64,000 nucleotides of DNA from an uncultured Nitrosospira sp. (GCA_900696515.1 CAADGK010000039.1:124001-188000); one strand, 5' to 3'; shown: positions 1-64,000, numbered from the stretch's first letter. Notes: a model not told the origin generated them from the letters alone. Numbers and translations: made by a program.

Positions 1-518
1 TCACAATGTCCTTCGACCTTCAGTTGCGCTTGCGGATTGGACTTGATCCACTCCGCATCGCTGCTGAGTGCGTGGCGCCCTTCATCGGTAATCGAAAAAC
101 TATCATAGGCAAAAAACACATCCCGCAAGCCGGCTGCAGCCGACGCCGTCTGTTCCGCGCGTATTTCAGCAAGTTGCCGCGCGGCAGCCCCAGGGTCAGA
201 CTTGGCCATCAGCCGGTTGCCGTTTGCACTCCCCATGCCGCTTCCGTTATGACCGCCGCTCCCCATGTCACTCCCCAGCCGTTCTTCTGATGGGTTCCGA
301 TCCAATCCGCTGAGACCGTTCGCATCATCTCTCCCGGACAACGACGTATCGGGAAAACTTGAACTGCCCCCCCCCTTCGCCCCTCCGCTCCGTGCCATCT
401 CTTCTTGTAACGCACGAGCATCTCCTCCCGACTGAACCGCTTTCTTTGAGCAAGCCGGACTCACCAAGAGGAGCATACCAAGAATCATTGGCCAGGAGGC
501 GACTGCTAACGTTTTCAT
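1..518 (-). CDS. pal: Pal, peptidoglycan-associated lipoprotein (3' end cut by window edge)
   Basis: Outer-membrane lipoprotein that anchors the envelope to peptidoglycan and works with Tol-TolB. The reading frame from the ATG at 518-516 is open to the left edge. It begins MKTLAVASWPM, has a hydrophobic signal segment and a lipobox-like VSPAC with a lipidation Cys near residue 23. A Gly/Ser/Asn-rich linker follows. The last visible residues (FAYDSFSITDEG, then KVEGHC) match the start of the OmpA/Pal peptidoglycan-binding domain, so most of that domain and the stop lie outside the window. It is the last gene of the tolQRAB-pal run on this strand. A run of nine G on the coding strand (367-375) encodes part of a Gly triplet in the linker. 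Confidence 0.9.
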   Translation of the reverse strand, partial: MKTLAVASWPMILGMLLLVSPACSKKAVQSGGDARALQEEMARSGGAKGGGSSSFPDTSLSGRDDANGLSGLDRNPSEERLGSDMGSGGHNGSGMGSANGNRLMAKSDPGAAARQLAEIRAEQTASAAAGLRDVFFAYDSFSITDEGRHALSSDAEWIKSNPQAQLKVEGHC

Positions 519-598
519 CGGATCGATTCCCTTCTCGTCAGACGTTCTTTCTCTTCATACCGTGGAGGACGATTCTGGTCAATGCCTTTGCACAAAAA

Positions 599-1939
599 TC
601 ACGAAGCCGGAGACCACGTCGGCGCGCTATTGTGAGTCCCCGTAAAGGTAATTCGTTCCAAGTCTTTCCCGTCCGTATTGATCATGTAAATATGACTCTT
701 CCCGTCCGCCGTTGAACTAAACACAATATGACGTCCGTCCGGAGACCAGGAAGGGGAATCGTCCACCCCAGGCCCGGTCGTCAGTTGCACTCGCTTCTGC
801 CCATCGGGAGTGATCAAACAGAGCTTATACTCTTTCCTTGGAGTCCGACACACATACGCGATCCAATTCCCCCGTGGAGACCAGGCGGGAGCGGCATTGT
901 AGTCTCCCTCAAACGTCAATCGGCGCACATTGGATCCGTCCGAACTGATGAGGAACACCTGAGGTCCTCCGTTTCGGTCTGAGGTAAAGGCCAACTCTCG
1001 GCCGGACGGCGCCCAGGACGGGGACAGATCTCCGCCGGCATTCGTCGTCAGCCGTTGCACCGCTTTCGTGTGGGTGTCCATGCGATAGAGCTCCGCGTTC
1101 CCCTCATAACTCGACGAATACGCGAGAAAATTCCCATCCGGGGAGAGGGCCGGCGTGATGTTCAATCCGCCCTGTGAGACCAACGTCCAGCGTTTTCCAG
1201 TGGCAAGCTCATAAAGATCGATATCCTGTGCGTTCCGATTGCGGTACGTCGTAAACACCAGAAACCGGCGATCGGGAGACCATCGCGGCATCAAATTCAA
1301 AAACCCGTCCGCCGTCAGCTGTCGCGGGTCATAGCCGTCATAGTCCATGATAAACAATTCACGCGCCGAGCCCAGCTCGGAAACATAGGCGATCTTCGTC
1401 CGGGCGATCCCCGGTTCCCCGGTATAACGAAACACCAACTCATCCGCAAACCGATGGGCCATCAGCCGGACCACCGAGGTGGAGCCCACGTAGCGTTTCC
1501 CTCCGACAACCTCATTGTTCCCCGCGTCATAGACGTAGCCGTCCATGTTCACATCGGAATCTTTAGTCCCGCTCTTGATTCCGGCTCGTCCCCACACCAC
1601 GACCGATACGCCATTCTCAACCGCATGCTTGAACGACGGATCCGGCTCAGCCCCGAGCTGCCCTGCCTTAATGCCGAGACCATTCACATCAACGAGGGCG
1701 AATACCAAGGAGCGACGAACATCCGCCTTGAGCACCTCCTCAATACGACTTCCGAGCTTCACACGCCCTTCCGGCGACTCTGCACCGCCCAGATTTTCAA
1801 TTCCGGCAATCGCCAGCGGAATCTTTTGAAAATCCGATCTTGTCGCCTCGAGAAACACGTCGGCCGCGCCGGATTCAATGATCCACACGAGGCCGACCAT
1901 GGCACACAAACCGCTAATCACGAGCGTACGCAGCGTCAT
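599..1939 (-). CDS. tolB: TolB, periplasmic beta-propeller of the Tol-Pal system
   Basis: 446 residues, the usual TolB length. It has a hydrophobic N-terminal signal (MTLRTLVISGLCAMVGLVW), an N-terminal alpha/beta domain to about residue 155, then a six-bladed propeller. The blades are marked by repeated WSPD-type turns: PRWSPDRRFLVF, PALSPDGNFLAY, PSWAPSGRELAF, PAWSPRGNWIAY, PSWSPDGRHIVF and a final PTWSPAS. TolB is known to bind Pal and the TolA C-terminus and to help outer-membrane constriction at division. It sits 3 bases after tolA and 80 bases before pal on the same strand, the usual operon order. Confidence 0.95.
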   Translation of the reverse strand: MTLRTLVISGLCAMVGLVWIIESGAADVFLEATRSDFQKIPLAIAGIENLGGAESPEGRVKLGSRIEEVLKADVRRSLVFALVDVNGLGIKAGQLGAEPDPSFKHAVENGVSVVVWGRAGIKSGTKDSDVNMDGYVYDAGNNEVVGGKRYVGSTSVVRLMAHRFADELVFRYTGEPGIARTKIAYVSELGSARELFIMDYDGYDPRQLTADGFLNLMPRWSPDRRFLVFTTYRNRNAQDIDLYELATGKRWTLVSQGGLNITPALSPDGNFLAYSSSYEGNAELYRMDTHTKAVQRLTTNAGGDLSPSWAPSGRELAFTSDRNGGPQVFLISSDGSNVRRLTFEGDYNAAPAWSPRGNWIAYVCRTPRKEYKLCLITPDGQKRVQLTTGPGVDDSPSWSPDGRHIVFSSTADGKSHIYMINTDGKDLERITFTGTHNSAPTWSPAS

Positions 1940-1942
1940 AAT

Positions 1943-3037
1943 TTATCCTTGAGGCTCGCCAACGGTAAAAGTGAAGTGGGCATCAAAATACGAATCGGAA
2001 ATATCGGCAGGAAAAACAGGCAACGGATTTGCGCTCAACACCGCCCGTTTCCCCGCCAGATCATAATACTCATTGCCGGACGATTGTTCGACGGACACAC
2101 CGGTGACGGATCCGTTCCGGTGGAGCCTGAACTGGATGATGACGACGTAAGCCTGGCTGGTCAAATCCAGCGGCGGAGCGCTCCAATGGTTGCTGATCCG
2201 CTGCCGCACCAGCGCAAGATACGCATTCGAGCCCGGCGCCATCCCCGGAACCTTCAGCGTCGTGTCGACGGCCTTGACACTTGGCACTTTCGCCTCCAGT
2301 TGGGCGACCGGCTGGGGCATAGGCTTAGAGGGAATATCGGCCGAAGCTGCGGCTTTAGGCACCTCTAGTTTCTTGATTTTCTTGAACTCTTCATCTAAGT
2401 CCTTCGCAAGATCTTCCGTCAGGGACGACGAAGACTTCGGAGCCGCCGGTTTCCCCGTAAGATCTTTCGTATCCGACACAACCGGCACATCCGGCAGCTT
2501 CATACCCGATGTCGTCCTGGGCTTCTCCTCCGGACTGATGTCCCCGCGTTTCGGAGCATCCGGCGGTAACTCGATGTCCTTCATGATCTCACTCATCACG
2601 TCGTTCGACGCTTTCGCCCGAGGAACCGGAGGTGAAACAGCTGGCGGTGAAGCAGACGGAGACGGGACCGGTACCGGCCTTGCGGCGGGAGTTGCCTTTG
2701 GCGACGCGATCGCCGCGGTACGCTCGACAGGTTTTGGAGAGTCGACGGATTTGCTCTGCGGCACTGGTTTGGGTCGTTCTACTTCCTTTTCCTTCGATAT
2801 CGGTTGACTCTTCGGAGACTCAAGAGCCTTGACCTGGGGCGCCGGAAGACTGGCGAGAGAAATCTCAATGGACGCGAGCGGCCGCTCGCCGTGACGGGGC
2901 AATCGAATCCAGGTCACGAGCGCCAAGATACCCAGGTGCAACACCAGGGACACGAAGAGGGCGCGACTCAAGCGTCGAGCCAGTTTCGCCTGCCACTCAT
3001 CATCCGATAGCATACCGGCTGATGTCCAAGCCTGCAC
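1943..3037 (-). CDS. tolA: TolA, TonB-family energy-transducing protein
   Basis: 364 residues. One N-terminal transmembrane helix near residues 27-45 (LFVSLVLHLGILALVTWI) is followed by a long Pro/Lys/Ala/Ser-rich periplasm-spanning region, then a C-terminal TonB/TolA domain (YLALVRQRISNHW and the region around FRLHRNGSVTGVSV). It transmits proton-motive force from TolQR to TolB-Pal. The sequence alone would fit TonB or TolA; position between tolR and tolB decides for TolA. The chosen start is a GTG with an AAGG element about 6 bases upstream; an ATG eight codons later is possible. Confidence 0.88.
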   Translation of the reverse strand: MQAWTSAGMLSDDEWQAKLARRLSRALFVSLVLHLGILALVTWIRLPRHGERPLASIEISLASLPAPQVKALESPKSQPISKEKEVERPKPVPQSKSVDSPKPVERTAAIASPKATPAARPVPVPSPSASPPAVSPPVPRAKASNDVMSEIMKDIELPPDAPKRGDISPEEKPRTTSGMKLPDVPVVSDTKDLTGKPAAPKSSSSLTEDLAKDLDEEFKKIKKLEVPKAAASADIPSKPMPQPVAQLEAKVPSVKAVDTTLKVPGMAPGSNAYLALVRQRISNHWSAPPLDLTSQAYVVIIQFRLHRNGSVTGVSVEQSSGNEYYDLAGKRAVLSANPLPVFPADISDSYFDAHFTFTVGEPQG

Positions 3038-3051
3038 CGTGAACCTTAATC

Positions 3052-3498
3052 CTACCGGTTAAGTAGAGGAGACGTTGCCTCCGTGATCCGTTCGGGTCCG
3101 GTCGTGGGATCGGTCACCATGCCGAGTTTCTCAATGCCGGCTTTTTTGACTCCGTCCATGACCTGAACCACGACGCCATACGGCACATCACGATCGGCAC
3201 GTAAATACAAGGAGACATCCGCATGTTCTTGCTTCAGGAGATGCAATTTTCGCTCGAGTTGCGCGACGCTGACTTGATCTTTGTCGAGATACAACCGCTG
3301 ATCTTTTTCAATCGTCAACACGGCTCGAATTTCAGGTTTGATGGTGTTTGAGGCGGAGGTCGGCAACTTGATGTCCATCCCTCGATATAGCATCGGCGCG
3401 GTGACCATGAAGATCACCAAGAGCACCAGCACCACATCCACCAGGGGAATCACATTGATCTCGGCCAAGAACCGGCGCTGCCTCGTCTCGAAAATCAT
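3052..3498 (-). CDS. tolR: TolR, ExbD/TolR-family stator protein
   Basis: 148 residues with one transmembrane helix (VDVVLVLLVIFMVTAP). It carries the membrane Asp of the family near residue 22, which takes part in proton use with TolQ. The periplasmic domain follows (LYLDKDQVSVAQLERKL, then DRDVPYGVVVQVMDGVKKAG). Its ATG overlaps the tolQ stop codon by four bases (ATGA), which indicates translational coupling. Confidence 0.94.
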   Translation of the reverse strand: MIFETRQRRFLAEINVIPLVDVVLVLLVIFMVTAPMLYRGMDIKLPTSASNTIKPEIRAVLTIEKDQRLYLDKDQVSVAQLERKLHLLKQEHADVSLYLRADRDVPYGVVVQVMDGVKKAGIEKLGMVTDPTTGPERITEATSPLLNR

Positions 3499-4196
3499 CC
3501 CTTCACTCCGACGGCAACCGGCTCGACGGACTTGGCCTGAGGCGGGATCAGAGCCAGAAGTTCGACCACAACAGAATCCATCTGCAAGGCCGTACGCCTG
3601 ATGCGCGTCAGAAAATAATTGTAGGCGATGACGGCAGGAATCGCCGCGAACAGACCGGCGGCGGTGGCGATCAACGCCTCAGAGACTCCGGGAGCGACGG
3701 CGGCAATACTGGCCGTCCCCTGGGCACCGATTTCCCGAAATGAATCGATGATCCCCATCACAGTTCCCAACAGCCCGACAAACGGGCAAATATTTCCGGT
3801 CGTCGCGAGAAACGGAAGAAAGGATTCCAACTTGGCGATTTGACTCTGAGCGATATGGGCCGCGGTCCGCTCCATCACATGCCGATCAAAAGCCACCGCG
3901 CCATTCTCTTTCACCTCTGTAGGGATATAGCCGATCCGCTGAACTACGGTATGAAAAATCTTTGCGCAGGGGCTCCCCGTAGTTTGTTGCACCTGCCGCG
4001 TGACTTCTTCTACATCTCTGGCTCGTAATAACACCGCCATGAAGCGGCGGTCTTTTTCCTCGGCTGCGCGAAAGCTCGCCCACTTATAGAAAATGATGGC
4101 CCATGAAATGATGGAAAACCCCAACAGCAGCAGGAGGACCACTTTGGAGACGATCCCCAACGACATGATAACTCCCAGCGGGCCAGCTTGAAACAT
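3495..4196 (-). CDS. tolQ: TolQ, MotA/TolQ/ExbB proton-channel family protein
   Basis: 233 residues. Three hydrophobic segments are visible: near residues 10-33 (VSKVVLLLLLGFSIISWAII), then FLPFLATTGNICPFVGLLGT, and VSEALIATAAGLFAAIPAVI in the C-terminal third. The GLLGTVMGI and SEALIATAAGL motifs are typical of ExbB/TolQ. It forms the inner-membrane proton channel with TolR. It is the first gene of the tol run; transcription probably starts in the roughly 70 bases between it and the tRNA-Asp gene. Confidence 0.94.
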   Translation of the reverse strand: MFQAGPLGVIMSLGIVSKVVLLLLLGFSIISWAIIFYKWASFRAAEEKDRRFMAVLLRARDVEEVTRQVQQTTGSPCAKIFHTVVQRIGYIPTEVKENGAVAFDRHVMERTAAHIAQSQIAKLESFLPFLATTGNICPFVGLLGTVMGIIDSFREIGAQGTASIAAVAPGVSEALIATAAGLFAAIPAVIAYNYFLTRIRRTALQMDSVVVELLALIPPQAKSVEPVAVGVKG

Positions 4197-4268
4197 ACGA
4201 GTCTCGACGTGCCTCCTTAGATTTCAGTCGCTCTGTGCAACGTGGATTCTATCAAACACTGGGGAAAA

Positions 4269-4346
4269 TGGCGGGGCCGACGGGATTTGAACCCGCGACC
4301 TCCAGATTGACAATCTGGCGTCCTAACCAGGCTGAACGACGGCCCC
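4269..4346 (-). tRNA. tRNA-Asp (anticodon GTC)
   Basis: The reverse strand folds as a cloverleaf. The 7-bp acceptor stem GGGGCCG/CGGCCCC is followed by discriminator G and an encoded CCA at the 3' end. The anticodon arm CCAGA-TTGTCAA-TCTGG presents GTC, and the T arm contains GGGTTCAAATCCC. Confidence 0.97.
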
Positions 4347-4480
4347 GCAAATCTAACTATGGCGGAAGATTGAAAATGACAAGACGCTCTCAGTTTGGTC
4401 GCCGATCAAGCCCCGAGCTGAGGAACAAACCCTCCGTATAAGACCACCCACTCCCTGCCGCTGCTTACCACAATTCTACT

Positions 4481-4556
4481 TGGTAGGCGGAACAGGGATT
4501 GAACCTGTGACCTCTGCCTTGTAAGGGCAGCGCTCTCCCAACTGAGCTATCCGCCC
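4481..4556 (-). tRNA. tRNA-Val (anticodon TAC)
   Basis: The reverse strand folds with acceptor stem GGGCGGA/TCCGCCT (first pair G-T), discriminator A and encoded CCA. The anticodon arm CTGCC-CTTACAA-GGCAG presents TAC. The D arm contains AGCTCAGTTGGGAGAGC and the T arm AGGTTCAATCCCT. It lies upstream of the tRNA-Asp gene on the same strand, so the two are probably cotranscribed. Confidence 0.97.
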
Positions 4557-4669
4557 AATTTCCTTAGCAACCTGGCCGGAGCCTATCAAGTCCATACTGG
4601 CTTGTCAACCGGCGCGCATATCTTTCACCGCTCTTTTCATCGCATGTATCAAGGAGAGAGTTCCATACG

Positions 4670-5620
4670 CTATGCTTGTGTTCCATCAGACCCGCGTCGT
4701 TTGAGTTGTCTCGGGAAAAACTTTCGGTGAACATGTTTCAGCCGGCTCCGTTCCACATGCGTGTAGATCTGAGTCGTCGCAATATCGGCATGCCCCAGCA
4801 TCGTTTGAACGGCTCGAAGATCAGCTCCCCCTTCCAGCAAATGCGTGGCAAACGAATGTCGAAGCACGTGCGGGGAAATGGACTTCGTAATCCCGGCGCG
4901 CCGGGCCCGTTGCCGAAGCAGTTTCCAAAAGGCCTGCCTGGTCAGTCCCTGTCCACGGCGACTGACGAATAATACGCGCGTCGAGCTTTGCTTCAGAAGC
5001 ACCGGACGAATGTGGTCAAGATAGTCACATAATAAGTCCCGGGCAGTCTGTCCCATGGGAACCATGCGCTCCTTGTCCCCTTTCCCCACAACCCGAAGAC
5101 AGCCAAGATTGAGATCGACTTGAGACAGCGTCAACCCCACGAGCTCGGACACGCGAAGACCTGACGCATACAACAACTCCAGCATCGCCTGATCGCGCTG
5201 ATCTTCGACCCGATCACGCACCGGCAACTCCAACAGAGCCGTCACCTCAGGTCTCGTCAACGTCCTGGGCAAACGAACAGGCCGGCGTGCCACTGCAATC
5301 TCACGGAGAGGACTCCCACTCAGAACACGTTCCTGCACAAGAAACCGGTACCAGCCTCGAATGGCCGAAAGGATCCGCGCGACCGACGATGATGCAAGTG
5401 ACTCCTGCTTGAGAGCGGCCAGAAACGACCGGAGCACAGACGATGAAACAACATCGCTGATACCAAGTCGATGTGTCCTCAGATGTTGTTGCAATCGGAA
5501 CAGATCGCGCCGATAGGCCTCAACCGTATTCGTGGCCAAACCTCCTTCCACCCGCAGTTGGGTGAGGTAGCGTTCGACCAAGGGATCTAGAAGCATAGCT
5601 GAAGGGGAAATTGCGGGCAT
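4670..5620 (-). CDS. xerD: Tyrosine recombinase XerD/XerC
   Basis: 316 residues. The N-terminal SAM-like core-binding domain (LVERYLTQLRVEGGLATNT) is followed by the catalytic domain with the full tyrosine-recombinase set: Arg in YASGLRVSELVGL, Lys in GKGDKERMVPM, HxxR in HVLRHSFATHLLEGG, His in MLGHADIATTQ and the nucleophile Tyr in IYTHV. The family resolves chromosome dimers at dif during division. The start at 5620 (MPAISPSAM) is chosen over an upstream GTG at 5665 because GGGAG sits 5 bases before it. Length and motifs fit XerD best; XerC cannot be fully excluded, and no integrase-type extra domain is seen. Confidence 0.9.
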   Translation of the reverse strand: MPAISPSAMLLDPLVERYLTQLRVEGGLATNTVEAYRRDLFRLQQHLRTHRLGISDVVSSSVLRSFLAALKQESLASSSVARILSAIRGWYRFLVQERVLSGSPLREIAVARRPVRLPRTLTRPEVTALLELPVRDRVEDQRDQAMLELLYASGLRVSELVGLTLSQVDLNLGCLRVVGKGDKERMVPMGQTARDLLCDYLDHIRPVLLKQSSTRVLFVSRRGQGLTRQAFWKLLRQRARRAGITKSISPHVLRHSFATHLLEGGADLRAVQTMLGHADIATTQIYTHVERSRLKHVHRKFFPRQLKRRGSDGTQA

Positions 5621-5753
5621 CAAGTCTCCCACTATAGCCAAGTCACGCTGTCCGTACAATGACACGGCCAGGAGACTGCCGTTATAGTTCTCCTTGACAG
5701 GCCACCGCCTTTCCGATACTAGTCTGCATACGGCCTACCGTTGGCCGAACGGA

Positions 5754-7730
5754 ATGCTCGCCTATTCACACCGCCCATTATTCAACTCCGCTCGACTGTT
5801 GCTGGTGGTCGCCATCAGTACAACACTGTCGTTCGGTGAAGCCCTTGGCCTGACACGATCGGACGTGACGGGAGCGGCTGAGGCCTCCAAGCCTGTGGTT
5901 CCCGCTCCCCCGGTATTGACCCATGCCAAACAGTTAATTGAAAAGGGCGATGCGGAGTCAGCGGCGACCGCGCTGCGCCGATTCTTAACCACGAATCCTC
6001 TCCCTGAGCACCTGGACGACACGTACCTGTTACTCGGTGCCGCCCTCTACGGCATGAAAGACTATGCGGAAGCCCTTCGTGCTCTCAGCCAGCTCCAGAC
6101 GGAGTTTCCTGAATCCGATCTCCTGGACCGAGGCAAGCTTTTGATGGCCCGCACCCATGCGACGATGGGTAATCTTGATCTGGCCCTGCCGTTGTTGGCC
6201 CAGGTTCGGACGACCGCGCAGGACGAGACGACAAAGCGTGAAGCGCAACAGCTAACGGCCGAAGTCTTGGCCAAGAAGAAGGACTATGTGCGAGCGATCC
6301 ATACATTGCTGGAAGGAATGACCGGCAGCTCAGACGCACAAATGGCCGAAACACGGGAACAAATCCGTCAGTTCATCGCAGAAAAGCTGGATAAGCGTGG
6401 CCTGACCCGTGTGCGCGAAACCTATCCTCGGTCATATCCCGGTGACCTCGCCTCGCTTCGGCTCATCGACTATTACATCGGACGAGGCGAAGACCACCTG
6501 GCGGAACGAGAGACGCGGCATTTTCTCACGGCATTCCCCGCACATCCCGCAGTCGCCAAAGTCCACGAAGCACTGGATCTCATCAAAACGAGATTGAAAA
6601 CCAATCAATATTTTCTCGCAGCCGTCCTTCCACTGTCCGGACCGCTCTCCACCTTCGCCACGGATGTTCTCCAAGGAATACAACTCGCGGTGGAGCGGGC
6701 GCATGAGCAGCCGGGGTCACCGCCCATCGGATTGATCGTCAAGGACCATGATGCCGACCGGCAAGGATTCTTGGATGATCTTTCGACACTGCTCCATGAG
6801 GATCGTCCGCTCATGGTCATTGGTCCCATGCTGTCAAAGAATCTTCCGGTCATGGCTGAAATGGCCCAAAAGACCAGAATCCCGTTGATCACACCGGCCG
6901 CCACCCTTCCGAATGTCCGCCGGCTCGGCAGTTACCTCTTCAGCACGGCACTGACCTATGGGATGCAGGCCGAACGGATCGCAACCTACGCTGTCAAGGA
7001 TCAGGGCTATCGACGATTTGGCATTCTGTATCCTGATACCGTCTATGGACGGGAGTTGGCCCGCCTCTTTGCGCAGGAAGCGCGTCGGCTGGACGGTGAA
7101 ATCATCGCCATGGAAGCCTTTAAAGAAGGAGACACCGACTTTGGCCCCGCGATTCAACGGCTCAAGGCAGAGGACTTGAAGAAGTACGGGCTGGCTGTTC
7201 CTGTGGAAGTGACCCAGCCGACGGCCAAACCCCTTAGCCGGAATGAAAAGCGAGTCCTCTATACACCAGGCTTCGACGCGATCTTCATTCCGAGTCGCTC
7301 AAAAGAGATCGGCCTCCTCGCCGCACAACTGGCCTTCCACGACATCAAGGTTCCCCTGCTGGGGACCAACGGGTGGAATTCACAGGATTTTGCTCGCACC
7401 GCAGATCGCGCTGTCGACGGCGCGACGTTCGTCGACGGCTTCTTCATCGACAGTCCGAATTCCAGCGTGCAGGAGTTCGTGCAACGACACCAGAAACGCT
7501 TTGAATCGCTCCCCTCGCTCTTCACGATGCAGGGCTATGATGCCGCGAGAGTTGCCATCGATGGAATCCGCCACGGAGCAACCTCCGGAGAGGCCTTGCA
7601 CGATTACCTCGCGACCTCCCGCAATCTGCCGACCCTGGCTGGTCCGGCCGGGTTCGGGCATGACGGCACTCTACACCGACCGCTCTTTCTTCTTCAGGTG
7701 AAACAGGGTAAGTTTGTGCAACTGAACTGA
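5754..7730 (+). CDS. LpoA-like / branched-chain-amino-acid-type periplasmic binding protein with TPR region
   Basis: 658 residues from the ATG at 5754; a TTG start at 5694 is less likely. A signal peptide (ARLLLVVAISTTLSFGEALG) is followed by TPR-like helices to about residue 270 (AALYGMKDYAEALRALSQLQ). A type-I periplasmic binding fold follows from about residue 290 (FLAAVLPLSGPLSTFATDVL, VIGPMLSKNLPVMAEMAQ, GILYPDTVYGRELARLF). This layout is that of LpoA, the outer-membrane activator of PBP1A, and of Nitrospira/delta-proteobacterial penicillin-binding-protein activators. No lipobox Cys is visible and no ABC permease lies nearby, so a free periplasmic ligand sensor is also possible. It is divergent from xerD and 10 bases before the site-2 protease gene. 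Confidence 0.75.
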   Translation: MLAYSHRPLFNSARLLLVVAISTTLSFGEALGLTRSDVTGAAEASKPVVPAPPVLTHAKQLIEKGDAESAATALRRFLTTNPLPEHLDDTYLLLGAALYGMKDYAEALRALSQLQTEFPESDLLDRGKLLMARTHATMGNLDLALPLLAQVRTTAQDETTKREAQQLTAEVLAKKKDYVRAIHTLLEGMTGSSDAQMAETREQIRQFIAEKLDKRGLTRVRETYPRSYPGDLASLRLIDYYIGRGEDHLAERETRHFLTAFPAHPAVAKVHEALDLIKTRLKTNQYFLAAVLPLSGPLSTFATDVLQGIQLAVERAHEQPGSPPIGLIVKDHDADRQGFLDDLSTLLHEDRPLMVIGPMLSKNLPVMAEMAQKTRIPLITPAATLPNVRRLGSYLFSTALTYGMQAERIATYAVKDQGYRRFGILYPDTVYGRELARLFAQEARRLDGEIIAMEAFKEGDTDFGPAIQRLKAEDLKKYGLAVPVEVTQPTAKPLSRNEKRVLYTPGFDAIFIPSRSKEIGLLAAQLAFHDIKVPLLGTNGWNSQDFARTADRAVDGATFVDGFFIDSPNSSVQEFVQRHQKRFESLPSLFTMQGYDAARVAIDGIRHGATSGEALHDYLATSRNLPTLAGPAGFGHDGTLHRPLFLLQVKQGKFVQLN

Positions 7731-7740
7731 GCACAGGGGT

Positions 7741-8481
7741 ATGAGTTCGTTGTCGCACATCCTCCACACCATCTCCTATATGGGACTCCCGCTCCTGTTT
7801 GCCATGGTTCTCCATGAATATGCCCACGGGTGGATGGCGGAAAAGTGCGGCGACTCGACGGCAAAGCTTCAAGGTCGTCTCACGATCAATCCATTAGCCC
7901 ACATCGACCCGTTTGGTACCGTCATTCTCCCTTTGATCTGCCTCATGCTGCCGGGAAGCTTTCTGCTGGGCTGGGCCAAACCGGTCCCCATCAACCCTGG
8001 GAATATGCATCAACCCCGGCGCGACATGGCGCTCACCGCTGCTGCCGGTCCAGGGATGAATCTGCTTCTCGCCGTCGCCAGTGCCTTGCTCCTTGCTGTG
8101 ATTTTGACGGTCGAACCGACCTTGTCCGTCCGTAACAACGGGGAAACCGACTCGTCGTCCGGCCTGTTCGGAAGCATGTTTCTACGGCCGATTGCCGTCA
8201 TGGCCCTCTATTCCGTGATGATCAACGTCTTCCTAGCTCTCTTCAACCTCCTTCCCATTCCACCGCTCGACGGTGGCCGCATCTTGACGGCCCTGCTTCC
8301 ACCGAAGCCCGCGATGGCCTTGGCCAGGCTGGAACCATACGGGATGCTTATCTTGGTGGGGCTCATCGTGTTCGATAAAGAACTGGGCATCATTCACATG
8401 ATCACAGGAACCTTTGCCAAGAGCTTGTCCGGAACCATTCTGTCCACCGCACTTGGCCTACGACCAGGAGCGACTGAATGA
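7741..8481 (+). CDS. Site-2 protease family (M50) membrane metalloprotease
   Basis: 246 residues, several transmembrane helices. The zinc motif HEYAH lies in the first helix (VLHEYAHGWMAEKCGD), and a second metal site NLLPIPPLDGG lies in a later helix. GWAKPVPINPGN is typical of the short RseP-like group with no PDZ domain. Members cut transmembrane substrates inside the membrane, but no anti-sigma partner is encoded here. Its stop overlaps the trpS start by 4 bases, an arrangement common in several phyla. Confidence 0.9.
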   Translation: MSSLSHILHTISYMGLPLLFAMVLHEYAHGWMAEKCGDSTAKLQGRLTINPLAHIDPFGTVILPLICLMLPGSFLLGWAKPVPINPGNMHQPRRDMALTAAAGPGMNLLLAVASALLLAVILTVEPTLSVRNNGETDSSSGLFGSMFLRPIAVMALYSVMINVFLALFNLLPIPPLDGGRILTALLPPKPAMALARLEPYGMLILVGLIVFDKELGIIHMITGTFAKSLSGTILSTALGLRPGATE

Positions 8482-9470
8482 CGGCACCTCGAAAGCGAGT
8501 CTTGAGCGGAATGCAACCCAGCGGTCTGATGCACCTTGGGAATTACCTGGGTGCACTGGAGAATTGGAAAGCGTTACAGGCACAGTATGATTGTTACTTC
8601 TTCGTCGCCGACTGGCACGCCCTGTCGACGAACTATGCGGACACCAGCCGTATCCGGGGGTTTGTCCGTGAAATGCTCATCGATTGGCTGGCCGGCGGCA
8701 TCGATCCACAACGTGCCACGATTTTCATCCAATCCAGAATTCCCGAACACGCGATCCTGCACCTTTTGCTCTCGATGATGACTCCGGTCTCCTGGCTCGA
8801 ACGCAATCCGACGTATAAGGAGAAACAGGAAGAAATTAAAGAAAAGGATCTCACTACTTACGGCTTTCTAGGCTATCCAGTTCTTCAGGCAGCCGACATT
8901 CTCCTGTACAAGCCCGATTTCGTCCCCGTGGGAAAGGACCAACTTCCTCATCTAGAACTAACAAGGGAACTCGCGCGGCGCTTCAACGATATCTACAAGG
9001 CCTCCGTGTTTCCCGAGCCGAAGGAACATCTGACGAAGTTTCCCAAAGTGATCGGCATCGATGGCCGAAAGATGAGCAAGAGCTACCACAATACAATCAA
9101 CCTTTCAGACACCGAACCGGCTGTTCGGCAGAAACTCAAGACCATGGTGACCGACCCTGCCCGCGTGAGGCGGACCGACCCCGGCAATCCTGATCTCTGT
9201 CCGGTCTATGAATTCCATAAGATCTATTCGCCACAGGGAATTCAAGATCAGATCAACACAGACTGCCGAACCGCCGCGATCGGCTGTATCGACTGCAAGA
9301 AACTGGTGGCGGATCGGTTGGTGGAGCAGTTGATGCCGATCTGGGACATACGTGCGAAACTCACCCGAGATTCATCCCAGGTCGATGAGATCGTTGACGC
9401 CGGCAGCACACGTGCGGCCACTGTCGCAAAAGCGACCCTCCAAGAAGTCAACGAGGCCATGAGGATTTAG
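8478..9470 (+). CDS. trpS: Tryptophanyl-tRNA synthetase
   Basis: 330 residues, normal for bacterial TrpS. It charges tRNA-Trp. The class-I signatures are present: PSGLMHLGNYLG near residue 20 (the HIGH-type motif) and KMSKS near residue 200 (IDGRKMSKSYHNT). VPVGKDQLPHLELTRELARR and DPGNPDLCPVYEFH are also typical of TrpS. The ATG overlaps the end of the site-2 protease gene (ATGA), so translation is probably coupled. Confidence 0.97.
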   Translation: MTAPRKRVLSGMQPSGLMHLGNYLGALENWKALQAQYDCYFFVADWHALSTNYADTSRIRGFVREMLIDWLAGGIDPQRATIFIQSRIPEHAILHLLLSMMTPVSWLERNPTYKEKQEEIKEKDLTTYGFLGYPVLQAADILLYKPDFVPVGKDQLPHLELTRELARRFNDIYKASVFPEPKEHLTKFPKVIGIDGRKMSKSYHNTINLSDTEPAVRQKLKTMVTDPARVRRTDPGNPDLCPVYEFHKIYSPQGIQDQINTDCRTAAIGCIDCKKLVADRLVEQLMPIWDIRAKLTRDSSQVDEIVDAGSTRAATVAKATLQEVNEAMRI

Positions 9471-9684
9471 GATTTTCCCAAGAATAGGCCGTCGGCGAGC
9501 GCACGGCACGCACAAGTGATCGGGAAAGATTCTCTCACCCGTTTGCACTCACTCGTTTCATCGTTTCCACTGTTCAAGTACCTTATCCATCTTCCCCTCG
9601 TCCGTCTGATATTCCTCTGCAACCACGTCAGTTGTGATAATGTCTCGTCCTCGAAAAACTGTCCATATCAAAATGGAGTATGGC

Positions 9685-9993
9685 ATGAATCGGCCTTGGT
9701 ATCGCCTGGTTGGCCTCATCTTCAGCCTTGCCCTCACATCTTCAATAACCTCAGCGGCTGATCCTCCCTGCGATAAATATCCACCAGCCAAGCAGCCCCG
9801 CTGCATGGAAATCTGGACCGAGTTGAATAAGGAAGACGGACCGCTCATCGCACAATTTGGGTTGGATCAACAGAAACGCCGGGAAGAGAGCAAGATCAAC
9901 GCCCAGCAACATCTCGCGGAGAACATGGCCTTCATCAAGCAGTCGACCGAAAAACGGATGGAGCGACTCAAGGAACGCATGGCCAAGGAGTAG
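9685..9993 (+). CDS. Small secreted protein, function unknown
   Basis: 102 residues from the ATG at 9685, chosen because GGAG lies 6 bases upstream. The signal peptide (YRLVGLIFSLALTSSITSAA) is followed by a charged helical stretch rich in Lys, Glu, Gln and Arg, ending KRMERLKERMAKE. Two Cys (CDKYPPAKQPRC) could form a disulphide after export. I recognise no family. Confidence 0.65.
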   Translation: MNRPWYRLVGLIFSLALTSSITSAADPPCDKYPPAKQPRCMEIWTELNKEDGPLIAQFGLDQQKRREESKINAQQHLAENMAFIKQSTEKRMERLKERMAKE

Positions 9994-9996
9994 TCG

Positions 9997-10635
9997 TCAC
10001 ACGCGGATAAACTGATTCGACTCTTTTTCAAAACCGATCTGCGTTTCCGGCCCGTGCCCGGTCACCACGGTCGTCGTATCAGCAAGCGTGTAGAGCCGTT
10101 CTCGGATCGACTCTTGAATCGCCTCAAAGTTTCCGCCCCATAGGTCAGTCCGGCCGATGCTGCCACGGAAAAGGGTATCGCCTGCCAACACCAGCTGGTC
10201 ATTCGGCATATAAAAACTTAGCGAACCAGGCGTATGCCCCGGCGTATGGAGCGTGACAATGGGTATCTGTCCCAGCATCACTTTTTCCTCATCGACCAGC
10301 CAAGAGTCCGGTGGCAGGGCCGGCACATAGGACACGCCGAACATGCGACATTGCAGTTCGAGGTTTTCCCAGAGCGTGAGATCGTCTTGATGGAGGCAAA
10401 TCACTGCGCCGGTCGCCTTCTTCAGCTCGCTGGATGCCAGAAAGTGATCGAAATGAGCGTGCGTGTGCAGGATGTGACTGACCGTGAGCCCCAGCTGCTG
10501 CACGTCATGAAGGATTCGCTCCGGAGCGCCGCCAGGATCGATCACGACCGCTTGCTTCGTCACCGGATCACCGATGATCGAGCAATTACAGCCGAGCGGT
10601 GGGACTGAAAAAGTTTTTCGAATCAGCGAAGCCAT
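9997..10635 (-). CDS. MBL-fold hydrolase, glyoxalase-II-like (hydroxyacylglutathione hydrolase family)
   Basis: 212 residues. The metallo-beta-lactamase motif THAHFDHF is followed by a third metal His in LHTPGHTPGS, an Asp in LAGDTLF and a final His in TVVTGHGPET. NCSIIGDPVTKQAVVIDPGG at the N-terminus is typical of the YcbL/GloB-like subgroup. These enzymes hydrolyse thioesters such as S-lactoylglutathione; the true substrate is not clear from sequence. Its stop lies three bases past the stop of the convergent small secreted protein. Confidence 0.88.
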   Translation of the reverse strand: MASLIRKTFSVPPLGCNCSIIGDPVTKQAVVIDPGGAPERILHDVQQLGLTVSHILHTHAHFDHFLASSELKKATGAVICLHQDDLTLWENLELQCRMFGVSYVPALPPDSWLVDEEKVMLGQIPIVTLHTPGHTPGSLSFYMPNDQLVLAGDTLFRGSIGRTDLWGGNFEAIQESIRERLYTLADTTTVVTGHGPETQIGFEKESNQFIRV

Positions 10636-10675
10636 GAGAGCCGCATGCTACAGCCAGATGCCCGTGCGGCGCAAG

Positions 10676-11320
10676 TTAGGGAGTTTCTGTTTCAGCCGCC
10701 CCATCGTAAACGGTCCACACCACATCCGTATCAAACAGCTCCCACACCTGGTCCCGCCGACGGAGCCACACCAAGAACCCTGCTCCGGTCCCATCACGCC
10801 GCCGATTCTCGACATACACGAGAGCCTGATCGTTCTTCAACGTTCGCCCCACACGCGAGAACGCCAGGCGATCGAGCACAGAGGGAGCTTGTACCATCCT
10901 GCCATCCTCTCTCATGGCAGGAATCGCCAGACGTGTCTCTACGTCTTCGTCCGTTTCCCCGGACACAAATCGATAGCGCACACCAAATCGAAATCTGCCG
11001 TCGAGTCGGCTCGGTGCCTGATTCGCATCGAGAAAATCGCGGACCAGCTTGTGCGGCAACATTCCATTGAAGAATCCCTGCTGTTGAAAAAACGCCATCG
11101 TCATGGACTCAGGCTGGTTCGGCACAAGCCGTGAGACGGTCATACGTTCCAATAGGACCAATTGGATCTGCGCGGTGAGAAATTTATCCTCAATGATCCG
11201 GTCGTACAGAGCATACTCCTCCTGGAGAACAACAGCAGACACCGGCCGTCCCTCCATCGCCTGTGGCAACTCTACGAAAAGAAAGGGCAATAGCATCAGA
11301 CAAAGACCCAGCTTATTCAT
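10676..11320 (-). CDS. Secreted protein of unknown function
   Basis: 214 residues from the ATG at 11320, which starts just before a clean signal peptide (MNKLGLCLMLLPFLFVELPQ). The mature part is mixed alpha/beta with VVLQEEYALYDRIIEDKFL near the start and FLVWLRRRDQVWELFDTDVV near the end. No conserved catalytic motif was recognised. It is divergent from the coiled-coil gene at 11430, with about 110 bases between the two starts. Confidence 0.65.
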   Translation of the reverse strand: MNKLGLCLMLLPFLFVELPQAMEGRPVSAVVLQEEYALYDRIIEDKFLTAQIQLVLLERMTVSRLVPNQPESMTMAFFQQQGFFNGMLPHKLVRDFLDANQAPSRLDGRFRFGVRYRFVSGETDEDVETRLAIPAMREDGRMVQAPSVLDRLAFSRVGRTLKNDQALVYVENRRRDGTGAGFLVWLRRRDQVWELFDTDVVWTVYDGAAETETP

Positions 11321-11429
11321 GATTTGAGAGCATCTTGAAGACCGGTTCAGACGATCAAAATTCCGATATCGCATTTACAAGTTGAACCGAAGCGTAGATA
11401 ATCTTACCAATCAACTGGGAGGAGCTCAC

Positions 11430-12149
11430 GTGCAGGATAATATACTGGTCGGTCCACGGTCACTGGGAATCGGCATCGTCTGCTTCACGATCGCGCTCGG
11501 CTGTGCGCCCGATGGAAGTCGGGAGAATCCCTTTCGCGTGGAGAATGACGCACTCAAGAGGCAACTGGCGAAACAAGAATCTCTTCTGGGCGCCCTGCAA
11601 GACGGAAATAAAGTGATGCAGCAACAGATCGATCTGCTCAACCAAGAGCTCCGTGACGCCAAGAGCAGCATGGAGGTGACCAAAGCGGACGCCAAGCGGC
11701 TTACCGAGCAAATGGAACTGCAGTTGGCCGAAACTAAACGAATGATCGCCGCACAGATGGCAGAATCTCTCAAAATCGAGGAGAAGGGCGCGCAGTCAGA
11801 CACACTGCCGAGGCCCATGCCGACCGTGGCCAAAGTCGTCGAGGACGCCCTGGCGCGCAATGGCTATCACCTGAAGGTCAGCGTCAAAACCGATCAACGG
11901 GCGGTCTATGTGACTGAGCGCAAGGTTTCCACCCCCGCGACGCTTGAGATGACGGGTTCACGCAATCAATACCTGGTTTCGCTCGAGGCCCTTCCTGACA
12001 GCGTGACAAAGCTTGGCGTGAAAGCCGAGTTCGAACGGGTCGCACAGGGGGGACGGATCTTGAGCGTGAGTCATGAGGAAACCAGTGAAGTTGAGCGCCG
12101 GCTGATCAGCGAGATCAATAAGGCCCTCGAAAACCCTCAGAAAACCTAA
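11430..12149 (+). CDS. Exported coiled-coil protein, probable lipoprotein
   Basis: 239 residues from a GTG at 11430, chosen because a strong GGGAGGAG lies immediately upstream; an ATG 16 codons earlier lacks such a site. A hydrophobic segment ends in IALGC, a loose lipobox. A long heptad-like coiled coil follows (residues about 35-110: LKRQLAKQESLLGALQDG, MQQQIDLLNQELRDAKSSM). The C-terminal globular domain (EDALARNGYHLKVSVKTD) is unrecognised. It may be an outer- or inner-membrane-anchored spacer protein. Confidence 0.65.
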   Translation: MQDNILVGPRSLGIGIVCFTIALGCAPDGSRENPFRVENDALKRQLAKQESLLGALQDGNKVMQQQIDLLNQELRDAKSSMEVTKADAKRLTEQMELQLAETKRMIAAQMAESLKIEEKGAQSDTLPRPMPTVAKVVEDALARNGYHLKVSVKTDQRAVYVTERKVSTPATLEMTGSRNQYLVSLEALPDSVTKLGVKAEFERVAQGGRILSVSHEETSEVERRLISEINKALENPQKT

Positions 12150-12493
12150 CCCGCATTATTCGTCGGCACTTCTCCCGTTACCCATCAATACTCCGCTACA
12201 GCAATATCCGTTGCTCGTTGTTCATGAAGCGTTTTAATCCTGAACAAGATACGGTTCACGGCCTTCGTACGCTTCACACGGTGCGCTGGCAGGTGATTTC
12301 GTCCTTCGGCGATGCGTCATGCCTTTCAGAATAGTGTGAACACGGCCTGCGAAGCAGCGTCTGCCCGCCTCGTTATCCTAACGAATTCGAATTGATGGCA
12401 GCGGCAACGGACATACATACGTCGGCTTATCCATCAGTGATATTCTGAGGTTTTCTTGGTCAGCGTAGAACCTCATGCTAGCATTTTCGTCCG
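12150..12493. other. Intergenic, no gene seen
   Basis: 344 bases between the coiled-coil protein and the AAA ATPase. No reading frame with a ribosome binding site, no tRNA-like fold and no clear terminator were seen. It probably holds the promoter for the AAA gene. Confidence 0.5.
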
Positions 12494-14053
12494 ATGGCTC
12501 TCTCAACCACCGTCCATGATCTCCGTACACTGATCCGTTCTTCTCACCCCCTCGTCGTCCTTGAAACAGTGGAAGAGGATCGGGTGTTGGCCCTCCTGCA
12601 GTCCGTCACAGCCCAGGAACGGATGCCGCTCTTCGAGTGGTCGGTCACGAGAGGACTGACCCGCGCCGACGAAGAACGGACGTTGAGCAAGTTGACCGCA
12701 ACCCCCTTGGCGCTTCTTCAGCACCTCCATGGCTTAACGATCGAAGCCGTATTTTGGCTGAAAGATCTGACCCCTCACCTCCAAGATCCCGCCGTGTGCC
12801 GCCAGCTACGGGAAGTTGCGGCTGTCTACAGCCGATCGCGGGCCACCTGCGTGCTGAGCGGTCAACCGCTCACGCTGCCATTGGATCTGGACAAAATGAC
12901 CGTCCGGCTGGAGCTGAAGCTGCCGGATCAAGAGGAACTACGGTCGATGCTCAAAGGTCTGCTGCAGTCACTGGGGTCACGCTCCGCCCCTCGCCTACGT
13001 TCCAACACGCGAGATCAACTCATGCCCCATTCGATCGGCACGGGCAACACCGTTGACAACAGTCCGACCGACCAAGAGTCCGATACGATCCTCCGTGCAT
13101 TACAAGGCCTCACACTCCACCAAGCCCGTCAGGTCATCGCCCACTGTCTGGTTGAACGCGGGACCCTGTCCGCCGAGGATGTGCAGACGATCCTGAAACG
13201 CAAGGTGCAAGTCATCAAGGACGGTGGTCTGCTGGAATACTACCCTCTGGAGGACAACCGATTCGAGTTGGGGGGATTCCGCAATCTGAAAGCTTGGCTG
13301 GATCGTGCCAAAGTCGGATTTACCCCCGAAGCCAAATCATTCAACCTCACTCCACCCCGCGGCATCATGCTGGTCGGTGTGCCGGGTTGCGGCAAATCGC
13401 TGGCGGCAAAGGCGATCGCACGGGAGTGGAAACTCCCTCTGCTGAAACTCGATGCCGGGCGACTGTTCGACAAGTTCATCGGAGAATCGGAAAAGAACTT
13501 TCGGAGAGCAATCGAAATGGCTGAGTCGCTGTCCCCGATTGTCTTATGGATCGATGAAATCGAGAAAGCGATGGTGGCGGGAGGTGGTAACGGAGAGGCC
13601 GACGCAGGCCTGAGTCGCCGCCTGTTCGGAGCGTTCCTCACGTGGTTGCAGGAAAAGAAACACGACGTGTTCGTGGTCGCCACGGCCAATGATCTCTCAT
13701 CGCTCCCCCCAGAACTCCTTCGGAAGGGACGATTCGATGAGATCTTTTTCGTCGACTTGCCGGACGACACGGAACGCGAGTCGATTTGGAGGATTCATCT
13801 CGGCTTGCGCAAGCAAAACAGCACACGGTTTGACCTCGACAGGATCGTCAGCGCCAGCGATGGCTTCAGCGGATCCGAAATTGAGCAGGCCGTGGTGGCC
13901 GCCCTCTATCGGGCACTCCATCAAGCAACGCCGCTGACAACCGGTCTGCTCATTGAAGAATTAACCCATACCGTTCCCTTGTCGGTCACCAGGCGAGAAG
14001 ATATTGATGCACTGCGACGGACTGCCGAGGGGCGATTCGTGAACGTACGGTAG
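12494..14053 (+). CDS. AAA family ATPase, Ycf46-like
   Basis: 519 residues. An N-terminal domain (DLRTLIRSSHPLVVLETVEE) is the one found in Ycf46-type AAA proteins of cyanobacteria, plastids and many bacteria. The AAA core starts near residue 270 with Walker A VGVPGCGKSLAAKA, Walker B IVLWIDEIEKAM, sensor-1 VFVVATANDLSSLPPELLRK and the FDEIFFVDLP segment. The family function is poorly known; in cyanobacteria it has been linked to inorganic-carbon use. The lipoprotein gene follows with its ATG 15 bases after this stop, so they may be cotranscribed. Confidence 0.88.
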   Translation: MALSTTVHDLRTLIRSSHPLVVLETVEEDRVLALLQSVTAQERMPLFEWSVTRGLTRADEERTLSKLTATPLALLQHLHGLTIEAVFWLKDLTPHLQDPAVCRQLREVAAVYSRSRATCVLSGQPLTLPLDLDKMTVRLELKLPDQEELRSMLKGLLQSLGSRSAPRLRSNTRDQLMPHSIGTGNTVDNSPTDQESDTILRALQGLTLHQARQVIAHCLVERGTLSAEDVQTILKRKVQVIKDGGLLEYYPLEDNRFELGGFRNLKAWLDRAKVGFTPEAKSFNLTPPRGIMLVGVPGCGKSLAAKAIAREWKLPLLKLDAGRLFDKFIGESEKNFRRAIEMAESLSPIVLWIDEIEKAMVAGGGNGEADAGLSRRLFGAFLTWLQEKKHDVFVVATANDLSSLPPELLRKGRFDEIFFVDLPDDTERESIWRIHLGLRKQNSTRFDLDRIVSASDGFSGSEIEQAVVAALYRALHQATPLTTGLLIEELTHTVPLSVTRREDIDALRRTAEGRFVNVR

Positions 14054-14067
14054 TGAGAGGAGGACCG

Positions 14068-14904
14068 ATGCGGCATGTCATGATGGTTGCCAGCGCAATC
14101 GTAGCACTGGCAGGCTGCTCCACCTCGACCCAGAAGCCACAGCACGTGGCCGTTGAACCATCCACCCCCGTGGTAAGCTTGAGCGAGAACATCGACCGAT
14201 CACCGGTCCCAGTCCCTCGTCAGGATCCACCGTTAAGTCCTCATGAATCTTCGCCAGGCCCCCTCCTCACATCCCTGCCCAGTCGATCCGCCATCGTTCA
14301 CTCGGCCGTACGGTTACTAGGGTCAAGAGCGATCACCATCCAAGGTCGGCGCATCCGCTACGACTGTGCGGGAGTGACACGGGCCATCTTCTTGGAGCAC
14401 GGGATTGACCTCTACCGCAGTAGCCCTTCCGAGGTGCATGTGAACGGCGTCCGACTCATCCATAACCATGTACGCCAGCACGGAATTCTTCATCAAAATA
14501 CCGATGCACGTCCCGGTGATCTGGTGTTCTTTGATAACACCTGGGATTTCAATGGGGACGGTCTGCTGAACGATCCGTTGACACACGTCGGCATTGTCGA
14601 GCAGATCGAATCAGACGGGACGGTCACGTTCATCAGTCGGGTGGCCGGGGCCGTGGCACGTTACCGCATGAACCTGAATCAGCCTCATGTCCACAAGACG
14701 GCCGAGGGACGCCTGTTGAACGATTATATTCGACGGAAACGCCCGACCGATCCTGAAAACACGGCTCGACTGACCGGCGAGTTGTTTTCGTTCTATGGAA
14801 ACCTGCTAAGTCCTCAACAAAGCGCGCCTTTTCCAGGACGTTCTGATCGGCATCTGTACCGGCAACAGATCTCCGATAGCTCATCTTCACCGGATCCGGA
14901 ATAG
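14068..14904 (+). CDS. NlpC/P60- or CHAP-like lipoprotein (cell-wall amidase/endopeptidase candidate)
   Basis: 278 residues from the ATG at 14068, preceded by GAGAGGAGG. The lipobox IVALAGC gives a lipidated Cys near residue 17. A Pro/Ser-rich linker leads to a papain-like domain: the Cys in RIRYDCAGVTRAIFLEHG, the block PGDLVFFDNTWDFNGDG, and a His in LTHVGIVEQIESDG. This Cys-His arrangement suggests a peptidoglycan peptidase. The Asp-rich NGDG insert may bind Ca2+. It is probably cotranscribed with the AAA ATPase. Confidence 0.75.
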   Translation: MRHVMMVASAIVALAGCSTSTQKPQHVAVEPSTPVVSLSENIDRSPVPVPRQDPPLSPHESSPGPLLTSLPSRSAIVHSAVRLLGSRAITIQGRRIRYDCAGVTRAIFLEHGIDLYRSSPSEVHVNGVRLIHNHVRQHGILHQNTDARPGDLVFFDNTWDFNGDGLLNDPLTHVGIVEQIESDGTVTFISRVAGAVARYRMNLNQPHVHKTAEGRLLNDYIRRKRPTDPENTARLTGELFSFYGNLLSPQQSAPFPGRSDRHLYRQQISDSSSSPDPE

Positions 14905-15102
14905 CAATGCCGGATTCATGGCACCATTCCTTCACCCTATATACAAATGTCTAAAAGATAAGGCCCCAAACTCATTCCACTGATGCCAGTGGGTACGACT
15001 ACAGAACAACCGATCGTCATCCGATAAGAATCTTAGTGGGTCACTCAGAAAGGGATCGTACCTGAATCTCTAAATTTCAACGGAGCTGCTAAGATTACCA
15101 TT

Positions 15103-15534
15103 ATGGCTATTTCATCGAAACATACAGATGTCCGAGAAACCAATCCGCTGCGGCAAACCTTGGCTGATGTTCGGCATGGACTCTTGGGCTTGCATAAAGC
15201 CCTGATTGTTGCCGAGCAACTGACCTATGAGCGGATTTACGGCAGAGTGGACTCTACGGGCCAGCTCCTCCAGCTGGTAATGAACGACCCATGGTTTACC
15301 TGGCTCCATCCGCTCTCCAATATGGTTGTCCGTATCGACGAACTGCTCGACGGGCACGAGCAGCCGACGGTCGATGAAGTCGCGGTCCTGCTGACGGAAA
15401 TCCGAGGGCTCATTCGTCCCTCGGAGCTTGGCGATGGATATGAGCGGAGTTATTTTGAGGCGCTGCAGCGCGCTCCCGACGTCGTACTCGCCCATTGCGA
15501 GATGAAGAAACTATTGACACTGCCCTCGGTGTAG
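15103..15534 (+). CDS. Conserved hypothetical cytoplasmic protein
   Basis: 143 residues, mostly helical, with no signal peptide. Notable blocks are LRQTLADVRHGLLGLHKALI, a Trp-rich MNDPWFTWLHPLSNMV and DEVAVLLTEIRGLIRPSE. It resembles small helical proteins annotated as hypothetical in several Gram-negative groups, but I cannot assign a function. A strong terminator hairpin starts 32 bases after the stop. Confidence 0.7.
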   Translation: MAISSKHTDVRETNPLRQTLADVRHGLLGLHKALIVAEQLTYERIYGRVDSTGQLLQLVMNDPWFTWLHPLSNMVVRIDELLDGHEQPTVDEVAVLLTEIRGLIRPSELGDGYERSYFEALQRAPDVVLAHCEMKKLLTLPSV

Positions 15535-15565
15535 AACCCGCACAACTCAATCGTTCAGGAGATAT

Positions 15566-15606
15566 CACCGCCGTCGGTCCTGATGGACCGGCGGCGGTGT
15601 CGTTTT
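15566..15606 (+). terminator. Rho-independent terminator
   Basis: A 15-bp stem (CACCGCCGTCGGTCC with GGACCGGCGGCGGTG, one G-T pair) and a TGAT loop are followed by a short T run. It ends the transcript of the 143-residue gene. Confidence 0.85.
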
Positions 15607-15750
15607 CAGAACAGGCATCCGCCGCCAAGAATCGAGGCCTTCGTTCTGAAGTCGACAATAGGCGCCGTGATTGGGGACAGTCCCCTTCCATTCCCTGTAT
15701 GATGCGGCATGACAAGGCAACACGGAAGCCGTCCTACAGGCAGGATACCG

Positions 15751-16383
15751 ATGGCACGCCCCTTCAAACACTGGGGACTCCCCTTCCTGATCATCGCTAC
15801 CCTGTATCCTTGTGGGATCTTCGCCCAAGTCCGCTCTATCGACGTCCTGATTACGGTCGTAAAGGACAGGGTCATTGCCCTACCAGGGGGTGGGAGTCCC
15901 GTTGAGGAGCCATTGGGAGTCAATGAAACCATCATCACAACGGAGGCGCACGGTCCCGCGGGCTTTGCGCAAACCACTCGACGGCTATTGGGATTTTCTT
16001 CGGCCTTACACCGATGGACGGACGTGCAGCTGGGCATCGAGGAACTGGTGGAACAACAGCGGGTCTTACCGCGCGTGCTGCTGATCCAGACCAATCGGAG
16101 AGTCCATGGGTTTCAAGAAAGTCGCGGCCATTGGTTCAGCGAAGCACTGGGACCGAATGAAACCGTGAATCAACTGGAGGGGCGCGGCCATGTCGCCGTT
16201 GCGATCACGCCCGAGCGAGCCTTGGCCTTTTCGGCCTTCACGGGAGGATTCTTCTCGGCACGGTTCTCGCCGAACGAGCAGGTACTGTCGATCGACCAGA
16301 CGCACGATGTCACGGTGGTTCGCACCACCGTCCGTCAACTGGCGTTCCGTTCACAGATCGGCATCTGGACGGAAATGCGATAG
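15751..16383 (+). CDS. Secreted protein with threefold internal repeat, function unknown
   Basis: 210 residues from the ATG at 15751 (CAGGA upstream). A signal peptide (HWGLPFLIIATLYPCGIFA) is followed by three similar segments, each marked by a Gly/Pro-Asn-Glu turn: LGVNETIITTEAHG, LGPNETVNQLEGRG and FSPNEQVLSIDQTH. Each is followed by strands ending in AFS, AFR or similar. This suggests a small beta-propeller-like or beta-solenoid fold outside the cytoplasm. An alternative ATG 14 codons upstream exists. No enzyme motif was found. Confidence 0.65.
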   Translation: MARPFKHWGLPFLIIATLYPCGIFAQVRSIDVLITVVKDRVIALPGGGSPVEEPLGVNETIITTEAHGPAGFAQTTRRLLGFSSALHRWTDVQLGIEELVEQQRVLPRVLLIQTNRRVHGFQESRGHWFSEALGPNETVNQLEGRGHVAVAITPERALAFSAFTGGFFSARFSPNEQVLSIDQTHDVTVVRTTVRQLAFRSQIGIWTEMR

Positions 16384-16395
16384 GCACGGCTCCAA

Positions 16396-16842
16396 TCACG
16401 AACGGCTCGCGCGCGTCCAGAGATACCCAGAAAAGGCAGTTGCTCCAAGGACGCACAGCATGAGCAGAAGGAGACAGCCGACCGCTAAGACTCCCGCCCA
16501 GCGAGCGGTATAGCCCTGATAGATCACTGACAGTGGTTGATCAGTCATCGGGCTGAAATGCGAGAGCCAACCGAGCCCAAGACCGAGTAATCCGACAATC
16601 GTCCAGAAGCGAGCACCTACCCGTCCTGCCCGATAGAGCCAGACCCCCAATCCCATTCCGCCCAGGATGACCGTCGCCACGACGAGAAATCCAATCGATT
16701 GCTCATCGATCGGCCAGTGAAAATCTCCTCGGAAGATGTGGTCGATCAGGTGCAACACATTGAGGGTCGCAATGACCGCAAGAAGCAGGAGAAGGTGGCG
16801 GTTCGGCATGGAGGCACCCAGGACATCAGAGTCGGTCTTCAT
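16396..16842 (-). CDS. Multi-pass membrane protein, function unknown
   Basis: 148 residues with four hydrophobic helices: HLLLLLAVIATLNVLHLIDH, IGFLVVATVILGGMGLGVWL, FWTIVGLLGLGLGWLSHF and AGVLAVGCLLLLMLCVLGA. Its start overlaps the 3' end of the DUF5069 gene by 17 bases on the same strand, so the two are cotranscribed. The HLIDHIFRGDFHW motif between helices is rich in His and acidic residues, but no family was recognised. Confidence 0.65.
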   Translation of the reverse strand: MKTDSDVLGASMPNRHLLLLLAVIATLNVLHLIDHIFRGDFHWPIDEQSIGFLVVATVILGGMGLGVWLYRAGRVGARFWTIVGLLGLGLGWLSHFSPMTDQPLSVIYQGYTARWAGVLAVGCLLLLMLCVLGATAFSGYLWTRASRS

Positions 16843-17263
16843 CAAGCTCAATCACGTCGGCCCAGGTCGTGACAGATGGCAAAGAACCGACCGGCACACT
16901 ACGCTTCGTTGCGATGTCCTGAAGCCGACCTTGAAATCGCTGGCGTGCATCATCATCTTTGGGCCCAGCGTTCAGCAGATTGCGGCTAAAGAGACGAATC
17001 TCCGCATCCGAAACTGGCTTTCCATTGAGGTTTACCCAAGCCAGGAGTTCCTCATCCGTTCCACCGGCTAGTACCCGCTGTTCAAAGGCGTGTGCATCGA
17101 TCCCAAGAAAATCAATGAGGTACTTGTCGAACCCCACTGTGATGTAGTTATAGTCTTGAATCTGCCCGGCATGACGCAGCCGAATCTTATCAATAAACCG
17201 CCCCAGATGAGCAATTCCTCCGAGGAGGACTTTAGCGCTTCGAGGATAGGTTTGATTGGTCAT
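16826..17263 (-). CDS. DUF5069 family protein
   Basis: 145 residues from the ATG at 17263 (MTNQTYPRSAKVLLGGIAHL). RSAKVLLGGIAHLGRFIDKI and FDKYLIDFLGIDAHAFEQ are the hallmark segments of DUF5069, a small soluble protein of unknown role common in Nitrospirota, Verrucomicrobia and relatives. A longer reading frame upstream to 17347 is not needed and lacks family similarity. Confidence 0.75.
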   Translation of the reverse strand: MTNQTYPRSAKVLLGGIAHLGRFIDKIRLRHAGQIQDYNYITVGFDKYLIDFLGIDAHAFEQRVLAGGTDEELLAWVNLNGKPVSDAEIRLFSRNLLNAGPKDDDARQRFQGRLQDIATKRSVPVGSLPSVTTWADVIELDEDRL

Positions 17264-17421
17264 CGAGCACTTCTGTGTAGTACAAACTCTCCGCAGGATA
17301 AAGAAGTTTAATAGGCCATGTCTACAAGGAATCAAACGGGAGAGCACTCTGTTTCAACCCATCAAGTTTTTTTCGACCTTGCCGATATAGACACCAGATA
17401 GGGACGAGCAAGGAGGCACCT

Positions 17422-17787
17422 ATGAGGCTAAGGAATAGCCCAAGAAGGTACGTGCGATATTCTGCCAATGTCCAGACTGACAACGGCACAGCAGAAGGAA
17501 CCCTCTTCGATCTGTCTGCCACGGGTTGCCGAATACAAAGCAACATCGCCCTGACTCCCGGCAGCTACCTCGCGCTGCACTTCGAAGCACCGGAAGCCGA
17601 ATCTTCCCTTGCCGTCGAAGTCTCCATCGTTCGCTGGCACAAAGACAATCAATTTGGCATCGAGTTTCTCCGATACGCCCAAGGAGTCCGCGAGCGAGTG
17701 ACTGATCTGGTTGAAGGCCGAGAACCCGCTGTCGTCTCACAACATGTTGACGAAGAAGAGCTGGTGCTCAGCGCCGCTCTGGCCTGA
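17422..17787 (+). CDS. PilZ domain protein (c-di-GMP binding candidate)
   Basis: 121 residues, essentially one PilZ domain. The c-di-GMP contacts are both present: RRYVRY (the RxxxR motif) near residue 8 and DLSATGCRI (D/NxSxxG motif) near residue 30. AGGAGG lies 5 bases before the ATG. Single-domain PilZ proteins act as c-di-GMP receptors for motility, polysaccharide or surface traits. No diguanylate cyclase is encoded in this window. Confidence 0.88.
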   Translation: MRLRNSPRRYVRYSANVQTDNGTAEGTLFDLSATGCRIQSNIALTPGSYLALHFEAPEAESSLAVEVSIVRWHKDNQFGIEFLRYAQGVRERVTDLVEGREPAVVSQHVDEEELVLSAALA

Positions 17788-18154
17788 ACCCCTCACCTCA
17801 AGACTTCCAGTGACACGTTCGCAACCACTATTTCTGTTATTCTTGTCGCTGACTCATTGCCCTCACCCACCCCTAAATCCCGTCGAGCGTGAGGAGATAC
17901 TCCACCGACGCCATGATAGCTTTCCTCTTGGACTTTTGAATCTAGCAGGACGGAAGGCAAGCAACGTTCTTGAACAGAACGCTATCAACGAGGTGGGTTA
18001 TGGCTTGTGAAATCAATGGTGCGTAGATGACTTTCCATTTCCAATATCAGAATTAGTCATCAACTAATGACACAAGAGTTCTTACATTAACATCCATAAG
18101 TTATTCACCACATCCATTCCACCAGGTGGAGTTCGTTACATACCGCAAAACAGA
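17788..18154. other. Intergenic, AT-richer, no gene seen
   Basis: 367 bases between the PilZ gene and the convergent HEPN-like gene. The right half is distinctly AT-rich and contains a small inverted repeat (ATTAG and CTAAT around 18055). No supported gene. Confidence 0.5.
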
Positions 18155-18757
18155 CTAATCTTGATTCGGGTCTATAGCAATTTCTAGCTCCGTTGCATGT
18201 CTTTGTATATGGGCTCTTGCAGCTGGGTATCGGCGGTAGATTTCGTCACGTACCTTTTCTACCCCAGGGATAAGCTCGTGTTGAACACGGTCAATAAACC
18301 CCTCAATATCCAACAGACCTGCCTTTTTGATGGCTTTGCCTAGTACGGATGGAGAAAGGATTCTACCTGGCTGACCACGGTCTGTCTTGTTTACAGTAAC
18401 ATGACCGGCATATTGATTCCGCACAATTTCAAACGACCTCCAATTCTGTAAGCCTATAAATTCTTCCACAGGAGGGAAACCAATAACCCTCAATTCGTCA
18501 TCAGAAAACAACCAATCTCGAATAAAATATTTTCGCGTGTCCTTCAGGCGAAAGACATTTATCACCATGCTCATCGCTAGTAAATGCCGCACCGAGGCCA
18601 CTGCCTCGATTGGGACAGGATCCTGAGCTAACCAACCATGGGCGAATTGCATTAACCACTTAGGTGTTACAAGTTCTCGTATAGCTTCGTTGAGAAGTAA
18701 GCCCGCTTCACCTGCGATCTGATTCTGTTTCTCGGCACTAAGGTTTTGTAAATGCAT
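18155..18757 (-). CDS. Hypothetical protein with HEPN-like RNxxxxH motif
   Basis: 200 residues, all-helical, no signal peptide. The segment FEIVRNQYAGHV contains R-N followed four residues later by H, the form of the catalytic HEPN ribonuclease motif (Rx4-6H with a polar residue after R). Size and helical layout, with DIEGFIDRVQHELIPGVEKV after it, recall AbiU2-like HEPN proteins. This is inference from one motif. The gene is AT-richer than its neighbours, suggesting transfer, and follows a small gene on the same strand by 76 bases. An alternative is an unrelated helical protein. Confidence 0.6.
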   Translation of the reverse strand: MHLQNLSAEKQNQIAGEAGLLLNEAIRELVTPKWLMQFAHGWLAQDPVPIEAVASVRHLLAMSMVINVFRLKDTRKYFIRDWLFSDDELRVIGFPPVEEFIGLQNWRSFEIVRNQYAGHVTVNKTDRGQPGRILSPSVLGKAIKKAGLLDIEGFIDRVQHELIPGVEKVRDEIYRRYPAARAHIQRHATELEIAIDPNQD

Positions 18758-18833
18758 TGTATTGATAAACCGGGAGGGAATAACGATAAATGGCTGATCA
18801 GTTCCATGGCCATCTTCAGCGATGTTCTAAAAA

Positions 18834-19052
18834 TTATTCTGAAGGTGGCCCCATCGCTTCCCATTCTTCCTTACTGATGAACCGTCTCGGCTTCAAGGCT
18901 CCCCTCGCGTAGGCCAGTCGCAGCGCCTCTTCCAAGCAGGCTATCCGCTGCGTAGGTGTCGCTGCTAGTGACGCTTGGAGAAGTCTTTCCGGATCAGGAC
19001 TCTCGGATGGATGGGGAAGCGGGCCTAATGAAGAAAACGATTCGTCAGCCAC
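18834..19052 (-). CDS. Small hypothetical protein upstream of the HEPN-like gene
   Basis: About 72 residues from a GTG at 19052, with GGAGGAG about 12 bases upstream. The frame is open further upstream into the gltD gene, but that part is out of frame with gltD and is not credible. The protein ends in a helical stretch (RIACLEEALRLAYARGALKP) and RRFISKEEWEAMGP. The start is uncertain. Its position and size would suit an antitoxin or accessory to the HEPN-like gene, but no known family is recognised. Confidence 0.45.
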   Translation of the reverse strand: MADESFSSLGPLPHPSESPDPERLLQASLAATPTQRIACLEEALRLAYARGALKPRRFISKEEWEAMGPPSE

Positions 19053-19134
19053 AATAAGGACACGCTCCTCCAGGCAAACTGACTCGATATTCTGGGAGGA
19101 CGAATGCGAGAATCTGTTCTCGAAACAGATTACC

Positions 19135-20571
19135 TTAAGTGGCAGCCTTCTTTGCTGACTTGCCCGCCTGCAGATACTGATTAATCCCGGCAGCCATCTT
19201 GCGGCCTTCGGCGATGGCCCAGACGATGAGCGAGGCCCCACGTTTGGTGTCGCCACCGGCAAAGACGCCGTCCAGATTGCTCATGAAGTTTTCATCGACC
19301 GCTACGGCGCCACGAGCGTCATACTTCACACCTAAGCTATCGAGCAAGCCGTTTTTGACTGGACCTGTGAAGCCCATGGCCAGCAACACCAAATCAGCAT
19401 TCATCTCGAACTCGCTGTTGGGGACAGGCGTGAACTTCCCGTTCTCGAACTTGACCCGATTGGCATGGAGCTTGGTCACATGGCCATCGTGGCCGGAGAA
19501 CTTCGTCGTAGAGACGCTCCATTGCCGATCACAGCCTTCTTCATGCGCGTGAGATGTCCGGAGCTGCATCGGCCAGAGCGGCCAGGGGGTCGAATCAGCC
19601 CGCTGCGGAGGAGGCTCCGGCAGCAATTCAAATTGATGCGCTTCTACACAGCCTTGGCGATGGGCCGTGCCGAGACAATCCGATCCCGTGTCGCCTCCCC
19701 CGATGATGACGACGCGCTTTCCTTTCGCGGTAATCGGCTCTTCGGTCATCGGAATGCCGGCGGTGCGCTTATTCTGCTGGGTCAAATATTCCATCGCCAG
19801 ATGCACGCCCTTCAGCTCGCGCCCCGGGATCGGCAACTCACGGGCCATCTCAGCGCCCATCGTCAATCCAACCGCATCAAACTGTTGCCGTAACTGTTCG
19901 CCGGTGATGTCTTTGCCGACGGCAACGCCGGTTTGGAACTTGACTCCTTCCGCTTTCATCTGTTCCAGACGGCGGTCGATCACCCACTTTTCCATCTTGA
20001 AGTCGGGAATACCGTAGCGAAGCAAGCCTCCGACCCGATCGGACTTTTCAAAAACCGTCACATCATGCCCGGCTCGAGCCAACTGCTGTGCGGCAGCCAA
20101 TCCAGCCGGACCGGAACCGACGATCGCCACGGTCTTGCCGGTCGTCACCACCGGCACGATCGGTGTCACAAAGCCTTCGTTGAAGCCGCGATCAACGATG
20201 TTCCATTCGATGATGCGGATCGAGACCGGATCTTGATTGATCCCAAGCACACAGGCCCCTTCACAGGGGGCCGGGCAGAGACGTCCCGTGAATTCCGGAA
20301 AATTATTCGTGGTGTGGAGCGCCTTCAGGGCATCCTTCCAACGGCCGCGATAGACGAGATCGTTCCACTCGGGAATCAGATTGACGACCGGGCATCCAGT
20401 ATGGCCTTGGCAGAACGGTACACCACAGTCCATACAGCGCGCCCCTTGAGTCTTCAGTGTATCCTCAGGGATCGGTTCGTACATCTCCTTCCAATCGAGC
20501 ACACGCAGCTCGATCGGTTTACGCTTCGGGCCCTCACGGGCGTATTTCATGAAACCCTTTGGATCACCCAT
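19135..20571 (-). CDS. gltD: Glutamate synthase small subunit
   Basis: 478 residues from the ATG at 20571 (MGDPKGFMKYAREGPKRKP), with AGGA 6 bases upstream. It feeds electrons from NAD(P)H through FAD and 4Fe-4S clusters to GltB. The N-terminal cluster Cys are in CMDCGVPFCQGHTGCPV and RLCPAPCEGACVLG. The FAD-binding Rossmann motif is VAIVGSGPAGLAAAQQLARA and the NAD(P) motif VVIIGGGDTGSDC. VFAGGDTKRGASLIVWAI closes the FAD site. It lies 100 bases downstream of gltB on the same strand. Together they make glutamate from glutamine and 2-oxoglutarate. Confidence 0.96.
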   Translation of the reverse strand: MGDPKGFMKYAREGPKRKPIELRVLDWKEMYEPIPEDTLKTQGARCMDCGVPFCQGHTGCPVVNLIPEWNDLVYRGRWKDALKALHTTNNFPEFTGRLCPAPCEGACVLGINQDPVSIRIIEWNIVDRGFNEGFVTPIVPVVTTGKTVAIVGSGPAGLAAAQQLARAGHDVTVFEKSDRVGGLLRYGIPDFKMEKWVIDRRLEQMKAEGVKFQTGVAVGKDITGEQLRQQFDAVGLTMGAEMARELPIPGRELKGVHLAMEYLTQQNKRTAGIPMTEEPITAKGKRVVIIGGGDTGSDCLGTAHRQGCVEAHQFELLPEPPPQRADSTPWPLWPMQLRTSHAHEEGCDRQWSVSTTKFSGHDGHVTKLHANRVKFENGKFTPVPNSEFEMNADLVLLAMGFTGPVKNGLLDSLGVKYDARGAVAVDENFMSNLDGVFAGGDTKRGASLIVWAIAEGRKMAAGINQYLQAGKSAKKAAT

Positions 20572-20671
20572 CTTTTTCCTAGTGCTGAGAGCTGAGGACT
20601 GAGTGCTGAGCGCCAAAACCTGAACATGGATTCATCGTCTCAGGCCTCAGCCCTCGCTACTCAGTCCTGCT
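20572..20671. repeat. Intergenic inverted word repeat (CTGAGTGCTGAG type) between gltB and gltD
   Basis: The gap holds AGTGCTGAGAGCTGAGGAC, then TGAGTGCTGAGCG, and opposite-sense copies (CAGGCCTCAGCCCT, then ACTCAGTCCTG). A related set of words occurs near 37760-37870. They could pair into a stem. Confidence 0.55.
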
Positions 20672-23600
20672 TTAGTGGACCGCACTCGCCTTGCGCTTCC
20701 GTTCCTCAACGACACGTTTATAATCAACCGGCATCACCTTCACAAACTTCGGCAAGGTGGCATCGAACGTATCAAGCACCTGCTTCGCCTTCCGGCTCCC
20801 CGTGTACATGAAATGTTTCGTGAGCAGTCCGTGGAGCAGTTGCTTATCATCTTTCGCACTCACGGCTTCCAGTTCGACCATCCCCGTATTACAGCGACTT
20901 TGGAACGTCCCCGCATCATCCAGCACAAACGCCACGCCTCCGGACATGCCGGCTGCGAAGTTGCGGCCGGTCATCCCCAACACCACGACGACGCCACCCG
21001 TCATATATTCACAGCCGTGATCGCCCGTTCCTTCGACAACCGTCTGCGCCCCGCTGTTTCTTACGGCGAACCGTTCGCCCGCCATGCCGTAAAAATAGGC
21101 CTCACCCTGCGTCGCCCCATACAACGAGGTATTGCCGATCAGAATCGTTTCTTCCGGGTTATAGAGGATGTTCTTCGGGGGGAAGACAATGATCTTGCCT
21201 CCGGACAACCCTTTTCCGATGTAATCGTTGGACTCGCCCTCCAGTGTCAGTGTGATACCTTTCGCGAGGAACGCGCCGAACGACTGGCCGGCTGAGCCTG
21301 AAAACTTGATCGAGATCGTGTCTTCGGGCAACCCATCTGGCCCATACTGTTTCGCAATCCTGCTCGAAAGCACCGTGCCGGTCGTCCGGTTGATATTCCT
21401 GATGGGGAGATCAAGCGTCACCTTCTCACCCTTCTCAATCGCGGCCTTGCACAGCTCGACGAGCTTGTTGTCGAGAATATCCGCAAGACCATGGTCCTGC
21501 TTCTGCACACAATACCGCGGCACATTCGCCGGTACGTTCGGAGCCGTCAACAACGGTGTGAGGTCCAGTCCCTTGGCCTTCCAGTGATCCACGACCTTCG
21601 TGATCTTCAGCCTATCGACACGCCCCACCATCTCGTTGACCGTTCTGAAACCAAGCTTCGCCATGAGTTGCCGTGCTTCTTCGGCTACGAAGAACAAATA
21701 ATTGACGATGTGTTCCGGCTTGCCATTGAACTTCTTTCGCAACTCGGGATCTTGCGTCGCAATCCCCACGGGACAGGTGTTCAGATGACATTTGCGCATC
21801 ATGATGCAGCCTTCGACGATGAGCGGAGCCGTCGCAAACCCATACTCTTCGGCGCCGAGCAACGTCGCGATCACCACGTCGCGGCCGGTCTTCATCTGGC
21901 CGTCGGTCTCAACACGGATACGCCCCCGCAGATCGTTGAGGACCAGCGTTTGATGCGTCTCTGCCAGTCCAAGCTCCCAGGGGATGCCCGCGTATTTGAT
22001 GGACGAGAGCGGCGATGCACCTGTCCCACCGGAATCTCCGCTGATGAGCACCTTATCGGCATGGGCCTTCGCCACACCGGCCGCGACCGTTCCAACGCCG
22101 ACCTCCGACACCAGCTTCACTGATACCCCAGCATCAGGATTGGAGTTCTTGAGGTCAAAAATCAGCTGAGCCAAGTCCTCGATCGAATAGATGTCATGGT
22201 GCGGCGGAGGCGAGATCAGCTGCACACCAGGTGTCGCATAGCGGAAGCGGGCGATGTTCTCGTCCACCTTATGACCGGGCAACTGGCCGCCTTCCCCCGG
22301 CTTGGCTCCCTGTGCCATTTTGATCTGCAGTTCCCGCGCATTCACCAGGTAATGCGCCGTGACGCCGAACCGGGCCGAAGCCACCTGTTTGATATAACTA
22401 TTCTTGGAGTCGCCGTTCGGCAAGGGTTTGAACCGTGCAGGGTCTTCCCCGCCCTCGCCCGTGTTGCTCTTGCCGCCGAGCCGATTCATCGCGATCGCCA
22501 GCGTTTCATGGGCTTCCTGGCTGATCGAGCCGAAAGACATGGCGCCGGTGTTGAAGCGCTTCACGATTTCCTTGGCCGGCTCCACCTCTTCAATCGGGAT
22601 CGGCTGAGGATCGAACACGAAGTCCAGCAGACCACGCAGGTTGGAGCGCCGTTTACTCTCGTCGTTCACGATCTTGGCAAATTCGGCGTAGGTCTTCGGA
22701 TCATTCGAACGGCTGGCATGCTGCAGTTTGTAAATCGTTTCCGGATTCCAGTTATGATGCTCGCCCTGGATGCGGTAGTGGATCTCACCGCCGAAATCGA
22801 GTTGGCGAATCGCCGCCGGCTCATAGGCCACACGATGGCGACGCAGGGTCTCTTCTCCGATTTCGCGGATGCCGACCCCTTCCACGCGCGACGGAGTTCC
22901 GGTGAAGTAGCGGTCGATAAGCTCGCGATTCAACCCGATGGCCTCGAAGATCTGTGCACCGCAGTACGACTGCACGGTGGAGATTCCCATCTTGGAGAAA
23001 ATCTTGAGCAAACCCTTGTTGATGGCCTTGATGAATTTCCCTTCAGCCGTCTGTGCATCGAGCCCTTCTGGCAGATAATTGTCCCGTTCCATATCGACGA
23101 GCGACTCAAAGACAAGATACGGATTGATCGTCCCGGCACCATACCCGATCAAACAGGCGAACTGATGGACATCGCGCGGCTCGCCGGTTTCCAGGATCAA
23201 CCCCACTTCGGTTCTCGTACATTCGCGAACCAGGTGGTGGTGAACGGCGGAGATGCCGATCAAACTCGGGATCGGCGCCCACTCCTCATTCACACCTCGA
23301 TCGCTCAAGATCAGGAACTTGTAGCCTTCCTTGATGGCCTGCGAGGCCTGCCGGCAGAGATCGTCGACCGCTTCACCGAGCCCATCCGGTCCTTCGGCGA
23401 CACGGAACAGCATCCGGAGTGTCTTGCTTTTGAAGTGTGGGTCCGAAATACCACGGATCTTTTGCAAATCGGCGTTGGTGAGAATCGGCTGCTGCACCTT
23501 AATGCGTCGGCAGGACTCCGGCGATTCATCCATAAGATTCGGCTTCGGACCGATGTTGGTCACCAGCGACATCACGAGTTGTTCCCGAATCGGATCGATG

Positions 23601-25189
23601 GGCGGATTCGTGACCTGTGCGAAGAGCTGCTTGAAGTACTTGAACAGGAGCTGCGGACGATCGGACAGCACCGCCAACGGAGTGTCGGTTCCCATGGACG
23701 AGATCGCTTCTTCGCCCGTCACGATCATCGGCGTGATGACCATCTTCAGTTCTTCAACCGTGTACCCGAAAGCCTGCTGCCGCTGGCGAATCGTGGGATG
23801 ATCCGGCTGCGGAACGTTGAGCGGATCCGGCAACTCGTCCAGCGACACGCCGTACTGCGTGACCCAGCTACGATAGGGTTTGCGACCGACGATTCCGGCC
23901 TTAATTTCTTCGTCATCGATGATGCGGCCCTGCACCGTGTCGACAAGGAACATACGACCCGGCTGGAGCCGGCCCTTCACGCGGATATCTTTCGCCTCGG
24001 CCGGCAGAACGCCGGCCTCAGATGACAAAACCACGAGTCCATCGGTCGTCACGTGGTACCGGCAGGGTCGCAGCCCGTTTCGATCCAATGTGGCGCCGAT
24101 CAACTTCCCGTCGGTGAAACACACCGCCGCCGGACCATCCCACGGCTCCATCATGGCCGCGTGATATTGATAGAATCCCCGGCGATCCAAATCCATCTGA
24201 GGATTTGCCACCCACGGTTCCGGAATCAACATCATCATGGCGTGCGGCAACGAACGGCCGCCGAGCAGAAGAAATTCCAAGGCATTGTCCAAACAGGCCG
24301 AGTCGCTTTGGTTCTCGGAGACGATCGGGAAGAGCTTCTCCATGTCCTTCCCAAACAGCTCTGAATGCAGGCGGCCTTGACGCGCCTTCATCCAATTGAC
24401 GTTTCCCTTGAGTGTGTTGATCTCGCCGTTATGGCACACGTACCGGTAAGGATGGGCCCGCGGCCAAGTGGGAAACGTGTTGGTACTGAAGCGCGAATGC
24501 ACCAGCGCCAGGGCGCTCACCATCCGTTCATCCGTGAGATCCTGATAGTAGGCCGCCATTTGATGCGGCAACAGCAGTCCCTTGTACACGATGGTGTTGG
24601 CCGACAGGCTCGAGACATAGAAGTGCTCTCGCCCTTGAATGGCCGACTCCGCCACCGCCGTTTCAACTCGTTTGCGAACGACATACAGCTTCCGCTCGAA
24701 CTGAGTTTCGTTGAATGCATCTCGCGCGATAAAGACTTGCCGCATGAACGGCTCGGTTGTTCGTGCGACAGCGCCGATCTGATCGCTCTTGACCGGCACA
24801 TCACGCCAGCCGAGCTGGCGCAGCCCCTCCTCTGCAATGATCTCGGCAAATAGCTTCTCGCACAGCCGTCGAGAGTCGGTATCGGGAGGAAGAAACAGTT
24901 GACCGACCCCGTACTCACCCACATCAGGCAATGCCACACCCGCATCGCCTGCAACCCGTTTCAGGAACGTGTGGGGAATCTGCAGCAGGATCCCGGCTCC
25001 GTCTCCCGTATGGGAATCGGCACCCTGCGCCCCACGGTGAGTCAAATTCTCCAAGACTTGAAGCCCTTTACGGACGATGTCGTGGGATTTTTTTCCTTTG
25101 ATATTGACGACAAACCCAATCCCACAGGAATCCTTCTCATATTGAGGATCATAGAGCCCCTGTCGGTGGGGAAACCCAGGAATATTCAT
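20672..25189 (-). CDS. gltB: Glutamate synthase large subunit
   Basis: 1505 residues, the normal length. The class-II glutaminase domain begins at the Cys in [16 protein letters not shown] (residue 22), implying a short propeptide that is removed. [19 protein letters not shown] follows. The FMN-binding synthase domain spans roughly residues 850-1220 ([40 protein letters not shown]), with the 3Fe-4S Cys in [16 protein letters not shown]. The C-terminal GXGXG beta-helix contains [17 protein letters not shown]. It makes two glutamates from glutamine and 2-oxoglutarate. It is divergent from the prenyl synthase gene, with about 230 bases between for two promoters. Confidence 0.98.
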
Positions 25190-25422
25190 AGGCCTATCTC
25201 ATTCAAACAAATGGATGTTTTCTCTATAGGTGGTATGGGGAACGGAGCAAGGAACCCCGGGGTGGACACACCCTTCCATCCGTATCCAGGGTGGACCTCA
25301 CCCACATGGGCTATCGTGATGCGAACTTACTGGATGGGTCCTTCCTCTGTCAAGATTGCGTTGGGCCTATACCCCTTTCATTTGCTTGACTTTATTTCCT
25401 TGGCTGCCATACCATCCGCCGC

Positions 25423-26427
25423 ATGGCACAAGGTCCAGTCATCGCAACTCTGCACCATATGTCCGATGTATGGGAGTCCTACCGTAATGAGCTGGACGGA
25501 GTAGAGGACCGTGTACGGAAAAACCTCGATTCCAGCGTGACCCTGGTCAATACCGTCGCCGCACACATTTTGAGCGGGGGTGGAAAGCGGATCAGGCCTC
25601 TGCTGTTGCTCCTCTCCGCCCGTCTCAGTGGGTATACGGGAAGTGAACACCACCAACTCGGCAGTATTGTCGAATTCATTCACACCGCGACCCTCTTGCA
25701 CGACGATGTCGTCGATGATGCCGATCTTCGGAGAGGAAGGCGAACCGCCCGAAAGGTGTGGGGAAACCAGATCAGCATTCTGGTCGGCGACTACCTGTAT
25801 ACAAAAGCAATGTGCAAGGTCGTCGAATTTCAGAGTCAAGGGATCAACGAGGTCCTTGCCGAAGCCTGCAAGAAAATGGCCGAGGGTGAGGTGTTGCAGC
25901 TCTACTACAACGGCAATCCCTCCATGCCCGAGGTCGATTACATCAAAATCGTCGAGCACAAGACAGCGGGTTTGATTGCCGCCGCCTGCCGGATGGGCGC
26001 CATTCTCGCTGACGCATCGGAACCGCAACAGGATGCACTGTTTCGCTTCGGCCAATATCTGGGCATTGCCTTCCAAGTGGCGGATGACACCTTGGATTAC
26101 ATTGCGAACGGGGAATCACTCGGCAAAACGATCGGGCAGGACCTCCGACAGGGAAAGGCGACATTGCCGCTGCTGCACTTATTGCAGCACTGTTCGGAAC
26201 AGGACCGTCAGATGATCAAGGACCGCATGGAAACGCGGACGTTAAGTACGGCGGATTTGGATCGTATCCTGTCGCTGATGGCTCAATTCGGGTCGATCAC
26301 CTATGCCATGGATCGTGCACGCGCGTATATCACGGCCGCGAAGGACGAGCTGGACTGTTTCGAGGATAGCACGGCACGACGCGCGCTGTCCGTCGCTGCG
26401 GATTATATGATTACCCGAGACCGGTAA
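25423..26427 (+). CDS. ispB: Long-chain polyprenyl diphosphate synthase
   Basis: 334 residues. The first Asp-rich motif is LLHDDVVDDADLRRG and the second is FQVADDTLDY. GGGKRIRPLLLLLSARL is the N-terminal substrate-binding block. It condenses isopentenyl diphosphate units to make the quinone side chain (octaprenyl or similar); chain length cannot be read with certainty. The start at 25423 is open; an ATG 12 codons later (MSDVWESY) would also keep the whole domain. Confidence 0.9.
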   Translation: MAQGPVIATLHHMSDVWESYRNELDGVEDRVRKNLDSSVTLVNTVAAHILSGGGKRIRPLLLLLSARLSGYTGSEHHQLGSIVEFIHTATLLHDDVVDDADLRRGRRTARKVWGNQISILVGDYLYTKAMCKVVEFQSQGINEVLAEACKKMAEGEVLQLYYNGNPSMPEVDYIKIVEHKTAGLIAAACRMGAILADASEPQQDALFRFGQYLGIAFQVADDTLDYIANGESLGKTIGQDLRQGKATLPLLHLLQHCSEQDRQMIKDRMETRTLSTADLDRILSLMAQFGSITYAMDRARAYITAAKDELDCFEDSTARRALSVAADYMITRDR

Positions 26428-26560
26428 CATCTTCCCGCCGATCTGAAAGACGCCAGGCCGTGGAAACGGCAGGGCGTAGGGTGAAGGGACCCCGCTCTCT
26501 CTCCTGTAACCATCAAACCGGCGTCGCTGTTACGAACACGACATTGCCAGGGAGTTGCTC

Positions 26561-27889
26561 ATGTCACAGATTTTTCCGTTCCAGGGTCTGCGGTACGACC
26601 AGACGCTCGTCGGAGCGATCACCGACGTCATCGCTCCACCATATGACATTATCGATGCAGCCGGACAGAAGCAGCTCCACGACCGGCACCCTCACAATAT
26701 CATCCGTATGGAGCTGGGGCTTGACCTGCCTGGTGACGGCCCGACCAGCAACCGCTATACCCGTGCCGCCGAGACGCTGCGCCGTTGGATCACGGAAGGG
26801 ATCCTCAAGCGCGATGCGCAACCAACCATCTACTATCACACGATTGAATACCGCCCCCCCTACTCAGCGGCCGATGCTCCCACGAAGGTGCTGCGCGGAT
26901 TCTTGACGTTGGTCAAACTGGAAGCCTTGGACTCAGGACACATCTATCCGCATGAGAATACCCGCGCTGCGGCCAAGACCGACCGGTTGAATCTCATTGA
27001 GGCCTGTCAAGCCAACTTCAGCCCCATCTGGTCGCTGTACTCCGATCCACAGGGGGCCATCATCCAGCTGTTGGAAGCCGAGACGAAGGGTAAACCGGCC
27101 TGCTATGACTTTCAGGACGAGGCCGAGTGCCGTGAACGCCTGTGGACGGTGACCGACAACGCCGTTCTCAAACAGATCACCCAGGCCATGCAGAACAAAC
27201 CGCTGTTCATCGCCGACGGCCACCATCGCTATGAAACAGCGTTGAATTACCAAAAGCTCCGGCGGCAACAGACTTCCGAACAGGCGGGACTGCACCCCTA
27301 TGACTCCGTCCTCATGCTCCTGGCCCCGCTCGAGGATCCGGGACTGACGGTGCTACCGACACATCGGGTGACGACCACCCCCTTGCCTCCGTTCGAGCAG
27401 ATCAAACAGACGCTCGGCGAGGTGTTCGAGTTTCGAGAGTTTTCATTCACCCCATCCTCATACGAACAGGTTCGCGCGCAGTTTTTGTCCAGCCTACGGA
27501 CGGAAGGGGCCCAGGCGCCGGTGTTTGGTCTGGCGAGACAAGGGGATGCTCGATACCTCACTCTCACTCTGAAGCCGAGTCACCGTCCTCCGGCAACGGC
27601 GTCACCTCGCGCCAAACTCGACGTCTCACTGCTGCAGCAACTCATCGTCGCCAAACTTTGTCAGACTCAGCAAGAACAGGAAGCGATCGTCTATACCAAG
27701 GATGACCTTGAAGCGCTCGATTGGGTGCGCCGGGGAACCGGGACGGGAGCTTTTCTGCTGAATGCGACAAAGGTCAGCGAAGTTCAGGCCGTCGCGTCGG
27801 CGGGTGAACGTATGCCGCACAAGTCGACGTATTTTTATCCGAAGCCGTTGACCGGACTCGTCATCAATGTCATGGAGAATAAAAAGTAA
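26561..27889 (+). CDS. DUF1015 family protein
   Basis: 442 residues from the ATG at 26561, with AGGGAG upstream. Family blocks are visible: IFPFQGLRYDQTLVG, VIAPPYDIID, YPHENTRAAAKTDRLN, FIADGHHRYETALNYQ and HKSTYFYPKPLTGLVI at the end. The family is widespread and its biochemical role is not established. The gene sits between the prenyl synthase and a sigma-54 response regulator on the same strand. Confidence 0.85.
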   Translation: MSQIFPFQGLRYDQTLVGAITDVIAPPYDIIDAAGQKQLHDRHPHNIIRMELGLDLPGDGPTSNRYTRAAETLRRWITEGILKRDAQPTIYYHTIEYRPPYSAADAPTKVLRGFLTLVKLEALDSGHIYPHENTRAAAKTDRLNLIEACQANFSPIWSLYSDPQGAIIQLLEAETKGKPACYDFQDEAECRERLWTVTDNAVLKQITQAMQNKPLFIADGHHRYETALNYQKLRRQQTSEQAGLHPYDSVLMLLAPLEDPGLTVLPTHRVTTTPLPPFEQIKQTLGEVFEFREFSFTPSSYEQVRAQFLSSLRTEGAQAPVFGLARQGDARYLTLTLKPSHRPPATASPRAKLDVSLLQQLIVAKLCQTQQEQEAIVYTKDDLEALDWVRRGTGTGAFLLNATKVSEVQAVASAGERMPHKSTYFYPKPLTGLVINVMENKK

Positions 27890-27890
27890 T

Positions 27891-28010
27891 GGGTGAAAAG
27901 TGAGTGAGTGAAAAATAAGACGTAAGGGGCTAGAACGACCATGGCATCGAAATTCATCGCCTCACTCTTTACGTTTTACGCTTCACGTTTTGCGTTTTAC
28001 CCTTAACGTT
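27891..28010. repeat. Intergenic inverted word repeat (GTGAAAAGTGAG / CTTTACGTTTTACGCTTCACG)
   Basis: The left half has GGTGAAAAGTGAGTGAGTGA and the right half CTCACTCTTTACGTTTTACG plus GCTTCACG, opposite in sense, around an unrelated middle. It belongs to the dispersed intergenic family seen throughout the right half of the window. Confidence 0.55.
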
Positions 28011-28016
28011 CTGCAT

Positions 28017-29384
28017 ATGAACGCAAAGATTCTCATCGTTGACGACGATCCCGATATCATTATGATGCTGGAGGACCGGCTGCAGGCCTCCGGGTATGAG
28101 ACCGTTGCAGCGATCGAGGGACAACAAGCCCTGGATCTCGTTGTGCAGGAATCGCCTCATCTCATCCTGCTGGACCTGACACTGCCCAAACTCTCCGGCC
28201 TCGACATACTCAAGCGGTTGGCTCAGATGAAGCCGTTGGACGGTCCTCCCGTCATTGTGATGACCGCGCACGCCTCCATTCAGGCCGCCGTCGAGGCCAT
28301 GAAAGAAGGCGCGTACGACTTTTTGACCAAACCGCTCGACAGCGACCATCTCCTCATCGTGATCCGCAAAGCGCTGGAGCGAGATGCACTCCGGCGGCAC
28401 GTCGCCTATCTCCGCTCTGAAGTCGACGGCCGTTACGCCAATATCGTCGGGAACAGCCCGTCGGTTCGCGCCGTTGTTGAATCGGCACAGCGCGCCGCCA
28501 AGTCCGATGCAGGCGTGTTGCTGCTGGGCGAGAGCGGAACCGGGAAAGAACTCTTCGCACGTTCGATCCATCAATGGAGTCCCCGCTGTGCCATGCCGCT
28601 CATCGTCATTAACTGCGTGGCGTTGACCGAGACACTGCTTGAGAACGAGCTCTTCGGTCATGAACGTGGGGCATTCACCGGAGCGGACCGGCAGCAAAAA
28701 GGCAAGCTGGAAATGGCCGACGGCGGCACCGTCTTCCTCGACGAAATCGGCGATATGCCGCTTGCCTTGCAGGCCAAACTGCTCCGCGTGCTTCAAGACC
28801 GGGAGTTCCAACGGGTCGGTGGGTCCAAAACGGTATCAGTCAATATCCGTATCATCGCCGCCACCAATAAAGACCTCCGGCAGGCCGTCAAAACCGGCCG
28901 GTTTCGGGAAGATCTGTATTTTCGTCTCAACGTCGTCACGTTGACGCTCCCGCCGCTCCGTGAACGGCAAGGGGATGTCCCGGCGCTTGCTCACTTCTTC
29001 TTGGAACGCCACACGCGAGATACCAAGCGCCCCGGTATGGTCCTGAGCACGGCCGCCGTGGACGCGTTGACCCGGTACCCCTGGCCCGGCAACATCCGTG
29101 AATTGGACAACGTCATCGCGCGCGCCGTCGTCCTGAGCCCCAAAGACACGATTGAGCCGGATATGCTGGCACTCCTGCCGGATGACGCCGACCTGCGGCA
29201 GCATGCGGATGATGCGCTCCAGCCCTATCTCGATCTGCCCTACCATGAGTCGATGGAACAGCACAGCCGGTACATCATCACCCGCGCCATGGAACGAGCT
29301 GAAGGCAATCAAACCAAAGCGGCTGAGTCGCTCAAACTCCAGCGAACCTATCTCGCGCGTCTTCTGAAACACCAAAAGGTCTAG
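28017..29384 (+). CDS. Sigma-54-dependent response regulator (NtrC family)
   Basis: 455 residues from the ATG at 28017. The receiver domain has acidic pocket ILIVDDDPD, phospho-acceptor Asp in [15 protein letters not shown] and switch Thr in VIVMTAHAS. The AAA+ domain has Walker [17 protein letters not shown], the sigma-54 contact loop [11 protein letters not shown], Walker [12 protein letters not shown] and the C-terminal [13 protein letters not shown] Fis-type helix-turn-helix ends the protein ([20 protein letters not shown]). No histidine kinase gene is adjacent, so its signal and partner are unknown. Confidence 0.95.
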
Positions 29385-29433
29385 CCCGCACTTCGTACGT
29401 AGCCGGACGACGGACCGCTGACGAGTGTCGGGA

Positions 29434-30183
29434 TCAACGAGAGATGCGGTGAGAGGAACGAGCGTCCAAACGAATCCGCCCGGAGCGGGCGTCCTGTTCC
29501 GCGTGGGTATAGCGCTCGGGCGTTCCAATGTCCGACCAGTAGCCCCGAAGGTCATAGCCAAGCACCGGTTCGCCCCGTTCGATCGCCGCCACATAGGGAT
29601 CAATGATCGATGACGCAACCCCCTTCGGCACCTGCTGAAGCAACCGGGGATGGAGGATGTGAATCCCTGCGAACATACGCCGGGCGATCGTTGCAGCCTC
29701 TCGTACTCCCCGCCCCGTGATACGCAGGATCCGATCCTGCTCCCCCACCTCCACCACGCCCCATCGGTCGGCCTCCGGATCCTCCCGGAGCACCAGGGTC
29801 GCGACCGCGCCCCGTGAGCGATGAAAGTCCCACAAGGCTTCAAGGTCAAGTTCGACCAGCGTATCCGCGTTCAGGATCAATACCGGTTCCCCTGAAAAAT
29901 ACGGCTCAGCTTTCTTGATTCCTCCGCCGGTCCCGAGGATGACCGGCTCATGGGAATAGATGATCCGCATCCCGAATTTTGAGCCGTCGCCCAACGCCTG
30001 TTCGATCATAGGCCCCAGATAATGCAGATTGATGACGACCTGGTGAAAGCCATGCCGCTTAAGCAGCAATAAATTCCATACAATGAGCGGGGTACCGGCA
30101 ATCGGAAGCAATGGTTTAGGAATGGTGTTCGTCAGCGGCCTGAGACGAGTCCCGAGACCAGCCGCAAGAATCATGGCCTTCAT
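29434..30183 (-). CDS. murU: Sugar-1-phosphate nucleotidyltransferase, MurU-like
   Basis: 249 residues with the NTP-transferase signature MILAAGLGTRLRPLTNTIPK, PLLPIAGTPLIVWNL, and a metal Asp in LILNADTLVEL. Size and lack of a C-terminal hexapeptide domain match MurU (MurNAc-1-phosphate uridylyltransferase) or short mannose-1-phosphate guanylyltransferases. The phosphotransferase just upstream on the same strand is AmgK-like, and an amgK-murU pair is the known muramic-acid recycling route to UDP-MurNAc. That context supports MurU, by inference. Confidence 0.75.
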   Translation of the reverse strand: MKAMILAAGLGTRLRPLTNTIPKPLLPIAGTPLIVWNLLLLKRHGFHQVVINLHYLGPMIEQALGDGSKFGMRIIYSHEPVILGTGGGIKKAEPYFSGEPVLILNADTLVELDLEALWDFHRSRGAVATLVLREDPEADRWGVVEVGEQDRILRITGRGVREAATIARRMFAGIHILHPRLLQQVPKGVASSIIDPYVAAIERGEPVLGYDLRGYWSDIGTPERYTHAEQDARSGRIRLDARSSHRISR

Positions 30184-30189
30184 ATAGTC

Positions 30190-30279
30190 CCGTGAGGTGT
30201 AAGGGGTAAGGCGTAAGGGGCGAAGAGTAATCGAGTGATTCGTCGTCTCCTCACCCCTAACCCCTTACCCTTCACTCGT
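30190..30279. repeat. Intergenic inverted repeat (GGTGTAAGGGGTAAGG / CCCCTTACCC)
   Basis: GTGAGGTGTAAGGGGTAAGG on the left and CTCACCCCTAACCCCTTACC on the right are near-complementary and would fold into a long hairpin between murU and amgK. The same words recur at 34160-34260. Confidence 0.65.
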
Positions 30280-31383
30280 TTATTGCAGTTCCGGCACATA
30301 CGGAGCGAGGTGTTTCCTAAGCGGTTCCAACTCCGGATATTTTCCAAGATTCCGCTTGACGTAACTCAGCACCCGAGGAATATCCGCCAAGAACTTCGGA
30401 TTGCCCTTGACGCGATCGATGTAGACAAACCGCCCGGCTGCCTTCAAATTCCGCTGGATGCTCGTCAGATCAAACAATCGGCGGAAAGTAGCTCGATCAA
30501 TGCAGTCCGCGCCTTGGTCAATCATGTGGTCCTGGTAATACCCTACTAACTCATCGACCAACGCCTCGTCGAGTTTGATGTAGGCATCCCGCACCAATGA
30601 CGCCAAGTCATAGGTAACCGGCCCCATCAGCGCGTCTTGAAAATCGATGACACCGAGCCCTGTTCCATTGACCATCAGGTTACGCGAGTGGTAATCGCGG
30701 TGTGTAAAGATCCGTGGCTGGCTCGCCAATTGATCGGCAATAGTTTGAAACACCCGCCGAATAGCCTCCGCGTCCGTAGCCGCCAACGGTTTGCCGTTTC
30801 GTACCTCGACCCCGTACTCCAGAAAATGCTCAAACTCCCACATCAGTAACGGAGCATCGAACCCGCGATGGAACGCCAGGCAGGTGTGATCCTCCGGCTT
30901 GGTCGCATGGACCTGCATCTGGACCAATACGTCAATGGCCTGCCTGTAATACGACGCTACCTGAACCTGATCGGCACGGCTCACGGCATCCGCTAAGGTC
31001 ACATCGCCGAAATCTTCCAGGTACAAGAGCCCTGCCGGCTGATCATAGTAGTAGAGTGTCGGCACGGGGACCTGTACCCCGGCCAGATGGGATCGGATAT
31101 TGATGAAGGGCAGCTCTGCAATTTGATGCGCCGCCCCACTGACCGCTTCTTCAGACTGTTTGAATCCTTCCGGTTCCGCCAGCTGCATCACGATGGCAGA
31201 ATGCGGCGGCCCTCCTGTCAGGGTCGCCCGAAAATACCGACGGTTGGAGGCGTCTCCGGCCAAGGGTGTGATGGTCTTCAGGCCAAGACCAGGCCGAAAC
31301 TTTGTCGCGATCGCATCGGTCAGGACGGCAGGATCCGGAGAAGACAACGGCACCTTGGGAGAAGTCTGATTGCCCGTGACCAT
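30280..31383 (-). CDS. amgK: Aminoglycoside-phosphotransferase-fold sugar kinase, AmgK-like
   Basis: 367 residues from the ATG at 31383; the frame extends upstream to 31653 but that part overlaps the VanZ gene in another frame. The APH fold is seen: TPLAGDASNRRYFRATL near the N-terminus (typical of AmgK), GLLYLEDFGDVTLADAV, the catalytic HRDYHSRNLMVNG and metal Asp in LGVIDFQDALMGPVTYDLAS. AmgK phosphorylates MurNAc/GlcNAc at the anomeric carbon for peptidoglycan recycling. It precedes murU by about 95 bases. Confidence 0.8.
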   Translation of the reverse strand: MVTGNQTSPKVPLSSPDPAVLTDAIATKFRPGLGLKTITPLAGDASNRRYFRATLTGGPPHSAIVMQLAEPEGFKQSEEAVSGAAHQIAELPFINIRSHLAGVQVPVPTLYYYDQPAGLLYLEDFGDVTLADAVSRADQVQVASYYRQAIDVLVQMQVHATKPEDHTCLAFHRGFDAPLLMWEFEHFLEYGVEVRNGKPLAATDAEAIRRVFQTIADQLASQPRIFTHRDYHSRNLMVNGTGLGVIDFQDALMGPVTYDLASLVRDAYIKLDEALVDELVGYYQDHMIDQGADCIDRATFRRLFDLTSIQRNLKAAGRFVYIDRVKGNPKFLADIPRVLSYVKRNLGKYPELEPLRKHLAPYVPELQ

Positions 31384-31445
31384 ATCCCGGTGAGTATAGC
31401 GGGCATCCGGCAGCTTGTCACGAATGCTGTATTGTTCAGCCGGAT

Positions 31446-31847
31446 TCAGGGTGAGGTTTCTGGAACGGAATCCATCGCTTTCACACTCAACACGCGACGG
31501 ATCACACCTGCCCCGATCGCGCCCCCGATCGTATCGGCCACCCAATCGAGCCAATTCGAATCGCGAAACGGAACGAAGGCTTGATGGACTTCGTCGCTGA
31601 TTCCATACAGCGACGTGAGGACGATCGCCGACAACATCGCCTGCCGTCGCCACCCCTCACGGTGGCTTGCATGGAAAGCCCGGTAACACAACGCGCCCAA
31701 CACCGCATATTCGACGGCATGCAGGACCTTATCGCTGAAATGAGCGACGAACGGCACCTGATCCTCGGGATGAGACTGCGACGACATGTAGAAAATAAGC
31801 GCCGCATAGGCACAGACCGGTCCCCACAGACGCAGAAATCCATTCAT
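31446..31847 (-). CDS. VanZ family membrane protein
   Basis: 133 residues with about four hydrophobic helices. FSDKVLHAVEYAVLGALCYR and YGISDEVHQAFVPFRDSNWL, then DWVADTIGG, are the family signatures. VanZ proteins are linked to glycopeptide tolerance in enterococci but are common elsewhere with unknown role. It lies directly upstream of amgK on the same strand (62 bases), so may belong to the same cell-wall transcript. Confidence 0.88.
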   Translation of the reverse strand: MNGFLRLWGPVCAYAALIFYMSSQSHPEDQVPFVAHFSDKVLHAVEYAVLGALCYRAFHASHREGWRRQAMLSAIVLTSLYGISDEVHQAFVPFRDSNWLDWVADTIGGAIGAGVIRRVLSVKAMDSVPETSP

Positions 31848-31945
31848 CGCATTCCCTCATGGCCCCACCGCTCCAAAAACCTGCGCGCTGATTGCATGCC
31901 TATACCCCCTATGACATACTCAAAAACCGAAAGGAATCGGTCGCA

Positions 31946-34147
31946 ATGAAGCAGGTCCATGTCTGTTTTTTCTGGCACATGCACCAGCCCTATTACACGG
32001 ACCCGCTGGCCGCATCGGCCAGTATGCCCTGGGTGCGCCTGCATGCGACCAAGGCCTACTATGATATGGCCTATTTGCTCCAACAATTTCCGGAGATGCA
32101 CGCCACCTTCAACTTTACCCCGTCGCTGCTCCTCCAGCTGCAAGAGATCGGAACCGGTACGGTCCTCGATCTGTTTCTCGAATACGCCCAACGACCGGCG
32201 GCGGACCTCACGCTGGAAGAAAAAGCGTTTGTGGTCAGGCATTTCTTCTCCGCCAATTGGGCGACCATGGTCCGTCCCTATCCGCGATACCATGAGTTGC
32301 TCGTCAAACGAGGGCTGGAGGTCAGTGATCACGATCTTCCTCGGATCGCTCGTCAGTTTTCAACACAAGAACTCCTGGATCTTCAAATTTGGCACAACCT
32401 GGCCTGGTTCGGATATGGCACCGTCAAACAGTATCCCCGCCTGGCCGAGTTGCGCCAGAAAAATCGCGGCTTCACCGAGGAGGACAAACAGGAGGTGCTC
32501 GCACTGCAGCGCACCGCGATCCAAGAGATTGTCCCGTTGTACCGGCGGCTCATGGAACGGGGACAAATCGAACTCACCACCACTCCCTTCTTTCACCCGA
32601 TTCTTCCGTTGGTCATCGACACCGATATCACCCGGCGCGCCAGACCAGACCTCCCCTTGCCGGCCCGATTCCGGGCTCAGGACGATGCAGAGGCGCAGCT
32701 CCGGGAAGCCGTCCTCTTTCATCAACAGACGTTCGGGCAGCCTCCGTCCGGCCTGTGGCCGTCGGAAGGATCGGTCTGTCCCGAGATGCTTCCGCTTGTC
32801 CATCAAGTCGGTCTGCGCTGGCTCGCCACCGACGAGGGAATTCTGGCGAGGTCCCTTGCAATGGGCGGTCTGCCATGGCACCGATCATCCGCCCTGTATC
32901 AACCGTACCACATCGGTGAGGCTGGCCAGTCCCTGGCCATCCTGTTCCGCGACCGCGAGATCTCCGACGCCTTCGGATTCGTCTATCACAAAACCACGCC
33001 GGAAGCGGCGGCCGAGGACGTCACCCGACGGTTGCGAGGGATCATCCACGACAGCCCGCAGGACCGACTCCTCATTGCCATTGTGTTGGACGGCGAAAAC
33101 CCTTGGGAACATTACCACGACGGAGGAGAACGATTCCTTTCGCTCCTCTATGAAAGCGTGACGCGCCAGGCCTTGGATCAGACCGGACACCTGACGGTCC
33201 GGTCATCAACGATCTCCGGCGCGCTGGCCTCGATGCCGCCCACACAGCACCTTTCCACCCTGCATTCAGGCTCCTGGATCAATTCCGATTACAAGATTTG
33301 GATCGGGCACCAGGAAGACAATCGCGGATGGGACCTGCTCGGACACACTCGCACGCAACTGCTGGATCGTGCGCCGGGTCTTCCGCCTGATCACGCCCGG
33401 GCCGCCTGGCGGGAACTGTATGCCGCGGAGGGGAGTGACTGGTTCTGGTGGTACGGCGATGATTTCGACACGGACTTCAAGCCCGAATTCGATCGCCTCT
33501 TCCGGACGCATCTCCGCAACGTCTGGACGCACATGGGCCTCCCGCCCCCGGACCAACTCAACCAGGCGATCTGCGCGAGAGCGATGCCGTTTGGAGCCGA
33601 GATGGTGCACCAGCCGGTCGCGCTCATCACACCCACCATCGACGGCAGGGTGACCGACTTTTTTGAATGGCGGGGAGCGGGCACCATCGGTACCCAGCCG
33701 CCTCTTGGGGCCATGTGGAAAGCCGACGGAATCTTCACGGCCATCCACTTCGGCTGGAACCTCTCTCAGTTCGTCATGCGATTCGACGTCGACGAGACCA
33801 ATCTCAAGAAAGAGAGTCTTGACGTCGATATCCTCTTACAAGGTCCGCAATCCAAGTACCGGCTCAGATTTCCCCTCTCCTTGTCCGGCTCAGGTGAGTT
33901 TCACCTGTCTCGTCAAACAACCACGGACAGCTGGGAATCGGCCGGCTCCCGCCGGTCCATCGCCGCACAGACCTGCGTGGAGTTGGCAATCCCCTGGAAG
34001 GACCTTGGCCTGGAAGCAGGGCACACGGTTGAGCTGTCCGTCTCGGTGCAGGAACATAGCCTTGAAGTGGCCCGCTACCCCGGTCAGCGTCCCGCCGCAC
34101 TCACCGTGCCGGGACCGGACTTCGAGGCGGGCATGTGGAGAGTGTAA
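31946..34147 (+). CDS. Glycoside hydrolase family 57 protein
   Basis: 733 residues from the ATG at 31946 (AAGGAA upstream). GH57 motif 1 is HMHQPYYTDP, the nucleophile Glu is in GLWPSEGSVCPE, and the acid/base Asp is in VLDGENPWEHYHDGG. Family members act on alpha-glucans as amylases, branching enzymes or 4-alpha-glucanotransferases. The C-terminal part (residues about 550-733) has a beta-rich region with TPTIDGRVTDFFEWRG, seen in the DUF1926-like end of related proteins. No signal peptide, so it acts in the cytoplasm on storage glucan. The downstream GalT-like gene is on the same strand. Confidence 0.88.
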   Translation: MKQVHVCFFWHMHQPYYTDPLAASASMPWVRLHATKAYYDMAYLLQQFPEMHATFNFTPSLLLQLQEIGTGTVLDLFLEYAQRPAADLTLEEKAFVVRHFFSANWATMVRPYPRYHELLVKRGLEVSDHDLPRIARQFSTQELLDLQIWHNLAWFGYGTVKQYPRLAELRQKNRGFTEEDKQEVLALQRTAIQEIVPLYRRLMERGQIELTTTPFFHPILPLVIDTDITRRARPDLPLPARFRAQDDAEAQLREAVLFHQQTFGQPPSGLWPSEGSVCPEMLPLVHQVGLRWLATDEGILARSLAMGGLPWHRSSALYQPYHIGEAGQSLAILFRDREISDAFGFVYHKTTPEAAAEDVTRRLRGIIHDSPQDRLLIAIVLDGENPWEHYHDGGERFLSLLYESVTRQALDQTGHLTVRSSTISGALASMPPTQHLSTLHSGSWINSDYKIWIGHQEDNRGWDLLGHTRTQLLDRAPGLPPDHARAAWRELYAAEGSDWFWWYGDDFDTDFKPEFDRLFRTHLRNVWTHMGLPPPDQLNQAICARAMPFGAEMVHQPVALITPTIDGRVTDFFEWRGAGTIGTQPPLGAMWKADGIFTAIHFGWNLSQFVMRFDVDETNLKKESLDVDILLQGPQSKYRLRFPLSLSGSGEFHLSRQTTTDSWESAGSRRSIAAQTCVELAIPWKDLGLEAGHTVELSVSVQEHSLEVARYPGQRPAALTVPGPDFEAGMWRV

Positions 34148-34159
34148 TGGATGATGGTA

Positions 34160-34260
34160 CGGAGTAAAGGGTGAGACGTCAGGGGTGAGAAGGAATTCAG
34201 TGTTCTCCAGCTGGTCTCAGTCAGCTTTTTTCTCCTCACCCCTTACCCTTCACCCCTACC
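34160..34260. repeat. Intergenic inverted repeat (GGGTGAGACGTCAGGGGTGAG / CTCACCCCTTACCC)
   Basis: TAAAGGGTGAGACGTCAGGG then GTGAGAAGG on the left, and TCCTCACCCCTTACCCTTCA on the right, in opposite sense, between the GH57 and GalT-like genes. Same family as 30190-30279. Confidence 0.6.
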
Positions 34261-34279
34261 TAATTTAGGAGGAGAAAAG

Positions 34280-35284
34280 ATGCCCGATTTACGACGTGAT
34301 CCGATAGTCGGCCGCTGGGTGATTATTTCGACGGAACGCAGCGGCCGCCCCCATGACTTCGTGACTCCTCCACCGGCTCGCGCGAGTGCCGCCTCGCTCT
34401 GCCCGTTTTGTCCCGGACAAGAACGACTGACTCCGAAGGAAATCATGGCCTATCGGCCGCAACCGGCCGCTCCTAATTCCCCGAATTGGACCGTCCGGGT
34501 CGTCCCCAACAAATTTCCTGCGCTCCAGGTGGAAGGCGAGATGGGGCGCGAAGGCGTCGGGCTCTACGACCGGATGAACGGGATCGGCGCACACGAAGTC
34601 ATCATTGAAACCCCGACCCATGTCGAAAGCCTCGCCGAGATGCCGGCGAAGCGAATCGAGGATATGCTCTGGGCCTATCGCGATCGAATGCTGGATCTCC
34701 GCAAGGACCTGCGGTTCCGCTATATTCTGATTTTCAAGAACCACGGCTCCTCGGCCGGAGCCACCTTGGAGCACAGCCATTCCCAACTGATCGCCCTCCC
34801 GATCATCCCGACCAGTGTGCAAGAAGAGCTGGAGGGGTGCGAGCGGCATTATCGGAACAAAGAACGGTGCATCTACTGCGATATCCTCCGGCAAGACCTG
34901 TCCGACGGGGAACGGGTCGTGGCGGAGAATCCCGAGTTTCTCTGTGTGACCCCCTTTGCCCCGCGTTTTCCGTTCGAGATGTGGATACTCCCGAAGCGTC
35001 ACGCGGCCTACTTCGAGGAGAGTCAGAAGTCTCAATTCGAGTTTCTCGCCCCGATCCTCTCGGAATCGTTGCGCCGCATGGACAACGTGCTGGCGCGGCC
35101 GCACTACAACTTCATCCTCCATAGTTCTCCCCTGCATGAAAAAACCGGGGAGTACTACCACTGGCACCTCGAGATTATTCCCAAACTGACGCAAGTGGCC
35201 GGCTTCGAATGGGGAACAGGGTTTTACATCAATCCGGTTTCGCCGGAAGAGTCGGCCAAGTTCCTCCGTGACGCAGGGATCTAA
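34280..35284 (+). CDS. GalT-like nucleotidyltransferase (HIT superfamily; hexose-1-P uridylyl- or ADP-glucose phosphorylase type)
   Basis: 334 residues, preceded by TAGGAGGAGA. The N-terminus PDLRRDPIVGRWVIISTERS is typical of GalT. Zinc-type Cys pairs are in LCPFCPGQ and ERCIYCDIL. The nucleotidylation site is LEHSHSQLIALP, i.e. HxHxQ with Ser in place of the Pro of classical GalT (HPHGQ). The HSHSQ form also occurs in plant GalT-like ADP-glucose phosphorylase. Next to a GH57 enzyme, a role in alpha-glucan or ADP-glucose metabolism is as likely as galactose use. Confidence 0.85.
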   Translation: MPDLRRDPIVGRWVIISTERSGRPHDFVTPPPARASAASLCPFCPGQERLTPKEIMAYRPQPAAPNSPNWTVRVVPNKFPALQVEGEMGREGVGLYDRMNGIGAHEVIIETPTHVESLAEMPAKRIEDMLWAYRDRMLDLRKDLRFRYILIFKNHGSSAGATLEHSHSQLIALPIIPTSVQEELEGCERHYRNKERCIYCDILRQDLSDGERVVAENPEFLCVTPFAPRFPFEMWILPKRHAAYFEESQKSQFEFLAPILSESLRRMDNVLARPHYNFILHSSPLHEKTGEYYHWHLEIIPKLTQVAGFEWGTGFYINPVSPEESAKFLRDAGI

Positions 35285-36670
35285 ATGCCGACCCGCTTCC
35301 GCCTGGAGGATCCCGCGCTTGCAGGGATCCTTCGCCGCATCGAAGAGAGCGTCCGTCGGAGCGGCGGCAGAACCTGGGTGGTGGGCGGCACGATCCGCGA
35401 TCTGATCCTGGGTCGACAGCCCCGTGATCTGGATCTCGAAGTCACCGGGCTGCCGCCGGGACAGCTGCATACCGTGCTGTCCGAACAATTCTCGGTCCAA
35501 TTCGTAGGCAAAGCCTTCGCCGTCTTCAAACTCCAGGGACTTCCCGTCGACATTTCCATTCCCTCCCGCCTCCACACCGAAGGAACCACATCGATTCCAG
35601 GCCTGCTGCGACAAGCCGATCCCGACATGCCGATCGACGAGGCGCTGGCGCGACGAGACTTTACGATCAACGCCATGGCTTGGGATCCTGACACGCGGGA
35701 GCTCCGTGATCCCTTCAATGGTCGAGAGGACCTCGCGGCCGGCCGGTTACGCCACGCGTCACCTCAATTCGTGGAGGATCCCTTGCGGGTGCTCCGAGGT
35801 ATGCACCTCGCGGCCCGTTTCGAGCTCAGCGTGGTACCGGAGACCGTTGCCCTCTGCCGAACCCTGTCACAGGACGGGCATCCGAATGAAAGACTATGGG
35901 AGGAATGGAAAAAATTGCTCCTGCTGAGTCGAAAACCCGCCCTTGGACTCCGCTTTCTCGAGCAATGCGGCTGGCTCAGCTTCTATCCCGAACTCGCCGC
36001 GCTTCAAGGCTGCCCTCAAGACCCGCTCTGGCACCCGGAAGGCGATGTCTGGATTCATACCCTCCACTGCTTGGACTGGTTTGCAGCAGAACGCACCGGC
36101 AACGAGAACGACGATCTGATTGTGGGATTGGGGGTTCTCTGCCATGACTTCGGGAAACCGGCGGCGACGAAAGCCGACGGCGAGCACATCACCGCTCGAG
36201 GCCATGAATCGGAAGGAATCGGACCGACGAAAAGCTTTCTGGAACGGCTGACCAACCAACAAAATGTGATCGACGAGGTGATTCCCCTCGTACAGTGCCA
36301 CCTCCGTCCCCGCGCGCTCTTCGATGTCCAGGCATCGGACAGTGCGATCCGGCGTCTCGCGAGACAGGTCTCTCGCATCGACCGTTTGGTCCGTGTCGCT
36401 CGGGCCGATCATGCAGGCCGTCCACCGAAACCGTTCGATGGATTCCCAGCCGGAGACTGGCTCCTGACCCGCGCCACTGCACTGGCCGTGGATCGGCAAG
36501 TCCCGCTCCCCCTCGTGATGGGCCGGCACCTGCTGGAACTCGGCGTTCAGCCTGGACCGGATATGGGCCGACTGCTCGATGACTGTTTCGAAGCTCAGTT
36601 GGATGGAGAATTTGTAACGTTGGAAGAAGGGCTGTCTTACGCCAAGAGTAAACTGTCGCCGCCATGCTAA
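35285..36670 (+). CDS. cca: CCA tRNA nucleotidyltransferase / poly(A) polymerase family with HD domain
   Basis: 461 residues. The class-II nucleotidyltransferase head has TWVVGGTIRDLILGRQPRDL with the metal Asp pair DLDLEV. RNA-binding domain blocks are DEALARRDFTINAMAWD and VEDPLRVLRGMHLAARF. A C-terminal HD domain follows with VLCHDFGKPAATK and EGIGPTKSFLERL. It either adds CCA to tRNA or adds poly(A) tails. All three tRNA genes in this window encode CCA, so repair rather than primary addition may be the role. It starts one base after the GalT-like stop, so they are cotranscribed. Confidence 0.88.
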   Translation: MPTRFRLEDPALAGILRRIEESVRRSGGRTWVVGGTIRDLILGRQPRDLDLEVTGLPPGQLHTVLSEQFSVQFVGKAFAVFKLQGLPVDISIPSRLHTEGTTSIPGLLRQADPDMPIDEALARRDFTINAMAWDPDTRELRDPFNGREDLAAGRLRHASPQFVEDPLRVLRGMHLAARFELSVVPETVALCRTLSQDGHPNERLWEEWKKLLLLSRKPALGLRFLEQCGWLSFYPELAALQGCPQDPLWHPEGDVWIHTLHCLDWFAAERTGNENDDLIVGLGVLCHDFGKPAATKADGEHITARGHESEGIGPTKSFLERLTNQQNVIDEVIPLVQCHLRPRALFDVQASDSAIRRLARQVSRIDRLVRVARADHAGRPPKPFDGFPAGDWLLTRATALAVDRQVPLPLVMGRHLLELGVQPGPDMGRLLDDCFEAQLDGEFVTLEEGLSYAKSKLSPPC

Positions 36671-36741
36671 ACCATGTTGGTTTTCAAAGAACGCCCGAGC
36701 CCCCCTTGCCCCTTGATCCCGATTACTCGTATGATCCGGGT

Positions 36742-36936
36742 ATGCAGGTCCAACTGAGTCACCCTTCACGGTCTGTGGAGATCAAGGGTCCTAAGCGAGC
36801 GAAAGACCTTTTGCGAGAATTGAACCTCGTGGTAGAAGCACACCTCGTCATTCGTGGCAATGAATTGGTCACGGAGGACGAGATGTTGTTCGACCAGGAC
36901 CAGATCGAAATCCGACCGGTGATTTCAGGAGGATAG
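36742..36936 (+). CDS. ThiS/MoaD-like sulfur carrier protein
   Basis: 64 residues from the ATG at 36742, ending in the Gly-Gly needed for adenylation and thiocarboxylation (RPVISGG). The beta-grasp blocks SRSVEIKGPKRAKDLLRELN and ELVTEDEMLFDQDQIEIRPV match the ThiS/MoaD/TtuB group. A longer frame from 36664 overlaps the end of cca and adds 26 residues of low complexity. No E1-like ThiF/MoeB or sulfurtransferase is adjacent, so the pathway (thiamine, molybdopterin or tRNA 2-thiolation) is open. Confidence 0.8.
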   Translation: MQVQLSHPSRSVEIKGPKRAKDLLRELNLVVEAHLVIRGNELVTEDEMLFDQDQIEIRPVISGG

Positions 36937-37313
36937 GTGCCACACACGAGCGCACAGCACTCTGTAGCAGCACCTAAATAACAAGAAGGGGTACGAACAT
37001 ATCGCCTTTCGACTTGCACAACCTGCTGCTCACCCGCCCCTCTAAATCTTGGTATATTCTTTCACTCGACATAACTGCTTGAGACCTTTTATGCCGGGCG
37101 TAAGGATATCCTTCCGCAGCCATTGCATTCCCTCGATTCTCTTGGACTGAGGCGTTTTAGCTCAATCTCAGCTATTCTGCTACAGTCCCCTGTAGGGAGA
37201 ACCATTCGCGCGTTTATGAGAAAGATTTTCTAACCCACTGATTCATCGCTACTCTTGGTCTCATGTAAGAAAGAACCAGGAGCGGCATTACCTTTGCTGT
37301 ATATCCAACTCAA
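36937..37313. other. Intergenic, no gene seen
   Basis: About 375 bases ahead of the Lys/Gly/His-repeat protein. No tRNA or protein gene found. It should contain that gene's promoter; AT-rich stretches at 37205-37260 are candidates, but no confident -35/-10 pair was found. Confidence 0.4.
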
Positions 37314-37330
37314 GTGCCAATGAGTGGCAC
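37314..37330. promoter_or_regulatory. Palindrome GTGCCA-N5-TGGCAC upstream of the repeat protein
   Basis: A perfect 6-bp inverted repeat with a 5-base spacer, 35 bases before the start codon at 37365. The position suits an operator or a leader stem. It is a single instance, so function is unproven. Confidence 0.4.
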
Positions 37331-37364
37331 ACACCTTTATAAAATCTTAACAAGGGGTTTCATA

Positions 37365-37598
37365 ATGAAGAGCATGTTGATGGCGGTTATGGCAGTGGCA
37401 GTGGCGGTCACCTTCAGCGCACCGGCCTTCGCCGGCGAAAAGAAGGAAGAGAAGAAGGGCGGCCATGTGGTGATGGCTGAAGAGAAGAAGGATAAGAAGG
37501 GTGGCCACATGGACACCTATGGCGACAAGAAGGAAGAAAAGAAGGGCGGCCATGCCGACACCTTCGGCGAAGAGAAGAAGGACAAGGGCGGCAAGTAA
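37365..37598 (+). CDS. Small exported Lys/Glu/Gly-rich protein with KKGGH repeats
   Basis: 77 residues from the ATG at 37365 (AAGGGG upstream). A signal peptide (MKSMLMAVMAVAVAVTFSAP, cut after AFA) is followed by three near-repeats: EKKEEKKGGHVVMAEEKK, DKKGGHMDTYGDKK and EEKKGGHADTFGEEKK, ending DKGGK. Each unit contributes one His after a Gly-Gly, which suggests periplasmic metal binding (Cu, Ni, Zn) or a polyelectrolyte role; this is inference. A strong terminator follows at once, so it is a single-gene transcript. No known family recognised. Confidence 0.8.
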   Translation: MKSMLMAVMAVAVAVTFSAPAFAGEKKEEKKGGHVVMAEEKKDKKGGHMDTYGDKKEEKKGGHADTFGEEKKDKGGK

Positions 37599-37622
37599 GT
37601 TTCAGCTCGCTGAGGCCTGATT

Positions 37623-37662
37623 GAGGGGCTTCCTACGCTGTAGGAAGCCCCTCGTCGTTTTT
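37623..37662 (+). terminator. Rho-independent terminator
   Basis: A perfect 13-14-bp stem (GAGGGGCTTCCTAC with GTAGGAAGCCCCTC) with a GCT loop, then GTCGTTTTT. It follows the stop of the KKGGH protein by 24 bases. Confidence 0.95.
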
Positions 37663-37870
37663 GGAGCCTACCTGATGGGACCTGATAATCGGTTTATCTT
37701 CAACCAGTTTCTCTTGACCCCTCCTCATAGAGAACTGTATAACCACTGACTCTGGTACGTGCTGAGACGACCGTGCTGAGTGCTGACGTAAGATTCCAGC
37801 CTCAATCAACCGTCTTCACGCTAGCGTTTACTTTAGAGCTCAGGACTCAACGCTCGGCACGGCTTCGGAT

Positions 37871-37946
37871 GCGCCCGTAGCTCAATGGATAGAGCATCTG
37901 ACTACGGATCAGAAGGTTACAGGTTCAAGTCCTGTCGGGCGCACCA
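37871..37946 (+). tRNA. tRNA-Arg (anticodon ACG)
   Basis: Acceptor stem GCGCCCG/CGGGCGC, discriminator A and encoded CCA. The anticodon arm TCTGA-CTACGGA-TCAGA presents ACG, and the T arm contains AGGTTCAAGTCCT. Its 3' end is the seed of the repeat array that follows. Confidence 0.97.
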
Positions 37947-38310
37947 AACAAACTTTCTGTGGTTTCTTTGCCTTGCTGACGGACCTGAATCTACTATATT
38001 CAGTCTGCTCGGGCGCACCAAACAAACTCTCTACCCTTTCTAGGCTGTTGCTGACGGATCTGAATCTCCCATATTCAGTCTGGTCGGGCCATACCGAGCT
38101 TGCTCGACCCGGAGCCTACCAAAATAGAGGCGACGGGATAAACACCTCCTGTGATTTCTTCCCTTTCCTGTACCCTGCCGACGTATCTGAACCTATATAT
38201 TCAGTCCTGTCAGGCGCACCAAACAAACTCTCTGTGGTTTCTTTGCCTTGCTGACGGATCTGATTCTGCCATATTCAGTCTGGTCGGGCCATACCGAGCC
38301 TGCTCGACCT
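37934..38310 (+). repeat. Repeat array built from the tRNA-Arg 3' end and downstream hairpin units
   Basis: The last 13 bases of tRNA-Arg plus CAAACT recur at 38007-38030 and at 38209-38229. The copy at 38209 matches 37934 for about 58 bases with four differences. A second unit, CTGACGGATCTGAATCT plus ATATTCAGTC, occurs four times (near 37976, 38051, 38180, 38251), each with a CTGAAT-N7-ATTCAG hairpin. Units at 38050 and 38249 are nearly identical for 60 bases, including GGTCGGGCCATACCGAGC. No integrase gene is nearby. Confidence 0.8.
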
Positions 38311-38319
38311 AGGGAGCGT

Positions 38320-38435
38320 ACCTCGTGAAGCGTGATGTGTGAAGCGTCCGAATTCGGAAACGAGATACGCTTCACGTTTCACGTGTGACACTTCACGGCC
38401 TTTGGACGTTTCACGTTTGACCGTTCAGCAGGTTG
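38320..38435. repeat. Intergenic inverted word repeat (GTGAAGCGTGATGTGTGAAGCG / CGCTTCACGTTTCACG)
   Basis: CTCGTGAAGCGTGATGTGTG then AAGCGTC on the left, and ATACGCTTCACGTTTCACGT then GTGACACTTCACGG on the right, form opposite-sense copies between the tRNA repeat array and the ammonium transporter. Confidence 0.6.
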
Positions 38436-38499
38436 AGAGGTCTGGCTCATCCAGACCTCTCAACAGATCCGTCACAGGCAACCAAAAAGGACCCTGCGC

Positions 38500-39771
38500 T
38501 CAAGTGCGAGCGGCAGTCCGGGCAAGCAGTTCTTTCTGCAGAGCATCGATATCGGCCTTGGCGCCAAGCGCCAGTTCCTCCACCCGTCGTTCACTCTCCG
38601 GGCCAGGCACATGGGAGAATTCGTGGCAATCTTCATAGGCCTGTTCGGTCGTCCCGGTCGCTCGAATCACCGCCCCGGCAATGGCTCCGCCGATAATGGC
38701 GATCCCCAGCGTCATCGCGATCCCCACCAGTTGAACCCCGGCCACACCCGGCACGACGATGATCGCCATGAGTCCGCCAAGTAGACCAGGCATCCCATGC
38801 AAATTGTGGACACCGCAGGTATCGACGAGCTTGATCTTCGACTCGAGCATGGGTTGAATAAACACGTATCCGATGACCGACAAGGCACCGGCCAGCAGGC
38901 CGATCCCGAATGCACCGGCCGGGCTGACAAGATTACAGGTCGAACCGATCGACACCCCGCCCGCCAACGCCGCATTGGCCATGTCGACCATCGACGTTTT
39001 CCCGTGATGGAAGTGGGTGCTGAGGAAATAGGTTGAGAGCGTCGCCCCGCTCAAAGCCAGGATCGTGTTCACGATCGTCTGCGGCATCTCTTCAAACGGG
39101 ACAATCGCCGTCGCAAAACTCGGCCAGAACAGCCACAGCACCATCGAGCCCAGCATGGCAAAGCGATCGGACGTCGGATCGGATTCAATCGGTTGACTCC
39201 GCTGCACCGTCGTCGTCAGGACCAGAGAGGCGGCGAGACCAAAGTAGGCCCCGAATGCGTGGATGACGATCGAGCCAGCTGAATCCTGAAATCCTTTGGT
39301 CAACCCGGCCCCGTTGTCCAACACGAGATATTCGTTCAAGGCATAGAGCGGGACCAGCAGCAACGTAAGGAGCGCATATTGAAACACCCGCAACCGCCCC
39401 AGCACGGCTCCCATCGCAATGAGCGCCGTCGCCACGGAAAATTCAGCGTACAGGAGTGCATCGACCGTATGGGCCTTCAGTTCATGCCCCACGATCCCGT
39501 TCGCCCGCAACAGCATATACAGAGGCAGTCCCGTGGCCACCACGAGATAGGTTCCGGTCGTCGCGCCGAAACCATAGCGGCGGACGAAGACCATGAGAAA
39601 GCCGAATCCGACGACCAACATGGCCAGGATGTGGATCGAGTAATTGTATTGCGCGACCAGCCTCGCCTCATTCACGGCACCAGCCGGCTCTTCGGCGCCG
39701 GCCCAACTCGTGAGGCACAAGAGAAACAGACCCGCTGCGCTGAGCATCGTGACCCAGAAACGATTCCGCAT
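38500..39771 (-). CDS. amt: Ammonium transporter, Amt/Mep family
   Basis: 423 residues from the ATG at 39771, chosen for the AAGGAGG 6 bases upstream. A signal-like first helix (MLSAAGLFLLCLTSWAGA) is followed by about eleven transmembrane helices. Recognisable blocks are AFGAYFGLAASLV, NTILALSGATLSTYFL, ANAALAGGVSIGSTCNLVSP (channel region) and CGVHNLHGMPGLLGGLMAII with pore His residues. The C-terminal tail is cytoplasmic and helical. It imports ammonium; no GlnK/GlnB gene is adjacent. It complements gltBD for nitrogen assimilation. Motifs at the channel resemble the Rh-like branch (HAFGAYFGLA), so NH3/CO2-type Rh-like transport is an alternative. Confidence 0.88.
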   Translation of the reverse strand: MRNRFWVTMLSAAGLFLLCLTSWAGAEEPAGAVNEARLVAQYNYSIHILAMLVVGFGFLMVFVRRYGFGATTGTYLVVATGLPLYMLLRANGIVGHELKAHTVDALLYAEFSVATALIAMGAVLGRLRVFQYALLTLLLVPLYALNEYLVLDNGAGLTKGFQDSAGSIVIHAFGAYFGLAASLVLTTTVQRSQPIESDPTSDRFAMLGSMVLWLFWPSFATAIVPFEEMPQTIVNTILALSGATLSTYFLSTHFHHGKTSMVDMANAALAGGVSIGSTCNLVSPAGAFGIGLLAGALSVIGYVFIQPMLESKIKLVDTCGVHNLHGMPGLLGGLMAIIVVPGVAGVQLVGIAMTLGIAIIGGAIAGAVIRATGTTEQAYEDCHEFSHVPGPESERRVEELALGAKADIDALQKELLARTAART

Positions 39772-39899
39772 GGAGGCCTCCTTAAGACAGTAGGAGTAAA
39801 TGGGGGGAGCTATAGGGGTGGTAGTGTACTGTACCGACAAGCACGTTTGTCAAACCCCACAGAAGGCCTACTCACTGGCTTGAACAGACCCTACACTAG

Positions 39900-40085
39900 T
39901 GGAAGCTCGAGGACGGAAGCTGGAGACACGTCAAACCTTTGGCCTCCAACGTTCCGGCATGCGACGCTTCACGGACACCGATGTCACAAGAGTTTCACGT
40001 TGCAGGTTTCATGTTTCAGGGTTGAGATTTTTGGTGTCTGCATGACTCGAACGGTTCAACCTGAAACTCCTGGTCAAAGAAAGGA
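39900..40085. repeat. Intergenic inverted word repeats, several families
   Basis: Contains GGAAGCTGGAGACACG, GCGACGCTTCACGG, TTTCACGTTGCAGGTTTCATG and TTTCAGGGTTGAG, then opposite-sense GGTTCAACCTGAAACTCCTG. Same families as at 41105, 42140 and 43068. Confidence 0.6.
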
Positions 40086-40136
40086 GCGACAAATATTGTC
40101 GCACCGGCATCACCATGAGTATAATGGCAACCATTC

Positions 40137-41102
40137 ATGCGTATAATCGGCCTGCTGCTCCTTCTGATCGCCCTGGTCCTGCCGTTGCAATGTCCACCAT
40201 CGTCATGGGCGGCCAGTTACGAAGACAGTCTCAAACAGTTGGCGGAAAATGTGACGGAACGAGCCGCCAAGGCAAAAAAACAGCGCCTGGCCGTACTCGA
40301 CTTTACCGACGCACAGGGTGAACAGACGCCGGTCGGACGATTCCTCGCCGAAGAGCTGGGAACACAAATCATGGTGGCCGGTGAGCTGACCACGGTAGAC
40401 CGCACCCTGCTCTACTCGACGTTGAAAAAGATGCAGCTGGAGCATATTGAGCCGGCCCATGCCAAGACCGTCCGGCGCGCCGCCAAGGCCATCCGCGCCG
40501 ATGTCTTCATCTCAGGCGCCTACACCGACACACCCGACGGTCTGCAAGTGACCGTCCGGCTGATCACCCCCAAGCAGGCTCAATCGATCAGTGCCACTCG
40601 AACGACCTTCCCGAAAACCGGTCCCCTGAGCACATTCTTCAAAAAGGAAGATCCTCCACCTGGAATCCTGCCGGTCGAGAAACCCAAAGAACCGGCTCCA
40701 CCACCCGGCCTGGGAACCCATCGGAACGACGCCTACGAATTCGTCGTCACCTCTATGGAGCGGCTGAACGGCCGGATCAAGGTGGATGCCACCGTCGCCA
40801 ACCATTCCACACGCGATCTCAAGCTGCTCTGTCACTTGCAAAACACGGTGCTGAAGGACGAACATGGGGGCTTGTGGCATCAGACCGTCGAGGAGAACCG
40901 GGAAGGCCTCTGTACGCGGGGCATCGAACTATCTCCTCGACGAAAACAGCGCGTGGTCTTTATCTTTGCTCAACCCTCGGACGCCCCGGCTTCCGAGTTC
41001 ACCTTATCGTTTCATGAGCAAGTACCACGGCGCGATGCCTCATTCACCATCGAGAAGTTGACGCTGGAACCTGCTCCCAGCCAAGGAGAAGTGACGCCGT
41101 AA
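40137..41102 (+). CDS. FlgO-like / CsgG-type domain protein, exported
   Basis: 321 residues with signal peptide (MRIIGLLLLLIALVLPLQC, cut near SSWA). The FlgO-type domain follows: RLAVLDFTDAQGEQTPVGRF, LAEELGTQIMVAGELTTVDR and AKAIRADVFISGAYTDT. A Pro-rich linker (near residues 175-200) leads to a beta-rich C-terminal domain (DAYEFVVTSMERLNGRIKVD). FlgO helps outer-membrane stability of the flagellum in Vibrio, but this fold is used by many outer-membrane proteins, and no flagellar genes are in the window. Confidence 0.78.
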   Translation: MRIIGLLLLLIALVLPLQCPPSSWAASYEDSLKQLAENVTERAAKAKKQRLAVLDFTDAQGEQTPVGRFLAEELGTQIMVAGELTTVDRTLLYSTLKKMQLEHIEPAHAKTVRRAAKAIRADVFISGAYTDTPDGLQVTVRLITPKQAQSISATRTTFPKTGPLSTFFKKEDPPPGILPVEKPKEPAPPPGLGTHRNDAYEFVVTSMERLNGRIKVDATVANHSTRDLKLLCHLQNTVLKDEHGGLWHQTVEENREGLCTRGIELSPRRKQRVVFIFAQPSDAPASEFTLSFHEQVPRRDASFTIEKLTLEPAPSQGEVTP

Positions 41103-41104
41103 CC

Positions 41105-41334
41105 CGTCGTCGTGAAGCGTCGCGGCCAACGATGTCACAAGAGTTTCAGGTTTCGGGTTCCAGGTTTCAGGCTTTTGTTTCTGCATAACTTGAAACCTGA
41201 AACGTGACACACTCACGGGTGGAAGCCTTAGGTTGGAAGTTAGAAACATGTATCTCGTACCTCAAACCTCAGACCTCCAACGTTCTGGCACGCAACGCTT
41301 CACGAAATATGCTTCACGCGATTGAGAATACCCT
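41105..41334. repeat. Intergenic inverted word repeats, several families
   Basis: Contains GTGAAGCGTCGCGG, AGTTTCAGGTTTCGGGTTCC, opposite-sense ACTTGAAACCTGAAACGTGA, then GGTTGGAAGTTAGAAAC and TCAAACCTCAGACCTCCAAC, and AACGCTTCACGAAATATG. At least three arms pair with each other ahead of thiD. Confidence 0.65.
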
Positions 41335-42138
41335 ATGTCACAGACCATCAAACAAGTCCTGACGATTGCCGGATCGGATTCCGGTGGAGGGGCCGGCATT
41401 CAGGCCGACCTCAAGGCCATGTCCGCCAATGGCGTCTTCGCCATGTCCGTCATCACCGCCGTCACGGCTCAGAATACCGAGGAAGTAACGGATGTGTTCG
41501 AGTTGCCGACGAGCATCATCGCCTCACAACTCGACGCGGTCTTCGACGATTTCGACGTCGCCGCCGTGAAGACCGGCATGTTGTCGTCGACGGCGATCAT
41601 TGAGACGGTCGTCAAGCTGCTGACCCCTCAAAAGGTCGCCTTCCTCGTCGTGGACCCGGTCATGGTCTCCAAGAGCGGTCATCCCCTGTTGCGACCGGAG
41701 GCCGTCGACGCAATGAAGACCCGGTTACTGCCGCTCGCCTTCGTGGTCACCCCGAACATCCATGAGGCCCAACAGTTGTCAGGAATTCAGATCACCTCCC
41801 TGGCTGATGCACGACGAGCCGCCAAGATCATCCATGCATTCGGGTGCAAACATGTGCTGATCAAAGGCGGCCACCTGCTCAGCGAACGGGCGACGGATCT
41901 GCTGTACGACGGCCGGTTCTTCAATGTCCTGAAGGGCGAGTTCATCGAGACCAACCAGACCCATGGCACCGGCTGTACGTTCGCCTCTGCCCTGGCCGCG
42001 CACCTGGCCAGGGGCCGTTCCGTGTTGGATGCCGCACAAGCGGCAAAAACCTACGTCACGCAGGCCATCCGCCACGGCCTGGCGATCGGCCATGGCCATG
42101 GACCAACCGATCATTTTTACTTCTTGGAGCGAGACTGA
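41335..42138 (+). CDS. thiD: Hydroxymethylpyrimidine / phosphomethylpyrimidine kinase
   Basis: 267 residues, the normal length for ThiD. Ribokinase-fold motifs are VLTIAGSDSGGGAGIQADLK at the N-terminus and the anion hole with catalytic Asp in ETNQTHGTGCTFASALAAHL. VVDPVMVSKSGHPLL and VVTPNIHEAQQLSG are also typical. It phosphorylates HMP twice for thiamine synthesis. No other thiamine gene or TPP riboswitch was seen next to it. Confidence 0.95.
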   Translation: MSQTIKQVLTIAGSDSGGGAGIQADLKAMSANGVFAMSVITAVTAQNTEEVTDVFELPTSIIASQLDAVFDDFDVAAVKTGMLSSTAIIETVVKLLTPQKVAFLVVDPVMVSKSGHPLLRPEAVDAMKTRLLPLAFVVTPNIHEAQQLSGIQITSLADARRAAKIIHAFGCKHVLIKGGHLLSERATDLLYDGRFFNVLKGEFIETNQTHGTGCTFASALAAHLARGRSVLDAAQAAKTYVTQAIRHGLAIGHGHGPTDHFYFLERD

Positions 42139-42139
42139 A

Positions 42140-42260
42140 CGGCGCAGGTCTCAAGTTTCGAGTTTCACGTTTAAGGTTTCATGTTTCAGATTTTTGGTTT
42201 CTGCTTAACTTGAAACGTTAAACTTGAAACCTGAAACTCAGGATCAAAGGAACGTAAGAC
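42140..42260. repeat. Intergenic inverted word repeat (GTTTCAGATT / AAACCTGAAAC)
   Basis: TCAAGTTTCGAGTTTCACGT and AGGTTTCATGTTTCAGAT on the left pair with ACTTGAAACGTTAAACTTGA and AACCTGAAACTCAGG on the right; GACGCTTCACGG follows. A typical member of the dispersed family. Confidence 0.65.
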
Positions 42261-42283
42261 GCTTCACGGGGTCACGAATCGTC

Positions 42284-43066
42284 ATGAAGAATGCCCCCCT
42301 GGAAGAACGTTTCTCCTTTCTTGATCCCCAGGGACATCGAGTCGCCGCGATCCTGACCCTCCCTCCGGGAGGAACGGACAAGATTGCCGTCTTGTGCCAC
42401 GGGTTTCTCTCTTCAAAAACCAGCTCGACGAACAAGGCCCTCACGCGGCTGCTGATCGACCAGGAGATCGGCACCTGTTGTTTCGACTTCTTTGGACAAG
42501 GAGAAAGCGACGGTCCGTTCGAACAGATCACCACAACCCTGGGAGTGCTACAGGCACAGGCCGCCGTTGACCTCATAAAGCAAAAAGGGTATCGGCACAT
42601 CGGATTGATGGGATCGAGCTTCGGCGGGCTGGTGGCGATTCTGACGGCCGCTCAGCGGACAGGCCTGGCTTGCCTTGCACTCAAATGCCCGGTGGTCGAT
42701 TTCGCGGAGGAGCTACGGCTGGAGTTCGGCCCCGATGAGATGGCACAGTGGAAGACAACGGACACGATTCCCAATATCATGGGAGGCCATGACCGCATCA
42801 AGCTTCGCTATGCCTTTTATGAAGATGCCCTGCGTCGAATCGCCTACGACCCGGCGCGATCGATCACCGCACCGACCATCATCGTCCAGGGCGACAAGGA
42901 TGAACATGTCCCGCTGCATCAGAGCCGGCGGCTCTTTGAGGCGCTACAAGTGAAAAAACATCTCGAGATGCTGCCGGGGGCGGACCATCAATTTACGAAG
43001 GGCGAGGATTTCAACCGGATGACAACGCTCATCGCGGACTGGCTCATCAGCCATCTCACTACGTAG
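42284..43066 (+). CDS. Alpha/beta hydrolase, serine esterase-like
   Basis: 260 residues from the ATG at 42284. The fold is marked by VLCHGFLSSKTSSTNKALTR, the oxyanion turn CCFDFFGQGESDGP, the nucleophile elbow GLMGSSFGGLVAIL (Ser in GSSFGG), an Asp in IVQGDKDEHVPLHQS and a His in LPGADHQFTKGED. The closest general match is the lysophospholipase/acyl-esterase group. Substrate unknown. Confidence 0.85.
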   Translation: MKNAPLEERFSFLDPQGHRVAAILTLPPGGTDKIAVLCHGFLSSKTSSTNKALTRLLIDQEIGTCCFDFFGQGESDGPFEQITTTLGVLQAQAAVDLIKQKGYRHIGLMGSSFGGLVAILTAAQRTGLACLALKCPVVDFAEELRLEFGPDEMAQWKTTDTIPNIMGGHDRIKLRYAFYEDALRRIAYDPARSITAPTIIVQGDKDEHVPLHQSRRLFEALQVKKHLEMLPGADHQFTKGEDFNRMTTLIADWLISHLTT

Positions 43067-43067
43067 C

Positions 43068-43145
43068 GAATCAAAAGAGTTTCACATTTCAGGTTTCAGG
43101 TTCTTGGCTTCTGGATAACTTGAAACATGAAACCTGAAACTCAGG
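43068..43145. repeat. Intergenic inverted repeat (TTTCACATTTCAGGTTTCAGG / CCTGAAAC)
   Basis: AGTTTCACATTTCAGGTTTC on the left and AACTTGAAACATGAAACCTG plus AAACTC on the right would fold into a long hairpin between two convergent genes; it could act as a bidirectional terminator. Confidence 0.65.
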
Positions 43146-43180
43146 CTCACCTGAACAAGCGACGGATAGGGTTGCGGCAA

Positions 43181-43969
43181 TTAAATGGTGATGATCTGAT
43201 CTTCTCGAAGAAACCCAACCTGTTCAATCTCAAACCGGCTGATTTCAGCCTGGATCTGGGTTTTGAACGCGGGCTTCATGTGATAGGCATAGACCGGAAG
43301 TTCGGGTCGTCCGAGCTTTTGAAACTCTTTATAAAACAGCGACGGCGTCAGGTGTCTTGATTTTTTCGCCAACGCCCCTAGCTCGTCGGGGAAAGACGAT
43401 TCAATGAAGGCGGCCTTCAGGTTAGGGGTTGTCCTGCCCACACTCCAAATTTCCTCGGTCTGATAGGTATCCCCACTATAGAGCAGCGCGGCATTCTGAT
43501 CCTTCACGATATACCCGACCGTGGGCACGGCATGGTTGACCGGCACGGGAATGACGTCGAGATGGCCCAGCGTCACCGGTTTGCCGGGCTCAAGAATGTG
43601 GGCCTGGAAGACCGGATTGTTGCGATCAGGCAACTGAAAAAAATTCGGATAGACCTGATCATTAAACACATGGTCCATCAGCCCCTGCATCACCGATTCA
43701 GTCGCCGCGACCAGAACCGGAGTATCGAATCCTTCCGCAAGGTTGTCGGCCAGGAGCGGGAGCCCCTTAATATGGTCGAAGTGCAAGTGGCTGAGCAGCA
43801 CGACGCGGATACGGCGTTGTTCGGCCAAGGTCAGCTGAACACCGATCGTGCCGGCATCGAGGAGCACGGATCCATCAATCAGGAATCCGCAACTCTCCTG
43901 ACGAGTCGGCCGCTCAGTTCCATCCACAAGGCAATCCGCCCCGTGGCACCCCAGCACTCGTATCTGCAT
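43181..43969 (-). CDS. MBL-fold protein, class-II cyclic-nucleotide-phosphodiesterase-like
   Basis: 262 residues. The metal site is LSHLHFDHIKGLPLLADNLA, with Asp in ALLYSGDTYQTEEIW and a C-terminal His in VYAYHMKPAF. The N-terminus MQIRVLGCHGADCLVDG and order of motifs match class-II 3',5'-cyclic-nucleotide phosphodiesterases, and more loosely RNase Z. With a CHASE2 cyclase and a cyclic-nucleotide-binding protein in the same window, a cNMP-degrading role is attractive but unproven. Confidence 0.8.
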   Translation of the reverse strand: MQIRVLGCHGADCLVDGTERPTRQESCGFLIDGSVLLDAGTIGVQLTLAEQRRIRVVLLSHLHFDHIKGLPLLADNLAEGFDTPVLVAATESVMQGLMDHVFNDQVYPNFFQLPDRNNPVFQAHILEPGKPVTLGHLDVIPVPVNHAVPTVGYIVKDQNAALLYSGDTYQTEEIWSVGRTTPNLKAAFIESSFPDELGALAKKSRHLTPSLFYKEFQKLGRPELPVYAYHMKPAFKTQIQAEISRFEIEQVGFLREDQIITI

Positions 43970-44646
43970 AGATAGAAAGACAACTATGGTTTAGAACGTA
44001 GGGCCAGCCTCAGAGAGGCCAACCCACCCCCGGGTAGGCGCTGTGATCATCTGACAGGATCCCCCAGTCCGAGACTCCACCATACTACATTGAGCCATCC
44101 TTGTCATCCGTCCATTCACGAGGGCGACGAAGCAAGTTCCGTTCATAAATACCAGTTTTTTAAGCCATCCGGTCAGGACTCATGAGGATTCGGTGTTCCC
44201 GCAAAACAGGACCGCCATAGTCTCCCAACGGCCCGTGCGACTGAAGGAATAAGGTGAATCGAGGGAAAACAACCCACCCCCCCCCTTCAGTAGGGGTTGT
44301 AATGTGCTTCTAATAAACCTAGGACTGTGGCCAGCAATCCACTAACCTATCTACAAGATTTCTCCCCCTCGAACAATAGAAGGCCGGTTGATGCGTTCGC
44401 TACAATGGTCCCATTCAGATCCGGAATCCAGACACCCTTTCATCAAGGGCATTGTCCTCGCCCCGGCTCATGATCCTCACACTTCAGGACATCGCATGTG
44501 CCGGATGGTGCTGTCCGCATGGCTCAGACGGTCCCAGCGCACTCGTGAAACGGTGGTGCGCCAGGAACTCCCTGGCTGGAGGCAGCTGGCAGGCGCACGA
44601 GCAGAATGGCGTTTGATGGCATGACGGTTCGACCGAGGAGGTCTCC
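43970..44646. other. Long intergenic region upstream of the lectin gene, no supported gene
   Basis: 677 bases. It contains a run of nine C at 44277-44285 flanked by CAACCC and GGGTTG, which could pair. A short frame at 44388-44624 lacks a good ribosome site and is not called. The region should hold the promoter of the surface cluster. Confidence 0.45.
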
Positions 44647-46407
44647 ATGAAATATGCTAAAAGAGCGAGAGTCTTATCGAGTCTGTTGCTGTTTGGGACC
44701 CTGGGTGCCCTGACGGTTCCGCTTCCGTCGCACGCGCTGACCGTGACGATCGATGGGGCGACTGTTCAAATTACGACCACCGCCGCCGCCTGCACCTCGG
44801 GCTACAACCTCTGTTCGTTTATCCCTCCCGGACGATACGGTAACTGGACCGTGGGAGACGTTTCTTCGACGAACCGAGCCAGAATCATGATCGGCGACAA
44901 CAGTACCGCAAACAGTCTCGATCTCCTGAAGCTGACCGGCATCACCTTCACGCCGGTCCTGACGACAGGCACGAAGACTACCACGGTCATTGTCACACAT
45001 GCCTACAATGCCGGTGGCGGGAATCCACAGGGCAACTACTCATGGGGCTATGGCATGTCTGGGTACTTCGATCCCCCTGGTCCCACCGGTCTCGACGAGA
45101 ACGTTGTCGGAAATAGGTTGAAGCAAATCGGCACTGGAAATTTCGCCGGTGTGAGTGTCACTCTCGGGTCTGGGATTGATACCGGTGCGCTAGCCACCCC
45201 ATCAACAAAAAATCTTAGTGGGAGCATCTCGAGGACTAGTGCGGCAACCGTGGTCCAGCCGAATTGCAATACGGGCAGCGGCAGATGTGCGCCGACGATC
45301 ACGCAGACGTTCACCATCACCGTGGTCGGTGCCGATAAGTTGGTGATGACCGACAGTATGATTGCCGCAGGTGGAACTTGCCGGCAGATTGATCAGGTAA
45401 TACCGATTCCTCCGCACCTGTATGCGCTGATGCTCAAGCTGGACCCCCATGCGCCCAACGATATCAATCAGCTGAGCGAGTGGCTAAAAAAGATGGGCGA
45501 GAAGTACCTCAGAAAACCGACACAAAAAAAGCTGCTGGCGTATCTGATCCATGAACTGGAAAAGTGGCTGGCGAAGACCGTTCCAGGGACCTGTCCTGAG
45601 ATCGAGGAGGAGATTAACGAGGTCTTGCTAGACGACGAGGAGGCGGCTTTGGTGGAGGCTGAAGCGGCCGGGGCCGTGCCCGCCACGTCTGGGAGCACGA
45701 TCACGATCACGAAGAATACGAATCAAGCGACGAACGAGACCTTTACCTTCAATATCAGCCGTGAAGGCTCGTCATCGACCGAGACAATCTCAATGGACAA
45801 TCAAACTTCCCAGTCATTCGCCGTCGCGGTGGAGCCAGGAATGACTTACACCATCACCGAACACGCGCTTGCCGGATGGTTGTTGACCAACTCGTCTTGC
45901 GACGACGAGAGCCCCACAACGGCTGTCGTGGTCGAGGTAGGAGGCAATGTCAATTGCACCTTCAGTAACAAGAAGTTCAGCAGCGATGATTATCGTGTGA
46001 TCAGCAGCCCCGGATTGACTTGGGATCAAGCCAGAGTTGCGGCCCAAGCTCTAGGGCTCGGCTGGGACTTGGCCACAATCACGTCGGCTGAGGAACAACA
46101 GTTCATCAATGGGCTGTTACCAGACCCCGCTACAGGTTTGTACCGTTACTGGTTAGGAGGGAGACAAGTCGGTCTGTTTGCTGAGCCCGCCGGTAATTGG
46201 GAGTGGATCAACGGCGAAGGCATCTTTTGGAACAACGGAACAACAGGTCTGTTTGCGAACTGGGCGGCGGGGGAGCCGAACAACTGCGGTGGTGGAGAGC
46301 ACCACTTGATCGTGTGGAGTCTAGGTCTGTCGTCGTGGACCTGGAATGACGAAGCATGCACATCGGTCGGAGGCTATATCGCGGAAAGACATTCTCCGCT
46401 GCCCTAA
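44647..46407 (+). CDS. Secreted protein: novel N-terminal region, SpaA/prealbumin-like domain, C-terminal C-type lectin domain
   Basis: 586 residues, preceded by GAGGAGG. Signal peptide (VLSSLLLFGTLGALTVPLPS, cut near SHA). Residues about 30-340 form a region I do not recognise (LTVTIDGATVQITTTAAACT, ARIMIGDNSTANSLDLLKLT), shared with the next gene, including a helical stretch KKLLAYLIHELEKWLAKT. Residues about 350-445 look like a SpaA/prealbumin-like beta domain (YTITEHALAGWLL, VNCTFSN). Residues about 450-586 are a C-type lectin domain: WINGEGIFWNNG, NWAAGEPNNCGG with the EPN motif, and SWTWNDEACTS with WND. EPN/WND is the Ca2+-dependent mannose-type signature. Likely a surface or extracellular adhesin. 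Confidence 0.8.
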   Translation: MKYAKRARVLSSLLLFGTLGALTVPLPSHALTVTIDGATVQITTTAAACTSGYNLCSFIPPGRYGNWTVGDVSSTNRARIMIGDNSTANSLDLLKLTGITFTPVLTTGTKTTTVIVTHAYNAGGGNPQGNYSWGYGMSGYFDPPGPTGLDENVVGNRLKQIGTGNFAGVSVTLGSGIDTGALATPSTKNLSGSISRTSAATVVQPNCNTGSGRCAPTITQTFTITVVGADKLVMTDSMIAAGGTCRQIDQVIPIPPHLYALMLKLDPHAPNDINQLSEWLKKMGEKYLRKPTQKKLLAYLIHELEKWLAKTVPGTCPEIEEEINEVLLDDEEAALVEAEAAGAVPATSGSTITITKNTNQATNETFTFNISREGSSSTETISMDNQTSQSFAVAVEPGMTYTITEHALAGWLLTNSSCDDESPTTAVVVEVGGNVNCTFSNKKFSSDDYRVISSPGLTWDQARVAAQALGLGWDLATITSAEEQQFINGLLPDPATGLYRYWLGGRQVGLFAEPAGNWEWINGEGIFWNNGTTGLFANWAAGEPNNCGGGEHHLIVWSLGLSSWTWNDEACTSVGGYIAERHSPLP

Positions 46408-47008
46408 TGCTTGAGTAGCGGTCTCTGTCAGGCATCAACAGGAATTGGTTTCTCTCAGTCATGGGGGAGCGGCGAACGCGGCTCCCCCTCATGTCCCAAC
46501 CAGATATCGACAGAGGAAAGGGCACGTCGGTTCCCGTACACCGCCCCACATTCATGCGTTAGCGACGGAGCGCTCGTGCTTTCCCTGTTGAACCTCCCTC
46601 TGTCATGGTCCAATGTCTTGATGGAAACAACACAAGAAGTGGCCTGAGAACCTATCGAAAAGCCCCGCGAGATACCAGGCCTCCACACACATCCATTCGT
46701 CACATCAGCAAATCATTCGGTATCAGAACTTATACAGGTATTACCACGCCTCCGTTGTGGATGTATCCAAAAGGATTCTGAATCGATTTGGATACAGGAT
46801 CCGATATACCCGTAGAGCATGACCGTCATAACGTTCATCGGTCCCTGATCTTCACCATTTATGAAGGAGTTACGGAACCGGGTCACGCCGTTCACTCCTA
46901 GCTCGCTTCTTGCTTGAACACACACATTTCCACAACGAAAGCCTGGAGCCCCGTTGTCGGTTCATTCCGGGCGTGTCGCGCACCAAGCAGTCGGCTGAGG
47001 AGGTCGCC
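46408..47008. other. Intergenic between the two paralogues, no supported gene
   Basis: 601 bases. A stem GGGGGAGC/GCTCCCCC at 46463-46488 follows the first paralogue, but has no T run. Nothing else was identified; a second promoter for the downstream gene is likely. Confidence 0.45.
46463..46488 (+). terminator. Possible transcription-ending stem-loop
   Basis: An 8-bp perfect stem with a 10-base loop (GGCGAACGCG), 55 bases after the stop of the lectin gene. No T run follows, so an intrinsic terminator is uncertain. Confidence 0.45.
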
Positions 47009-48688
47009 ATGGACTATTTCCGAAGAATGGGAATGCTGCTGAGTCTGTTGTTGGGTGGAGCCATGGGTCACTTGACCACACCTCTTCTGTCGCACGCGCT
47101 GACCGTGACAATAGATGGACGAGCAGTTCAACTCGCGCCTACAACAGCCTCACCACCTTGTAGTACAGGCTATAACCTCTGTGCGTTTATTCCTGCCGGT
47201 ACCTATGGGAGATTGGCCGTGGCGGATGTCTCGAGTTCGAACCGGGCCCGAATCATGATCGGCGACAACAGCACCGCCGGCAGTCTCGATCTGATGAAGT
47301 TGACCGGCATTAAGCTCACGCCGGTGGGGGTGACGGCAGGTACCACGACCACGACCACCGCCACGATCGTCGTCACGCATACCTACAATGCCGGGGGCGG
47401 AAACCCGGCAGGCGACTATGCCTGGGGCTACGGGATGGCCGGGTACCTTGATCCCCCCACAAACGAGAACATCGTCGGAGATCAGCTGAAACAAACCGGC
47501 CAGGGCAACTTCGCCGGCAAAATTGCCCCGCTTGGGTTGGGCCTGGATACCGGGAAGTTCGCCACCCCTACCACCCTCAATCTAAACGGCAGCGTCACGA
47601 AATCGCGAGCGGCCACGGTGGTCATGCCCGCGTGCAATACCGGCAGCAACCGATGTGCGCCGACGATCACGCAGACCTTCACCCTCACCATGACCGGCGC
47701 CGACACATTGGTGCTGTCCGACAGTGTGATTGCCGCCGGGGGCACCTGTCGGCAGGCTGAGGCGGTGATCCCGATTCCCCCGCTCCTGTATAAGCTGATG
47801 CTGAAGCTGGACCCCCAAGCGCCGAATGATATCAACCAGCTGCCCATGTGGCTGGCGGATATGGGCGAGAAGTATCTCCATAAACCAACACAAAAGAAGC
47901 TGCTGGCGTATCTGATCCGTGAACTGGAAAAGTGGCTGGCGGCGACGGTGCCGGGAACCTGTGCTCAGGTGCAGACGGCGATTGAGGAGATCATCGAAGA
48001 CGATGTAGAGGCGCATGAGGCGTATATCGCGGAACTTGCCGCCTCACTCGGCGAACTCTTCGCACCCGCCCAGCCGGGCGGTAGCACGATCACGATCAGA
48101 AAGGAGACGAGCGAAGCCACGAACACCAGCTTTCAGTTTACGCTCGTCGGCCCCTCGGCCTCGGCCGACGAGACGATCGACATGGGGGGTCAAACTTCTC
48201 AGTTCATCGTCATTCCGGTGGAGCCAGGAAACTACAGCCTCACTGAAATCCCACGGGCAGGATGGGATTTGACCAACGTCACCTGCAGTGGGGGGCAGAT
48301 CAATCTCAGTCTGAATCTGGCGCTGGGTGACAATGTCGACTGCACCTTCACGAACAGCCCTTCGAATGCCAGTAATGCCGTACTCCATATTAGGAAGCAA
48401 CTGAGCATTTTTTGCGATGGGTCCTGCGCCCCCTTAACCTTCGGCTTCCAAATCTTGGGCCCCCCGAATTTGACGGCCTCGGTCACGACTGATGGCTCCG
48501 GGCAGGGGGTAACCTCGGTGCCGGTAACTGCAGGGACCTACAGTGTAGTAGAGGAGAGCCATGGCTCTTTCGGACTACAAAATAGTTTCTGCAGTGTGGA
48601 TGGTGGGGAACCGGTACCCACAACGGATGTCGTGATCCCATCGGGTGCGAGCGTCACATGTATCTTCGTGAATGAGCCACTGCTATGA
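47009..48688 (+). CDS. Secreted paralogue: same novel N-terminal region plus two SpaA/prealbumin-like domains
   Basis: 559 residues from the ATG at 47009 (GAGGAGG 6 bases upstream, the same leader as the first paralogue). Signal peptide MGMLLSLLLGGAMGHLTTPL. The shared region runs to about residue 350 with long near-identical stretches, such as TFTLTMTGADTLVLSDSV and KKLLAYLIRELEKWLA. Two beta domains follow: SFQFTLVGPSASADETID through NYSLTEIPRAGWDLT, and LTFGFQILGPPNLTAS through TYSVVEESHGSFGLQ, both with paired Cys. There is no lectin domain, so the C-terminus was swapped relative to its neighbour. Likely surface-attached or extracellular. Confidence 0.8.
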   Translation: MDYFRRMGMLLSLLLGGAMGHLTTPLLSHALTVTIDGRAVQLAPTTASPPCSTGYNLCAFIPAGTYGRLAVADVSSSNRARIMIGDNSTAGSLDLMKLTGIKLTPVGVTAGTTTTTTATIVVTHTYNAGGGNPAGDYAWGYGMAGYLDPPTNENIVGDQLKQTGQGNFAGKIAPLGLGLDTGKFATPTTLNLNGSVTKSRAATVVMPACNTGSNRCAPTITQTFTLTMTGADTLVLSDSVIAAGGTCRQAEAVIPIPPLLYKLMLKLDPQAPNDINQLPMWLADMGEKYLHKPTQKKLLAYLIRELEKWLAATVPGTCAQVQTAIEEIIEDDVEAHEAYIAELAASLGELFAPAQPGGSTITIRKETSEATNTSFQFTLVGPSASADETIDMGGQTSQFIVIPVEPGNYSLTEIPRAGWDLTNVTCSGGQINLSLNLALGDNVDCTFTNSPSNASNAVLHIRKQLSIFCDGSCAPLTFGFQILGPPNLTASVTTDGSGQGVTSVPVTAGTYSVVEESHGSFGLQNSFCSVDGGEPVPTTDVVIPSGASVTCIFVNEPLL

Positions 48689-48825
48689 CATATTACATGA
48701 CTCACATCGTCAGCATTGCCCTGTCGTTTCCGGGCGACTGAACATGGTACGATCGCACGAAAAGTCGAATATCGTGACAGAGGAAGTAGTGATTGCTGCT
48801 CCCTCGTGACGAACGGGAGAAGACT

Positions 48826-51800
48826 ATGGATGAACTCAATTCGCCATCGCGCCATCCTCCGTCCATAAACAAACTCTTTCTGTGGTCCTACCTCCTCATC
48901 ATTGCCGTGACTCCGATGTTACCGTCAGTCGGTGACGCGCAGGTCACAACGAACATTACCTCCTCCGGTCTGAATACCCAGATCAATCAAGTCGGTACTG
49001 GCTCCACCATCACGGGAGGCACCAGGCCCGGTGGTGGTCCCAATCTCTTTCACAGTTTTGGAAACTTCACTGTGGGCACAGGGGATCTTGCGAACTTTCT
49101 CAACGACACAGGCCTGCCCACGTCGAACATCCTGGGTCGTGTCACGGGTGGGAACATCTCGACGATTGACGGCACGATTCAAACCACCGGGTTCGGCAAT
49201 GCCAATCTATTCTTGATGAATCCATCCGGTATCGTCCTGGGGCCTGGTGCGTCGCTCAACCTGGGTGGATCAGTCAGCTTCACGACTGCGCAGTACCTCC
49301 GTTTCTTCGACGGTGTCACCAGCGCCAACTTCTATGCGAACTCCGCCAATGATGGATTGGCCAACAGCATCCTCACGATCAATGCGTCCGCCTTTGAATT
49401 TCTCTCCGCCTCCCCGGCGGGCTACGGGTTTCTCACGGCGCCTGATCCGAATGTCGCGATTACCGTGCAGGGCAGCAATCTCACCGTTCCGTCGGGCCAG
49501 TCAATCTCACTGGTCGGTGGAAAAGTCGTGATCGAAAACAGCGCGGAACTTTCCGCACCGGCCGGCAGTATCCTCCTCGGAAGCGCTGTCTCACCAGGTG
49601 AATTTGATGTCACGACGCTCGGTTCTATTCCCAATGGAGACGGGGCCTCGTTTACCTCGGTGGGTTCGGTTGCTCTGGCGTCTGGTTCGAGCATCAATGT
49701 CTCCGGCTCCAACACCGTGTTCATCCAAGGCGGACAGCTCGTGCTCTCCGTGAATGAAGCGACCCTCTCCACATCCGAGGCCCCCACCCCGCCGGATACG
49801 ATCGCGCTCGGTTCGGGCAGCGCCATCCTGACAGCCAATGCGGGAACCGATCCCGGCGCCGATGTGCAACTGACGGGGGGCACGGTCCGGATGGATGGCG
49901 CCAACATCACGACAGTCACGTCCGGATCGGGAGCAGGCGGGGCGGTGCAGCTGCAGGCGGGTACCCTCACGCTGGACAACGGTGCGTCGATCGTGACGGC
50001 GACGGTGGACGGGGATGGCCCCGGAGGGGACGTGACGTTGAATGTCGGATCGGCCACCCTCTCGGGCGGTTCCCAACTCGTAAGCCAAAGTCAGACGTTT
50101 ACCCCGGAGGCGTTAGGCCGTGGTGGACAGCTCACCATCCAGGGTGTGCCCGGCGCGGAATCAGGCGCGGCATCGTCGGTTTCCCTCTCCGGTGACAGTT
50201 TCCTGTTGAGTTCCTCCTTCGGCACCGGCGAGGGAGGACGTGTAACCATCCTGTCTCAATCGTTGACCATGGATGGGGCGGCCACCACCGTCAAGGCGGA
50301 ATCGGCGGATGTGGGCCGTGGAGGAGATATCGTCGTCGGTGTCCAAGAAGCTGCACTATCAGGTGGAGCGACCATCATCACCGTCACCGGCAGCGCCGAT
50401 CCGAATGCCCCGGCGGCCGCCACCGTCACCCTGCAAGGGTTGTCGGGAGTGGGCAGCCGGGCAGAGGCCATCGACCTGTCGGGATCGGCGTCCGGCATCG
50501 TCTCCGATACCATCGGCGTGGCTCGTTCCGGCGACGTGGCCCTGCATGCTCGGACGATCACGTTGAGAGAAGGGGCCGTCATCCAAACCGGCACGTCGAT
50601 CAATACCGGGGCTGGTGGCAACGTCGCAATCGATGCGGAGACGCTCACCATCTCACGCGAGGCTCGCATCACGAGTTTGTCGGCAGCCGGTAACGCGGGG
50701 CAGGTCACCATCACGGCCGATCAGGTCACCATGAACGATGTCTCGATCGAAAGCAGCACCAGCAGCAGCGGCCGTGGAGGAGACATGGTGCTGGATGTGG
50801 GAACGATGCGCCTGTCGAACGGGGCCGTGATCAACAGCAGTACCTCGTCGGCAGGCCGGGCGGGCGACATTACGATGCACGTCGGCACGCTCAGCCTGGC
50901 CGGCGGCAGCCGCATAAGTAGTGCCAGCACCGGAACGGAGGTCGTCACGAACCTGGATGGCACGACTCAGGCACCGGGCGCTGCGGGAAATGTTTCCATC
51001 ACGGCGACGAGCGGCTTCACCAGCGACGCGAGCACCCTCGCCACCTCGGCGGAAGCGAACCGTGGCGGAGACGTCTCCATCACGGCCCACAGCGTACACC
51101 TGTCCAACGGCACCGTCATCACGGCCAACAGCAACGGACCACTCACGGTCACCCAGCTGGTGTTGGATGCGAACGGCCAGTTGGTCGAACAGGTGGTGGG
51201 CGACGGCAATGCCGGCAATATCCATATCGAAAGCGGCTCAACGGTCCTCATCGAGCAGAGCTCGGTGACCACCGAAGCCAGTCAGGCCAGCGGTGGCCAG
51301 ATTACGATCAATGCCCCGGACATGATCCGGTTCATCGACAGCCCGATCAGCACCTCGGTCGCCGGCGCGGCCGGGGACAGTAACGGCGGCAATATCTCGA
51401 TCGATCCCGATTTCGTGGTGCTGAAAGGCAGCCAGATTTTAGCCCAGGCCTTTGCCGGGTCAGGAGGCGCCATCGACGTGACCGCCGGGCTGTTCCTGGC
51501 TGATCCCGCCAGCGTCGTGGACGCCTCGTCGACGCTCGGCGTCAGCGGCACCGTACAGATCAATGCGCCGATCAATAACCTGTCCAGCGTGGTTGCGCGG
51601 CTCTCGGACTCCTTGCTGGCGGTCCAAGCCTTGCTGCGTGCCTCCTGTGCGGCGAAGCTGGCGCAAGGGTCGGCCAGCAGTTTCGTCGAACGTGGCCGAG
51701 ACGGCATCCCCGCCGGGCCGGACAGCTTGCTCGCGAGCCCCTACGCACCTCCAACCAGCGGCTTTACCGCACAACGACCGGCTTCTCCGGTATTCTCAGG

Positions 51801-51882
51801 AATCCAGTTGCGTCGCCTGTTCCGGCCGGAGATGCCGTCGCCCGTCACCCTCATCTCGGACCAGGGCGGCTGTGTCTCATGA
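48826..51882 (+). CDS. Two-partner-secretion exoprotein (TpsA), filamentous-haemagglutinin-type
   Basis: 1018 residues from the ATG at 48826 (GGGAGAAG upstream). A signal region (LWSYLLIIAVTPMLPSVGDA) leads directly to the TPS domain: LFHSFGNFTVGTGDLANFLN, ILGRVTGGNISTIDGTIQTT, and LFLMNPSGIVLGPGASLNLG, the cyanobacterial-type variant of NPxG. The middle is beta-helix repeat (e.g. GGDVTLNVGSATLSGGSQL, GRGGDMVLDVGTMRLSNGA). The C-terminus has a Cys-containing block (LRASCAAKLAQGSASSFVER) followed by GRDGIPAGPDSL, seen in cyanobacterial homologues. It is exported by the next gene and displayed or released. Confidence 0.92.
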   Translation: MDELNSPSRHPPSINKLFLWSYLLIIAVTPMLPSVGDAQVTTNITSSGLNTQINQVGTGSTITGGTRPGGGPNLFHSFGNFTVGTGDLANFLNDTGLPTSNILGRVTGGNISTIDGTIQTTGFGNANLFLMNPSGIVLGPGASLNLGGSVSFTTAQYLRFFDGVTSANFYANSANDGLANSILTINASAFEFLSASPAGYGFLTAPDPNVAITVQGSNLTVPSGQSISLVGGKVVIENSAELSAPAGSILLGSAVSPGEFDVTTLGSIPNGDGASFTSVGSVALASGSSINVSGSNTVFIQGGQLVLSVNEATLSTSEAPTPPDTIALGSGSAILTANAGTDPGADVQLTGGTVRMDGANITTVTSGSGAGGAVQLQAGTLTLDNGASIVTATVDGDGPGGDVTLNVGSATLSGGSQLVSQSQTFTPEALGRGGQLTIQGVPGAESGAASSVSLSGDSFLLSSSFGTGEGGRVTILSQSLTMDGAATTVKAESADVGRGGDIVVGVQEAALSGGATIITVTGSADPNAPAAATVTLQGLSGVGSRAEAIDLSGSASGIVSDTIGVARSGDVALHARTITLREGAVIQTGTSINTGAGGNVAIDAETLTISREARITSLSAAGNAGQVTITADQVTMNDVSIESSTSSSGRGGDMVLDVGTMRLSNGAVINSSTSSAGRAGDITMHVGTLSLAGGSRISSASTGTEVVTNLDGTTQAPGAAGNVSITATSGFTSDASTLATSAEANRGGDVSITAHSVHLSNGTVITANSNGPLTVTQLVLDANGQLVEQVVGDGNAGNIHIESGSTVLIEQSSVTTEASQASGGQITINAPDMIRFIDSPISTSVAGAAGDSNGGNISIDPDFVVLKGSQILAQAFAGSGGAIDVTAGLFLADPASVVDASSTLGVSGTVQINAPINNLSSVVARLSDSLLAVQALLRASCAAKLAQGSASSFVERGRDGIPAGPDSLLASPYAPPTSGFTAQRPASPVFSGIQLRRLFRPEMPSPVTLISDQGGCVS

Positions 51883-53690
51883 ACAATTGGCTGCATCAGG
51901 CAAGAGGCCACCGCTCCCGACCTGTGATTCACCGCAAAGCGGCATTGGGTGCTGCAATGGTCATCATGACCGGCCTGCTGATCCACAATGCGTCGGCACA
52001 AGTTCCTCCTCCACCGCCCCCACCCATCTTTGATCCGGGTGGGCGATCCGGGGAACTCCCGTCGCTGCGCGAGATGACTCCCGCGCCGACGCCCCTGCCG
52101 TCAGACCAGGCCCCCACGGCGCCGCCCGAGGCCTCGGAGGAACGCCTTCCACCGGTGAAAGTGTTCGTGCGGGAATTTCAATTTGAAGGCCAGACGGTCT
52201 TTCCCGCGCAAGATTTGCAGACCCTCGCGGCCCCCTACACCAACCGCGAGGTCACGACCGAGGACTTGGAACGGTTACGGACGGCGGTCACCCTGCTCTA
52301 TATCCAGCGCGGCTACGTCACGTCCGGCGCCGTCATTCCCGATCAAGCCGTGACGGACGGGCTCATCCGGATGCAGATCATCGAAGGGGCGCTGACCGAC
52401 ATCAACATTGAAGGTGCGCGCTGGATCTGGCCCAGCTACTATCGGCGTCGCATCGCCCTCAGTGCCGGACCGCCGGTCAATGTCTATACGCTCCAGGAAC
52501 GGTTGCAACTGTTGCAGCAAGACCCGCGGGTGGAGCGGCTCAATGCCGAACTTCGCCGGGGCATCTCGCCGGGCCGCAATGAACTGAACGTGCGGGTGGC
52601 GGAAGCCCGGCCGTTCAAAGCCTGGATCGAGTTCAACAACCACCAATCACCGGCCGTCCGGGCGGAACGCTGGATGGCCACCCTCGCGCACGAGAGTCTC
52701 ACGGGTAACGGAGACCGGCTCCAAGTCAGCTACGGTCAATCGATTCCCATGAACAACACCACCGGCGTCCTGCCCTTGATCAACGTTTCCTATGTGCTCC
52801 CGATCACCGCCTACGATACGACCCTGGCGGTCGGCTATCGCCGCTCCGACTTCGAGGTAGTGACTCAACCGTTCCGGACCCTGGGGATCGAAGGCCATAC
52901 GGAAATCTTCAGCGTCACGCTGCAACAGCCGGTCTATCGCAGCCTCACACAGCAAGTGAATGTCGGCGTGCAGGGCGAGTATCTCTACAATAAGAATCTG
53001 CTGCTCGGCCAACCGTTCGACTTCTTCGCCGGCTACCACAACGGGGTCGCCAACATCGCCGCGCTGCGCTTCCTTCAAGATTGGACCTATCGGAACCAGG
53101 ACACGATCGTCGGGGTCCGGTCACGTTTCTCCGTCGGCTTGGACGTGCTGGATGCAACGACTAATTCCGGCCCGGTGGCCGACGGCCGATACTTTTCCTG
53201 GGTCGGACAAGTGCAGGGATTGCGGCGGTTCGAACAATATGCCGGCACGCAGGTGCTGGGCCGGATCGATCTGCAGTTGACCAATGACCGTCTGTTCCCG
53301 CTCGAACAGATTCCCGTCGGCGGACGCCACAGCGTGCGAGGCTATCGTGAGCTCAGCCTGCTGCGGGACAACGCGTTTCTCTTCTCGATCGAGCCGCGCC
53401 TTCCGGTCGCCCGCTGGTTATTCGGAACCAGGGAGGACTTGCTCCAGGTGGCTCCCTTCTTCGATTATGCGAGAGCCTGGTCCGCCAAGGACTCGACGGA
53501 GGCTCCCAAGAGTTTGATGAGCGTGGGCGTGGGGCTCCGAACCGCCTTCCTGCCCAAGAATCAAGGGTACTTTGAACTCTATTGGGGATACCGGTTGCGG
53601 GGAGCGGGAACGAACGATCCCCCCTATAGCACCACCGGCAACATGCAAGATCACGGAATCCACTTGCAAGTGGTCCTACAACCTTTCTAA
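51879..53690 (+). CDS. TpsB outer-membrane transporter, ShlB/FhaC/HecB family
   Basis: 603 residues; its ATG overlaps the tpsA stop by 4 bases. Signal peptide (AALGAAMVIMTGLLIHNASA), a Pro-rich stretch, then POTRA domains (VFVREFQFEGQTVFPAQDLQ, YIQRGYVTSGAVIPDQAV, GPPVNVYTLQERLQLLQQ). The 16-strand barrel follows with the conserved VGGRHSVRGYRELSLL (VRGY/F motif), and ends in an aromatic residue (LQVVLQPF). It moves the upstream TpsA across the outer membrane. Confidence 0.94.
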   Translation: MNNWLHQARGHRSRPVIHRKAALGAAMVIMTGLLIHNASAQVPPPPPPPIFDPGGRSGELPSLREMTPAPTPLPSDQAPTAPPEASEERLPPVKVFVREFQFEGQTVFPAQDLQTLAAPYTNREVTTEDLERLRTAVTLLYIQRGYVTSGAVIPDQAVTDGLIRMQIIEGALTDINIEGARWIWPSYYRRRIALSAGPPVNVYTLQERLQLLQQDPRVERLNAELRRGISPGRNELNVRVAEARPFKAWIEFNNHQSPAVRAERWMATLAHESLTGNGDRLQVSYGQSIPMNNTTGVLPLINVSYVLPITAYDTTLAVGYRRSDFEVVTQPFRTLGIEGHTEIFSVTLQQPVYRSLTQQVNVGVQGEYLYNKNLLLGQPFDFFAGYHNGVANIAALRFLQDWTYRNQDTIVGVRSRFSVGLDVLDATTNSGPVADGRYFSWVGQVQGLRRFEQYAGTQVLGRIDLQLTNDRLFPLEQIPVGGRHSVRGYRELSLLRDNAFLFSIEPRLPVARWLFGTREDLLQVAPFFDYARAWSAKDSTEAPKSLMSVGVGLRTAFLPKNQGYFELYWGYRLRGAGTNDPPYSTTGNMQDHGIHLQVVLQPF

Positions 53691-53708
53691 CGGGATGGAG
53701 AAACGGCT

Positions 53709-56090
53709 ATGACGCACCACCTTTCGCCTTCTCCTGTCACCTCCGCTGGACCTGTTTGTCATCCCGGAAGGCAAGCCTGGGCTGCCGCCATCGGGATTGC
53801 CATTATTGCCCTCTGTCTCCCGTTGCTGATTTCTCCTTCCGCGCCGGCTCATATGACCGGGGCCGACCCGGCGTTTCCTCACGGCTCCCTCCTGCAAGAA
53901 GGACATGAGGCGTTCACCCGTGGCGCCTTCGAACAGGCGGCCGACGTCTGGCACCGGGCCGTCCGGGCCTCCCAGGAGGCCGGTCATGTGGCGGAAGAAA
54001 TCGACGCCCGTCTGGCACTGGCACAGGCCTATGTCTCGCTCGGATTTCATACCCGTGCCGCACAGACCCTCGATGTGGCCGTCGTGCTCGCCCAGGGAAG
54101 CAAAGACCGGGCACGCCAAGCCGCGGCCATGGAATCACTTGCCCAGGCCTATCTCGCCGGCGGACGTCCTGACGCCGCGTTGGAGACCCTGCACCAGGCC
54201 CAACCGCTCGCGCATGACGCGGGTGACCTGCGCCGCGTCGCCTCGATCGTCCATTCGCTTGCATCCGTCCGGAGCGCGCTGAAACAGGACCAGGAGGCGT
54301 CGGCCTCGTATGCGGAGGCACGGCGCCTTTCGGCCTCCGCACAGGCCGACACTCTGCTCGCCGCGTCGACCATCAACGGCGGCAAAGTCGCCCTGCGGCT
54401 GGGAGCCTGGGGAGAGGCTCGAACGTTATTCGATGAGGGGCTGAAGTTGGTCCATGGCTTTCCTGACTCACACGACAAGGCCTACGACCTGATTTCCATC
54501 GGGTTGGGACTCGAACAGCTTCAAGCCCACCTCCCGGATACGGGACGCCGATTGCATGTGCAGGCGGCCGAGGTGCTCGAAACAGCCGGTCGCGTGGCCA
54601 CCGCGGTCGGCGACGTGCGCGCCGCCTCCTATGCCTTGGGTCATCGCGGCCATTTGTACGAACTGGACCGGCGCTATGATGAAACCCTGTTGCTCACCAG
54701 ACTGGCCATCAACTATGCCCAGCAGGTACATGCCCCGGAATCCTTGTATCAATGGGAGTGGCAACTGGGCCGTGTCCTCAAGGCTCAGGACAAGATCGAT
54801 CAGGCGATCCTGTCCTACCAGCGCGCCGCCGAGCTCGTGCAGACCTTGCGCCCTGAAATGGCCGCGAGCACCGCGCTGGCCGGAGCCTCGTTCAGGGAGG
54901 CGAGCGGTCGTCTCTACTTCGAACTGGCGGACCTGCTGCTCCGGCGATCCGGCGCCACCGCCTCACGGGCGGAAGCTCAGCCGTATCTGATCAATGCGCG
55001 CGAAGCCATCGAGTTGTTCAAGACCGCAGAACTGCGCGATTATTTTGCGGACGAGTGTGTGGATGCGTTTCAAAACCACCAAACGAAGCTGGAAGATGTC
55101 TCGCGTCAGGCAGCCATTCTCTATCCCATCATCCTGCCGGACCGGACGGAACTGTTGGTCAGTCTGCCGGACGGCATGCACCGTGTCACGGTCGCCATCA
55201 AGCAGGAGGACCTCAAGGAAGAAGCCATGGGCTTCCGGCGAGCCCTGCAAAAGGAAACAACCCGTGAATATCTCCGGAAGGGCCAGCGCCTCTACGACCT
55301 CCTGCTGCGTCCGCTCGAAGCGGAATTTTCGAAATTCGACATCAACACGCTGGTGGTCGTGCCGGACGGCCCGCTCCGCACAATCCCTTTCTCCGCCCTG
55401 CACGACGGCAAACAGTTTCTCATCGCCAAATACGCGTTGGCCACGACGCCGGGGTTGAACCTGACCGATCCCAAGCCGCTCGGCCGTGAGCGGATCGAGG
55501 TACTTTCCGCCGGCATCACGGAAGGCGTGCAAGGGTTCTCCCCGCTCCCGAACACGGCGGGCGAACTGGAGGCGATCGGCGGCCTCTACAAGACCCATCG
55601 CCTCTTGAACGAGGAGTTCCGCGTGCCGGCGCTTGAACAGGAAATGAAAACCAAGCCGGCCACGATCATGCATATCGCCTCCCACGGCAAATTCGAGCGG
55701 GATGTCAAGAACAGCTTCCTGTTGGCGTTTGATGAAAAGCTGACGATGGACCGGCTGAGTCAAATCGTGGGACTGTCCCGGTTCAGGGACCAGCCGCTCG
55801 AACTGTTGAGTCTCAGCGCCTGCCAAACCGCCGCGGGCGACGATCGCGCGGCGCTCGGCCTCGCGGGGATCGCGATCAAAGCCGGCGCCCGCAGCGCCCT
55901 CGCGACGCTGTGGTTCGTCAACGACGAAGCCTCCTCGGCGTTGGTCGTCGAGTTTTACCGGCAATTAAAAAACTCCTCGCTCTCCAAGGCGCAGGCCCTC
56001 AGACAAGCGCAGCTGACATTGATGGAGAATCCGGATTTCCAGCACCCCATCTATTGGGCGCCGTTCCTGCTGCTGAACAACTGGCTCTAG
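53709..56090 (+). CDS. Exported TPR-CHAT domain protein (caspase-like protease candidate)
   Basis: 793 residues with GGAG before the ATG. An N-terminal hydrophobic helix (AAIGIAIIALCLPLLISPSA, residues about 28-50) acts as a signal peptide or membrane anchor, so the rest is outside the cytoplasm. TPR repeats run from about residue 65 to 420 (HEAFTRGAFEQAADVWHRAV, ALAQAYVSLGFHTRAAQTLD). The CHAT domain begins near residue 520; the dyad is His659 in IMHIASHGKFE and Cys705 in LLSLSACQTAAGDDRA, with AGARSALATLWFVNDEAS after it. CHAT enzymes are clan-CD cysteine proteases. The stop of tpsB is only 18 bases upstream, so it belongs to the TPS operon and could process the exoprotein. Confidence 0.88.
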   Translation: MTHHLSPSPVTSAGPVCHPGRQAWAAAIGIAIIALCLPLLISPSAPAHMTGADPAFPHGSLLQEGHEAFTRGAFEQAADVWHRAVRASQEAGHVAEEIDARLALAQAYVSLGFHTRAAQTLDVAVVLAQGSKDRARQAAAMESLAQAYLAGGRPDAALETLHQAQPLAHDAGDLRRVASIVHSLASVRSALKQDQEASASYAEARRLSASAQADTLLAASTINGGKVALRLGAWGEARTLFDEGLKLVHGFPDSHDKAYDLISIGLGLEQLQAHLPDTGRRLHVQAAEVLETAGRVATAVGDVRAASYALGHRGHLYELDRRYDETLLLTRLAINYAQQVHAPESLYQWEWQLGRVLKAQDKIDQAILSYQRAAELVQTLRPEMAASTALAGASFREASGRLYFELADLLLRRSGATASRAEAQPYLINAREAIELFKTAELRDYFADECVDAFQNHQTKLEDVSRQAAILYPIILPDRTELLVSLPDGMHRVTVAIKQEDLKEEAMGFRRALQKETTREYLRKGQRLYDLLLRPLEAEFSKFDINTLVVVPDGPLRTIPFSALHDGKQFLIAKYALATTPGLNLTDPKPLGRERIEVLSAGITEGVQGFSPLPNTAGELEAIGGLYKTHRLLNEEFRVPALEQEMKTKPATIMHIASHGKFERDVKNSFLLAFDEKLTMDRLSQIVGLSRFRDQPLELLSLSACQTAAGDDRAALGLAGIAIKAGARSALATLWFVNDEASSALVVEFYRQLKNSSLSKAQALRQAQLTLMENPDFQHPIYWAPFLLLNNWL

Positions 56091-56282
56091 GGCGTGAAGC
56101 GTATCTCGTAAAGCGTGAAGCGTCGTCCGTTTCCCTGATCCTGAGTTTCAGATTTCATGTTTAACCTTTCACGTTAAGCTGAAACTAAAAACCTGAAACA
56201 TGAAACTTGGAACCTGAAACTCTTGTGACATCGTTGGCCTCAACGCTTCACACTTCACGTTTCACGCTTCACGAGATTCGCC
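56090..56282. repeat. Intergenic inverted word repeats (GTGAAGCGT and TTTCAGATTTCATG families)
   Basis: GGGCGTGAAGCGTATCTCGT, AAAGCGTGAAGCGTC and AGTTTCAGATTTCATGTTTA on the left pair with GAAACTAAAAACCTGAAACA, GAAACTTGGAACCTGAAACT and CACTTCACGTTTCACGCTTC on the right. One of the clearest members of the family. It fills most of the 312 bases before the cyclase gene. Confidence 0.7.
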
Positions 56283-56402
56283 GCCTAAGCATTTTTCTGA
56301 CGAATCGTCATGAATAATGTGCGGCATTAAGCTACACTACGGCGCTCCGGCACCCCATGCAATGAGCGGGGGCACCGGGTTTGGACTGATCGCTGTCATC
56401 CC

Positions 56403-58349
56403 ATGCGCGGTATTCTGAACTCCGTCTATGCATCCATTGCGATACGGCTTGTCACCGGCCTGCTGTGCGGGTTGGTCATCATCGGGATCCGCAGCACCGG
56501 CCTGCTCCAACAACTGGAACTCAATACCTACGATTGGCTGCTCCGCTCACGCCCGGCCCAGACGCTCAGTGCGCCGCGCATCGCCTATATCACGATCTCC
56601 GAGGAAGACATTCGCCGACAGGGACGGTGGCCGATTACGGATAAGACCCTCGTGCAAGCTCTCCGTCTCCTGCTCAGCTACCAGCCACGAGCCATCGGAG
56701 TGGACTTCTATCGCGACATCGAAGTGCCTCCCGGGCATAAGGAACTGATCGCACTGCTTCCCAAACATCCCCGAATCATCATGATCTCCCAGCTGGGTGG
56801 CGGAACGGTGGCCCGCATCCCGCCTCCGGCGGTGCTCCAAGGCAGCCAGCAGGTGGGGTTCAACGATATCCTCGTCGATCCCGACGGGCTGATCCGCCGA
56901 GCGCTGCTCTTTCAAGACGACGGTGACGACGTCGCGACCGCCTTTGCACTCAAACTGGCCACACTGTATCTGGCCCAGGACGGTATCGCGCCGGAACAGG
57001 ATCCGGTCATGCCGGAATGGATTCGCCTGGGACGAACAACCCTGCCGCCGTTCGCTTCCTCGGACGGAGGCTATGTGAATGCGGATGATGCCGGCTACCA
57101 GATCCTCCTGGACTTCGGCGCGGCAAGCCAGGCGCTCGAAACATTTTCATTGACGGACCTGCTGGAGGGGCGGATCGACAAACGCGCTCTGGCCGACCGC
57201 ATCGTCATGATCGGTGTGACGGCGGAGAGCGTGCCGGATGTGTTCCAGATCCCGGTCCCCTATGGAACACAGGGCCGTGACCAATTCCCCGGTGTCTTCC
57301 TGCACGGCATCATCACGGAGCAACTGCTTGCCGCCGCCATCGACGACCGGCGCCCCCTCCGTATGATGAGCGAAAGCCAAGAGATTGCCTGGACACTGGT
57401 CTGGGGAATGCTGGGAGGAGTGCTCGGAGGCTGGACACGATCCATCTGGCGTTTTTCTCTCATGACGCTCGCGGGCCTTCTGCTGATCACCCTGTCGGCC
57501 GTGCTGCTCTTCTTCTCGAGCTGGTGGGTGCCGGAAATCCCGCCTGCCTTCACCTGGTTTCTCGCCGTCGCGGTCGGCGTGGCCTCGACATTGGCACGGG
57601 AACAAAAGGACCGGACCGTGCTGATGCAACTCTTTTCCCAACACGTCTCGCGCGAGGTGGCCGACAAGATCTGGCAGGAACGGGACCAAGTACTGGAAGG
57701 CGGACTCCCGCAACCTCTTGAGCTCACGGCCACCGTGTTATTTTCAGACTTCAAAGGGTTTACCAGCGTCTCGGAAACGATGTCCCCCAAGGACTTGATG
57801 AGCTGGCTCAATGCTTACCTGGATGCCATGACGCAGGTCATCATCAACCACGGCGGTGTGATCGACGACTATGCCGGTGACGCCATCAAGGCCGATTTCG
57901 GCGTCCCGCTCAAACGCGAGACGAACGAGGAGGTGGCGAGAGATGCCATCAACGCGGTGACCTGTGCATTGGCGATGGAACAGGCCATGCTCACATTGAA
58001 TGAGGCGCATGTCCGGAAGGGCCTTCCCACGGTGGGCATGCGGATCGGCATCCATACAGGACCGTTGGTCGCCGGATGTTTAGGGAGCGCGCAACGCATG
58101 AAGTACACCACCATCGGTGACACGGTCAACACCGCCGCGCATCTGGAAAATTTCGGGAGAGGAACGATCGCGGAACCGCAGGGCCGTCGCCCCTGCCGGA
58201 TCCTCATCAGCGAGGTCACGGCTCAGCTGCTCGACAACCGCTTTCAATTGGAAGGGATCGGCGAAGTGGCGTTGAAAGGTAAAGCTCAGGCCCTGTCGGC
58301 ATTCCGTGTCGTCCCGCCGGACGTGGAGCGTCGCACCTTGGGGAGTTAG
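56403..58349 (+). CDS. CHASE2-domain membrane protein with class-III nucleotide cyclase domain
   Basis: 648 residues. An N-terminal helix (RLVTGLLCGLVIIGIRSTGL), an extracytoplasmic CHASE2 sensor (residues about 40-320: YDWLLRSRPAQTLSAPRIAY, ADRIVMIGVTAESVPDVFQI), three membrane helices (ETWTLVWGML-type region about 325-395) and a class-III cyclase domain from about residue 440. Metal Asp are D449 (FSDFKGFTS) and D493 (YAGDAIKADFG). The purine-contact Lys of adenylate cyclases is Asp489 here, and the transition-state Arg of NxxxR is His580 (NTAAHLE). Product is therefore uncertain. It senses a periplasmic signal next to the TPS-CHAT genes. Confidence 0.88.
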   Translation: MRGILNSVYASIAIRLVTGLLCGLVIIGIRSTGLLQQLELNTYDWLLRSRPAQTLSAPRIAYITISEEDIRRQGRWPITDKTLVQALRLLLSYQPRAIGVDFYRDIEVPPGHKELIALLPKHPRIIMISQLGGGTVARIPPPAVLQGSQQVGFNDILVDPDGLIRRALLFQDDGDDVATAFALKLATLYLAQDGIAPEQDPVMPEWIRLGRTTLPPFASSDGGYVNADDAGYQILLDFGAASQALETFSLTDLLEGRIDKRALADRIVMIGVTAESVPDVFQIPVPYGTQGRDQFPGVFLHGIITEQLLAAAIDDRRPLRMMSESQEIAWTLVWGMLGGVLGGWTRSIWRFSLMTLAGLLLITLSAVLLFFSSWWVPEIPPAFTWFLAVAVGVASTLAREQKDRTVLMQLFSQHVSREVADKIWQERDQVLEGGLPQPLELTATVLFSDFKGFTSVSETMSPKDLMSWLNAYLDAMTQVIINHGGVIDDYAGDAIKADFGVPLKRETNEEVARDAINAVTCALAMEQAMLTLNEAHVRKGLPTVGMRIGIHTGPLVAGCLGSAQRMKYTTIGDTVNTAAHLENFGRGTIAEPQGRRPCRILISEVTAQLLDNRFQLEGIGEVALKGKAQALSAFRVVPPDVERRTLGS

Positions 58350-58520
58350 AGGCTAGAAGTTGGAGGTGTGAGGTGCCTGCTTTCAACGTCCAACCTCACA
58401 GGTCCCGCTCAAGTCGTTTCACGCTTCACGAGGCCGGGTTTCACGTTTAAGGTTTCAGATTTCATGCTGTTAAAGAACTTGGAACATGAAACCTGAAATA
58501 TGAAACTTGGAACCGTCGGC
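58350..58520. repeat. Intergenic inverted word repeats (GAAGTTGGAGGTGTGAGG and AACCTGAAA families)
   Basis: GAGGCTAGAAGTTGGAGGTG on the left pairs with CAACGTCCAACCTCACAG; CACGTTTAAGGTTTCAGATT pairs with GGAACATGAAACCTGAAATA. It lies between the convergent cyclase and DUF928 genes, so may end both transcripts. Confidence 0.65.
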
Positions 58521-58528
58521 GGCAGTTT

Positions 58529-59290
58529 TCAGTGTTTGCGCATATTCTGGATACTTGACGCGACATCCCCGAGTCCGCCCTGTTCGAGCAAAGCCGTCTG
58601 CAGCTGAGGCAAGTCCGTATCAGCCGGATTGGCCTGCATCAAATCGGAAATGGCCATGAGCGCATCGTACCAGACGCCTGCTTCGGCATAACGCTTGGGA
58701 GCATCCGCTTTAGTCGGCTCACCCGATAAGGGCTGTTCCAGTTTGTCACGAGTGACCCGTTCTATGGCCCCCTTGGCCACAACATTGGCGGACGGCTCGT
58801 CGGGATCCATGACCAGCGACACTGACCAGTGATACCGTTCTCCAGGGACTAATTTCGCCTTGTAGTCGGCAAGCCGGATCTGCTGCACCCCGCCTCTGGC
58901 CGGGCTTGGAAGTTTCGTTTCGATGACCGGGGCATCGGCGTTGTCGGCGATGAGGGTGAATTCATAGACGAGATTGTGGTTGGTCGGGGTGAACCAAAAC
59001 AAAACCGGCTGCTCCTGAAGCGTGAACCCGACATGGTCGGGGGCCAAGAGGCTGATCATAGGAAGACTCTTGTTCGTCCCGCGCGTTCCCCCACCCCTCC
59101 TGAGCCCGGCAGCCGGAGCTCCTTTCCTCGGTGGGACATACATGATAGGTTTCGCCGTGGAATCGGACTTCGCTTGAGATGCTGTTGCTTGAGTGGTTTT
59201 TCCTTGTCCTTCCGCCGCTATGGAACCCCAGGGGAACGGGAACACCAGTCCCATTGCCGCACCGACGATGATCATGAAGCGTTTCATCAT
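58529..59290 (-). CDS. DUF928 family exported protein
   Basis: 253 residues; AAAGGAG lies 5-6 bases before the first ATG. Signal peptide (MIIVGAAMGLVFPFPWGSIA). The family pattern is visible: a basic Pro/Gly segment PPRKGAPAAGLRRGGGTRG, SLPMISLLAPDHVGFTLQEQ with PVLFWFTPTN, a core beta sandwich (YEFTLIADNADAPVIETKLP, ERYHWSVSLVMDPDEPSANV) and a helical end (VWYDALMAISDLMQANPA). DUF928 is mainly known from cyanobacteria, where it is encoded near CHAT, CHASE2 and haemagglutinin-type genes. It is convergent with the cyclase gene. Confidence 0.82.
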   Translation of the reverse strand: MMKRFMIIVGAAMGLVFPFPWGSIAAEGQGKTTQATASQAKSDSTAKPIMYVPPRKGAPAAGLRRGGGTRGTNKSLPMISLLAPDHVGFTLQEQPVLFWFTPTNHNLVYEFTLIADNADAPVIETKLPSPARGGVQQIRLADYKAKLVPGERYHWSVSLVMDPDEPSANVVAKGAIERVTRDKLEQPLSGEPTKADAPKRYAEAGVWYDALMAISDLMQANPADTDLPQLQTALLEQGGLGDVASSIQNMRKH

Positions 59291-59742
59291 GATCGCTCCT
59301 TTCTATAGCTCCCGCTGAGCCGACACAGTATGGCCTTGCCACATCAAATACAGATCTTCATCCGCAAGGGATTTCCGAGAGTTATCCCTTGCTCTGAGTG
59401 GCGCTTTTTTCTTATCGCTACCTGATGATACGAAGGTACACATGTTTGGATACATAATGTACACGCATCTCCTCCGCAATTCCACACATTCCGCGTGGAG
59501 TCACACAGCACCTCACAGACACAAGATCGGTGATTGTCGAGATCTATTTTATTAATTAGGAAGCATAATTCATTCCTCGATTGCCGCTCCTCCACAGCTG
59601 ATTCGGATGCAATCTTAGAATGTATTACTTATCAGCAGCTTATGAAAGCCGAAGGAGAAGCGTCGGGTTGAGTGAATCATATTACCCGTCTAGCCGGTTA
59701 CCAACTGTATCCTATTCGATTCTGTATCTTATTCGATTCATC
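59291..59742. other. AT-rich intergenic region upstream of DUF928, no supported gene
   Basis: About 450 bases, clearly AT-richer than the genes around it. It should contain the DUF928 promoter. A 17-base imperfect tandem repeat (GTATCCTATTCGATTCT then GTATCTTATTCGATTCA) lies at 59707-59740. Confidence 0.45.
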
Positions 59743-59976
59743 ATGGCTGGAGGCCGGATAGCGGTGGAAGCCGGAAGCTTGGCTGAGGAGCAATTCCCTC
59801 TTGCGGGCAAGGCGACATTCCTTGATAATGCCCCCACGATGGGTACGACGGCGAGACCCCGTTCTCTTGCAGGCAAGTTGGAATTTCGGCTGATCTCCAT
59901 CGGAATGTCCGTATTTGCCTACCTGCTCGAAAAAATGATCCTCCGGTCAGCTAAGGGCGGCAGAACCAACCCGTGA
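59743..59976 (+). CDS. Possible small protein, unsupported by family
   Basis: 77 residues (MAGGRIAVEAGSLAEEQF to RSAKGGRTNP) with a hydrophobic patch LISIGMSVFAYLLEKMIL near the end. The frame is open further upstream to 59620. There is no clear ribosome binding site and no recognised family, so it may be spurious. Confidence 0.25.
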   Translation: MAGGRIAVEAGSLAEEQFPLAGKATFLDNAPTMGTTARPRSLAGKLEFRLISIGMSVFAYLLEKMILRSAKGGRTNP

Positions 59977-59984
59977 GGGTGGCA

Positions 59985-60068
59985 TTGTGAAGCGTTGTGC
60001 GTGAAGCGTATTTCGTTTTCGGATCAGGACGTTTCACACTTCACGTACGACGCGTTACGTTTCAGAGA
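59985..60068. repeat. Intergenic inverted word repeat (GTGAAGCGTTGTGCGTGAAGCGT / CACACTTCACG)
   Basis: TGTGAAGCGTTGTGCGTGAA then GCGTA on the left pairs with ACGTTTCACACTTCACGTAC and GTTACGTTTCAG on the right, between a gene-poor stretch and the 3' end of the stress-kinase gene. Confidence 0.6.
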
Positions 60069-60082
60069 AACTTACCGATCCG

Positions 60083-62167
60083 TTAACGCCGGCTGGTGAG
60101 ATCCAGCACCAACCCGATAATCAGCAGTCCGGCGACGATCCCGAATGAGACCGAGACCCAATTGGCGGCCGTCGCCGAGGTTGCCGTCAGCCCGCTGGCA
60201 AGAATACTCGCGGCGGCGGTCAACCCCACGGCAAGACGCCGCCCTGTGCGGCGCACCGTATCCTCCAGGGAATTCGCCTTGAAATTGACGACCAACTTCT
60301 GGCCTGGGCGGGCGCCGATGAGGTGTTCAATCGCTTCGACGGCCCGCTCGGCGCGGACTTTCAACTTCTGCGACTGATACACCAGGGCTTTCGGATCCAG
60401 GGCGGCCCCCATCCGTTTCATCATCAATCGCATCAAAAACTGGCCCGCGACACGGTACGGATCAAGCGTGGGATCAAGCTGCGCGGTCGCGAGCTGCACT
60501 TGCGCAAGCGCCTTGGCCGCAAGGGTCAATGAGGCCGGCAGCGGAACACCGTGTCGAACCCCGATCCCGCTCATTTCCTGGAGCAGCGGTCCGATCTGCA
60601 TGTCGGCCAGGGCCGCCGTACGGTATTTTGAGATCATTTCGCCGATGTCGCTCTGAAACCGGGGTACATCCAGATCGCTCCGGTCAAGCGATCCGGCCAT
60701 CATGAGGATCACGTCGCTCAGGAAGACCGTATCTTCTTTCCACAGGGCCATCAGCAACAATAAGAGATGCTCGCGCACATTGGCATCCACCGCCCCGACC
60801 ATGCCGAAATCCAGAAGGTAGATACGGTCCTTCCACCACATGAGATTGCCGGGGTGAGGATCCGCATGAAAAAACCCTTCGACGATGATTTGTTTGTAGA
60901 AACTTTCCAGGAGCTGACGGGCGGCCTCGACGCGTTCCGGACCTTCCTGTGCCTGGGCGATCTTGCCCCCCTGAATCTCTTCCATCACCAATAATCGGCC
61001 GGTCGACAAGTCCCGGTACACGGACGGAACCGCCAACCGGTCATAGTCCGCGAGCACCGTCTGCATCCGTCCGATGTTCTCGATTTCCTGGCGGAAGTCG
61101 AGCTCGCGCTGAAGGGACGTGGAGAGGTGTTTGAACACGGCCTCCATATTGACCACTTGGTTGAGCGCGGGACGCTTGCCCACCTTCTCGGCAAAGACCT
61201 CCAGGAGGGCCAGGTCCTGCTCAATTTCCGCCCGCGCCGTGGGCCGCTGAATCTTGACGACCACCCGGTCGCCGTTTTCGAGCGTGGCCCGATGCACCTG
61301 CGCGATGGTCCCGGCCGCGAGCGGTTTGGGATCAATCGACTCGAACACATCCTCCCACGGCACCCGCAATTCCTGTTCGGCTACCCGAACGACTTCGCTC
61401 TCGGACATCGGCGGCACGTGACTCTGCAACATGGCAAGCTCTTCGATGTATTCCGCCGGAAGCAGATCGGGGCGAGTCGACAGCACCTGCCCCAGCTTCG
61501 AGAAGGTGGGACCCAGTTCTTCCAGCGCTGAGCGGAGACGCTTGGCCTGCTGGCGGCGTGTGGCGATGTCCGATGCGGCAGGTTTGCTCAACAGTTCCTG
61601 TATGCCATGCTTGGCCATCACGGTGGCGATTTTCACGGCTCGCGCTCCCATGTGAGGCTCGGAAACGGGAGCCTCGGCCTGGGAAGACGAGACCGGCGCA
61701 GCTGATGCCTGGTACCCGTCGGCCAGCAACTGCGTATTCACGATGATCACGGTGCAACGGGAATTGTGACTGATCCGGTTCGGAACATTGCCGAGCAAAA
61801 ACTCTTTTCTCCCCGCCATGCCCGAATTGCCCACCACCAGGACATCGACGGCTTCCTGCTCGGCGGCGCGGACGATGGCCAACGCCGGGTCATCATCCAT
61901 GACGACGAGCGCATGGCCCCGCTCCCCGACCAGCTGCCGGACGAAATCCGCCAGTTCATGCTTCGCGGCCGCCGCTTGCGTGTGCTCCGCCGTACCAAAT
62001 TCGGTAGCGGAGGGATGCTGCGGCAGGATGACCTGCACCACGAACAGGTCCGCACCGTAGCGATCCGCGAATTGGGCGGCCCAACGGACCGCCTGATCCG
62101 CTGTTTTGGTGCGGTCGGTGCCGACCATGACACGCCCGATGGTGTGGTGCTGCGACTGATCGTTCAT
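60083..62167 (-). CDS. Universal-stress-domain / ABC1-UbiB kinase-like fusion protein
   Basis: 694 residues in two parts. Residues about 10-150 form a UspA-type domain (GRVMVGTDRTKTADQAVRWA, VDVLVVGNSGMAGRKEFLLG, CTVIIVN). Residues about 175-630 are an ABC1/UbiB atypical kinase: FSKLGQVLSTRPDLLP (KxGQ), AGTIAQVHRATLENGDRVVV and KIQRP (Ala-rich loop and Lys), HADPHPGNLMW (catalytic) and LLDFGMVG (metal). Two hydrophobic helices end the protein (LTAAASILASGLTATSATAA, VSFGIVAGLLIIGLVLDL). UbiB homologues support quinone synthesis and lipid handling. Fusion to UspA is unusual. It is divergent from the cNMP-binding gene. Confidence 0.88.
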   Translation of the reverse strand: MNDQSQHHTIGRVMVGTDRTKTADQAVRWAAQFADRYGADLFVVQVILPQHPSATEFGTAEHTQAAAAKHELADFVRQLVGERGHALVVMDDDPALAIVRAAEQEAVDVLVVGNSGMAGRKEFLLGNVPNRISHNSRCTVIIVNTQLLADGYQASAAPVSSSQAEAPVSEPHMGARAVKIATVMAKHGIQELLSKPAASDIATRRQQAKRLRSALEELGPTFSKLGQVLSTRPDLLPAEYIEELAMLQSHVPPMSESEVVRVAEQELRVPWEDVFESIDPKPLAAGTIAQVHRATLENGDRVVVKIQRPTARAEIEQDLALLEVFAEKVGKRPALNQVVNMEAVFKHLSTSLQRELDFRQEIENIGRMQTVLADYDRLAVPSVYRDLSTGRLLVMEEIQGGKIAQAQEGPERVEAARQLLESFYKQIIVEGFFHADPHPGNLMWWKDRIYLLDFGMVGAVDANVREHLLLLLMALWKEDTVFLSDVILMMAGSLDRSDLDVPRFQSDIGEMISKYRTAALADMQIGPLLQEMSGIGVRHGVPLPASLTLAAKALAQVQLATAQLDPTLDPYRVAGQFLMRLMMKRMGAALDPKALVYQSQKLKVRAERAVEAIEHLIGARPGQKLVVNFKANSLEDTVRRTGRRLAVGLTAAASILASGLTATSATAANWVSVSFGIVAGLLIIGLVLDLTSRR

Positions 62168-62320
62168 AGAATAACCCTTATTGATAATGCCTACATCGAA
62201 CCTGCGAAGAACAATTTCCCGTGGAGTATGACGAGAACCTTCCTCAAAATCAAACAGCGATTTCTACGAGTCCGAGGGCTCGAAAAATGGTCGACCTCCA
62301 TGATAGAAGGATCCCGATCC

Positions 62321-62962
62321 ATGCACTTCGACATCACCACAGCCATCGGTTTTCTCGGCGGTGCGTTTTATCTCGCCAGTCACTACCAGAAAGACATGGT
62401 GTCGCTGCGCGTCCTGGCCCTGGCCAGCAATGTGCTCTCCCTCATCTTCGGGCTCCTGCACTCGCACTTCGACATGATGAAGATGGTGGAGCTGCCGGAG
62501 AATATCCTGAACGCGATCCTGCTCCCGGTGAATGCCAAACGGCTGAGCGAAATTCTCCGGCTGACGAAGCAAATCGAACAGGCCACCGTGGAATCGCCGA
62601 TTTCGGAATGGCTGTTGCCGCACATGCATCTCAAGAAACACCGGGCCGGAGACGTGCTCTTCAAGAAAGGGGACAAGGCTCACGAAATCGTCTACGTGGC
62701 CGCCGGACGGCTCAAGCTGCAGGAAGTCAACCACTTCATCGAGCCCGGCGAGTTGATCGGCGAGATCGGACTCTTCTCAGGCGAGAAGGTGCGCACTATG
62801 ACCGTGCTCTGCGAGACGGACTGCGAACTCTACAAGATGACCGATGAAATGATCTATCACCTGTACTATCAGAATCCAAAGCTCGGCTTCTTTTTCATGC
62901 GGCTGATCGTCGAGCGGCTGCTGCGGGACATCCGGCGTCACACGAGCGGGTCGGAAACGTAA
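62321..62962 (+). CDS. Membrane-tethered cyclic-nucleotide-binding (CRP-like) protein without HTH
   Basis: 213 residues from the ATG at 62321 (AAGGA about 10 bases upstream); ATGs at 62228 and 62300 are alternatives. Two hydrophobic segments at the N-terminus (ITTAIGFLGGAFYLASHY and RVLALASNVLSLIFGLLH) are followed by a linker helix, then a cNMP-binding domain: HRAGDVLFKKGDKAHEIVYV, AAGRLKLQEV, EPGELIGEIGLFSGEKVRTM and ETDCELYKMTDEMIYHLY. There is no DNA-binding domain after it. It could sense a cyclic nucleotide at the membrane, like the Popeye-type arrangement. It is divergent from the stress-kinase gene, with about 150 bases between. Confidence 0.75.
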   Translation: MHFDITTAIGFLGGAFYLASHYQKDMVSLRVLALASNVLSLIFGLLHSHFDMMKMVELPENILNAILLPVNAKRLSEILRLTKQIEQATVESPISEWLLPHMHLKKHRAGDVLFKKGDKAHEIVYVAAGRLKLQEVNHFIEPGELIGEIGLFSGEKVRTMTVLCETDCELYKMTDEMIYHLYYQNPKLGFFFMRLIVERLLRDIRRHTSGSET

Positions 62963-62964
62963 CT

Positions 62965-63120
62965 GATATCCGGACTGCGTATCTCGTGAAGCGTGAGACG
63001 ATCACGGATGGAGACCTGAGGTTGGAAGTTGGAGGCCCGAGGCGCAAGAGACACACCTCTCACCTCCTACCTTAATCCTCTCATTCCCCGACGTGCGACG
63101 CTTCACACTTCACGGCTTTT
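62965..63120. repeat. Intergenic inverted word repeats (GTGAAGCGTGAGACG and GGTTGGAAGTTGGAGG families)
   Basis: ATCTCGTGAAGCGTGAGACG, then AGGTTGGAAGTTGGAGGCCC on the left, and CTCTCACCTCCTACC with CGACGCTTCACACTTCACGG on the right. The same combination recurs at 63790-63905. Confidence 0.65.
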
Positions 63121-63358
63121 GGACACTTCGCTCATCCGATGGCCCCTTGTACCAATTGGTTCACCCCCGGGGTGGCAATTCGTACGGGCCTGACGCCTGC
63201 CATCCCCGGTATCGTCACTATCTGACACAAACACACCATAACGCAGGGTTTTGATCCGGTCTGCCAAGGTAAGCTGGTTGTACGCCGCTAGCATATGGGT
63301 TGCATAAACCCGTAATTCCTACGCGAGGTTACAGCCATCCTGAGAGGGACCCATCACC

Positions 63359-63781
63359 ATGACTGACGTTTACAAATCAACGGTTCTCAGCCTCTTGATG
63401 ACCTTGGCCGTACTCCCCCTCTGGCAGACCACAGAAGCAGCCGACACTGTGCGTGGACGCCACAGCCTGATCCACCGCCCACAGATCCACCAGGCTCCTG
63501 CCCTGAGGCCGGCCCCTTCGGCGCCCCAGCCTCAACTCCCGTCGTCTTCCCCTTCCCTCGCGACGCCTTCACGGCCCGTTCAACGAAAAATCGTGAAGCG
63601 ACCCGCTGCGCCTGCATCATCCCTTGCGGTGGTCGACCCGACGGCGCCGGGAGCGCCAGACAATTCAGCACGCATGAGTTCGCCGCCGCCACCCCCTCAA
63701 TCCGATATTCCCGACGACGACCAGCCAGAACCGGATCTGTTACCTCCGCCGGAACCGCAAGAATCATCCGACAACCAATAG
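63359..63781 (+). CDS. Proline-rich secreted protein, function unknown
   Basis: 140 residues with GAGAGGG upstream of the ATG. Signal peptide (TVLSLLMTLAVLPLWQTTEA). The mature part is low-complexity: Pro, Ala, Ser and Gln, then an acidic Pro-rich end (PPPPPQSDIPDDDQPEPDLL). Such chains are typically unfolded linkers in the periplasm or on the surface. No domain seen. Confidence 0.6.
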   Translation: MTDVYKSTVLSLLMTLAVLPLWQTTEAADTVRGRHSLIHRPQIHQAPALRPAPSAPQPQLPSSSPSLATPSRPVQRKIVKRPAAPASSLAVVDPTAPGAPDNSARMSSPPPPPQSDIPDDDQPEPDLLPPPEPQESSDNQ

Positions 63782-63789
63782 ATGTAGAT

Positions 63790-63905
63790 CGTGCTCCTCG
63801 TGAAGCGTGTATAGCGGGACGCGTGAGGTTGGAAGTTGGAGGCAGACGTCCCAGCCCTCCAACCTCTGGCCTCTAACTCCCCAAGGCGCGACGCTTCACG
63901 AATTG
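63790..63905. repeat. Intergenic inverted word repeats (GTGAAGCGTGTATAGCG and GAGGTTGGAAGTTGGAGG families)
   Basis: CTCGTGAAGCGTGTATAGCG and GTGAGGTTGGAAGTTGGAGG pair with GCCCTCCAACCTCTGGCCTC and GCGCGACGCTTCACGAATTG. About 95 bases to the window edge hold no further supported gene. Confidence 0.65.
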
Positions 63906-64000
63906 TTGCCGCGTCGCAGACGCATGTATGAGTAAGAGCCTGTCCAAGATCCGAGTTTCGTTTGTCCATCAGTCAAGAATCCGTATACTACAACGGGAAG

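Follow-up and report, generated by a model that had tools for sequence, protein, structure and literature searches.

A predicted exported TPR-CHAT protease encoded with a two-partner-secretion exoprotein, and a C-terminal motif common to CHAT-linked exoproteins

To our knowledge, those CHAT proteases whose roles have been established work within the cell, in CRISPR immunity, cell division, and eukaryotic chromosome separation, and two-partner secretion (TPS) has so far been known to use housekeeping proteases. Csx29 (type III-E, Craspase) and separase are known endopeptidases, and Csx29 is a regulated protease in immunity whose dyad was mutated as H615/C658 (PMC10028731). In HetF of Anabaena, which has a role at the divisome, the CHAT domain is N-terminal and a transmembrane (TM) segment lies between it and the TPRs (PMC8406250). 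Among TPS exoproteins, the retained C terminus of FhaB is processed in the periplasm by DegP and CtpA (PMC8263021), and HMW1 and HxuA have a C-terminal periplasmic disulfide anchor (PMC5422565). At the locus described here, a TPR-CHAT protein with an export signal is encoded in a TPS operon. Our main reading, to which we give a probability of about 0.58, is that it is a periplasmic protease with one dedicated target, the retained tail of its own TPS filament, and that cleavage, which we infer, would release or mature that filament.

The window is the whole stretch of DNA analyzed, 64,000 nucleotides from an uncultured Nitrosospira sp. (GCA_900696515.1, CAADGK010000039.1:124001-188000); the nearest named homologue, 91% identical, is in a Nitrospira metagenome-assembled genome (MAG), which makes the host a Nitrospira, a nitrite oxidizer. 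Pfam hits above the cutoff identified TPS, POTRA_2 plus ShlB, CHAT, CHASE2 plus Guanylate_cyc, and DUF928 (Table 1); the TPRs of the CHAT protein were below the Pfam threshold yet are clear in the structural model. The original prediction placed tpsA, tpsB, and the CHAT gene on one transcript. Its spacings were exact, with a 4-base ATGA overlap of tpsA and tpsB at 51879-51882 and a CHAT start 18 bases past tpsB, and they support a single transcript. The CHASE2-cyclase gene, to which the DUF928 gene is convergent, is not tightly linked to the CHAT gene. Most of the 312-base gap between them is taken up by a palindromic repeat that is dispersed through the genome (~49 matches), and a close relative has only ~75 bases at this position, so the gap is probably a later insertion. 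Scans for promoters and terminators gave no more than chance. The same genome has a second locus with the order TpsA-TpsB-CHAT-DUF928.

Table 1. Features of the TPS-CHAT locus, in positions counted from the first base of the window.
Feature	Position	Strand	Basis
tpsA, TPS exoprotein, 1018 aa	48826..51882	+	Pfam TPS E 1.8e-33; AF2 model mean pLDDT 79
TpsA C-terminal motif, residues C941-P972 (C-AAKLAQGSA-SSF-VER-GRD-G-I-P-AG-P-DSLLA-SP)	51646..51741	+	conserved in 24 aligned TpsA
TpsA Cys1016, two residues from C terminus, candidate disulfide partner of Cys941	51871..51873	+	exactly one Cys after motif in 84/100 motif TpsA; codon read
tpsB, POTRA + ShlB/FhaC-type barrel, outer-membrane transporter	51879..53690	+	Pfam POTRA_2, ShlB; PDB matches CdiB, FhaC
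TPR-CHAT, predicted exported protease, 793 aa, TPR about 60-440, CHAT 523-788	53709..56090	+	Pfam CHAT E 2.7e-57; model mean pLDDT 83.6
Predicted Sec signal peptide of CHAT protein, residues 1-47, AXA site APA/H	53709..53849	+	12-residue KD mean 3.14, single hydrophobic segment
Cys450 of CHAT protein (YFxDxC), second conserved Cys	55056..55058	+	motif in 118/124 homologues
Predicted catalytic His659	55683..55685	+	invariant column
Predicted catalytic Cys705 (LSAC)	55821..55823	+	invariant column
CHASE2 sensor + class III nucleotide cyclase	56403..58349	+	Pfam CHASE2 E 5e-58, Guanylate_cyc E 7.6e-23
DUF928 protein, predicted exported	58529..59290	-	Pfam E 7e-37

The AlphaFold model of the CHAT protein is a TPR superhelix plus a CHAT domain. 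Its best matches were Csx29/Craspase chains (Z 31.3 to 7y84_C over 535 residues, rmsd 5.8), and its catalytic part matched the separase protease domain (Z 24, 307 residues, rmsd 3.4). The His659/Cys705 dyad that had been proposed is intact, both residues being invariant across 19 diverse homologues, and corresponds in kind to the dyad of Csx29. With dyad and fold intact, the protein is a candidate protease. Besides Cys705, most homologues have only one more Cys, Cys450; among the 6 exceptions to its YFxDxC motif, several have a variant (YYxDxC, for example) in which the Cys is still present. Csx29 is the best whole-chain match and shares the order of TPR superhelix and then CHAT with a His/Cys dyad, but the protein here has only about 11% identity to it, is predicted to be exported to the envelope, and has TPS neighbors, with no Cas7-11 effector or CRISPR locus among the Pfam-scanned genes at 44.6 to 62.2 kb. 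Separase has the same protease-domain fold and is a dedicated protease of a structural protein, as is proposed here; the enzyme here differs in being bacterial, predicted periplasmic, and much smaller in its helical part, and no securin-like partner was identified. HetF is also a membrane-associated combination of CHAT and TPRs, but here the TPRs precede CHAT. In gasdermin-activating CHAT systems the gasdermin gene is adjacent, whereas no bacterial gasdermin was found among the Pfam-scanned neighbors here. A search of viral contigs for CHAT relatives returned nothing.

The N terminus of the CHAT protein had been described as an export or anchor helix. Prediction favored the export signal over the anchor: a hydrophobic core at about residues 30 to 42 is followed by the APA/H site after residue 47, there is no second TM segment, and the whole is best read as a cleavable Sec signal peptide. 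Signal peptides were likewise predicted in 109 of 116 complete CHAT homologues, and several of the 7 proteins lacking one have visibly overextended open reading frame (ORF) starts. The same genome encodes four other CHAT proteins, none at either of its two TPS loci; the two with a readable start (L004 and L006) have no N-terminal hydrophobic segment. We consider export of the CHAT protein highly probable.

The occurrence of CHAT followed that of TPS. Among 148 Nitrospirota genomes, a TPS exoprotein was present in all 28 with a full-length CHAT homologue versus 22 of the 120 without (Fisher P = 7e-17, kinship ignored); among 247 genomes of the Desulfobacterota, the phylum of Desulfobacter, the values were 5/5 versus 16/242 (Fisher P = 3e-6, kinship again ignored). 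TpsA and/or TpsB lay beside CHAT in 39/40, 44/50, and 22/29 loci, and several of the misses were on short contigs. The 40 Nitrospirota CHAT loci had TpsA in 39, TpsB in 37, DUF928 in 27, and CHASE2 in 5 within the stretch examined. In named genomes outside the Nitrospirota, the counts are lower bounds because of short contigs: TpsA or TpsB in 22 of 29 loci, DUF928 or CHASE2 in 22 of 29, and all five genes in 10. These loci are in records of Desulfobacterota, Gamma-, Alpha-, and Betaproteobacteria, Verrucomicrobiota, Planctomycetota, Myxococcota, and Methylomirabilota, some of which are MAGs whose taxon labels may be wrong. At about 33% identity, the set is also found on plasmids of cyanobacteria; the order is TpsB-CHASE2-TpsA-CHAT-DUF928 in Pseudanabaena and TpsA-CHAT-DUF928-CHASE2 kinase-response regulator in Kovacikia, and plasmids of Nostoc UHCC 0302 and Anabaena cylindrica also bear the set. 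The neighborhood thus recurs in many phyla and is not limited to one genome.

Three proteins fuse TpsA to CHAT in a single ORF, with no ambiguous residues in any of them. On Acaryochloris marina plasmid pREC3 (L232), the TPS domain, beta-helix, motif (DACAVPRSGQSQFIVTGRGGLPLMP), TPRs, and CHAT make up one protein of 1756 residues. In a member of the Desulfobacterota (L239, genome G309), the operon is tpsB-[tpsA::CHAT]-CHASE2-DUF928 and the motif (KPCAERVEEISSFVVSVRDGLPLQP) immediately precedes the TPRs. Both have the motif where TpsA meets the TPRs and contain no internal signal peptide, which would place the tail and CHAT in one compartment. Lacking a separate signal, a CHAT domain on the C-terminal side of TpsA should be carried out of the cytoplasm together with it, which gives independent support for CHAT in the envelope. 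The third fusion (L241, genome G367) is weaker evidence than these two because the junction falls within the TpsA helix, only the final portion of the TPRs follows it, and the motif is absent. An apparent TpsB-CHAT fusion (L128) was dropped because its translation runs through an assembly gap (X), and tblastn matches in Halotia and Nostoc that resembled fusions were separate neighboring coding sequences. Between them, the co-occurrence in two phyla, the recurrence in many, and the fusions bear out the partnership that the original prediction had drawn from one locus, and with signal peptides in 109/116 homologues they argue against both a cytoplasmic CHAT protein and a gene order peculiar to this genome. 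CHAT is very probably a functional partner of TpsA.

What appears to be new here is a C-terminal motif common to CHAT-linked TpsA proteins. TpsA consists of a signal peptide, a TPS domain (residues 46 to 260), a beta-helix to about residue 913, a C-terminal helix (930 to 945), and a disordered tail. The shared consensus is C-x(~9)-SSF-xxx-GRD-x-L-P-xx-P. In 24 aligned TpsA proteins from several phyla, C941, P965, and S971 were present in 24/24 and S951, R958, and P962 in at least 22/24, and the mean top-residue fraction was 0.60 in the motif versus 0.27 in the tail beyond it. The motif is at the start of a tail modeled with pLDDT under 50, as expected for a short linear motif. A motif profile, trained on TpsA from CHAT loci, matched in every CHAT-positive Nitrospirota genome whose TpsA is complete (27/27) and in no CHAT-negative TPS genome (0/11; Fisher P = 8e-10, kinship again ignored). 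An independent regular expression gave 40/61 versus 0/13, with 7/1,297 background ORFs; in the Desulfobacterota it matched none of the CHAT-negative TPS proteins examined, a few of whose C termini are cut by contig or stretch ends. Some motif-bearing TpsA proteins are encoded apart from CHAT, in genomes that have a CHAT gene at another locus (G137, G091:C16, G097:C14, G099:C10). Where a TPS protein in a CHAT genome has no motif, it is mostly long, has another C-terminal end, and is encoded away from CHAT; in one case it is a broken tandem copy. Some CHAT genomes show the motif weakly or not at all (G313 and G367), and on some cyanobacterial plasmids it is divergent (L235 and L237). Arg958 is conserved, although not universal, and may serve in recognition rather than as P1, or in neither.

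Exactly one Cys was in the motif in 100/100 motif-bearing TpsA proteins; after the motif there were two Cys in 3, and the later Cys is mostly within 3 residues of the C terminus. By analogy, the second Cys suggests an anchor of the HMW1/HxuA type: Cys941 and Cys1016 are predicted to form a disulfide, and the resulting periplasmic loop is expected to lock TpsA in TpsB. Unlike HMW1 and HxuA, TpsA here has the conserved SSFxxxGRDxLPxxP motif after the first Cys and a CHAT protease beside it. The motif looks like a candidate recognition site for that protease, and the odds are somewhat in favor of the tail being what CHAT recognizes.

In the mechanism that we favor, TpsA would cross the inner membrane by Sec and then the outer membrane through TpsB, N terminus first, until its tail halts in the periplasm, probably looped by Cys941-Cys1016 as in HMW1 and HxuA. 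The TPR-CHAT protease, exported by its own signal peptide, would recognize SSFxxxGRDxLPxxP in that tail (residues about 930 to 1018) and cut in or beside the motif, at or near the predicted site SSFVERGRDGIP, so that the filament is matured or released. Whether such cleavage by CHAT releases or matures TpsA is, in our estimate, an even bet; a trigger for it, and any report to CHASE2 via DUF928, would be further steps that we infer. The scheme resembles the processing of FhaB/FHA in its periplasmic proteolysis of a retained exoprotein C terminus, here conjectural. FhaB processing uses DegP, CtpA, and SphB1, that is, general housekeeping proteases and an autotransporter, whereas here the putative protease is encoded in the TPS operon.

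The same motif could have another meaning. Motif-bearing TpsA proteins may be one clade, and the motif may simply accompany CHAT as the signature, for TpsB or for anchoring, of a single TpsA subclass. If the tail is only a retention anchor in TpsB, CHAT could be an envelope-stress signaling protease that cuts another target (DUF928, the periplasmic domain of CHASE2, or TpsB) when export stalls. The two-Cys pattern fits the known anchor (PMC5422565), CHAT recurrently has DUF928 and CHASE2 as neighbors in different phyla, with varied CHASE2 outputs, and in G137 CHAT is with CHASE2 and DUF928 while the motif-bearing tpsA genes are elsewhere. We nevertheless consider this account unlikely, as Nitrospirota CHAT genes accompany TPS in 39/40 loci versus CHASE2 in 5/40, and it is TpsA, rather than CHASE2 or DUF928, to which CHAT is fused. 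A conserved DUF928 linker motif was considered as a second CHAT substrate, but the pattern was in only 27/96 proteins and we do not claim it.

Two further accounts concern what CHAT does and where. CHAT might be a conditional killing or defense protease of the envelope, inhibited by the TpsA tail as separase is by securin and freed by contact or damage; its relatives include regulated immunity proteases such as Csx29 (PMC10028731), the TPR-CHAT fold matches, and two conserved Cys could permit redox control. We judge this improbable, since the Pfam-scanned neighbors include no toxin domain or defense gene and the cassette is kept on the chromosomes of many lineages. Least credible, and very improbable, is that the N-terminal segment is an uncleaved anchor with CHAT facing the cytoplasm and that CHAT is only hitchhiking in the TPS operon. 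In its favor, a lone hydrophobic segment could be a signal anchor, and the long n-region that precedes the core has few positive charges; yet an AXA site follows the core, CHAT is fused C-terminally to a Sec/TPS-exported protein with no second signal, and CHAT and motif-bearing TpsA co-occur even when unlinked. We retain cleavage of the TpsA tail by an exported CHAT protease as the preferred reading.

The proposed link to the CHASE2 cyclase held only in part: it recurs across phyla (CHASE2 was near CHAT in 19/29 loci outside the Nitrospirota versus 5/40 within), but 35/40 Nitrospirota loci lack CHASE2, as does the second TPS-CHAT locus of the same genome. CHASE2 therefore looks like an optional companion output. 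Because its output domain varies, a cyclase here and a histidine kinase with a response regulator in Kovacikia, CHASE2 and DUF928, both optional in the Nitrospirota, may report the state of the system; for CHASE2 taken singly, such reporting is doubtful. More tentative than the cleavage itself is the full picture of a widespread envelope signaling-protease system, in which an exported enzyme like Craspase or separase would recognize, in the periplasm, a C-terminal tag on its own filament and cut it for release, while DUF928 and CHASE2, with interchangeable outputs (cyclase or histidine kinase), would relay the state of the tag through the inner membrane; this is conceivable and somewhat unlikely.

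No description of this system emerged from our search of the open-access literature, which covered CHAT in combination with two-partner secretion, hemagglutinin, or CHASE2; an earlier account elsewhere is possible. If the preferred reading is true, the separase/caspase fold would have found a new use in an exported CHAT branch associated with TPS filaments across several bacterial phyla, and TPS would have a dedicated release protease with a substrate motif ready to test. The system is multiplied in Nitrospira and filamentous cyanobacteria, which inhabit flocs, biofilms, and mats, and control of filament release could matter there.

The cyclases of the window's CHASE2 clade (the window locus, its close relative L041 and loci L080-L083) carry the motif VNTAAHL, and the other readable CHASE2 cyclases have VNxA[AS]RL. 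By this comparison of sequences, His replaces the usual transition-state Arg in the window's clade, and because of that replacement the enzyme may be altered or inactive.

Features of the locus and its surroundings in the window
Feature	Positions	Remarks
First upstream paralogue	44647-46407	SpaA-like prealbumin folds; C-type lectin domain
Second upstream paralogue	46910-48688	SpaA-like prealbumin folds
CHAT Cys450 codon	55056-55058	Non-catalytic
Palindromic repeat	56095-56290	Inverted arms of 25-33 bases
CHASE2 cyclase gene	56403-58349	Cyclase domain at about 57729-58289

The palindromic repeat between the CHAT and CHASE2 genes has ∼49 partial matches across the host genome and is a dispersed REP/MITE-like element. 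Immediately upstream of tpsA lies a tandem pair of paralogues encoding exported proteins (60% identity over 441 aligned residues).

The host's own genome holds a second locus, TpsA-TpsB-CHAT-DUF928 without CHASE2 (L040, on contig C11 of G000). A second locus class in Nitrospira (L067-L071 and L074-L078) has the gene order tpsB-tpsA-CHAT, lacks both DUF928 and CHASE2, and encodes a short TpsA (∼430 residues in most) that retains the tail motif. Near an exported CHAT locus in Scalindua, a CHAT-like region shares one large, cytosolic-looking protein (L086, 1266-5810) with a class III cyclase as well as an ATPase/TPR part. On Acaryochloris plasmid pREC3 (L232), the TpsA::CHAT fusion has as its immediate downstream neighbours two lysine-acyltransferase genes and one that encodes a large calcium-binding protein of RTX-like type.

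Cys450 is kept in nearly all exported CHATs; possibly it acts as a redox switch or forms a mixed disulfide with the Cys of the TpsA motif.
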